Assembly (NCBI GenBank): GCA_025454975.1 | Contig: JALONK010000032.1 | Span: forward strand, 1-34,211 | Source of the DNA: Bacteroidia bacterium | Lineage (GTDB): Bacteria > Bacteroidota > Bacteroidia > UKL13-3 | Direction: 5' to 3' | DNA length: 34,211 nt | In this document: piece by piece, positions 1 through 34,211 of the stretch | Numbering within the stretch: the first letter of the stretch is position 1 | Layout of the letters: each line of letters opens with the position of its first letter | The notes under the pieces: model-generated | Database searches by the model: none | The model's input: the letters and a program-made list of their open reading frames with translations, nothing else | Told to the model about the DNA's origin: nothing | Translations under genes and position numbers: made by a program

Positions 1-1029
1 AGAATGTTCGTTTATTTTTTTTTCTAGTGCATCTATGCGCTTCTCTAATTCCGGTAATCTTCGGTAAACAGCACTAGCTTTTAAAGCAGTGCGTACTTCG
101 GTAACCGGACTTCCAAACCATTTTCCATTTGGTTCTTTAATATTCGTTCCTATGCCGCTTTGTGCACCAAACTGGCTTCCATCAGCAATGGTAATATGCC
201 CTGCAAATCCAACCTGACCGCCAATAACGCAATACTTTCCAATTTTTGTGCTGCCTGCAACTCCCGATTGTGAAGCAATTACCGTATGTTCACCAATTTC
301 AACGTTATGGGCAATTTGAATTAAGTTATCCAACTTCACCCCTTTTCTTATATAAGTGCTGCCCATCGTAGCACGGTCAATGCTGCAATTACTACCAATT
401 TCAACATCCGATTCTATGATTACATTTCCGGTTTGTGGAATTTTTTTATAAGAACGATCAGGCAGCGGAGCAAAACCAAAACCATCACTTCCTATAACGG
501 TTCCTGAATGTATAATACAATTATCTCCTATTTCACAATCATGATAGATTTTAACGCCCGGATATAATTTAACACCGCTACCAATTTTAACATTTGCACC
601 AATGAATACCTGGGGCATAATTTCACAATTTGATCCAACACTGGCACCATTTGAAATATAAACCTGAGCACCAATCGAGGCGGTTACATCAACCTGCGCC
701 GAATCTTCAATAACTGCACTGTCATGAATTCCGGGTTTAGCCTTACCCGCAGCTGCAAATTGTTCCAGTAAAAAAGTAAAGGCTGCATAAGCATCATCAA
801 CTTTAATTAAAGTGGTTGATACAGGTTGCGTTGGCTCAAATGTGCGGTTTACCAACACAGCTGTGCTTTTTGTTTCATACAAATATGGCTCATATTTAGG
901 ATTGGCTAAAAAAGAAAGTGCTCCGGGTTTACCCTCTTCAATTTTGGCTACGGTATGAAGCAATGCTTCTGCATCACCTGCTACTTCGCCGCCTAAAAGT
1001 TTACTGAGCTCTTTTACTGATATTTGCAT
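1..1029 (-). CDS. lpxD: UDP-3-O-acylglucosamine N-acyltransferase (LpxD), 3' end cut by window
   Basis: LpxD adds the second (N-linked) acyl chain to UDP-3-O-acylglucosamine in lipid A synthesis, in the cytoplasm. The reading frame starts at the ATG complementary to 1027-1029 ([20 protein letters not shown]) and stays open to base 1, 343 codons, so only the last few residues can be missing. The N-terminal uridine-binding part contains [19 protein letters not shown]. The rest is a hexapeptide-repeat left-handed beta helix, with the expected IDRATMG segment and [11 protein letters not shown], whose His matches the family's catalytic base. The tail [18 protein letters not shown] is the helical trimer tail. 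The upstream HD gene lies 30 bp away on the same strand, so the two are probably cotranscribed. LpxD is normally single-copy and essential in Bacteroidota. Confidence 0.93.
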
Positions 1030-1059
1030 GTAGTGCGGATTTCAAGACCGGTTGGCAAT

Positions 1060-2295
1060 TTATAAATTTTTCGGGGAACATAAAAAGTATTTGGTTACCG
1101 GCTTAGCTAATGCGCTGATATTATATTGATCAGATGCCGCCGTAATATCAGCCGTTGTTCCGTTTTTAAACAATACTTTAATATTAAATCCATCAGGCGA
1201 ATATGCCTTGTTGCTAATACTGTCGGTAAAAACTAAATAGTCGGCTTCCTCTGCCGTAAATCCCATACGTTCCACTACTTGTTGCTTCAGCGAATCCAAT
1301 AATTGCTCACCAAATGGCTCGTTTGATAATTCAATCTGTGGTAAGGTTCGGTTTTTAAGTTGCTTACATAAATAACTTAACACCTTATCTTCATGGTCGC
1401 ACCAAACTTTTACCGATACAAACACATCACTGTCGTCAAGTTTACTGTATCGTAGCAATACTTCCGGTTGATGCAGCAATTGCTGTGGCCCCGGACGGTT
1501 ATATAAAAAATATTTAAAATCAGGCGTTGCAAATAAATCAACCCCCTGAGCTGCCAACCACGTGGCACGTTTCATTATTTTCACCAATACAGCCTCAGCC
1601 GCAGTTACCGTTTTATGCAAGTACACTTGCCAATACATCAACCTGCGAGCAATTAAAAACTTCTCAATGCTGTAAATTCCTTTTTCATCAATAACCAACT
1701 CATCATCGTTAACATTTAACATATTTATGATTCTGTCGTACCCAATTACACCTTCTTGAACACCAGTATAAAAACTATCCCTACGTAAATAATCTAACCT
1801 ATCCATATCTAACTGGCTGCTTACCAGTTGATGCAAATATTTTTTATGGTATTGATTGGTGAAAATTTGAATGCATCGCCCCAATCGGCCATTAAAAGCC
1901 TCATTCAAATGCATCATAAAAGCCAATGATAATTGTTCGTGATGAACATTTTGAATAATTACCTCTTCAAGTGTATGGCTGAAGGGACCATGGCCAATAT
2001 CGTGCAACAGCACAGCCGCGCAAACCGCATCTTTTTCGTCATCTGTAATTTCGTGACCTTTTGAGCGAAGAACATCCACAGCTTGTGCGGTTAAACTCAT
2101 GGCTCCAATCACATGTTGAAAACGCGTGTGTAAAGCTCCGGGGTAAACTAAATTAGATAATCCCAATTGTTTAATTCGACGTAACCGTTGAAAAACAGGG
2201 TGTTCAATCAAATCATAAATCAATTCTGAGCTGATTGGAACAAATCCATAAACCGGATCATTAATTATTTTTTTTTTGTTTGAAGTGTATTGCAC
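1060..2295 (-). CDS. HD-domain phosphohydrolase (dNTPase/SpoT-like HD family)
   Basis: The 411-residue soluble protein has an HD metal-dependent phosphohydrolase domain in its N-terminal half. Visible elements are HTRFQHVIGAMSLT (first metal-ligand His), LLHDIGHGPFSH (the HD doublet and following His), and SSQLDMDRLDYLRRDSFYTG (the later Asp). Its opening KIINDPVYGFVPI is typical of the large HD superfamily group that includes dGTPase-like proteins; the substrate here cannot be read from sequence. The start is a GTG at 2295-2293, just ahead of the conserved INDPVYGF, and I see no suitable ATG nearby. Sixty bases separate it from porX, which is transcribed the other way, so the two probably share a promoter region. 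It leads into lpxD with a 30 bp gap. The adjacency to lpxD and porX looks like ancestral Bacteroidota gene order. Confidence 0.85.
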   Translation of the reverse strand: MQYTSNKKKIINDPVYGFVPISSELIYDLIEHPVFQRLRRIKQLGLSNLVYPGALHTRFQHVIGAMSLTAQAVDVLRSKGHEITDDEKDAVCAAVLLHDIGHGPFSHTLEEVIIQNVHHEQLSLAFMMHLNEAFNGRLGRCIQIFTNQYHKKYLHQLVSSQLDMDRLDYLRRDSFYTGVQEGVIGYDRIINMLNVNDDELVIDEKGIYSIEKFLIARRLMYWQVYLHKTVTAAEAVLVKIMKRATWLAAQGVDLFATPDFKYFLYNRPGPQQLLHQPEVLLRYSKLDDSDVFVSVKVWCDHEDKVLSYLCKQLKNRTLPQIELSNEPFGEQLLDSLKQQVVERMGFTAEEADYLVFTDSISNKAYSPDGFNIKVLFKNGTTADITAASDQYNISALAKPVTKYFLCSPKNL

Positions 2296-2355
2296 AATAT
2301 TTGTTGTCCTATTCGTTGAATGGTAAATTAAAACTAAGCAAAAATAATCTTAACT

Positions 2356-3915
2356 ATGAATAATACCCACATTCTTTGGGCCGATGATGAAATCGAGTTG
2401 TTAAAGCCTCATATCCTGTTTTTAAAAAACAAAGGCTATGAAGTAGATGAAGTAACCAGTGGTATTGATGCCATTGATGCTTGCAACAATAAGCCTTACG
2501 ATATAATTTTTTTAGATGAAAATATGCCGGGTATAACCGGGTTAGAGACGTTATCCCGCATCAAAGCCATTAAGCCTGACTTGCCCATTGTGATGATTAC
2601 CAAAAGTGAAGAAGAACACATTATGGAGGATGCCATTGGAAGTAAGATTGCCGACTATTTAATTAAACCGGTAAACTCTAACCAGATATTGTTATCCATA
2701 AAAAAGATTTTAGACAACAAACGATTGGTGAGTGAAAAAACAGCCCAAGGTTACCAGCAAGAATTCAGACAAATTGGTATGGAGTTGAATGATGATTTAA
2801 ACTTCGAGAGTTGGGTTAATTTATATAAAAAACTGGTGTACTGGGAATTAAATCTGGCATCAAGCAATGATACCGGAATGGATGAAATTTTGTTGATGCA
2901 AAAAAGTGAAGCTAATCGCGCTTGGACCAAGTTTATTAAAAATAATTATATCCAATTTTTAAAAAAGCCCAATGAACAAACACCTGTAATGAGTCAAACA
3001 GTGGTTCGTAAAAAGGTATTACCTGAATTAAAATCGGAAGTACCTGTATTTTTAATCATGCTAGATAACTTTCGTTTTGATCAATGGCGAGTAATACAGT
3101 CGCAGCTTAATGATTATTTCAGAACCGTATTAGAAGATACTTATTTAACTATTTTACCCACAACAACCCATTATGCACGTAATGCATTTTTTAGTGGAAT
3201 GATGCCCGGTGAAATTGCTAAACTATATCCTGATTTATGGGTTGATGAAGAGGAAAATGAAGGTAAAAACCTATATGAAGAAGAACTATTAGGCACACAA
3301 TTAAACAGATTGGGTTATAAAGAAAAATTCAGTTATACTAAGATTACCAATTTAGATAGCGGAAAACGTTTGGTTGACGATATCAATAATTTATTTAACA
3401 ACAAGTTTAATGTAATCGTTTACAATTTTGTTGATATGCTTAGTCATGCCCGAACCGAAATGAATGTAATGAAAGAACTGGCTGAAGATGAAGCCGCTTA
3501 CAGAAGTATAACAGCCAGTTGGTTTGAACATTCGCCTTTGTTTGAAGCCTTAAAAAAGATAGCAGCTAAAGGAGCCAAGGTAATTATTACTACCGATCAT
3601 GGCAGTATTCGGGTGCATGATGCAGTTAAGATTATTGGTGATAGAAGTACAAGTACTAACCTTCGTTACAAACAAGGTAAGAATTTAAGTTACCAGGAGA
3701 ATGAATTATTTACAATCAAAGATCCGGCAGATGCATTTTTACCAAAGGTAAATGTAAGTTCGAGGTATGTATTTGCTACTGAAAACAATTTTATGGCTTA
3801 TCCTAACAATTATAATTACCATGTAAATTTATATTCAAACTCATTTCAACATGGTGGCGTAAGTTTAGAGGAGATGATAGTACCTTTTATAGTTCTATCA
3901 GCGAAAGAAAACTAA
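2356..3915 (+). CDS. porX: PorX-type response regulator with PglZ domain
   Basis: This 519-residue two-domain protein begins with a CheY-like receiver domain. The acidic pocket is WADDE (D10, D11), the phosphoacceptor is D54 in IIFLDENMPG, the conserved Thr is in VMITKSE, and the conserved Lys is in DYLIKPV. After a helical linker (about 125-210) comes a PglZ domain of the alkaline-phosphatase superfamily. It starts at VPVFLIMLDNFRFDQW and includes LPTTTHYARNAFFSGMMPGE, FVDMLSHARTEM, IITTDHGS and a late FQHGGVSLEEMIVPF, supplying the metal-binding Asp, His and Thr residues. In Porphyromonas and Flavobacterium, PorX works with PorY and SigP to control the type IX secretion system, and its PglZ domain has phosphodiesterase activity. 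Architecture and length match that family closely. The gene is transcribed away from the HD gene. Confidence 0.92.
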   Translation: MNNTHILWADDEIELLKPHILFLKNKGYEVDEVTSGIDAIDACNNKPYDIIFLDENMPGITGLETLSRIKAIKPDLPIVMITKSEEEHIMEDAIGSKIADYLIKPVNSNQILLSIKKILDNKRLVSEKTAQGYQQEFRQIGMELNDDLNFESWVNLYKKLVYWELNLASSNDTGMDEILLMQKSEANRAWTKFIKNNYIQFLKKPNEQTPVMSQTVVRKKVLPELKSEVPVFLIMLDNFRFDQWRVIQSQLNDYFRTVLEDTYLTILPTTTHYARNAFFSGMMPGEIAKLYPDLWVDEEENEGKNLYEEELLGTQLNRLGYKEKFSYTKITNLDSGKRLVDDINNLFNNKFNVIVYNFVDMLSHARTEMNVMKELAEDEAAYRSITASWFEHSPLFEALKKIAAKGAKVIITTDHGSIRVHDAVKIIGDRSTSTNLRYKQGKNLSYQENELFTIKDPADAFLPKVNVSSRYVFATENNFMAYPNNYNYHVNLYSNSFQHGGVSLEEMIVPFIVLSAKEN

Positions 3916-3997
3916 ACACTTGTTAGGTTTATAAAAAAATTTAACATGCTCATAAAAAGCGAGAAACATAAAAAACGGAAAAATATTTTGCCTGATG

Positions 3998-4028
3998 TTT
4001 GTGGAATTAAAAACGCTTTTTATATTTG
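3998..4028 (+). promoter_or_regulatory. Bacteroidota-type promoter of the tRNA-Lys gene
   Basis: A -33 box TTTG (3998-4001), a 19 bp spacer and a perfect -7 box TATATTTG (4021-4028, form TAnnTTTG) lie 28 bp upstream of the mature tRNA. Spacing and both boxes match the housekeeping sigma factor consensus of Bacteroidota. It is a useful internal reference for other promoters in this window. Confidence 0.85.
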
Positions 4029-4056
4029 CACCCGCTTGTCGAAAGAGATATAGCTT

Positions 4057-4129
4057 GATTTCGTAGCTCAGTTGGTAGAGCATTACACTTTTAATGTAGG
4101 GGTCCTGGGTTCGAGTCCCAGCGAAATCA
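4057..4129 (+). tRNA. tRNA-Lys, anticodon TTT
   Basis: A complete cloverleaf of 73 nt can be folded by eye. The acceptor stem GATTTCG/CGAAATC pairs perfectly and is followed by discriminator A. The D arm is GCTC/GAGC, the anticodon stem TTACA/TGTAG (with one G-T pair) holds the loop CTTTTAA with anticodon TTT, and the T arm CTGGG/CCCAG holds TTCGAGT. CCA is not encoded. The gene's last 43 bases (4087-4129) form most of the 48 bp repeat found again at 21669-21716, so this tRNA is the integration target of the island. The gene remains intact. Confidence 0.97.
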
Positions 4130-4134
4130 CAAAA
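4087..4134 (+). repeat. Left attachment repeat (attL) in tRNA-Lys 3' end
   Basis: These 48 bases run from the anticodon arm through the tRNA 3' end and five bases beyond. They are identical to 21669-21716 in the same orientation. The match stops abruptly on both sides (C versus A before it, T versus G after it). A long exact direct repeat made of a tRNA 3' end is the classic footprint of tyrosine-recombinase integration. Confidence 0.92.
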
Positions 4135-4138
4135 TAAC

Positions 4139-4168
4139 AACCTTGTCAAATTTGGCAAGGTTTTTTTT
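4139..4168 (+). terminator. Rho-independent terminator after tRNA-Lys
   Basis: The arms AACCTTG (4139-4145) and CAAGGTT (4156-4162) enclose a CAAATTTG self-complementary centre and lead into eight T residues (4161-4168). It lies five bases beyond the left attachment repeat, so strictly it belongs to island DNA. A second terminator follows the right repeat and may be the tRNA's original one. Confidence 0.85.
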
Positions 4169-4448
4169 ATGGGTAAAATTTTGAAATCCCCCCCTCAACT
4201 ACGTATCAAAAACAATTTATATATTTTTCATTCAATTCAATTATCAGCAATAGGATTGCTTAAAAGATATGTTTAGTACACAAAATATATTTTGAATTTC
4301 AACTACAGTTTACTTATTTAGCATAACAAAAGTAACCGTATTTCTTAACCCTAACCCCAATGCATTTGTATACAATACTGAAATAATGAATAAAAGTAGT
4401 TGAGTTGTTACATTATATAACACTAAACTATAATGCTATTTAAAATAC

Positions 4449-6041
4449 ATGAGTACAGAAACAACAATAACTAAAAAGAAGAGCAAAAAAGAAACGGCCG
4501 AAAAGCCTATTGAAGTAATGTTATGGGATGCTGCCAATAAACTAAGAGGCAGTGTGGAACCGGCCGAGTATAAACACGTAGTATTAAGTTTAATATTTTT
4601 AAAGTTTGCAAGCGACAAGTTTGAGCAACACCGTGCTAAGTTAATTGCCGATGGTAAAGAAAAGTACATGGAAATGGCTGAGTTTTATAACAAAGACAAT
4701 GTATTCTTTTTAGAAGAAAACAGCCGTTGGAACTATTTAATTAAACGAGCCAAACAAAACGACCTTGCGCTGATTATTGATACCGCCTTACACACTATTG
4801 AAAAAAACAACAAAGCATTAAGAGGCGCATTGCCCGATAATTACTTCTCTCGTTTAGGATTAGATGTAACCAAATTGGCCTCTTTATTAGATACCATAAA
4901 CGATATTGATACCACCAAAGACCCACAAAACGATTTAGTTGGGCGTGTTTATGAATACTTTTTAAGCAAGTTTGCCTTGGCAGAAGGAAAAGGCAAAGGT
5001 GAATTTTACACCCCAAAAAGTATTGTAAACCTTATTGCCGAAATGATTGAACCCTACAAAGGAACCATTTACGACCCGGCTTGTGGTAGTGGTGGTATGT
5101 TTGTGCAAAGTATTAAGTTTATTGAAGCACACCATGGAAACAAAAAGGAAATTTCTATTTACGGACAAGAATACACCAACACCACTTATAAACTGGCTAA
5201 AATGAACTTGGCCATACGTGGCATTAGCGGGAATTTAGGCGAAAAAGCAGCCGACACTTTTTTAGACGACCAACACAAAGACTTAAAAGCCGACTTTATA
5301 ATGGCCAACCCACCTTTTAACCAAAAAGATTGGCGAGGCGAAAATGAATTGACAGACGACCCGCGTTGGTTAGGTTATGATGTGCCACCAAAAAGCAATG
5401 CAAACTATGGATGGATTTTAAACATGGTAAGCAAGTTAAGTGATAACGGTGTGGCCGGATTTATATTGGCCAATGGGGCATTAAGTGGTGGTGGCGAAGA
5501 ATATAAAATACGCAGGAAGTTGATTGAAAATGATTTGGTAGAAGCTATTGTTGTTTTACCTCGTGATATGTTCTACACAACAGATATTAGTGTTACACTT
5601 TGGATTATAAACAAAAACAAAAAGGCAAGAAAAGTTGTGCATGGTGATTTGATAAGAGATTATCGAAACCGTACTGGTGAGATATTATTTGTTGATTTGA
5701 GAAGATGGGGAACCGAATATGAGAAAATGTATATTGAGTTCATTCAAGAAGATATAAATAAAATAGTGAGAAACTACCACAACTGGCAACAAGCCGACTA
5801 CAAGAACAACTACAATAATGTGCCTGAGTATTGCTACTCTGCCAGTTTTGAAGAAATACAGGCAAACGATTTTTCGTTGGTGCCAAGCAAATACATTCAA
5901 TTTATTGACCGTGACAGTGAAATAGATTTTCACACAGAGATGAAACGCATTCAAAAGGATTTCAAAACCCTTTTGCAAGAAGAAAAGCAATCGCAGGAGC
6001 AATTGATTAACGCTTTTAAAACTTTGGGCTATGAGTTATAA
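4449..6041 (+). CDS. hsdM: Type I restriction-modification methyltransferase subunit HsdM
   Basis: HsdM transfers methyl groups from S-adenosylmethionine to adenine in the target chosen by HsdS, and is part of both the modification and the restriction complex. The 530-residue protein has the usual N-terminal helical domain (KPIEVMLWDAANKLRGSVEP, YKHVVLSLIFLKFASDKFEQ). It also has the GEFYTPKSIV approach, the SAM-binding motif DPACGSGGMF (about residue 209) and the N6-adenine catalytic motif NPPF (about residue 287). Length is normal for the family. It is the first gene inside the island, about 280 bp after the tRNA terminator; that gap shows nothing I can identify except presumed promoter sequence. 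The stop overlaps the hsdS start by 11 bp, indicating translational coupling. Confidence 0.96.
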   Translation: MSTETTITKKKSKKETAEKPIEVMLWDAANKLRGSVEPAEYKHVVLSLIFLKFASDKFEQHRAKLIADGKEKYMEMAEFYNKDNVFFLEENSRWNYLIKRAKQNDLALIIDTALHTIEKNNKALRGALPDNYFSRLGLDVTKLASLLDTINDIDTTKDPQNDLVGRVYEYFLSKFALAEGKGKGEFYTPKSIVNLIAEMIEPYKGTIYDPACGSGGMFVQSIKFIEAHHGNKKEISIYGQEYTNTTYKLAKMNLAIRGISGNLGEKAADTFLDDQHKDLKADFIMANPPFNQKDWRGENELTDDPRWLGYDVPPKSNANYGWILNMVSKLSDNGVAGFILANGALSGGGEEYKIRRKLIENDLVEAIVVLPRDMFYTTDISVTLWIINKNKKARKVVHGDLIRDYRNRTGEILFVDLRRWGTEYEKMYIEFIQEDINKIVRNYHNWQQADYKNNYNNVPEYCYSASFEEIQANDFSLVPSKYIQFIDRDSEIDFHTEMKRIQKDFKTLLQEEKQSQEQLINAFKTLGYEL

Positions 6042-7149
6042 GCGTATTGGCGATTATATTAGACAAGTGGATAAACGGAATAGCGATTTATCTGTCACTT
6101 TGCTTCGTGGCGTTTCCACAACGAAAAAATTAATTGAATCGGTTGCAAATATTAGTGGTGTAACGCTTCATTCATATAAAGTCGTAGATAAAGGCCAGTT
6201 TGTTTATGTATCAGATACTTCAAGAAGAGGCGATAAAATTGCGATAGCACTTAATGATGAAGAACCTTGTATTGTTTCAAGCATTTATACAGTTTTTGAA
6301 GTAATTGACGAAAATGAATTGATTCCCGAGTATTTGTTTATGTGGTTCAATCGTGCTGAATTTGACCGATTTGCTCGATTTAATTCGTGGGGTAGTGCAA
6401 GAGAAACTTTTGATTGGGCAGATTTGTGTGATGTTAAAATCCCGATTCCTGATATTAACGAACAACGCAAAGTTGTTGCTCTTTACAATGGTTTACTCAC
6501 TAACCAAAAAACCTACGAAAAAAGCTTGGCTGATTTGCAATTGATTTGCGACAGTTTTTTTGATAAACTTAAAAAAGAAGAAGAACTAAAATTGCTTGGG
6601 TCTTATATAAAATCAATTGACACTAGGAATAAAGATGGAAGCGTGAAATTATTTCAAGGTGTAAGTAACAATAAGCATTTTATGACTCCTAAACAGATTG
6701 GGGCCAATATCTATAGTGCTAAAGTTGTAAAACCAGGTCAATTTGCTTATAACAAAGCAACCACCAGAAATGGAGAAAAAATATCAATTGCATATCGAAC
6801 GGGTGAGGCCTGTGCCGTTTCTTCCGCATACCAAGTTTTCGAGATAACTAAAAAAGATAAGCTTCTACCTGAATTCCTCCTTCTTTGGTTCACCCGCAAA
6901 GAATTTGACAGGTATGCAATTTTTATGTCAGAAGGCAGTGCACACGAATTCTTTGATTTTGATAAGATGTGCAATGTAAAATTACCCATTCCTGACATAA
7001 AAGTTCAAGAAGCCATTGTAAGCATTTATCATACGTTGGAAACACGAAAACGAATCAATGAGCAATTGAAAAACACCATTAAACCGCTTTGTCCAGTGCT
7101 GATGAAAGGTGTGGTGGAGAGTATGAAATTAGAAATAGTAGAAAAGTAG
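6031..7149 (+). CDS. hsdS: Type I restriction-modification specificity subunit HsdS
   Basis: HsdS recognises the bipartite DNA target and tethers HsdM and HsdR. The 372-residue protein contains two tandem halves, each a target recognition domain followed by a helical spacer. The first half has IPEYLFMWFNRAEFDRFARF and VKIPIPDINEQRKVV; the second has LPEFLLLWFTRKEFDRYAIF and VKLPIPDIKVQEAIV. The halves resemble each other throughout (also RGDKIAIAL/NGEKISIAY and CIVSSIYTVFEV/CAVSSAYQVFEI). The two half-sites may therefore be related or nearly palindromic, which is less common than unrelated domains. The protein is slightly short for the family but both repeats look complete. It overlaps hsdM by 11 bp and ends 5 bp before the next gene. 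Confidence 0.93.
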   Translation: MSYKRIGDYIRQVDKRNSDLSVTLLRGVSTTKKLIESVANISGVTLHSYKVVDKGQFVYVSDTSRRGDKIAIALNDEEPCIVSSIYTVFEVIDENELIPEYLFMWFNRAEFDRFARFNSWGSARETFDWADLCDVKIPIPDINEQRKVVALYNGLLTNQKTYEKSLADLQLICDSFFDKLKKEEELKLLGSYIKSIDTRNKDGSVKLFQGVSNNKHFMTPKQIGANIYSAKVVKPGQFAYNKATTRNGEKISIAYRTGEACAVSSAYQVFEITKKDKLLPEFLLLWFTRKEFDRYAIFMSEGSAHEFFDFDKMCNVKLPIPDIKVQEAIVSIYHTLETRKRINEQLKNTIKPLCPVLMKGVVESMKLEIVEK

Positions 7150-7154
7150 AATAT

Positions 7155-9131
7155 ATGAGTAAGCAATCTGTTGAAATTACAAGTTCGGGCATTAAAAAAG
7201 TCCTTCAAAAATATACTGCTGAAAGGGCAATTGCCGAATATATATGGAATGGATATGATGCAAAAGCTTCAATCATAAATGTTGATTTTGAAATTGATTC
7301 TAAAGAGTTTGATACATATAAATCTATTAGCATTTCAGACAATGGAGAAGGAATCATTTATGAGGATTTATCAGAAAGATTTAGAAAGTTCTATGAATCA
7401 AATAAAGCAAGCATTAGTACAGACAGCAATGATTTAACCCGTGGAAAAAATGGATATGGGCGATTTACATTCCATAAATTTGCTAGATATGCAAAATGGA
7501 TAACCCAATATTACAGACCAGATAGTATTCTATACTCCTATGAAATCACTATAAATAGCGATAATCTCAGGGATTATGAACCAAGCGAACCCATTAAAGC
7601 CTCCAGCTCGAAAGGAACAACCGTGAAGTTTACAGAAATTAATTCTGATATATCAACTGCTTTTATCAATGATGTTTTAAAACCATACTTAAGGGCTGAA
7701 TTTGCTTGGTATTTAGAACTTAAAGAAGAAAAGAAAATATTTATTAATGGTGAAGAACTTGATTACTCTTCAATAATAGCTGAAAATGAAAGTTTCCCAG
7801 TTGAATTAAAATTAAGGAAAGAAGACATCAAGTTTGAGTGTAAATATATTAGGTGGACAAATAAGTTGAATCACGAATATTCACGATTTTACTTCTTAAA
7901 CGAAGCGTTGGAGTTAAAGAAAACAAAAACAACTTCACTCAATAAAAAAGGTGATAATTACTGGCACAGCTTGTTAATTGTAAGCGTTTTTTTTAATGAA
8001 ACCACCATTGAAGAAGAAGACGATAACGAAACCACCCCCAAACTATTTAGCACAGGTGAGGAAAACAAAATTTTCAAAGACCTCATTAGTAAATTGAATG
8101 AATATCTTAAAAACAAAAGGCGTCCGTTTTTGAAGGTTCAAGCCGAAAAACTGATAGAAAAATACGAGGATGAAAAAGTATTTCCGGAATTTGGGGAAAA
8201 CGATTGGGATATAGCTCGTAAAGAAAGTTTAAAAAATCTTGTTAAAGAGATTTACGAAGTAGAACCTGCCGTCTTTATGAAGCTTAATAAAGAACAGAAA
8301 AGAATATTCCTTGAACTACTAAACTTAGTGATGGATAGTTCTGAGAGTGAAAGTCTCCTCAAAATTATTGGTGCTGTTGTTGAATTGGATTCGGCAGACA
8401 GAAAAGAGTTCGCTAAACTATTAGAAGAGACAAAATTAAAGTATGTAATAACCACAATTAATCTTATAAAACACCGCTTGCTGGTTCTTGAAAATCTTAA
8501 AAAACTTGTATTTAATGAAGAATTAAAAGCTAATGAAAGAGACCATTTACAGAAGTATATAGAAAAACATTATTGGATTTTTGGGGAAGAATATAGAATG
8601 GTATGTGCTGAAGAAGTCAAGTTTGAAGATGCACTAAGAAAGTATATTTATATTCTAAGAGGGATTGATGAAAATAAATTCATTTCACATCCAGATAAAT
8701 ACAAGGAAATGGACTTGTTCTTAACCGGAACGGATTTCAGAGATGGCAAACCTCATAATGTAGTTATTGAAATAAAGAATCCAACGACAATCAAGAAACT
8801 AAAAAACAAGGAAGTAGGACAGATAAAAGAATATATTGATGTTATTCTTAAACAAGATGAATTCAATGACCACAATGAATTTTGGTCATTTTATTTAATA
8901 GGTCAAGATTATGATGATATAGTCAAAGATGACATTCAAAATATTGAAACAGGTTTACTTCGTAAAAAGGACAATCACTCTTTATATGTAAAAAAATGGA
9001 GTGAAATAACAAATGAAGTTGAAAGAAGACTTAAATATTTGCTTGAAAAACTCAAAATTGAAAGAGAGTCGCTTTCCAAAGGAAAATCTATTAAAGAAAT
9101 TATTGAACTAAAACCAACTGTTACTAACTAA
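7155..9131 (+). CDS. GHKL (MORC/Hsp90-like) ATPase with probable C-terminal PD-(D/E)xK nuclease
   Basis: The 658-residue protein opens with a GHKL ATP-binding fold: N box AIAEYIWNGYDAKA (E28, N32), G1 box DNGEGI (D62 to I67) and G2-like box GKNGYGRFTFHKFA (about 97-110). A middle region rich in charged helices follows. The C-terminal part carries YKEMDLFLTG, then VVIEIKNPT and EVGQIKEYI, the D...ExK...Q pattern of PD-(D/E)xK nucleases. I chose the ATG at 7155 (MSKQSVEITS), 5 bp after hsdS, over an upstream in-frame start inside hsdS. Prokaryotic MORC/MutL-like GHKL ATPases have been described next to restriction-modification genes (Iyer, Abhiman and Aravind), so an ATP-gated DNA-cleaving accessory or separate defence factor is likely. 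The exact family is not identified. Confidence 0.8.
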   Translation: MSKQSVEITSSGIKKVLQKYTAERAIAEYIWNGYDAKASIINVDFEIDSKEFDTYKSISISDNGEGIIYEDLSERFRKFYESNKASISTDSNDLTRGKNGYGRFTFHKFARYAKWITQYYRPDSILYSYEITINSDNLRDYEPSEPIKASSSKGTTVKFTEINSDISTAFINDVLKPYLRAEFAWYLELKEEKKIFINGEELDYSSIIAENESFPVELKLRKEDIKFECKYIRWTNKLNHEYSRFYFLNEALELKKTKTTSLNKKGDNYWHSLLIVSVFFNETTIEEEDDNETTPKLFSTGEENKIFKDLISKLNEYLKNKRRPFLKVQAEKLIEKYEDEKVFPEFGENDWDIARKESLKNLVKEIYEVEPAVFMKLNKEQKRIFLELLNLVMDSSESESLLKIIGAVVELDSADRKEFAKLLEETKLKYVITTINLIKHRLLVLENLKKLVFNEELKANERDHLQKYIEKHYWIFGEEYRMVCAEEVKFEDALRKYIYILRGIDENKFISHPDKYKEMDLFLTGTDFRDGKPHNVVIEIKNPTTIKKLKNKEVGQIKEYIDVILKQDEFNDHNEFWSFYLIGQDYDDIVKDDIQNIETGLLRKKDNHSLYVKKWSEITNEVERRLKYLLEKLKIERESLSKGKSIKEIIELKPTVTN

Positions 9132-9140
9132 ATAAATAAT

Positions 9141-9293
9141 ATGGCAGAATTACGAGTAAGTAATAAAAGTATCAGTCAACTGTTTATATTTTTCGAATTT
9201 GTCGAACGAAAATTGATAAGTAAATTGTCATTTAAGACCATAATTAAAGTGCTTAGCAAGATGATATCTTCTAGTAAAATGGAGAGTATGTAA
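9141..9293 (+). CDS. Small ORF, 50 aa, possible remnant of a larger defence gene
   Basis: An open frame begins with ATG 9 bp after the GHKL gene stop and ends at TAA 9291-9293. The peptide starts MAELRVSNKSISQLF, which resembles the opening of DUF262/GmrSD-type proteins, but the following YQR-type core of that family is missing. It then runs into a Lys/Ser/Ile-rich tail. It is either a truncated remnant left by a deletion or a genuine small protein. The resemblance is from memory and weak. Confidence 0.35.
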   Translation: MAELRVSNKSISQLFIFFEFVERKLISKLSFKTIIKVLSKMISSSKMESM

Positions 9294-9326
9294 CATATAA
9301 TTAAGATAATTAATATTAACATAAAA

Positions 9327-9824
9327 TTGACACGAGATTTAACAAATAAAGAAAATGATAAAATAATTATTGTAGTTTTATCAGTCCTTTCAGCTATTAC
9401 CCCCTATGGCATTAGACTAGTTAAGTATTATTACAGTGAAGTTGAGGTTGCATTTATACTTAATCACAACGATTTGTTTGCATTCTGTTTTGGTATAATA
9501 ATCTTACTTTTATCAGAGATAAGACACATTGCTACATCATACAAAAAAATTCAAGTATATATAATTATTTGTTTAATACTTTTCGTAGTTTTTCTTGGGA
9601 TTAGTTTATACGATTCATATGGTAAAGAAATTGAAAGAGACTTGGTTGAGAAGAACTTTGTGGATTTCAAGATTCAGAATGATAGTTTAGGTATGATTAA
9701 TACGATAGTTGAGATTGAAAAATGTGAAAAAGGTAACAATAAATTGTTTAATACGGCTTTCGTTTGTGCTTTAATATCACTGATTGGCTTACTTATTTTC
9801 ATGTTTAAATTTAGAAAGAAATAG
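9327..9824 (+). CDS. Small membrane protein, four predicted helices, unknown function
   Basis: The 165-residue protein is not recognised. Hydrophobic stretches are visible around residues 10-32 (IIIVVLSVLSAITPYGIRLV), 42-62 (LFAFCFGIIILLLSEI), 72-95 (VYIIICLILFVVFLGISLY) and 142-161 (FVCALISLIGLLIFMF), with a short charged segment between the third and fourth. It would be an inner-membrane protein with little outside the bilayer. The only plausible start is TTG at 9327; no in-frame ATG precedes the first helix. It ends one base before the start of the next gene, so the two are almost certainly one operon. The position after the GHKL-nuclease gene suggests defence cargo, but that is inference from location. 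Confidence 0.6.
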   Translation: MTRDLTNKENDKIIIVVLSVLSAITPYGIRLVKYYYSEVEVAFILNHNDLFAFCFGIIILLLSEIRHIATSYKKIQVYIIICLILFVVFLGISLYDSYGKEIERDLVEKNFVDFKIQNDSLGMINTIVEIEKCEKGNNKLFNTAFVCALISLIGLLIFMFKFRKK

Positions 9825-9825
9825 T

Positions 9826-10518
9826 ATGAACACAAATATCCTTTTCGATACCTCAATTTACATTGTAAGTTCATTAATTAGTTACCTAATCTTGACATAC
9901 ACCCTTCCTTTAATTTATAAAGCTCTTAAGTTAAGACTTAGATTTAAAAAAAGAATGTTTATTGGCTCTGGCATATTATTTATATCGACTGTTTTAATTG
10001 GTACGTTAATAATTTCTATCATCGAAAAATATGAATCTAAAAATAACGGTATAGATATAGCTGCTAAAATTAATGAACTAAACATTAAGGCAGATCTCGA
10101 AATATTAAAAGAAAAAGAATTAAAAGAGAAAAAAATATTAGCCGTTATCCAAGAGTATTTTATCGCCAACCATTCCGAAAATATTGAACGTCTTGACACT
10201 TTTTATTCTTTCCCGGTAGTTAAGTTTTATAGGCTTTTAAATGTGTCAAAAGAAAAGCTTAATTATTGGACTCGTTTTGAATGGAGGAGAAATAGCGCAA
10301 AAACATACTTTATAATTAATAATACAAATACAAGTATTAGGTATAAGGGAAGTGATACAATATTAGTGACAATTAAGCAACATGAAACAGAAAACAGCAC
10401 GATATTTTTAAATATTAAGCTAAATAAAGATTTGAAAATATTCTCAATTGGAAATTCTATACTTACAAATTACTACGGTAATGACAACCTTGATTCCACA
10501 ATTAAAAAGCCTAAATAA
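9826..10518 (+). CDS. Membrane-anchored protein with cytoplasmic or periplasmic domain, unknown function
   Basis: I start this 230-residue protein at the ATG at 9826, one base after the stop of the preceding membrane protein gene; an upstream in-frame TTG would overlap that gene. Two hydrophobic helices (about residues 6-30, YIVSSLISYLILTYTLPLIY, and 44-64, FIGSGILFISTVLIGTLIISII) are followed by a Lys/Glu-rich probable coiled coil (LEILKEKELKEKKILAVIQEYF). A soluble domain of about 140 residues with alternating beta-like segments follows. Nothing identifies an enzyme. The arrangement of a multi-helix protein followed by an anchored soluble domain resembles two-component membrane effectors, but I cannot name a family. 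Low GC and an adjacent IS remnant suggest recent acquisition. Confidence 0.6.
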   Translation: MNTNILFDTSIYIVSSLISYLILTYTLPLIYKALKLRLRFKKRMFIGSGILFISTVLIGTLIISIIEKYESKNNGIDIAAKINELNIKADLEILKEKELKEKKILAVIQEYFIANHSENIERLDTFYSFPVVKFYRLLNVSKEKLNYWTRFEWRRNSAKTYFIINNTNTSIRYKGSDTILVTIKQHETENSTIFLNIKLNKDLKIFSIGNSILTNYYGNDNLDSTIKKPK

Positions 10519-10717
10519 ATGCACAGAAAGGCCGGTTTATCTAACAAAAAATCCTTTAGGGAATACTTATAAAAGGAATCATGAAGGAGATTATCTATGC
10601 ACATTTGGTGAGGTAAAGCGAATGCTTTCCGATTGAAGGTAAACACCCGCTAGAGTACACATAAAAACAAAAGAAACCAAAATAGAACTTGTCTACATAA
10701 AACACACAAATGTAATA

Positions 10718-11317
10718 ATGTTTCATCATTTAGCACTATGTCAAAAAAATGGATTGAACAAGCACCAGTATTGTACAAAAGTTGATTTATCCTATCAAGC
10801 GTTTTGCAAGTTTTGTAGCAGGCAGAATGAACCAAGCGATTTTATACTGATTAAAACTAAGAATGATGAAGGAGTTTTAAGTTTCATTTACCTAATGGTT
10901 GTTATTTTCAAACCCTGTAGATTGCTCTATGCAGCTTTTACAAAAGTTAATAAGCTAGTGTTAAGTTTAAGTGTTCACCAACGATATTATTTATTTTAGG
11001 GTTATAACAATATACGCAAAGGTTTTGATAGCCTATGTGGCATTATGCGAGAACATTTATAAAAAGATCCATTAGGTGGTGAAATGTTTGCTTTTATTAA
11101 TCGTAAAAGGTATCAAATCAGACAGGTTGCCGTTGGTCGCAAAAAGTATATCTTCTTAAGTTCAAACGAAAGTGCACAAGGTGCATCTATTATTTACTCC
11201 TTACTAGGAACTTGAAAATTACATCATGTTAATCCTCAGCAATCGCGATTAGATGTACTTCAAAAACTACCGAATCTTATTGCTAATAATATTGATGACT
11301 TACTGCCTTAAAATTGG
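10718..11317 (+). pseudogene. Decayed IS66-family element (tnpA, tnpB and tnpC fragments)
   Basis: Three adjacent fragments are recognisable as IS66 proteins. A TnpA-like start (MFHHLALCQKNGLNKHQYC) is followed in another frame by LPNGCYFQTL, so it is frameshifted. A TnpB-like run (LSLSVHQRYYLF, stop, then IRKGFDSLCGIM and DPLGGEMFAFINRKRYQI) is interrupted by stops. It passes directly into the C-terminal end of the TnpC transposase (QVAVGRKKYIFLSSNESAQG, IIYSLLGT, stop, K..HHVNPQQ..LDVLQKLP, DDLLP, stop, NW). The direct join of TnpB to the end of TnpC means that most of the transposase gene has been deleted. No active transposase can be made. I did not find convincing terminal inverted repeats. 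The stretch 10519-10717 just before it holds no recognisable gene. Confidence 0.8.
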
Positions 11318-11595
11318 ATAACAAATATACAAGATATAGTTTAGCGGATGCTTACAAAACAAGGACACTTGGATCCAATAGTTGCAACAGGATTATAAAA
11401 GGAACAGAAGACGATTTAGAGAACCTTTTAAACCAAGCTAAATGGACAAAAGCAATGCGTTTTCATATTTACATTGTTCAACCATCATTAAGTAAAACAA
11501 ATCCATCGAATGACATTTTATTGTTGCTTGGCAACGTCCAACATTTCCTTGCAACTGTCGGAAACATTGAACTGAAAGTATATTGTAGCAATTAA
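11314..11595 (+). pseudogene. ORF fragment of 93 aa, probable 3' end of a lost larger gene
   Basis: An open frame with a TTG start directly follows the IS66 remnant. The segment RFHIYIVQPSLSKTNPSNDI followed by LLLLGNVQHFLATVGNIELKVYCSN has the regular strand-helix-strand look of a folded protein's C-terminus. The beginning (DNKYTRYSLADAYKTRTLGS) does not look like a protein start. I read it as the surviving tail of a longer gene cut by the IS insertion or a later deletion. The family is not identified. About 85 bases of unassigned sequence separate it from the convergent reverse transcriptase gene. Confidence 0.4.
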
Positions 11596-11679
11596 ATTAT
11601 GAAGCATAAAAAACATAATTAAAAATAAATTGAATGATATGATATATCTACCTAATCTTGGGATAGAGGAACAAAGAAT

Positions 11680-13248
11680 TTACATCCGATTTTTGAATTC
11701 ATTTTGGGAATAAAAGTGTTTATCCAATGCTTGATTAAATACTTTTTTTTCATTTTTAAGTTGTGATATGATTGCGGGCTCATTCATTATTTCAGCTGCA
11801 CGTCTAGCATAAGAAAAATAACTACCAGATGGTTTTTGGATTTTTTTCATTGAAATCAATCTAAAGTCTCCTGTATCTAATTTTTTAAAACTAGTAAATT
11901 TCTTTTTAGTAGTAAAACTATCCAAATTTACATTTCTATATATTCTATATAATGGTCTTTTAAAAATTATAGGTTTTGAATTATTTTGTTCTGCAATTCT
12001 AAATGCCAATTTTGCTTTACTCTTTACAGAGTATATCATTCTTCTATAAAATTTAGATAAGTTAGAAGATTTAATTAATGTTTTGTAACCATAGAACTCG
12101 AAACCAAGGTAATTTAATGGTTTTCCAATTTCCCAATTTTCATTGTTTTTTTTGAATACATTAGTTAATTGGCCATCATTAAAGAATTTGTAAATTTCTG
12201 TTTTATCCTCGCTAATACTAACTTCTTGATTTTTCATTTCATTAATAACAAAATCGTTTACAAAATCCATTTGTTCTGGTTTACAAATAATTATTATATC
12301 ATCCGAATATCTTCTATAAAAACAATTTGATTTTAAAACAAGTTCAGAGACTATTGTTTTATCAAAATCAATCAAATATAAATTTGCTAAAATTGCTGAA
12401 ATTGGAAGTCCTTGGGGTATTCCTATTTTTTGTCCTTTATCATTTTTAAACGCATTTTGATAAATACGAATCTTTCCATCTTTAACATGTGTTCTAAAAT
12501 CTTTAGGTGATTCAAAATACGCCTTAAATCCTCTATTATTCCTAATACTGGCTAGCCTTCTCTCATCAAATTTGTTGTTTTTTCCATTACCAAGTCCTTT
12601 TAAATCATTTTTAAAAATGAAGCTGAAGTTAGTTGCAGCTTTAAATACATTCAAATGATCTTGCGGTAATTTTTTACATCCAATTAATGCTGCCCATTTA
12701 TTATAAAGAAATGTATGATTAAGGCTTGAAAAAAAACTCTTTATATCGAAGGCAAGTACAATAACTTCTGGTTGACTTTTAGTTCTAGTTTTTATTTCTT
12801 CAAATACTTCTTTTGCAAAATGTATGTTTCCTTTATTCTTGTTCTTGGCGTCTTCAACTGGAATTTTTCTGTATGCGGTGATAGAATTATTTAATTCTGA
12901 ATTTTTCGCTAATTCATTATCGTAAAGTTTTTGAAGTTGATAGGCATAATATGAAAATATTAATGCATCAAAGTGATTGGCGTAATGTAATGGTCTTTTC
13001 TTTACGTTTTTCTTGATAGAACCGTTTGGTTCTAAATAACTATGTGATCTTTTATTATTTAAATACGGGTTTCTTTTATATCGTCTTTCGTTAATTTCTG
13101 TGTGAAGAAGTGGATAAAAAGCATATTTTGAAACAAATGATTTTGATTTTATTCTATTTTCAACTCTTTTAAAATCATTCCAACTCCCACCATTTTGTGG
13201 TGAAATATGGTAATAGCCTTTTATTTTAAACCAATCTTGAAAATTCAT
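11680..13248 (-). CDS. Unknown-Group/DRT-like antiviral reverse transcriptase
   Basis: The 522-residue protein is an RNA-dependent DNA polymerase. Motif A is LAFDIKSFFSSLNH (about 165-178), motif B is GIPQGLPISAILANLYL (about 273-289), motif C is YRRYSDDIIII (catalytic YSDD, about 313-316), motif D is EVSISEDKTEIYKF and motif E is LNYLGFEFYG. There is no maturase/HNH or integrase domain and no retron-type VTG motif that I can see. The N-terminal extension with WFKIKGYYHISP and RPLHYANHFDALIFSYYAYQL resembles the Unknown-Group RTs used in defence-associated reverse transcriptase (DRT) systems; DRT2 and DRT9 come to mind, but the subtype is not settled. A structured intergenic region with its own promoter lies directly upstream. 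Base composition is more AT-rich than hsd or core genes, suggesting separate origin. Confidence 0.82.
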   Translation of the reverse strand: MNFQDWFKIKGYYHISPQNGGSWNDFKRVENRIKSKSFVSKYAFYPLLHTEINERRYKRNPYLNNKRSHSYLEPNGSIKKNVKKRPLHYANHFDALIFSYYAYQLQKLYDNELAKNSELNNSITAYRKIPVEDAKNKNKGNIHFAKEVFEEIKTRTKSQPEVIVLAFDIKSFFSSLNHTFLYNKWAALIGCKKLPQDHLNVFKAATNFSFIFKNDLKGLGNGKNNKFDERRLASIRNNRGFKAYFESPKDFRTHVKDGKIRIYQNAFKNDKGQKIGIPQGLPISAILANLYLIDFDKTIVSELVLKSNCFYRRYSDDIIIICKPEQMDFVNDFVINEMKNQEVSISEDKTEIYKFFNDGQLTNVFKKNNENWEIGKPLNYLGFEFYGYKTLIKSSNLSKFYRRMIYSVKSKAKLAFRIAEQNNSKPIIFKRPLYRIYRNVNLDSFTTKKKFTSFKKLDTGDFRLISMKKIQKPSGSYFSYARRAAEIMNEPAIISQLKNEKKVFNQALDKHFYSQNEFKNRM

Positions 13249-13257
13249 TTTTAAAAA

Positions 13258-13543
13258 GCAGCCCTAGTAGCGGAATATAGAAACATACATCTTTCGATTT
13301 GAACCGGCACTCAAATTCTTGAGACACTTTGTTTTCAATTTATTAATATATATTAATACAAATCAATCATTTGGTATGACTTACTCTATATTTATGTATA
13401 TATTCGTATTGGTCTTAACAGACATTATATCAAACCTCATTGAGGGATTGGTAAAGTCAGTTACGAACAATTAATATCCCTTTTCAGGTATGTGACTTGC
13501 GTCACCAATTGATTCCTTCCAAACGTTTCTTCCCGAGGGCTGC
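13258..13543 (-). ncRNA. Candidate structured noncoding RNA for the reverse transcriptase
   Basis: This 286 nt region, immediately upstream of the RT, is bounded by exact complementary ends GCAGCCCT (5', 13543-13536) and AGGGCTGC (3', 13265-13258), which could close the RNA. Inside, several hairpins can be drawn: GUGAC-gcaa-GUCAC with a GNRA tetraloop (13505-13492) within GAA(U)CAAUU/AAUUGUUC; CCUC-aau-GAGG (13445-13435) within AACuGAC/GUCuGUU; CAAAU-gauug-AUUUG (13373-13359); and CUCAA-gaau-UUGAG (13323-13310). An AT palindrome occupies 13341-13358. The 3' arm is followed by five T residues. A promoter sits at the right distance upstream. DRT systems such as DRT2 and DRT9 use an ncRNA placed like this as template or scaffold. 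The RNA has not been shown to exist. Confidence 0.6.
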
Positions 13544-13548
13544 ATTTT

Positions 13549-13579
13549 CAAATTTAGAATATTTTTTTATATTCGAAAA
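13549..13579 (-). promoter_or_regulatory. Promoter predicted for the ncRNA and RT
   Basis: Read on the minus strand, TTTT (13579-13576, three of four matches to TTTG), a 19 bp spacer and a perfect TAnnTTTG box, TAAATTTG (13556-13549), form a Bacteroidota promoter. The spacing is identical to that of the tRNA promoter in this window. Transcription would begin about 5-7 bases later, at or just before the GCAGCCCT arm of the candidate ncRNA. Confidence 0.6.
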
Positions 13580-13603
13580 ACCGACTGTTAATCATTTTTG
13601 TAT

Positions 13604-14758
13604 ATGAACATAGGATCTGTAGTAACTCTAAAGTCCAATGGATTAATTCCTCTATCTGGTTATAATTTTTTAAGCCTTGGTGGTAATGAAAAATTTTCAA
13701 TACCATTAATGGTTGTAGTTGAAGTTTTATTTGGAACTCAAATCGAATATGACGAAGAGTCAGGTGCTGAAAAAGCTTCTTTTAAGGGAAAAAATCAATA
13801 TAAATGCGTTTATTTTTCTGACAAATCAATGAAGTTGGAGGAAAATTGGTTTTTTGAAAATGAATTAGCAGTTTATGGTAGTTTAGGTGATAAAGTACAT
13901 AAAAATGAAAATGTAAAAAATATTAAATGGGGTGATATTGTTCGTTTTAAAACAACGGATGAAGAGGCAAAAAAAATTAAATCGTTTAACAATGAAACTG
14001 AATTTAAAGGTCAAAAATCATTGGTTGCATACACATCACCAGCTTTTTTAGTTACAGGTTTTGCAAATATTGATAAAAAAGAGTCAATTGTTGATCCAAT
14101 AAGTGGAAAGAAAAAGCGTGATAAAAGTTCCAAATTAGTAAAGTGTAAATTTTTCAATTTAGACTCTGATAAATTTTCGGAACAGATTATACCAATAGAA
14201 TGCCTTCAAAAAATTGATAATTCTAGACTTGAATCAAATTTGACTCAAATAGCTAATTTCTTATCTATTAATTCATTTATTATAGTTGAAGTCTCAGGAA
14301 ATAAATTTTTTGGAAAAGTAAAAAGTACTCATGTTTACTCTGGTAGATATCAATTGGTTTTTTACAATGAATTACACAAAAATCACGAATTAATTTGGCT
14401 TGATGAAATTTTAAATTTTATTGAAATTGATTTAACTCGAAGTACGTATTATCCGGGAATCCATGATGTTTCTGGAGAAAGCAAATTAATTGATATCAAA
14501 GGATATATTTCAACTAATCGTGCTAACCTAAGAGGGGTTAATTTTAAAATAGTGTATCAAAACTTAAAGGGTGAAATTATTTCTAGATATATTTCTATAA
14601 AAGAAGTAAGTGTTGAAATAGAAGAAAAGTATTATTACTTAAAATCTTATTGCTATCTCAGAAATGCTGAAAGAGAATTTAGAAGTGATCGTATATTGTC
14701 AATAAGGACAATCGAAAATCAGGATTTACTTGATCTGCTTGAATTGCTTAAAGGTTAA
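13604..14758 (+). CDS. Beta-barrel-repeat protein with C-terminal WYL domain, divergent from the RT
   Basis: The 384-residue protein has no recognisable helix-turn-helix. The N-terminal part looks like repeated small beta-barrels: GSVVTLKS...PLMVVVEVL...YKCVYFSD...WFFENEL, then GDIVRFKT...PAFLVTGF...LVKCKFFN...IIPIECL, and a third looser copy near SFIIVEVSGNKFFGK. The first is reminiscent of YodC (DUF2158) proteins. The last 85 residues match the WYL pattern: FKIVYQNLKGEIISRYI, YYYLKSYCYLR and EREFRSDRILSIR. WYL domains bind ligands, often nucleic acids or nucleotides, and occur in regulators of CRISPR and phage-defence loci. I prefer the ATG at 13604; an in-frame TTG lies at 13598. It shares about 355 bp with the divergent RT, and the candidate ncRNA fills most of that gap, so a regulator, sensor or effector of the RT system is the natural guess. 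Confidence 0.65.
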   Translation: MNIGSVVTLKSNGLIPLSGYNFLSLGGNEKFSIPLMVVVEVLFGTQIEYDEESGAEKASFKGKNQYKCVYFSDKSMKLEENWFFENELAVYGSLGDKVHKNENVKNIKWGDIVRFKTTDEEAKKIKSFNNETEFKGQKSLVAYTSPAFLVTGFANIDKKESIVDPISGKKKRDKSSKLVKCKFFNLDSDKFSEQIIPIECLQKIDNSRLESNLTQIANFLSINSFIIVEVSGNKFFGKVKSTHVYSGRYQLVFYNELHKNHELIWLDEILNFIEIDLTRSTYYPGIHDVSGESKLIDIKGYISTNRANLRGVNFKIVYQNLKGEIISRYISIKEVSVEIEEKYYYLKSYCYLRNAEREFRSDRILSIRTIENQDLLDLLELLKG

Positions 14759-14817
14759 TAAAGTCTTTCACGCATAATTACAAAAGACTTACTATTCTAT
14801 TTAGTTCTAAAACCTAA

Positions 14818-14952
14818 GTTTCTCAATCAAAACAAAATCAACCCGATGACTTATCGGATATAAGTGGTAACGGTTGTGCAGGCTGTTTAAAATGGATGTT
14901 ATTATTGTGGATTTTACTGATAATAATCTCGTATATAAAATTTGGTAAATAA
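14818..14952 (+). pseudogene. Fragment encoding a Gly/Cys motif and one membrane helix
   Basis: An open frame without a start codon near its beginning runs to TAA at 14950-14952. It reads PDDLSDISGNGCAGCLKW followed by the hydrophobic MLLLWILLIIISYIKF and GK. A Gly/Cys motif followed by a hydrophobic helix at the very C-terminus looks like the tail of a lost membrane protein. The family is unidentified. Confidence 0.3.
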
Positions 14953-15520
14953 CAGATTTTGCGAGTATTGAAGGAAAGCCTTACATTTAAGCTAATGATT
15001 GATCGTTTTTACACCGAGTATTTTGATGACATAGTTAAACTTTACACAAGTTAAGGTACGTTCGTTATAATAATACGCAATACGAAGTTTGTTTAAAACA
15101 AGATACTCTTAGGAGGTAATATTTAAAAACAAAAGATTTTACACACAATTGTCCACCTTACTTTGCAAAATGATTTTGAATATACAATTAATTAAGGAAG
15201 GCCATAACTACCTTTCCAATGCATATTTAAAGTCGTAAAAGTGATTTGCAGAAAGTTTTAAGCTACGTTTTTAACAAGAGCAATAACACAGAATACGTGT
15301 AAATGAAACGCAATTCCCTACAGTATAAGACAAACGCATGTATGATATGGCTTTAAATTAGGTTAACATCATGGCTTGCTAATAGGTTATCACACAATCG
15401 GGAAATACAACTTACTGTGTATTTAAACGGTTTATATGGATTCGTTGCTGGTAAATCAGGTAAGCAATCCCCCCAAATGATTAATAGAAGAAAAGCAACC
15501 ATCATTATTTGCTCATTGAA

Positions 15521-15581
15521 ATAAAAAACAAAAGGCTAACAGCTACACGGGTAGTGAATTAGTTGGAAATTAATAGCCTTT
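15521..15581 (-). terminator. Possible terminator downstream of the MazF-like operon
   Basis: AAAGGCTA (15531-15538) pairs exactly with TAGCCTTT (15574-15581). Read on the minus strand, the stem is followed by a T-rich run complementary to 15521-15530. It lies about 90 bases beyond the stop of the minus-strand toxin gene. The loop is long at 35 nt, so the terminator call is tentative. Confidence 0.45.
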
Positions 15582-15668
15582 CATCTGAATTGTTTGTAAG
15601 GTTGCTAAAGCATGAGGTGTGGTTAAATTAAATGGCAGAAAATACCTATATATTAAACGGTAATGGAG

Positions 15669-16016
15669 TTAGGCATTGAGAACATCATTTACATAATTGA
15701 GAATACGCTCAAGCGTTTCGCCGGTTATTTCCGTTGCTTTTCTTCTAATCTTAGATGTTTCAATAGTTTGCAATACACTCATTCTAACTCCGCTTTTATT
15801 AGGTAAAACGCTACCTTTAAAGTCGTTCGTGTTTAATTCATAAACGGAACCGTCATCTTGCCCAATGCTACTAACACTTGAAATCATTAATCCCCATGCT
15901 CTAAACGCATTAGGGGTTCCAATAATTAAAAAAACTCTATCCTTTACATCGGCAGTTTCTACATAAGGGAACGGACCAAACACAATGTCCCCTGCTTTGT
16001 ACTCTCTTCTAATCAT
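15669..16016 (-). CDS. MazF/PemK-like toxin (putative endoribonuclease)
   Basis: The 115-residue protein fits the PemK/MazF fold. It has an N-terminal AGDIVFGPFPYVE segment with KDRVFLIIG (the family usually has KxRPxLVI), a central GLMISSVSS strand, and a C-terminal SGVRMSVLQTIETSKIRRK followed by a helix (GETLERILNYVNDVL). MazF toxins cleave mRNA and are held in check by a cognate antitoxin made from the gene just upstream. Here that upstream gene (16016-16540) encodes a membrane protein. The TAATGA junction overlaps its stop with this ATG, giving tight translational coupling. Replacement of the usual RP by RV deserves note when judging activity. Confidence 0.75.
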   Translation of the reverse strand: MIRREYKAGDIVFGPFPYVETADVKDRVFLIIGTPNAFRAWGLMISSVSSIGQDDGSVYELNTNDFKGSVLPNKSGVRMSVLQTIETSKIRRKATEITGETLERILNYVNDVLNA

Positions 16017-16540
16017 TAATCAATTAAAGTGTAGTTGGGTTCATTATTAAGTGCATTATTCAATAATTTCACTGATTGGTTATACTCGGCTTCAACAGAC
16101 TCTTTTAATTCAATAAAAGTGATAAGTGATTCTTTTATTGAAAATGCTAATGGCTTGATGATGGTGGGGAAACTGGATACCTCGTTAAGGTCCTCGCGTG
16201 TAATATTAACCTTGTTTAATATTTCTGCTAATACATCTTTTAGCTCTTTCAACTCATCAATCGATAATTCAGGTAATAATGCTCTCACTTTGCCGGCAAT
16301 AATTACGGCTTCTTTCTGTGCGTGTGCCAAATAAAAATAAAATATTAGAAATACAAGTAACACTATGGGTGTCAATAGAATGATAAATGTTATGGCAAGG
16401 GCCTTGGTTCCTAATCGAATAAAGCCGGAGTAAAAGTGATTGAACGATTTCAGCTTTCTATAAAGCGAATTAAATGGTAATTGAGCATTATTTAATTCCT
16501 TCTCGTAGTAAGGAAGAGTGTTATGTTCTAATGCTATCAT
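16016..16540 (-). CDS. Membrane protein coupled to the MazF-like toxin, unusual candidate antitoxin
   Basis: The 174-residue protein has one long hydrophobic segment (about residues 45-72, containing ALAITFIILLTPIVLLVFLIFYFYLAHA). It could be one long or two short helices. A C-terminal region of about 100 residues rich in Leu, Glu and Lys follows (SIDELKELKDVLAEILNKV, FIELKESVEAEYNQSVKLL), predicted helical or coiled coil. It occupies the position and coupling normally taken by a MazE-type antitoxin, but has no DNA-binding or AbrB/RHH motif that I can see. It may be a membrane-tethered antitoxin, or an unrelated gene that displaced the real antitoxin. No family is recognised. An 18 bp perfect inverted repeat lies 65 bases upstream of its start. 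Confidence 0.6.
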   Translation of the reverse strand: MIALEHNTLPYYEKELNNAQLPFNSLYRKLKSFNHFYSGFIRLGTKALAITFIILLTPIVLLVFLIFYFYLAHAQKEAVIIAGKVRALLPELSIDELKELKDVLAEILNKVNITREDLNEVSSFPTIIKPLAFSIKESLITFIELKESVEAEYNQSVKLLNNALNNEPNYTLID

Positions 16541-16604
16541 TGTATAATGTTCTTTTAATACGTAACGTTTTTTTTAGTATTATTTTGAAGAAAATATTAT
16601 TAAA

Positions 16605-16649
16605 GCATTACTGTAACTTGCAGATGCGTTGTGCAAGTTACAGTAATGC
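16605..16649. repeat. Perfect 18 bp inverted repeat between divergent toxin-antitoxin operons
   Basis: GCATTACTGTAACTTGCA (16605-16622) and its exact complement (16632-16649) flank a 9 base loop. Such a long perfect palindrome is unlikely by chance. It sits between the minus-strand toxin operon and the plus-strand AbiE operon. It could be an operator, a cruciform or small-RNA hairpin, or a miniature mobile-element end pair. There is no T run on either side, so it is not a standard terminator. Confidence 0.85.
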
Positions 16650-16734
16650 AATGAAAAAATCAAACAAACAACTTGTCTGTATCTGTTGTGTAGTTTTTGT
16701 GGTAAAAAAGATGGATGTTTCATATATTTTAACA

Positions 16735-16780
16735 TTGTCCAGTTTTTTTGCAAATAAACTGGACAAATAATATATATTTG
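16735..16780 (+). promoter_or_regulatory. Promoter with overlapping 11 bp inverted-repeat operator for AbiEi
   Basis: The exact inverted repeat TTGTCCAGTTT (16735-16745) and AAACTGGACAA (16756-16766) brackets a TTTG -33-like box (16747-16750). The -7 box TATATTTG (16773-16780) follows 6 bp beyond the right arm. The abiEi start is 17 bp downstream. AbiEi antitoxins are known to repress their own operon by binding inverted repeats at the promoter, so this is a likely autoregulatory operator. The spacer between boxes (22 bp) is slightly long. Confidence 0.65.
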
Positions 16781-16796
16781 AAGCGTAAATAAAATC

Positions 16797-17522
16797 ATGA
16801 AAACAGCTGAATATATATCACTTACAATAGATAGGCTTCCTAAAGGATATATATTCACCTATGCTGATTTTACCACCGAGGTGAACCAAAAAGAAGCCGT
16901 TATTAAAGCCTTAAACAGAATGGCTGCTTCGGGCAAAATTGCTAAGCTGGCTAAAGGTAAATATTACAAACCCGAAAACACCCCGTTTGGAAACCTTCTA
17001 CCCAATCAGTCGCAAGTGGTGAAAGATTTGTTGGAAGAAAATGGGAAAATAATTGGTTACCTCACAGGGTATAGTATTTACAACCAATTAGGATTAACCA
17101 CACAAGTAAGCAACATCATACAAATTGGTAAAAATCAAGTTAGGCCCAGTTTTAAAAGAGAGCGATATACCATTGCTTTTATAAAGCAACAAAACACCAT
17201 AACCAAGGAGTATATCCCTTTGTTGCAGTTGTTGGATGCTATTCGATATATCAAAAAAATACCCGATACCAATATTGAAGCATCTTGTAAACGATTGTTG
17301 GTAATCATAAAAAGCATTACCAATAAAGATGCGAACACCTTGGTTCGTTTGGCTTTAAAATACCCTCCGGCTACCAGGGCACTATTAGGAGCTTTGTTAG
17401 ACCAATTGCAAAAAGAAGTAACGGTAGAAATACTTTTTAAGTCGTTAAATCCAATTACCAAGTATAAGCTGGCAGGTGCGGCAAAAGTATTATCCAACAC
17501 CGAAAAATGGAATATTATATGA
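16797..17522 (+). CDS. AbiEi-type antitoxin and transcriptional regulator (DUF6088-like)
   Basis: The 241-residue protein starts with a winged helix-turn-helix like that of AbiEi antitoxins: ISLTIDRLPKGYIFTYADF, EAVIKALNRMAASGKIAKLAKGKYYKP, with the last part forming the wing. The rest (GYLTGYSIYNQLGLTTQVSN, then RERYTIAFIKQQNTI) matches the typical AbiEi continuation with a beta-rich core and C-terminal helices. AbiEi represses its own operon and counters the AbiEii nucleotidyltransferase (type IV toxin-antitoxin, also abortive phage infection). A promoter with a perfect inverted repeat lies just upstream. The stop overlaps the ATG of the next gene as ATGA, so toxin synthesis depends on antitoxin translation. 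Confidence 0.82.
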   Translation: MKTAEYISLTIDRLPKGYIFTYADFTTEVNQKEAVIKALNRMAASGKIAKLAKGKYYKPENTPFGNLLPNQSQVVKDLLEENGKIIGYLTGYSIYNQLGLTTQVSNIIQIGKNQVRPSFKRERYTIAFIKQQNTITKEYIPLLQLLDAIRYIKKIPDTNIEASCKRLLVIIKSITNKDANTLVRLALKYPPATRALLGALLDQLQKEVTVEILFKSLNPITKYKLAGAAKVLSNTEKWNII

Positions 17523-18463
17523 GGCTGCACCAAGAATTAAAATTGTATTCCGATATATTGAGAGCTGCATCTCAATATTTAGATATCAAACTTGAATTTG
17601 TAGAAAAAGATTATTGGATAACATTAGTGTTAAGTCGTTTGGCTAAAAGTAAATATGCAAATGAATCAGTGTTTAAAGGAGGCACATCTCTATCCAAAGG
17701 GTATAATTTAATAGATCGCTTTTCGGAAGATGTTGATATAGCTATCATAAATGATAACAACAAATCGGGTAATGAAATAAAAACCATCATTCGCACTATT
17801 GAAAAAGAAATTACAGCCGAACTATTAGAGTTGAATATTGAAGGTGTAACCAGTAAGGGGTCAAGGTTTAGAAAATCCGTTTTTGAATATGTTTCAGCTG
17901 AAAAAATAAATACAAACAACAAACTGATAGTTGAAGTAAATTCTTTTGCTAACCCTTTCCCCTATCAGAAACTTACCATTAAAAGTATGGTATTCGATTT
18001 TTTGAAGCAAACAGGAAACGAAAGCTATATTGAATATTATCAACTCCTACCCTTTGAAATTAATGTATTAGGTAAACAACAAACGCTCATTGAAAAGTTA
18101 GTTTCTTTAGTACGATTTTCATTTGAGGAAAACCCGGTTGAAAGCATTTCGCAAAAGATTAGACACTTTTACGATATATTTTATTTAGTTCAACAACCCG
18201 AAATGATTGAATTTGTGAACACTGAAGCGTTTACAAACCAATTTAATCAGATACTACAACACGATAAGCAAATGTTTGAAGAGCCAATAGGTTGGCAAAC
18301 AAAATCGGTTTTGGCATCACCTTTGCTCATTGGTTTTCCTGATATTTGGAAACAGATAAAAGATAGGTATAAACAAGAATTATCCGCATTAGCATATAGG
18401 CCAATACCTCACGAGAAGGATATTGCAAATTGCTTTGAGGAGATAATAATGAGAATTAAATGA
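17519..18463 (+). CDS. AbiEii/AbiGii-type nucleotidyltransferase toxin
   Basis: AbiEii toxins are nucleotidyltransferases that halt growth, partner to AbiEi. This 314-residue protein has the family signature KGGTSLSKGYNLIDRFSEDVDIAI (cited in two parts: KGGTSLSKG, about residue 52, and FSEDVDIAI with the two metal-binding Asp, about residues 71-73). Further on are PYQKLTIKSMVFDFL, LGKQQTLIEKLVSLVRFSF (the Lys-containing helix) and IRHFYDIFYL, all expected. I start it at 17519, where ATG overlaps the abiEi stop as ATGA; an in-frame ATG 12 bases earlier also exists. Its own stop overlaps the hsdR start by the same ATGA arrangement, so restriction subunit and toxin-antitoxin pair form one transcription and translation unit. 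Confidence 0.85.
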   Translation: MRLHQELKLYSDILRAASQYLDIKLEFVEKDYWITLVLSRLAKSKYANESVFKGGTSLSKGYNLIDRFSEDVDIAIINDNNKSGNEIKTIIRTIEKEITAELLELNIEGVTSKGSRFRKSVFEYVSAEKINTNNKLIVEVNSFANPFPYQKLTIKSMVFDFLKQTGNESYIEYYQLLPFEINVLGKQQTLIEKLVSLVRFSFEENPVESISQKIRHFYDIFYLVQQPEMIEFVNTEAFTNQFNQILQHDKQMFEEPIGWQTKSVLASPLLIGFPDIWKQIKDRYKQELSALAYRPIPHEKDIANCFEEIIMRIK

Positions 18464-21400
18464 ATTTCACCGAAGCAAAATTAGAAAAGGTATTTTCTGA
18501 ATTATTAGAACAAGAAGGTTTTCCCCATCATTTGGGAATATCCATTAACAGAAATTCGGATGATGTGCTCATTGAGGATGACTTAAGAAACTTCCTTCTT
18601 ACACAATATGCAACTCAAGGCATTACCACAAATGAAGTAAACTCAATCATTCTTCAATTGAAATCGCTTTCTGCTTCTGATTTATATGAAAGCAATAAAA
18701 CATTTTTACAGCTTTTAGCAGATGGATTCATTTTAAAAAGAGAAAACAGGTCAAAAAAAGATATATACATTCAACTAATTGATTATTCAGGTTTAAACAA
18801 CCATAGAATACCTAAAGAAGAGGAGGTATTAACAATGGTCGCAGATCCTGAACAAGAGTACAAAACCAAGGATAACAACATTTATAAATTCGTTACCCAG
18901 TTAGAAATTTTTGGAACTGAAAAACGAATTCCGGATGGCATTATTTACATTAATGGTTTACCGGTGGTTGTATTTGAATTTAAAAGCGCCGTACGTGAAG
19001 AAGCTACTATTTATGATGCTTACAGGCAATTGACCGTACGTTATCGCAGAGATATCCCTGAATTGTTTAAATACAATGCTTTTTGTGTAATTAGTGATGG
19101 TGTAAACAGTAAAGCAGGTTCATTTTTTGCACCGTATGAATTCTTTTATTCATGGAGACGCATTGCAGGATTGGCTAAAGAAGTAGATGGTATTGATAGC
19201 ATGTTTACCCTTATACAAGGCATGTTTAATAAAACCAGATTAAGAGATATTATCCGCAACTTTATTTTTGTTCCTGACAACAGCAAAAAGGAAGAAAAAA
19301 TAGTTTGTCGTTACCCTCAATATTATGCTGCACGTGCCTTATATGAAAATATTAAAAAGGCTCAAAAACCCGAAGGAAATGGTAAAGGCGGTACTTACTT
19401 TGGAGCAACAGGATGCGGTAAAAGCTACACCATGCTTTATTTAACTCGCTTATTAATGAAAAGCGAACATTTTGAAAGCCCCACTATAGTATTAATAACT
19501 GATCGAACTGATTTAGATGACCAATTAGCCACTCAATTTATTAATGCTAAAAAATTTATTGGCGACAATACGGTTGAAAGTGTTGAAAATAGAGCTGATT
19601 TAAGAAACAAACTAAGAGGAAGGCAAAGTGGTGGCGTATTTTTAACCACCATTCATAAATTTACCGAAGATACCGAGCTATTAACGGATAGAAACAATGT
19701 AATATGTATTTCGGATGAAGCACATCGGAGCCAAGTTAACCTCGACCAAAAGGTTAGAATTACTGAAAAAGGGGTTACAAAATCGTTTGGCTTTGCAAAA
19801 TATTTACATGATTCACTACCTAATGCGACGTATGTTGGATTTACCGGAACACCTATAGATGCCACATTAAATGTATTTGGAAAAGTGGTTGATGCCTACA
19901 CCATGACTGAATCTGTTAAAGATGAAATAACCGTTAAAATTGTTTACGAAGGTAGAGCTGCAAGGGTGTTATTAAACAATGAAAAGCTAAAAGAAATTGA
20001 AGATTATTATGCTAAGTGTGCCGAAGAAGGAAGTAATGAAAATCAAATCGAACAAAGCAAACAAGAAATGGCTCAGATGTATGCCATTATTGGTGATCCA
20101 CAACGCTTAAAAGATGTTGCAGCGGATTTTGTTAAACACTATGAAAAGCGTATTTCTGAAGGTTCAACGGTAAATGGCAAAGCCATGATTGTATGTGCAA
20201 CCAGAGAGATTGCTTTTGAATTATTCAAAAATATTATTGCATTAAAACCGGAATGGAATGAGGTTAGAGAAGCCGCTGAAGGTGTTGAGTTAACTGAAAA
20301 AGATAAACGAGAACTTAAACCGATTGAATATATAAAAATGGTGATGACCAGAGGCCAGGATGATAAAAAAGAATTGTATGATGCCTTAGGAACCAAAGAA
20401 TATAGAAAAGAGTTAGACCGACAGTTTAAAAATCCGAAATCAAACTTCAAAATTGCTATTGTGGTGGATATGTGGCTTACCGGATTTGATGTTCCGTTTT
20501 TGGATAGTATTTACATTGATAAACCTATTCAACAACATAACCTTATTCAAACCATATCAAGGGTAAATCGTAAATCTGAAGGTAAACATAAAGGATTGGT
20601 AGTTGATTATATTGGCATTAAGCGTCAGATGAATTTGGCATTGGCTAAATATAATAATGAAGATAAAGGAAATGTTGAAGACATTGAACAATCATTATCG
20701 GTTGTTAGAGACCATTTAGACTTGTTGGCTAAATTGATGCACAAATTTGATAGCACAAACTATTTCAATGGAACCTCTGTTCAGCAATTACACACTTTGA
20801 ATCTGGGGGCTGAGTTTGTTCAACAAACAAAAGAAATGGAAACTCGTTTTATGGGCTTAGTGAAGCGATTAAAGGCAGCCTATGATATTTGTACAGGAAG
20901 TGAAAAGCTTACCCAAAAAGAAAGAGATTACACCCACTTCTATATGGCAATTCGTTCAATAGTATTCAAATTAACAAAAGGTACAGCGCCGGATACTGCA
21001 CAAATGAATACAAAGGTTAGAGAAATGATTAAAGATGCCCTTGAAAGTGATGGTGTGGAAGAGATTTTTAAAATAGGCGAAGAAGGTGAAACAGAACAAG
21101 ATATTTTCGACAAAGAATACTTACAAAAGATAGATAATATCAAACTTCCTAATACCAAAATCAAATTATTACAACAGCTATTATCAAGAGCGATTGGTGA
21201 AATACGAAAAGTGAATCTAATGAAAGGGATTGATTTTACCAAAAAAATGCAAGCCATTGTAGAGCGATACAACAATAGAGATCAGAATGACATCATGCGT
21301 AGTGAGGTTTATGAGGAAATGGCAGAGGCATTAACCAATTTAATTTGGGATGTACACAGGGAGTTTTCAGCAGGTGATGAATTAGGAATTAACTTTGAGG

Positions 21401-21681
21401 AAAAGGCGTTTTATGACATCTTAAAAGAACTTTGTAAAAAATACGACTTCTCCTACCCTGACGATAAATTGATTGACCTTTCAAAAGCAATAAAACTAAT
21501 CGTTGATAACCAAGCTAAATTTCCGGATTGGAATAAGCGAGATGACATCAAATCAGCTCTAAAAGTTGAACTTATATTAATACTTGATGAGTTTGGTTAT
21601 CCTCCGGTTGAAAGAGATGAAGTTTATGTTGAAATTTTTGAGCAGGCAGAAAACTTTAAGAAGAATAAACTTTTAATGTAG
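18460..21681 (+). CDS. hsdR: Type I restriction endonuclease subunit HsdR
   Basis: HsdR is the ATP-driven translocase and nuclease of type I restriction. The 1073-residue protein has an N-terminal RecB-like nuclease with RIPDGIIY (about 158) and VVVFEFKSA (E and K about 172-174). The helicase motifs are GATGCGKSYTM (Walker A, about 318), LITDRTDLDDQL, ISDEAHRSQ (DEAH-type box, about 418), VGFTGTPID (motif III), DMWLTGFDVPFLDSIYIDKP and ISRVNRKSEGKHKGLVVDYIG (motif VI). A C-terminal helical region for HsdM contact follows. Length is normal. It lies about 11 kb from hsdMS, which is atypical. Its last codons (CTT TTA ATG TAG) lie inside the right attachment repeat, so the C-terminal LLM and the stop come from tRNA-derived sequence. 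Confidence 0.96.
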   Translation: MNFTEAKLEKVFSELLEQEGFPHHLGISINRNSDDVLIEDDLRNFLLTQYATQGITTNEVNSIILQLKSLSASDLYESNKTFLQLLADGFILKRENRSKKDIYIQLIDYSGLNNHRIPKEEEVLTMVADPEQEYKTKDNNIYKFVTQLEIFGTEKRIPDGIIYINGLPVVVFEFKSAVREEATIYDAYRQLTVRYRRDIPELFKYNAFCVISDGVNSKAGSFFAPYEFFYSWRRIAGLAKEVDGIDSMFTLIQGMFNKTRLRDIIRNFIFVPDNSKKEEKIVCRYPQYYAARALYENIKKAQKPEGNGKGGTYFGATGCGKSYTMLYLTRLLMKSEHFESPTIVLITDRTDLDDQLATQFINAKKFIGDNTVESVENRADLRNKLRGRQSGGVFLTTIHKFTEDTELLTDRNNVICISDEAHRSQVNLDQKVRITEKGVTKSFGFAKYLHDSLPNATYVGFTGTPIDATLNVFGKVVDAYTMTESVKDEITVKIVYEGRAARVLLNNEKLKEIEDYYAKCAEEGSNENQIEQSKQEMAQMYAIIGDPQRLKDVAADFVKHYEKRISEGSTVNGKAMIVCATREIAFELFKNIIALKPEWNEVREAAEGVELTEKDKRELKPIEYIKMVMTRGQDDKKELYDALGTKEYRKELDRQFKNPKSNFKIAIVVDMWLTGFDVPFLDSIYIDKPIQQHNLIQTISRVNRKSEGKHKGLVVDYIGIKRQMNLALAKYNNEDKGNVEDIEQSLSVVRDHLDLLAKLMHKFDSTNYFNGTSVQQLHTLNLGAEFVQQTKEMETRFMGLVKRLKAAYDICTGSEKLTQKERDYTHFYMAIRSIVFKLTKGTAPDTAQMNTKVREMIKDALESDGVEEIFKIGEEGETEQDIFDKEYLQKIDNIKLPNTKIKLLQQLLSRAIGEIRKVNLMKGIDFTKKMQAIVERYNNRDQNDIMRSEVYEEMAEALTNLIWDVHREFSAGDELGINFEEKAFYDILKELCKKYDFSYPDDKLIDLSKAIKLIVDNQAKFPDWNKRDDIKSALKVELILILDEFGYPPVERDEVYVEIFEQAENFKKNKLLM

Positions 21682-21716
21682 GGGTCCTGGGTTCGAGTCC
21701 CAGCGAAATCACAAAA
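21669..21716 (+). repeat. Right attachment repeat (attR), containing the end of hsdR
   Basis: It is an exact 48 bp copy of 4087-4134 in the same orientation and marks the right island boundary 17,582 bp from the left copy. It includes the tRNA-Lys T arm and acceptor 3' half but no 5' half, so it cannot make a tRNA. The hsdR stop TAG (21679-21681) lies 10 bases inside it. Confidence 0.92.
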
Positions 21717-21744
21717 GCCTTCAAAGAAATTTGAGGGCTTTTTT
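21714..21744 (+). terminator. Rho-independent terminator beyond the right attachment repeat
   Basis: AAAGCCTTCAAA (21714-21725) pairs with TTTGAGGGCTTT (21730-21741) with one G-T wobble, and six T residues follow the GGGC (21739-21744). It would terminate hsdR transcription today. Before island insertion it was probably the terminator of the tRNA-Lys gene. The remaining 190 bp to the next gene show nothing I can name. Confidence 0.8.
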
Positions 21745-21932
21745 GTTTTTAAACATCCCTCTTCCCTTTCATTTATTATTTGCCTAAAAAATCAGATTAC
21801 ATCTTTTAGTGTTGGTGTTTGTCAATAAACCTTAATCAAAAATGAATAATTGCAGGCATTCCATTACAACAATTGAATTGCCCGGGTGATTAAAAATAAT
21901 AAATTGGCTATAAATTATGTTTAGGTATTCCT

Positions 21933-24614
21933 TTATTCTTTAATTCCTTTAGCCATGCGTTGTTCACCAAAAGTAAGGATGGCATCAATAAACTCATAAG
22001 GCTTGTAGCCGTTAATCGCACATTGATGAAAGATGGCAGTAGCCGGTGTCATACCCGGTAATGAGTTTACTTCAATAATTACAACTTCAGGCTCATTTTG
22101 CTTGCTAATTCTAACAAAGGCATCAATGCGACAATACCCTTGCACCCCTAAAACCTTAGCTACTTTTACCAATTCTGCTTGTACTTTTTTACTTATTTCC
22201 TTTCTTATTTTTTCATCTTGATGATAACGTGCAGGTGTAATATTTTGCCCTTGACCTGCTAAAAACTTTTCTTCTAAACTCAAAATATCACCCTCTGCTA
22301 AAGCTTCGCTGGCTTCAAACGATTCATATATTAAATTACCTTTAGCATTATATGATGTGATCATGCCTCCGGTTACCTCTAAAAAATGATTCGCTTGGTT
22401 ACGGTCAATAAATGATTCAACTAAAAAGAATGCTTTACGTGGAAATTCTTCATTTTGTTTTAAGCCTAATTGTTCGGCCAGCTTTTTATTGAGTTGCTCC
22501 GTTTTACGAAACACGCCTGAGGCATAGTTAATAAATTCATCAACAGTTTTTATTTTCTTTACAGCACTGCTGCAGCCGTCATCAGCGGGTTTTGCAATAA
22601 CAGGTAATCCTAGTGCTTTTAGTTGTTGCAATACCTTTTCCCGATGTTGATGCCAATCTGCTTCATACACTAAAAAGTGATCGGCAACTTTAAACCCATT
22701 TTTTCTTAACTGAACGTTGGTGTCGAATTTATTTATCGTGATTTTAGAACTTGCAACCCCTGAACCATTGTATGGTATTCCTAAAGCATTTAATTCTTTT
22801 TGCACGGTACCATCCTCTCCCGGTCGTCCATGGAGGGCTATAAATACCGCATCGGCTTTTTTAGCTAATTGTTTGTACGTTATTTTTTGCGGTGCAAATA
22901 AGTTACGCTCATTTCCATATTTTTTAATGATTGGTTTACATTGTTCAATGATGGAATAAATAACCTCCGGTCGTTTAAAGTGATTTACTTTTTCTTTAAT
23001 ATCATCTGCATTATCCTTCAACATCACATTGATGGGTATAATAAATAATTCATGCGCCTTATCATTTCCCGTTACAAAAACCGGAAAGGGTTCATATTTA
23101 CTGCTGGATGCCAGCTTTTCATAAATATTTCTTCCGCTTTCAACACTTATGTGACGTTCGCTGCTGTATCCACCCATAAAAACAGCTACTCTTTTTTTGT
23201 TGCTTTTTCGTGTTCGGTTGGTTTTTACCGCATCATCAATTTGTTTGAGTAATTGCTGATGTACAAAGTGAACCGATGAATGTTTAACCCGTTCGGCTAT
23301 TGAGGTACGAATAATAAAAGTTAAGAATTGCGATGGGTTTAATCCGATTTCTGCTGCTTGATGAAAGAAAAATGAAGAAGGCATCATACCGGATGTTGTG
23401 TTCGGATCATTTAAATAAATAGTTCCGTTGGCTGTTATAAATCCATCAATACGGGCGTATGTATTAAATGCAAAATAGTTGAACAAGTGCTCACATTCTT
23501 TTCTTATCCTATTAATATCTTTAGCTGATATGTTTATCGGAGTTACTTTTCGTGATAATCCGGGCAAATATTTACTTCTGTAATCATATACCTCTGTACC
23601 TTTCACTATTTCGGTTGGAGGTAATGCAATTGCTTTATTATCTTCATCGCGAATAACTATACAACTAAATTCTCTTCCTTTAATGAATCCTTCAATTAAA
23701 CAAGTTGTTTCGCCATTAATACTTTCCAACACAACTGCTGTTTTCTTTTTAAACAATAAATTTAATTGCGTATATAATTCGTCAGGATTATATAATAATG
23801 TACCATCTATCAATAAAGGAAATGAAATACCTTCTTTTACATCAGCAATTTTTTGTAAAAAACTTATTTTTCCTTCTTCACTCCACGCCATCCAATCTTT
23901 TTTGAGGATGGTTTGCATAAAAAAAGACTTTTGAACTGCTGTTTCAAATTGGTGAATATCGGCACTTGATACCACACTTACACCAACTGATGAACCTTGA
24001 TTGGCAGGTTTAATAACAAATGGTAATCCCACTTGCTTAACTATACGCTTTAATAAGGAGGCATGATCCGATTGCGACCACTCCTGTTTGGTAAATGTGA
24101 GGTAGGGCGGACTGTTAAACCCTGCCGATTTCATCAATTCCTTTTGCACATGCTTTTGCATACCTAAGGCACTTGCCATCATACCCGAACCGGTATAAGG
24201 AATTTCATACCATTCCAACAAACCTTGAATACTTCCATCTTCGCCATACAAACCATGTAAGGCTAGAAAAGCTACATCAATATAATTTTTAAGATCTTGA
24301 GGCTGAATTATTTTCCCGATTTTAGCCGCCATAGCCAAACCGTTATCCCGATGCGCTTCAACAATACTTTCGGCATATACTTGTACAGGTAATTTTTGAC
24401 GATGTAAAGCATCAACGGTTGGATAAAAATCGCGTATACTTCCTTTGTAAATGTATTCCCAATCTAACAAAATGAAATTATTAAAACTATCCACGAAAAT
24501 GGGAATAGCTTCAAATAGGTTTTTATCTAAATTATCATATACTGTGCGTCCCCCGGCAAAACTAACTTCGCGTTCGCGTGAGGCACCGCCGAAAAAAATT
24601 CCAACTTTTATCAT
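21933..24614 (-). CDS. Tandem-fused D-alanine-D-alanine ligase-like ATP-grasp protein
   Basis: Ddl joins two D-alanines for peptidoglycan synthesis and is usually 300-370 residues; this protein has 893 and contains two complete copies. Copy 1 (about 1-440) has VGIFFGGASREREVSFAGG, AFLALHGLYGEDGSIQG, YTGSGMMASALGMQK, FVIKPANQGSSVGVSVV and IYLNDPNTTSGMMPSSFF, where the usual EVNTLPGMT is altered. Copy 2 (about 465-893) has VAVFMGGYSSERHISVESG, VFIALHGRPGEDGTVQ, YNGSGVASSKITINK, VIAKPADDGCSSAVKKI and VIIEVNSLPGMTPATAIF. In copy 2 the metal-site motif is canonical but the phosphate-loop segment is altered. Each half therefore deviates at a different active-site element. Both halves may be active, or one may be regulatory. 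The divergent tlpA-like gene starts 145 bp away. Confidence 0.85.
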   Translation of the reverse strand: MIKVGIFFGGASREREVSFAGGRTVYDNLDKNLFEAIPIFVDSFNNFILLDWEYIYKGSIRDFYPTVDALHRQKLPVQVYAESIVEAHRDNGLAMAAKIGKIIQPQDLKNYIDVAFLALHGLYGEDGSIQGLLEWYEIPYTGSGMMASALGMQKHVQKELMKSAGFNSPPYLTFTKQEWSQSDHASLLKRIVKQVGLPFVIKPANQGSSVGVSVVSSADIHQFETAVQKSFFMQTILKKDWMAWSEEGKISFLQKIADVKEGISFPLLIDGTLLYNPDELYTQLNLLFKKKTAVVLESINGETTCLIEGFIKGREFSCIVIRDEDNKAIALPPTEIVKGTEVYDYRSKYLPGLSRKVTPINISAKDINRIRKECEHLFNYFAFNTYARIDGFITANGTIYLNDPNTTSGMMPSSFFFHQAAEIGLNPSQFLTFIIRTSIAERVKHSSVHFVHQQLLKQIDDAVKTNRTRKSNKKRVAVFMGGYSSERHISVESGRNIYEKLASSSKYEPFPVFVTGNDKAHELFIIPINVMLKDNADDIKEKVNHFKRPEVIYSIIEQCKPIIKKYGNERNLFAPQKITYKQLAKKADAVFIALHGRPGEDGTVQKELNALGIPYNGSGVASSKITINKFDTNVQLRKNGFKVADHFLVYEADWHQHREKVLQQLKALGLPVIAKPADDGCSSAVKKIKTVDEFINYASGVFRKTEQLNKKLAEQLGLKQNEEFPRKAFFLVESFIDRNQANHFLEVTGGMITSYNAKGNLIYESFEASEALAEGDILSLEEKFLAGQGQNITPARYHQDEKIRKEISKKVQAELVKVAKVLGVQGYCRIDAFVRISKQNEPEVVIIEVNSLPGMTPATAIFHQCAINGYKPYEFIDAILTFGEQRMAKGIKE

Positions 24615-24758
24615 AAATGTTTAGCTTTTGATGAGCATGCTCAAATATACAGGCATCCGGTAAATTGTCTTTTAGTGTTGTTCACAGTTTTTTCGTTGTT
24701 GTATGTTTTATTTATCATAAATGTATTAATTTTACCAAACATTTAAACGAAAATCTAT

Positions 24759-25256
24759 ATGAAAAGGATGAGTTTATCCATTGCATTGGTTCTATTTTTA
24801 ACAGCTATAGCTCAAAATAACCAAACCCTTCCCAACCTTGTGTTAAAAGATGTGAATGGTAAGAACAAGAATATTGCAGATTATGCAAAATCAGGCAACG
24901 TAACTGTTATCTCTTTTTGGGCTACGTGGTGCACACCTTGTAAAAAAGAATTAACCAACATAAACGATAACTTATTAGAGACTTGGCGCGAAAAATATAA
25001 TGTTACTTTAGTGGCTGTATCAATTGACAATGCTAAAAATATGTTAAAGGTAAAGCCTTATGTTGACGGACAGGCTTGGGATTTTGATGTATTGCTTGAT
25101 GTGAATGAAGATTTAAAACGGGCCTTAAATGTAAATAATGTTCCTTACACCATTTTGATTGATAAAACAGGGAAAATAGTATGGAAACATGAAGGATATG
25201 TGGAAGGCAATGAATACATTTTAGATGAACAAGTGAAAAAATATGCTACGATGTAA
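24759..25256 (+). CDS. TlpA-like secreted thioredoxin-fold protein
   Basis: The 165-residue protein has a signal peptide (MKRMSLSIALVLFLTAIAQ) and then an AhpC/TSA-thioredoxin fold of TlpA/ResA type. LPNLVLKDVNGKNKNIADYA is the beta-hairpin start, and ISFWATWCTPCKKEL carries the redox pair C58-T-P-C61. VSIDNAKNMLKVK follows, then VPYTILIDKTGKIVWKHEG with the cis-Pro and the glycine/lysine hairpin. Such proteins reduce or shuffle disulfides outside the cytoplasm, for example in cytochrome c maturation or envelope protein folding; the partner cannot be told. The gene is single, convergent with the lytic transglycosylase gene, and separated from it by a strong bidirectional terminator. Confidence 0.88.
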   Translation: MKRMSLSIALVLFLTAIAQNNQTLPNLVLKDVNGKNKNIADYAKSGNVTVISFWATWCTPCKKELTNINDNLLETWREKYNVTLVAVSIDNAKNMLKVKPYVDGQAWDFDVLLDVNEDLKRALNVNNVPYTILIDKTGKIVWKHEGYVEGNEYILDEQVKKYATM

Positions 25257-25290
25257 TCAATTATTGATAATTCGTCATTAATAAACATAA

Positions 25291-25322
25291 AAAAATGCCA
25301 CTTGAAATCAGGTGGCATTTTT
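25291..25322. terminator. Bidirectional terminator between tlpA-like and lytic transglycosylase genes
   Basis: AAAAATGCCAC (25291-25301) and GTGGCATTTTT (25312-25322) form a perfect 11 bp stem with a 10 base loop. A-runs and T-runs on the two sides let it serve both convergent genes. Confidence 0.88.
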
Positions 25323-25340
25323 TATATTGTTATATTTTGT

Positions 25341-26588
25341 TTAACCTCTTATAACCAATTTCTGTCCACGTTTAATTTGATTCCCTCTTATCTTATTCCA
25401 CTTTTTTAATTCGTTAACAGAAACCTGATTTTTTTGTGCTATTCGTTGTAAAGTATCACCTGATTTAACTACATAATTTTTGGCAACCGGCTTAACTGTG
25501 CGTTTAGCAACCATCTTTTGTTCTTCTCTTATTTGCGCATTCATCGCTAAAACCTCATCATTTGAAGTACGAATAAATGTTTCATTATTCAGTTCAGCGA
25601 AAATCATAGCCGTATGGTATGGTACAGTTAAAGTAATTTTATTATTACCATAAGGCAAAATACCTTTGCGCAATGCAGGATTAAATGCAATTAGCTCATC
25701 AATACTGATATTTAACTTAGCAGCCAACATGGTTAAATTATAAGTTGCATCTACATGTATGGTATCAGTATGAAATGGAATTTCAATTTCTGTTGAAGGA
25801 TATAAATTGTGCTCTGATGCATAATTCATCATATAAGCAGCCGCAATAAAAGCGGGTACATAACCCCTTGTTTCAGCAGGAAGAAAGCGTTGAATGGCCC
25901 AAAAGTTTTTTACTCCACCGGCTTTTCTAATAGCTTTATTAACATTACCCGGACCACAGTTGTAGGATGCAATCACCAATAACCAATCGCCATAAATGCG
26001 ATAAGAATTTGCTAAATATTTAATGGCCGCTTCGGTTGACTTAATTACATCTCTTCGTTCATCATAATAAGCATTGGTTTTTAGCCCATACATTCTACCG
26101 GTAGGAGCCATAAATTGCCACATACCTGCAGCACCTACCGGAGAAGTAGCTTTAGGGTTTAAAGCTGATTCGATTACGGCAAGGTACTTCAATTCAACAG
26201 GCATATTTGCACGATCTAAAGCCTCTTCAAACATGGGAAAATAATACTTGCTCCATGCCAATATTTTTGAAGATAAATTCCGCTTCCTAACTGTATATAA
26301 GTTTACATAGGGCTTTACATACTCATTGTATTCTAAAGGTATTTCCGACTCTAATAGAGATAAACGGTAGGCTACCACCGAATCGGCATACATTGGAACA
26401 TCATTCTCTTCAAAACCATATATGTTTAAATCACCTTGCTCTATTTGCGGGTAAAGTTTACCATATAGTTTTAATGTATGTGTATCTACAGCATGCATAG
26501 CAGTGGTTTTCTCATCCAGTAATTGTGCATTCACCTGAATGGAACAAGCCATTAATACGGTTGCTGTTATAGATAAAAGTTTTTTCAT
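25341..26588 (-). CDS. Membrane-bound lytic murein transglycosylase D-like protein with LysM
   Basis: The enzyme cleaves the MurNAc-GlcNAc bond of peptidoglycan. The 415-residue protein has an export signal (MKKLLSITATVLMACSIQVNAQ); LMAC could be a lipoprotein box, otherwise cleavage would fall after VNA. The SLT catalytic domain spans about 105-260. YLAVIESALNPKATSPVGAA contains the catalytic Glu, GMWQFMAPTGRMYGL follows, and VIASYNCGPGNVNKAIRKAG is the characteristic AYNxG-type motif. A diverged LysM-like segment (TYNLTMLAAKLNISIDELIAF) is followed by a clear C-terminal LysM (NYVVKSGDTLQRIAQKNQVS), which binds glycan strands. The MltD-like order of domains supports the call. A promoter of the TTTG-N20-TATGTTTG type lies just upstream. 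Confidence 0.9.
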   Translation of the reverse strand: MKKLLSITATVLMACSIQVNAQLLDEKTTAMHAVDTHTLKLYGKLYPQIEQGDLNIYGFEENDVPMYADSVVAYRLSLLESEIPLEYNEYVKPYVNLYTVRKRNLSSKILAWSKYYFPMFEEALDRANMPVELKYLAVIESALNPKATSPVGAAGMWQFMAPTGRMYGLKTNAYYDERRDVIKSTEAAIKYLANSYRIYGDWLLVIASYNCGPGNVNKAIRKAGGVKNFWAIQRFLPAETRGYVPAFIAAAYMMNYASEHNLYPSTEIEIPFHTDTIHVDATYNLTMLAAKLNISIDELIAFNPALRKGILPYGNNKITLTVPYHTAMIFAELNNETFIRTSNDEVLAMNAQIREEQKMVAKRTVKPVAKNYVVKSGDTLQRIAQKNQVSVNELKKWNKIRGNQIKRGQKLVIRG

Positions 26589-26628
26589 TCGTGTTAATTA
26601 AAGTGTACTAACGAAAGGTACATTCAAA

Positions 26629-26660
26629 CAAACATAATTTTTTCTGCCTATTTTAACAAA
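26629..26660 (-). promoter_or_regulatory. Promoter of the lytic transglycosylase gene
   Basis: On the minus strand, TTTG (26660-26657), a 20 bp spacer and TATGTTTG (26636-26629) match the Bacteroidota consensus. The coding start at 26588 lies 40 bases downstream of the -7 box. Confidence 0.7.
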
Positions 26661-26789
26661 CCTATGGAGTAGATATAAGACACATATCGGCTAAAAGCGA
26701 CCTATTTAGTGGTCGGTTATCAGTATATTCAAGTAAATAAATGTCATTTACAAAAATAATTTAACAATTCCTTCATGCTGAAACAATTG

Positions 26790-27800
26790 TTATTTACGTG
26801 CGTAAGGTGAAGCGGTTAATGGCTCAAATTGTCCTTTCAAATATTTAAACCAAGCTGCAATGGCAATCATTCCGGCATTATCAGTACAATATTGAAAGTC
26901 GGGAATATAGGTTGTCCACCCTAATTGAATGCCCATATCAGCAAACCGTTTGCGTAAATAACTATTGGCAGACACTCCACCCGATAAAGCCACTTGGGTT
27001 ATTCCAACTTGCTTACAGGCAAGTTTTAGTTTTATCAAAAGTTGTTCAACAATTGCATGCTGAACCGAGGCTGCAATATCAGAAAGATGTTCATCAACGA
27101 AACTTGGGTATTGCGTTTTTTGTTTGTTAATGAAATAAAGAAATGAAGTTTTCAAACCACTAAAACTATAGTTTAATCCCGGTAGTTGTGATATTGGAAA
27201 GTCAAAAGCATTAGGATTTCCTTTGCTTCCATGAACATCTATTAATGGACCACCGGGATAAGGTAACCCTAAAATTTTAGCCGCTTTATCAAATGCTTCA
27301 CCTGCTGCATCATCAATGGTTTCTCCAAGCACCTCAGCGTCAAATTCGCTTTTCATTAAAACCAATTGTGTATGTCCGCCACTCACAGTTAAGTTTATAA
27401 ATGGAAAGGTTGGTTTAGGGTCGTCAATAAAATGTGCTAAGATATGCGCCTGCATGTGGTCAATACCGATAAGTGGTACATCTAAACTCATGGCCATTGC
27501 TTTGGCAAATGAACTTCCTACCATTAAACTACCAATTAAACCCGGACCTGCAGTATAAGCAACTGCACTTATCATTGGCAGCTCAATACCTGTTTGTTTA
27601 AGCACTACATCAACCAAAGGAACTAAATTAGATTGATGAGCCCTTGAAGCTAACTCGGGAACTACTCCTCCATATTGTTCATGAATGGCTTGTGAAGCCA
27701 CTTTATTACAAATGATTTTTCCATTCTTACATATGGCTACCGCCGTATCATCGCAAGATGATTCAATTGCTAAAATAATAATATCTTTTTGGTTCAACAT
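26790..27800 (-). CDS. tsaD: tRNA N6-adenosine threonylcarbamoyltransferase TsaD
   Basis: TsaD, with TsaB and TsaE, transfers the threonylcarbamoyl group to A37 of tRNAs that read ANN codons. The 336-residue protein is full length. It has the ASKHA ATP-binding start ILAIESSCDDTAVAIC, GGVVPELASRAHQ, AVAYTAGPGLIGSLMVG, the metal-binding IDHMQAHILAHF (both His), INLTVSGGHTQLVL, DDAAGEAFDKAAKILGLPYPGG, and the late ALSGGVSANSYLR and CTDNAGMIA. It is transcribed head-to-head with the tamB-like gene with only 34 bp between their starts, so their promoters must overlap the other gene or be shared. Confidence 0.97.
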   Translation of the reverse strand: MLNQKDIIILAIESSCDDTAVAICKNGKIICNKVASQAIHEQYGGVVPELASRAHQSNLVPLVDVVLKQTGIELPMISAVAYTAGPGLIGSLMVGSSFAKAMAMSLDVPLIGIDHMQAHILAHFIDDPKPTFPFINLTVSGGHTQLVLMKSEFDAEVLGETIDDAAGEAFDKAAKILGLPYPGGPLIDVHGSKGNPNAFDFPISQLPGLNYSFSGLKTSFLYFINKQKTQYPSFVDEHLSDIAASVQHAIVEQLLIKLKLACKQVGITQVALSGGVSANSYLRKRFADMGIQLGWTTYIPDFQYCTDNAGMIAIAAWFKYLKGQFEPLTASPYARK

Positions 27801-27834
27801 TTGTAAAGTGTATTTTTGAAACAGTCTTACCTAA

Positions 27835-30800
27835 TTGCGTACATTTAAATATATATTCATCGGCATCATTACCTCAGTTATAATTTTAATAACTGCAGCC
27901 TATGCCATATTTAACAGCCAACCGTTTCAAAATTGGCTTACACATAAGTTATCAGACTATTTAAGTGCGCAATTTAAAACAAAGATTTCGATTGGTAGCG
28001 TAAGATATAAACCACTTCAAACTTTTGAGTTAGAAAAAGTATTATTCGGCGATCATAAGAACGACACTTTATTTTATGCCGGTAAATTAGCTTTTCATTT
28101 GGGAGGAATGCATCTTGATTCAACTATTTTTAGTTTAAATGATGTTCGGTTGGAAGGTGGATATTGTAATTTGGTTTATTACCCCGATGGGAGTTTTAAT
28201 ATTGATGTGTTGGATAATATCAACGACCCTAACGATACATTACCATCTGAAGGTCCGCCATTTGTTTTAAAATTTAATCGAGTTAAATTAGTTGACACAA
28301 GGTTCAGGTTTGTAGACTACACCGACACTTCGAAATGGGATGGTTTTGCGCCTAATGACGAATATTTCTACGATATTTCAGGATATGTAAGCGATTTTAA
28401 TATTATTGATGATTCGTTAATATTCAGTGTAGATCACTTACAACTAAAAGAAAAATCAGGTTTTCAGGCTTTGCACATGGAAGCTAATGCTATTATTTCA
28501 TCAACTTGTATGTTGTTTGATAGCTTAAAAGTAAAAACCCCTTATTCGTATGTAGGAAATTATTTTGGGATGAAGTATCAGTCGTGGGAAAGCTTTGGCG
28601 ACTTTTATAACAAAGTTCGAATAGAGGCTTCGTTAATTCCTTCTGATGTTGACATGACTGATATTCACTTTTTTGCTCCGCAACTAAAGGAGTTTAAATA
28701 TAAAGTGAAGGCCAAAGGAAGATGTAAGGGTTCATTGGCCAATTTAAATTTGAAAGATCTTGATATCAGGTTTGGACGCACAGGAGTATTTAAAGGAGAT
28801 GCAAGTTTTAATGGTTTACCTGATTTTGAAAATACTTTTATTGATGCCGAAGTTACAACCCTGCAAGCTTCAAAAGCAGATATTGAATATTTATATGGTA
28901 ATTCGCTTGACGCTTTTCCAATAACACTGGGCTTAATGAATTTTAACGGTAGATATACAGGATTTTATACCGATTTTGTTGCATACGGAAATTTAAAAAC
29001 CGCTATTGGTGATATTGCTACTGACGTGAATATGAAGCTGGCTGATGATGCTGATAATTACATTTATTCAGGAAACATAGCCGCTTCTCAATTTGATTTA
29101 GGGAAATTATTAAACCTGTCGTACCTGGGCCAACTAAATACCACCGCATATTTTAATGGGAAAGGATTTGACTTTAATACCATGACTATCGAAGCAAAAC
29201 TGGATGAAACCAATTTTGCCTTGAATGGTTACAACTACCGTAAAATTAATACTACATCAAGCATTAGCAATAAAACCATTACCACCAACTTACTTATTGA
29301 AGATCCAAACTTAGAAGGGACCTTGGTAGGTGAATTCAATTTTTCACAAGAAATACCCAGATACAATTTAAAAGCTGCTATAGAAAAAGCCAATATTAAA
29401 AGTTTAGGCTTTGATACTATGGATTTAACCATTAAAACTAACGCTGATATAAAATTTGGTTACAAGGATATTGACCATAATGATGGCACAATTAAACTAA
29501 CAAGTACCGAGTTATTTTATGAACAAGATGAATACTTAATCAATAACATTTCCTTACAATCAATAAACCGTGAAGGCTTTAGAAGCTTGAACTTAAAAAC
29601 AGATTTTATAGAAGCAGAACTTAATGGTAAATATAACTTTGTTGATATTGAACCTGCCATTAAACAGTATTTGTCGCATTACATCCCGGCCTATATCAAT
29701 AGTGATAGCAGTCGTAAAATCCTGTCTCAACAAAGCTTTTTACTTCAAGCAAAAATTAAAAGTTTATATCCATTTAACGATTTATTTTTCAGGGATTATT
29801 CACTTCAGGATTTGGTGTTGGATGCCGAATTTATTCCTCAAAAACAGCATTTAGTTTTTAATGCGAAGGCAAAGGAATTATCGTTTGGAAAAATTCAATT
29901 GAATGATTTAACTATACACGAGTTTAATCCATTAAACAAAGGCATACAATTAATTGGTGAACTGAAACGGCTGTATTACCAAGATACTTTGTTAACCAAA
30001 GATGTTACGTTAAAGGCCGACATTGCCAAAAATCAAGCGTATACTCATTTAAATGTAAACGATAGCAGTAGTTTATTTGTAACAGACATTCATAATGTAT
30101 TTACTTTTTATGGCGATAGTATTACTTGTGCATTTTTAAACTCATCATTAAATTATAGAAAAAGTACAATCAATTTTGATGAGGATAATGAATTGGTATA
30201 TTTAAAAAGTGGCTTAAGGTTTAACCACTTTGTTATGAGTGGTAATTATTTTAACAGGATTAAAGTTGAAGGATTATTGGGTTGGAAAAACAACCATGAG
30301 TTGAAGGTTGATTTAGATAATGTGAAATTAAATTTAGTTAACGAATTAGTTCCTTCTTATGAAATTGAAACCAATGGATTGTTGGATGGAAGCATGAGTT
30401 TAAAAACTAAAAACAATGATTGGTATTTAACATCTGATGCCTCGTTATTGGATGTAAGTTTTGATAAAGATACGTTGGGCGATTTTAAATTAATGAGTAA
30501 TTATTTAGATAAAGAACAACGGTTAATGACATTGCTTAGGTCGGTTAAAGGTAAATTGAAAAATTTGGAATTGGGTGGGTTTTATGATTTCAAAAACAAA
30601 TCAGATGCACTTAACTACACCCTAAACTTTGATGAGTCGGATATAACTTCATTTCAAGCATTTTTAAAAGATTATGTTAGGCTATATACCGGAAGTGTAA
30701 GTGCAACAGGTCAAATTACCGGTAGTTTACAATACCCGGAGGTGAATTGTGATATTGATATGATGGGAGTAACCTTAATGGTTGAATACTTAAAAACCAT

Positions 30801-32220
30801 GTATTCATTTAGCACCAATGTGAATATTAACGAGCAGGTTATAAAATTAAAACCAACCGAGATAAGGGATATTTACGATAGGCGAGCCATGTTGGCCGGA
30901 CAGATTAAGCATAAAAATTTTTCACAACTACAATTCAACTTAAAGCTTAACAACCTCAACAATTTTCAATTATTAAATACCGGCTCAAAGGATAACGATT
31001 TATTTTATGGAACGGCTTATGCTGATGGGAATCTATCGTTAACGGGACCTGTAAATGATTTGATGATTGAAGGAAAGTTTATGACCAGAAGAGGCACCAA
31101 TATTAGTATTCCAATAAGCACCGGCATTTCGGAAACGGAGGATGGATTATTACATTTTGTATCTCGCGATAGTGTAATGGTTACGAATAATAGAAAACGT
31201 TCGGGAAGTATAAGTGGATTTACCATTAGTTGTATGTTGCAGGTAAATAAGGATGCTGATATACAAATTGTTTTTGATGAGGCAGCAGGTGATAAAATCA
31301 GAGGTAAAGGTACAGGTGATATTAAGCTAGAACTTAGTAGAAGCGGACAGTTTAGCATGTATGGTGAAGTAGAAATTGAAGAAGGTGATTATAAGTTTAG
31401 TGCGATGAATTTATTTACCAAGAAATTTTTATTAAAAAAAGGTGGTAGTATTAAATGGACTGGCGATCCGCTGGCAGGAACAATGAATATTACCGGAGTT
31501 TATAATGTGCGAACAACCTTGGCCGATATTGTAAGTGTGGCAACCAATGAAGAGCGCGAATCGTTAAAGCAACAACGAATACCGGTTGAATGCTTGTTGT
31601 ATTTAAAAGGAAATTTATTAAGTCCGGATATAAAATTTGATTTAAATGTGAACGACATTAATGGTAATTTATCCGGTAATGCTTCATCCGAACTACAAAA
31701 CATTTTACGTTTATGGAGAAGTGAAAACGAATTAATGACGCAACAAGTTGTAAGTTTAATGTTATTTGGTCGCTTCTCTCCTACCAATGTACAAAATTCA
31801 ACAGGGCCAACCTCGTTAACCGCAGGAGTAAATAATACACTCAGTGGTTTTGTTTCGGCGCAGGCCACTAGTTTAATTCAAAAAATTATTCCGGGCTTTA
31901 ATGTTAATGTTGATTATCAAACAGCAACTGAAAGCAGCCGACAACGAGCCATTATTTCGGCAAGCAGGAATTTTTTTGACAACCGATTAGAGATTCAAGC
32001 TAACTATGATCCGATTAATACCTATCAAAATTTCTTAACCCAATACAACTTAACCCGAGAGGGAAACTTGAAAGCTAAAGCCTTTTCAAGGGCTCAACTC
32101 GATCCTATCTATAACCGCAACATCAATACACAAGGGGTTGGATTTTATTACAGAAAAGAATTCGACAGGTTGGGTGATATTTTTAAGCCGAAAGTAAAAA
32201 AGGTGAACAACCTGAAATAG
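27835..32220 (+). CDS. TamB-like translocation and assembly module protein
   Basis: The 1461-residue protein has one N-terminal membrane helix (about 5-25, YIFIGIITSVIILITAAYAIF) followed by a very long beta-rich, repetitive AsmA/TamB-type region. The C-terminal TamB domain (DUF490, about 1050-1440) includes MTRRGTNISIPISTGI, KIRGKGTGDIKLELSRSGQF, YGEVEIEEGDYKFSAMNLFTKKFLL and VVSLMLFGRFSPTN. The last part resembles the TamB end that interacts with an outer-membrane BamA/TamA-like barrel. Proteins of this kind form a periplasmic groove for lipid transport or help outer-membrane protein assembly. The start is TTG at 27835; an in-frame stop lies directly before it and no ATG follows before the membrane helix, so TTG is well supported. 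Confidence 0.88.
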   Translation: MRTFKYIFIGIITSVIILITAAYAIFNSQPFQNWLTHKLSDYLSAQFKTKISIGSVRYKPLQTFELEKVLFGDHKNDTLFYAGKLAFHLGGMHLDSTIFSLNDVRLEGGYCNLVYYPDGSFNIDVLDNINDPNDTLPSEGPPFVLKFNRVKLVDTRFRFVDYTDTSKWDGFAPNDEYFYDISGYVSDFNIIDDSLIFSVDHLQLKEKSGFQALHMEANAIISSTCMLFDSLKVKTPYSYVGNYFGMKYQSWESFGDFYNKVRIEASLIPSDVDMTDIHFFAPQLKEFKYKVKAKGRCKGSLANLNLKDLDIRFGRTGVFKGDASFNGLPDFENTFIDAEVTTLQASKADIEYLYGNSLDAFPITLGLMNFNGRYTGFYTDFVAYGNLKTAIGDIATDVNMKLADDADNYIYSGNIAASQFDLGKLLNLSYLGQLNTTAYFNGKGFDFNTMTIEAKLDETNFALNGYNYRKINTTSSISNKTITTNLLIEDPNLEGTLVGEFNFSQEIPRYNLKAAIEKANIKSLGFDTMDLTIKTNADIKFGYKDIDHNDGTIKLTSTELFYEQDEYLINNISLQSINREGFRSLNLKTDFIEAELNGKYNFVDIEPAIKQYLSHYIPAYINSDSSRKILSQQSFLLQAKIKSLYPFNDLFFRDYSLQDLVLDAEFIPQKQHLVFNAKAKELSFGKIQLNDLTIHEFNPLNKGIQLIGELKRLYYQDTLLTKDVTLKADIAKNQAYTHLNVNDSSSLFVTDIHNVFTFYGDSITCAFLNSSLNYRKSTINFDEDNELVYLKSGLRFNHFVMSGNYFNRIKVEGLLGWKNNHELKVDLDNVKLNLVNELVPSYEIETNGLLDGSMSLKTKNNDWYLTSDASLLDVSFDKDTLGDFKLMSNYLDKEQRLMTLLRSVKGKLKNLELGGFYDFKNKSDALNYTLNFDESDITSFQAFLKDYVRLYTGSVSATGQITGSLQYPEVNCDIDMMGVTLMVEYLKTMYSFSTNVNINEQVIKLKPTEIRDIYDRRAMLAGQIKHKNFSQLQFNLKLNNLNNFQLLNTGSKDNDLFYGTAYADGNLSLTGPVNDLMIEGKFMTRRGTNISIPISTGISETEDGLLHFVSRDSVMVTNNRKRSGSISGFTISCMLQVNKDADIQIVFDEAAGDKIRGKGTGDIKLELSRSGQFSMYGEVEIEEGDYKFSAMNLFTKKFLLKKGGSIKWTGDPLAGTMNITGVYNVRTTLADIVSVATNEERESLKQQRIPVECLLYLKGNLLSPDIKFDLNVNDINGNLSGNASSELQNILRLWRSENELMTQQVVSLMLFGRFSPTNVQNSTGPTSLTAGVNNTLSGFVSAQATSLIQKIIPGFNVNVDYQTATESSRQRAIISASRNFFDNRLEIQANYDPINTYQNFLTQYNLTREGNLKAKAFSRAQLDPIYNRNINTQGVGFYYRKEFDRLGDIFKPKVKKVNNLK

Positions 32221-32229
32221 TTTAATGGC

Positions 32230-32260
32230 TTGTAAGCGCTATAGAAATATAGTATGTTTG
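32230..32260 (+). promoter_or_regulatory. Promoter of the 2OG-Fe(II) oxygenase gene
   Basis: TTG (32230-32232), a 20 bp spacer and TATGTTTG (32253-32260) match the Bacteroidota consensus. The ATG lies 22 bases past the -7 box, so the leader is short. The tamB-like stop is only about 10 bases upstream of the -33 box. Confidence 0.65.
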
Positions 32261-32282
32261 TATTCTTTAATAAATTTTAAAT

Positions 32283-33236
32283 ATGAGTAATGCCGGAATT
32301 CCATCGGTTGATTTAAACGATTTTATCAACGGAACCCCTGAACAAAAAATAGCATTCGTACAACAATTAGGTAAGGCGTATGAAGATATTGGATTTGTTG
32401 CCGTAAAAGGACATTTTTTAAGTGATGAATTAAGCCAAAATTTATATGCCCAGGTACAGCAATTTTACGGATTAGATTTAGAAAAAAAACATGCCTATGA
32501 GGTACCGGGGTTAGCCGGACAGCGAGGTTATACCGGATTTGGTAAAGAACATGCCAAAGGAAGAACTGAGGGTGATTTAAAGGAGTTTTGGCAATTTGGG
32601 CAATGGGTTGAAGATGGTGATGCAGTAAAAGCGGAATATCCCGACAACGTATCGGTGAGTGAATTACCAAACTTCAATAGTTTAGGTAAAGAAGCTTATA
32701 AAAAATTAGAAGAAACAGGAAAGTATATGTTGCGTGCGATAGCCTTATACTTAGGCTTGAACGAATTTTACTTTGACGAATTTATTCACAATGGAAATTC
32801 AATTTTACGTGCTATACATTACCCGCCTATCACCAACGAACCTAAAAGTGCAGTGAGGGCAGCCGAGCATGAAGACATTAATTTAATTACTTTATTGATG
32901 GGTGCATCTGCAGAAGGTTTAGAAGTATTAAATAAACAAAACGAATGGGTTGGTATTACAGCTTTACCTGATCAGTTGGTGGTTAACGTAGGCGATATGT
33001 TGCAACGATTAACCAACAATAAATTAAAATCAACCACACATCGAGTAGTAAATCCGCCACGTGAAAAATGGGGAACATCAAGATACAGTATTCCATTTTT
33101 TCTTCACCCGCGCAGCAGCATGAAACTTGACTGTTTAGCGGAATGTATTGATGCTGAACATCCCATACAGTATGAACCAATTACTGCCGGAGAATATTTA
33201 GATGAACGCTTAAGAGAAATTGGTTTAAAGAAATAA
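32283..33236 (+). CDS. Isopenicillin-N-synthase-like 2-oxoglutarate/Fe(II) dioxygenase
   Basis: The 317-residue protein belongs to the plant/bacterial IPNS-DIOX family of non-haem iron oxygenases. The N-terminal DIOX part has GIPSVDLNDFI and YEDIGFVAVKGH. The jelly-roll carries the iron triad H196-x-D198 in AAEHEDINLITLL and H253 in STTHRVVNPP. R267-x-S269 (SRYSIPFFLHP) binds 2-oxoglutarate. SILRAIHYPP precedes the triad as in relatives. Length and all key residues are intact, so it should be active; the substrate is unknown. It is a single gene with its own promoter and a strong terminator behind it, convergent with ssb. Confidence 0.9.
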   Translation: MSNAGIPSVDLNDFINGTPEQKIAFVQQLGKAYEDIGFVAVKGHFLSDELSQNLYAQVQQFYGLDLEKKHAYEVPGLAGQRGYTGFGKEHAKGRTEGDLKEFWQFGQWVEDGDAVKAEYPDNVSVSELPNFNSLGKEAYKKLEETGKYMLRAIALYLGLNEFYFDEFIHNGNSILRAIHYPPITNEPKSAVRAAEHEDINLITLLMGASAEGLEVLNKQNEWVGITALPDQLVVNVGDMLQRLTNNKLKSTTHRVVNPPREKWGTSRYSIPFFLHPRSSMKLDCLAECIDAEHPIQYEPITAGEYLDERLREIGLKK

Positions 33237-33271
33237 ATCAACCTTATATTTTAAGTATAACAAATTTTGAT

Positions 33272-33307
33272 AAAACCCACCACCGATAATTAAGTGGTGG
33301 GTTTTTT
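33272..33307. terminator. Bidirectional terminator between oxygenase and ssb genes
   Basis: AAAACCCACCAC (33272-33283) pairs perfectly with GTGGTGGGTTTT (33294-33305), with a 10 base loop and T6 on the plus strand. It serves both convergent genes. Confidence 0.9.
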
Positions 33308-33331
33308 ATAATCAAAAATAAACCGGTGCAA

Positions 33332-33676
33332 CTAATCAGTTCTTTTTTTACCAACTAATACAAATTCGTTTAACACGATTTCGGTGCTATACCGTTTAAC
33401 CCCTTCTTTGTCGGTATATGTATTGTTGGTTAATTTTCCATCAATCACAACTTCACTTCCTTTTGTTAATATTTTAGCCGCTAATTCGGCTTGTTTACCC
33501 CAAGCAGTAATGTTGTGCCATTGGGTATCTTTCACTTGTTCGCCCGATTCATTTCGGTACGATTCATTAATGGCTACAGAAAATTTAGCCAGTTTTTTAC
33601 CGCTCTTTAACTCCTTGAGTTCCGGGCTTTGGCCAAGGTGACCAATAAGCCTCACGCTGTTTCGTAAATTGTTCAT
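33332..33676 (-). CDS. ssb: Short single-stranded DNA-binding protein
   Basis: SSB coats single-stranded DNA in replication and repair. The 114-residue protein is essentially just the OB fold: LRNSVRLIGHLGQSPELKEL, KLAKFSVAINESYRN, TQWHNITAWGKQAELAAKIL with the conserved Trp residues, KGSEVVIDGKLTNNTY and KRYSTEIVLNEFVLVG. It ends KKRTD right after the fold. The flexible linker and acidic DDDIPF-like tip that recruit partner proteins in canonical SSBs are absent. It is probably a secondary or minimal SSB, with a full-length one elsewhere. The gene ends near a strong bidirectional terminator. Confidence 0.93.
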   Translation of the reverse strand: MNNLRNSVRLIGHLGQSPELKELKSGKKLAKFSVAINESYRNESGEQVKDTQWHNITAWGKQAELAAKILTKGSEVVIDGKLTNNTYTDKEGVKRYSTEIVLNEFVLVGKKRTD

Positions 33677-33853
33677 ACGTTATGGTTATTATTTGAATAA
33701 TGATTTATGGTGAATCGAAATTGCAACTTAATTACTAACCAAATCGTATTAAATCCGATTAGTTACGTAAATAAACGAGAGAAGAAATTAGCGCATCACA
33801 ACAAACATGTTTAATTTAAACAAATGCATAAAATGAAACGCTAACAGTTGAGC

Positions 33854-34211
33854 CACTTCGAGTGATTGCTGCAAAGTCTACGAATGATCTAATCGTACCG
33901 AAAAGCCACTTCGAGTGATTGCTGAAAAGACCTGCGCATGGCGCAATCGTATCGAGAAGTCACTTCGAGTGATTGCTGCAAAGGCTACGAATGATCTAAT
34001 CGTACCGAAAAGCCACTTCGAGTGATTACTGCAAAGCCTGAGCGCGGTGCAATCGTATCGAGAAGCCACTTCGAGTGATTGCTGCAAAGACCTGCGTGTG
34101 GTGCAATCGTACCGAGAAGTCGCTTCGAGTGATTGCTGCAAAGGCTTTCGTGTGGAGCAATCGTATCGAGAAGTCGCTTCGAGTGATTGCTGCAAAGGCT
34201 TTCGTGTGGAG
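33854..34211. repeat. Tandem array of 53-54 bp hairpin-forming repeats
   Basis: Seven copies begin at 33854, 33907, 33961, 34014, 34067, 34121 and 34175; the last is cut by the window end. Each opens with CACTTCGAGTG (a 4 bp stem with a TCG loop; the last two copies read CGCTTCGAGTG), followed by GATTGCTG. In several copies GATTGCT pairs with a downstream AGCAATC or GCAATC arm, and CTTC with GAAG, so each unit can fold into an imperfect hairpin. Two middle variants occur: copies 1 and 3 have CTACGAATGATCTAATCG, the others have forms like CCTGCGCATGGCGCAATCG. There are no unique spacers and no cas genes nearby. Confidence 0.9.

Follow-up and report, generated by a model that had tools for sequence, protein, structure and literature searches.

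Head-to-tail array of a dispersed REP-like palindromic element in a Bacteroidia genome, probably formed by local amplification

The window analyzed here comprises 34,211 bases and represents the entire contig C7 of a genome assembly of 3,435,668 bases in 83 contigs. The end of the window is occupied by a tandem repeat array that is located upstream of an SSB gene and beyond a gene encoding a 2OG-Fe(II) oxygenase. These two genes are convergently oriented, and a terminator-like hairpin followed by a run of T residues was observed between them. TRF assigned to the array a period of 54, 6.7 copies, 83% matches and a score of 424, and a reading of nearly the same stretch with a period of 107 yielded a score of 499. 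The spacings between the anchors of consecutive copies are 53, 54, 53, 53, 54 and 54. The first-pass annotation of this sequence had described a 53-54 bp tandem array of seven or more copies, and both the TRF result and the anchor spacings agree with this description in specifying six full copies and a partial seventh. The coordinates of the copies and of further features are compiled in Table 1.

Table 1. Positions of the array, its copies and additional features in the window and in other sequence stretches
Feature	Sequence	Position	Strand	Remark
REP-like units, head-to-tail, period 53-54 bp	window	33851..34211	minus	cut by the contig end; frame CTTCTCGATAC..ACTCGAAG
Copy 1	window	33854..33905	minus	variant centre CTACGAATGATCTAATCGTACC
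Copy 2	window	33907..33959	minus	12/12 counted stem pairs intact
Copy 3	window	33961..34012	minus	variant centre; 98% identity to copy 1
Copy 4	window	34014..34065	minus	1 stem pair broken
Copy 5	window	34067..34119	minus	1 stem pair broken
Copy 6	window	34121..34173	minus	12/12 counted stem pairs intact; equals a unit at the start of C17
Copy 7	window	34175..34211	minus	partial; contig end
Terminator-like hairpin and T run	window	33273-33306		
RT_UG13a gene	L044	690-2504	minus	
Identical 100-nt direct repeats	L043	4288-4387 / 5690-5789		flank the DUF3800 gene
MKTI element	L043	4383-4650		
MKTI element	L043	~5790-6030		
MKTI element	L044	~2760-2560	minus	
Third dispersed repeat	L043	~3180-3290		also in the flanks of L205, L206, L203 and L209
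Tandem arrays of the shorter relative	L333	433-635		genome G026
Tandem arrays of the shorter relative	L334	61-230		genome G026

The existence of two unit types, with copies 1 and 3 set against the rest, was likewise borne out. Copies 1 and 3, which possess a centre and a right arm of their own, share 98% identity with each other and 75-83% with the other four full copies, which are mutually 83-91% identical. When up to four mismatches were allowed, the variant core was detected only in copies 1 and 3 among the window and seven other stretches of the same genome that were scanned. Judged by these identities, copies 1 and 3 are evidently local duplicates, and the same applies to unit pairs on contig C4 that are 100% and 96% identical at a higher-order spacing. 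The copying of a two-unit block (copies 1 and 2 giving rise to copies 3 and 4) would explain the resemblance of copy 3 to copy 1, but the identity between copies 2 and 4 reaches only 87%. The array ends at the last base of the window because contig C7 ends there. The last 82 nt of C7 are identical to the first 82 nt of contig C17 (minus strand), on which further units and partner hairpins are present. Because of this common sequence and the additional units on C17, the two parts most likely represent one larger array that was split by the assembly, with a join that we infer from the terminal identity, in agreement with the earlier proposal that the array continues past the window. Such repeats account for assembly breaks at these places.

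Three other identities of the repeat were rejected. The unit lengths of 53 and 54 are not multiples of three, and the reading frame therefore shifts between units, which argues against a protein-coding repeat; a 105-aa open reading frame covering the array on the minus strand was taken as incidental. A search of positions 33200-34211 against Rfam 15 yielded seven matches up to an E-value of 1, all of which are located at 33205-33366 and remain under the gathering scores, and none of which falls on the array. A CRISPR array was dismissed, since there are no unique spacers and the units adjoin with 3 nt between the frames. Additionally, a BLAST search with the array gave no match in 72,556 plasmid records.

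Each unit, read on the minus strand, specifies a hairpin whose stem-loop is enclosed by the fixed frame halves CTTCTCGATAC and ACTCGAAG. The nested inverted repeats that had been ascribed to every copy were only partly recovered: copies 2 and 6 retain every pair of the outer inverted repeat CTTCGA..GATTGC / GCAATC..TCGAGAAG, copies 4 and 5 contain one broken pair each, and copies 1 and 3 show three broken pairs and one wobble, while the inner palindrome differs from copy to copy. In 31 units of the genome, 341 out of 372 stem cells are Watson-Crick pairs, 14 are G-T or T-G wobbles and 17 are broken; shifting the 3' arm by one to three places reduced the Watson-Crick fraction to 0.6-36%. Covariation was expected among these 31 units and was not found beyond a single unit with a compensated double change. 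The arms have column conservation values of 0.97 and 0.94 and the centre has one of 0.75, and recent common descent gives this conservation of the arms as well. Folding of the entire window array as RNA resulted in a z-score of -1.54, with 6 of 100 shuffled sequences being equally good, and DNA folding of the full units gave z-scores of -2.93 for one of the six and of +0.10 to -1.24 for the other five. These data suggest that the hairpin is drifting within the array, and that most copies are now doing so.

Copies of the element are dispersed in the genome. A BLAST search with the array provided 15 matches on the seven contigs C7, C17, C4, C69, C36, C66 and C60 (37 bases only on the latter), and the 12-mer CTTCGAGTGATT occurs 27 times, as opposed to zero occurrences of the reversed control. 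Contig C4 contains a second long array of composite structure, C36 and C66 contain one isolated unit each, and C69 carries two adjoining units that are very different from each other as well as a unit and a partner at two more places. This partner represents another hairpin type that points in the opposite direction at a distance of 30-34 nt in the four cases measured, and it combines the outer frame of the unit with a different stem. One unit-partner pair from C69 folded as DNA reached -26.6 kcal/mol versus a shuffle mean of -11.0 (z-score -6.11), and the partner hairpin alone gave a z-score of -3.77 (DNA fold). The partner reads CATCTC..CTCGATG in both matched copies on C4 and CTTCTC..CTCGAAG in two of the three copies on C17 and in both copies on C69, which is a compensated change; the third C17 copy is half changed. 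The dispersed copies, the second array and the class-wide distribution of the same hairpin frame described below sustain the initial suggestion of a REP-like dispersed family that has expanded at this locus, and the proposed search for single dispersed units was answered by those on C36 and C66.

The distribution of the family was determined with a search pattern consisting of the exact halves CTTCTCGATAC and ACTCGAAG with 12-42 nt between them. The exact frame was detected in 12 of 58 relatives, with the own genome counted, and in 17 of 395 genomes of the phylum, namely the own genome and 16 of 97 others of its class, whereas none of the 297 genomes from other classes gave a match; the reversed frame was absent from both the 58-relative and the 395-genome search. 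At least 118 stretches with the frame are present in named genomes, and 80 of them (L080-L159), among the matches listed, were included in the analysis of named loci. These 80 loci belong mostly to Flavobacteriia (Flavobacterium, Chryseobacterium, Lacinutrix, Polaribacter, Tenacibaculum, Lutibacter, Kordia, Aquimarina, Maribacter and others) and additionally to a few metagenome-assembled genomes labelled Peribacteria, Dojkabacteria, Chlorobiota, Fibrobacteria and Dehalococcoidia and to one Pleomorphomonas, in which the match is almost devoid of a stem and probably due to chance. As a separate observation, eight stretches of viral contigs (L304-L311) carry the exact frame.

In the named genomes, the same frame encloses different inner stems that are nevertheless complementary. 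The mean stem at the ends of the insert is 5.18 bp in 147 distinct instances (L050-L159; eight from the own genome) and 1.57 bp after shuffling. An inner stem of at least 5 bp was present in 57 of the 80 named loci (one instance per locus), compared with a mean of 1.3% (maximum 6.3%) in shuffled sequences and of 14.6% (maximum 23.8%) when left and right halves of different elements were combined. Moreover, the outermost two bases on each side of the frame were left free in a scan of the hairpin foot, and the 123 elements obtained were distributed over CT/AG (77), GT/AC (34), CA/TG (4), AT/AT (2), GA/TC (1) and not fully paired combinations (5), where the choice of loci favours the CT/AG class and not the other classes. 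The first foot pair is Watson-Crick in 119 of these 123 elements, versus a mean of 67 and a maximum of 82 in shuffles. Across the family, the outermost bases of the frame vary as compensated pairs, and the hairpin is conserved between species by covariation of stem and foot.

Further traits became apparent from the flanks of the elements. The frame is followed by the tag TGAC in 135 of 163 elements, compared with two elements in shuffled loci. A stricter scan of the named loci revealed TGAC in 105 of 123 cases, and the next base is G or A in 101 of these 105, corresponding to YGTCA on the other strand. Most tags of the own genome read TGGC or CGGC, and few read TGAC or CGAC. The family occurs as single hairpins, inverted pairs or clusters in intergenic DNA. 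Neighbouring elements within 200 bp in the 80 named loci comprised 29 pairs with tags outside (HH), 25 in the same direction (at least 28 nt apart) and 15 with tags inside. Among 21 dimers with tags outside, several of which are near-copies from one contig so that the counts are not independent events, the first pair is kept inside both hairpins in 20, and the feet are unlike in 19 and the same in 2, most often with one C foot and one G foot; the pairing is therefore kept within each element and not between partners. With respect to genomic position, 20 of the 163 elements lie inside mechanically called open reading frames, 21 at locus edges and 122 between open reading frames. The intergenic elements are located between tandem (61), convergent (51) or divergent (10) genes, i.e. 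50, 41.8 and 8.2%, versus 58.3, 21.2 and 20.6% for random intergenic points; because of clusters and mechanical open reading frames, this convergent excess and divergent deficit of the kind reported for REPs is regarded as a trend only.

These data bear on the possibility that the array is kept for a working RNA or DNA structure, such as a transcript-end stabilizer, an insulator or a protein-binding site upstream of the SSB gene. Such a role would be consistent with the covariation of the family hairpin across species and with the fold of the complete inverted pair far above shuffles, but five of the six single window units fold no better than shuffles, the whole array stays close to them, only one compensated change was seen in 31 units, and no element was seen near the oxygenase or SSB genes in the loci of genus relatives. 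We therefore regard a maintained structure as very unlikely. The oxygenase part was matched in all eight genus relatives, and the SSB part, where matched, is located elsewhere. A clean empty site was sought in these loci and none was obtained, because the two genes are not neighbours in the relatives. The loci with the neighbouring genes contained no frame element or array save one loose match inside the oxygenase gene of L293, which was taken as chance. The first-pass annotation had interpreted hairpins persisting through variation as a structure under selection; this reasoning fits the family across species, and it does not hold for the present array, in view of the single compensated unit and the 17 broken pairs among the 31 units of the genome. 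Stems broken as often as preserved, combined with a lack of other copies in the genome, had been named as the opposite outcome: breaks are indeed common, and other copies exist.

The head-to-tail units are connected by the spacerless joint ACTCGAAG-NNN-CTTCTCGATAC, which occurs 17 times in the genome and is used at the three loci C4, C7/C17 and C69. This joint has the structure element-NNN-element, with the C of the tag forming the first base of the next unit. It was detected in none of 394 other genomes of the class when one mismatch was allowed, and the exact joint is so far known only from this genome. Relaxing the limit to three mismatches in a set of 38 genomes that belong to the genus or bear the element yielded 23 matches in 15 of them, versus 12 for the reversed control; every match differed from the joint at two or three positions. 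In G026, a member of the same family, two such loose joints reside in a 2.9-copy tandem array of 70 bp at a contig end, whose unit is a shorter relative of the element (GTCACTTCGAG..TCGAGAAG), and a third is part of a two-copy 48-bp repeat on another contig. Tandem growth has therefore occurred elsewhere in the family as well.

Taken as a whole, the array is probably the result of local head-to-tail amplification of a dispersed REP-like palindromic element rather than an arrangement preserved on account of its structure, and it most likely lacks a separate function. By analogy with REPs, the family would be mobile, and the element would once have moved as folded single-stranded DNA by means of an enzyme that acts in trans or has since been lost. 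Replication slippage or unequal exchange, at times involving blocks of units, may then have multiplied one hairpin in this lineage, and drift of most array copies would have followed the amplification. Slippage alone does not predict the shared joint at three loci, unless one ancestral tandem copy is common to all of them. An element that still moves, or did so until recently, and that attaches exactly at the tag of another copy was also considered, with the array representing a series of insertions. This would explain why every head-to-tail joint is built as element-NNN-element with the C of the tag opening the next unit, and why the joint recurs at three loci, on C69 even between two very different units. 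However, it has no counterpart in the 394 other genomes, adjacent units of the window have a common type of inner stem and not unrelated ones, and the Y1_Tnp searches revealed no enzyme, so that serial insertion is unlikely. A broader combination, in which the frame marks class-wide mobile palindromes recognized as folded single-stranded DNA, dimers have unlike feet and tag-directed serial joining built the arrays, is rather doubtful. If it were true, the unlike feet would let the enzyme distinguish the left from the right partner, and spacerless arrays would have arisen in this lineage next to accessory genes.

The transposase family Y1_Tnp (PF01797) had no match in the own genome, which is 98.36% complete, although it is present in 48 of 58 relatives and in 17 of 22 element-bearing genomes searched via the named loci. 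A loose scan located a frame element in one of 60 Y1_Tnp loci (L220), and a scan requiring a 5-bp inner stem in one of 77 partly overlapping loci (L270 of G053, approximately 1.2 kb from the gene). These figures refer to a part of the matches (30 loci per search and wider stretches) and to Y1_Tnp as the only transposase family. Six loci with four genes carrying the subclass 2.6 motif, which was taken from the consulted part of PMC6006769, in genomes with the frame family or its relatives, had no frame element nearby. In the loci examined, linkage to a dedicated Y1 transposase was thus essentially negative. A RAYT-linked GTAG REP was rejected as the identity of the element, since the GTAG tag is absent and PF01797 is missing from the genome.

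The closest resemblance was noted to the CGTC-tagged REP super-family of Di Nocera et al. 2013 (PMC3733652), which according to the sections consulted covers five phyla including Bacteroidetes and comprises CGTC-like REPs without a known transposase. As described in these sections, its members are short palindromes dispersed in intergenic places, as seen here, with a YGTC tag at one end (CGTC, often TGTC; also CCTC), mostly arranged as inverted pairs with tags outside and in several families with unlike partners, and without a linked transposase, a trait mirrored here for Y1_Tnp. The four published CGTC families have, in the same sections, stems of 8-9 bp that open with complementary AT, loops of 4-5 nt and a CCA-like tail, whereas most elements of the present family open with a C-G or G-C pair, the frame contains a 2-nt bulge, the inserts measure 12-42 nt and the loops vary. 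Head-to-tail dimers are described there as negligible, whereas the units of the present genome are tiled without spacer. GTAG REPs, BIMEs and REPINs with a RAYT (TnpA-REP) are similar in their tagged hairpins, inverted dimers and clusters, as far as the parts of PMC6006769 and PMC3733652 consulted indicate, but differ by the GTAG tag and by the Y1 transposase, which is absent from this genome and almost never found beside the elements elsewhere. Likewise, the structures flanking TnpA-Y1 of subclass 2.6 (RAYT group 5) are described in the consulted part of PMC6006769 as atypical non-GTAG hairpins of Bacteroidetes with further genomic copies. A minisatellite or VNTR shares the head-to-tail imperfect units and higher-order blocks, whereas the unit here is itself a palindrome that is dispersed and belongs to a class-wide family. 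The best reading is that the family is REP-like and of the CGTC kind, resembling but not matching the published CGTC-tagged families, from which it is set apart by their descriptions. It is probably undescribed, as far as searches confined to open-access text can show. The family represents a large and easily recognized set in Bacteroidota with a clear frame, a covarying foot and dimers of unlike partners, and it makes the search for an enzyme, as a gene tracking the frame across species, directly testable.

The repeats on other contigs are accompanied by accessory genes. DUF3800 and PIN_8 genes are located beyond the C4 array, and a gene for the defence-type reverse transcriptase RT_UG13a (765.7 bits) beyond the C17 part. 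RT_UG13a is of an uncharacterized-group type; relatives that are 45% identical reside on Leptospira plasmids, and RT relatives were obtained from 7 plasmid records. The array could be envisaged as a non-coding RNA partner of this reverse transcriptase, which lies approximately 340 bp beyond the C17 part and gives a strong match, since abstracts describe the use of an adjacent structured RNA by some DRT systems. This is scarcely credible, because the array that the same units form on C4 has urocanase, DUF3800 and PIN_8 genes as neighbours and single copies occur elsewhere, and because the frame is present in many genomes whereas the reverse transcriptase (E-value up to 1e-60) was found in none of the 394 other genomes of the class.

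The DUF3800 gene is flanked by identical direct repeats of 100 nt, as if exchanged by recombination. The arrays might accordingly act as recombination seams that swap accessory genes, given that each of these repeats consists of a unit, a spacer and half a partner, and that, at three places where repeat copies end, a common leader element and an accessory gene (DUF3800, PIN_8 or RT_UG13a) come next. However, these are three cases from one genome, homologous recombination between any repeats gives the same outcome and no clean empty site was seen, which makes this role highly improbable. This leader belongs to a second type of dispersed element, which measures 100-270 bp, contains a short open reading frame opening with MKTI and has 12 matches in the genome (L198-L209); the three copies listed in Table 1 follow repeat units and precede the DUF3800, PIN_8 and RT_UG13a genes, and the element looks like a mobile leader. 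Finally, a third dispersed repeat with the sequence tcgctcgttcctcgctgtgggctttccgt..ccatccctaagccgg or ttttttcgtgcctcaaaaaagg.. was observed beside the arrays and leaders.
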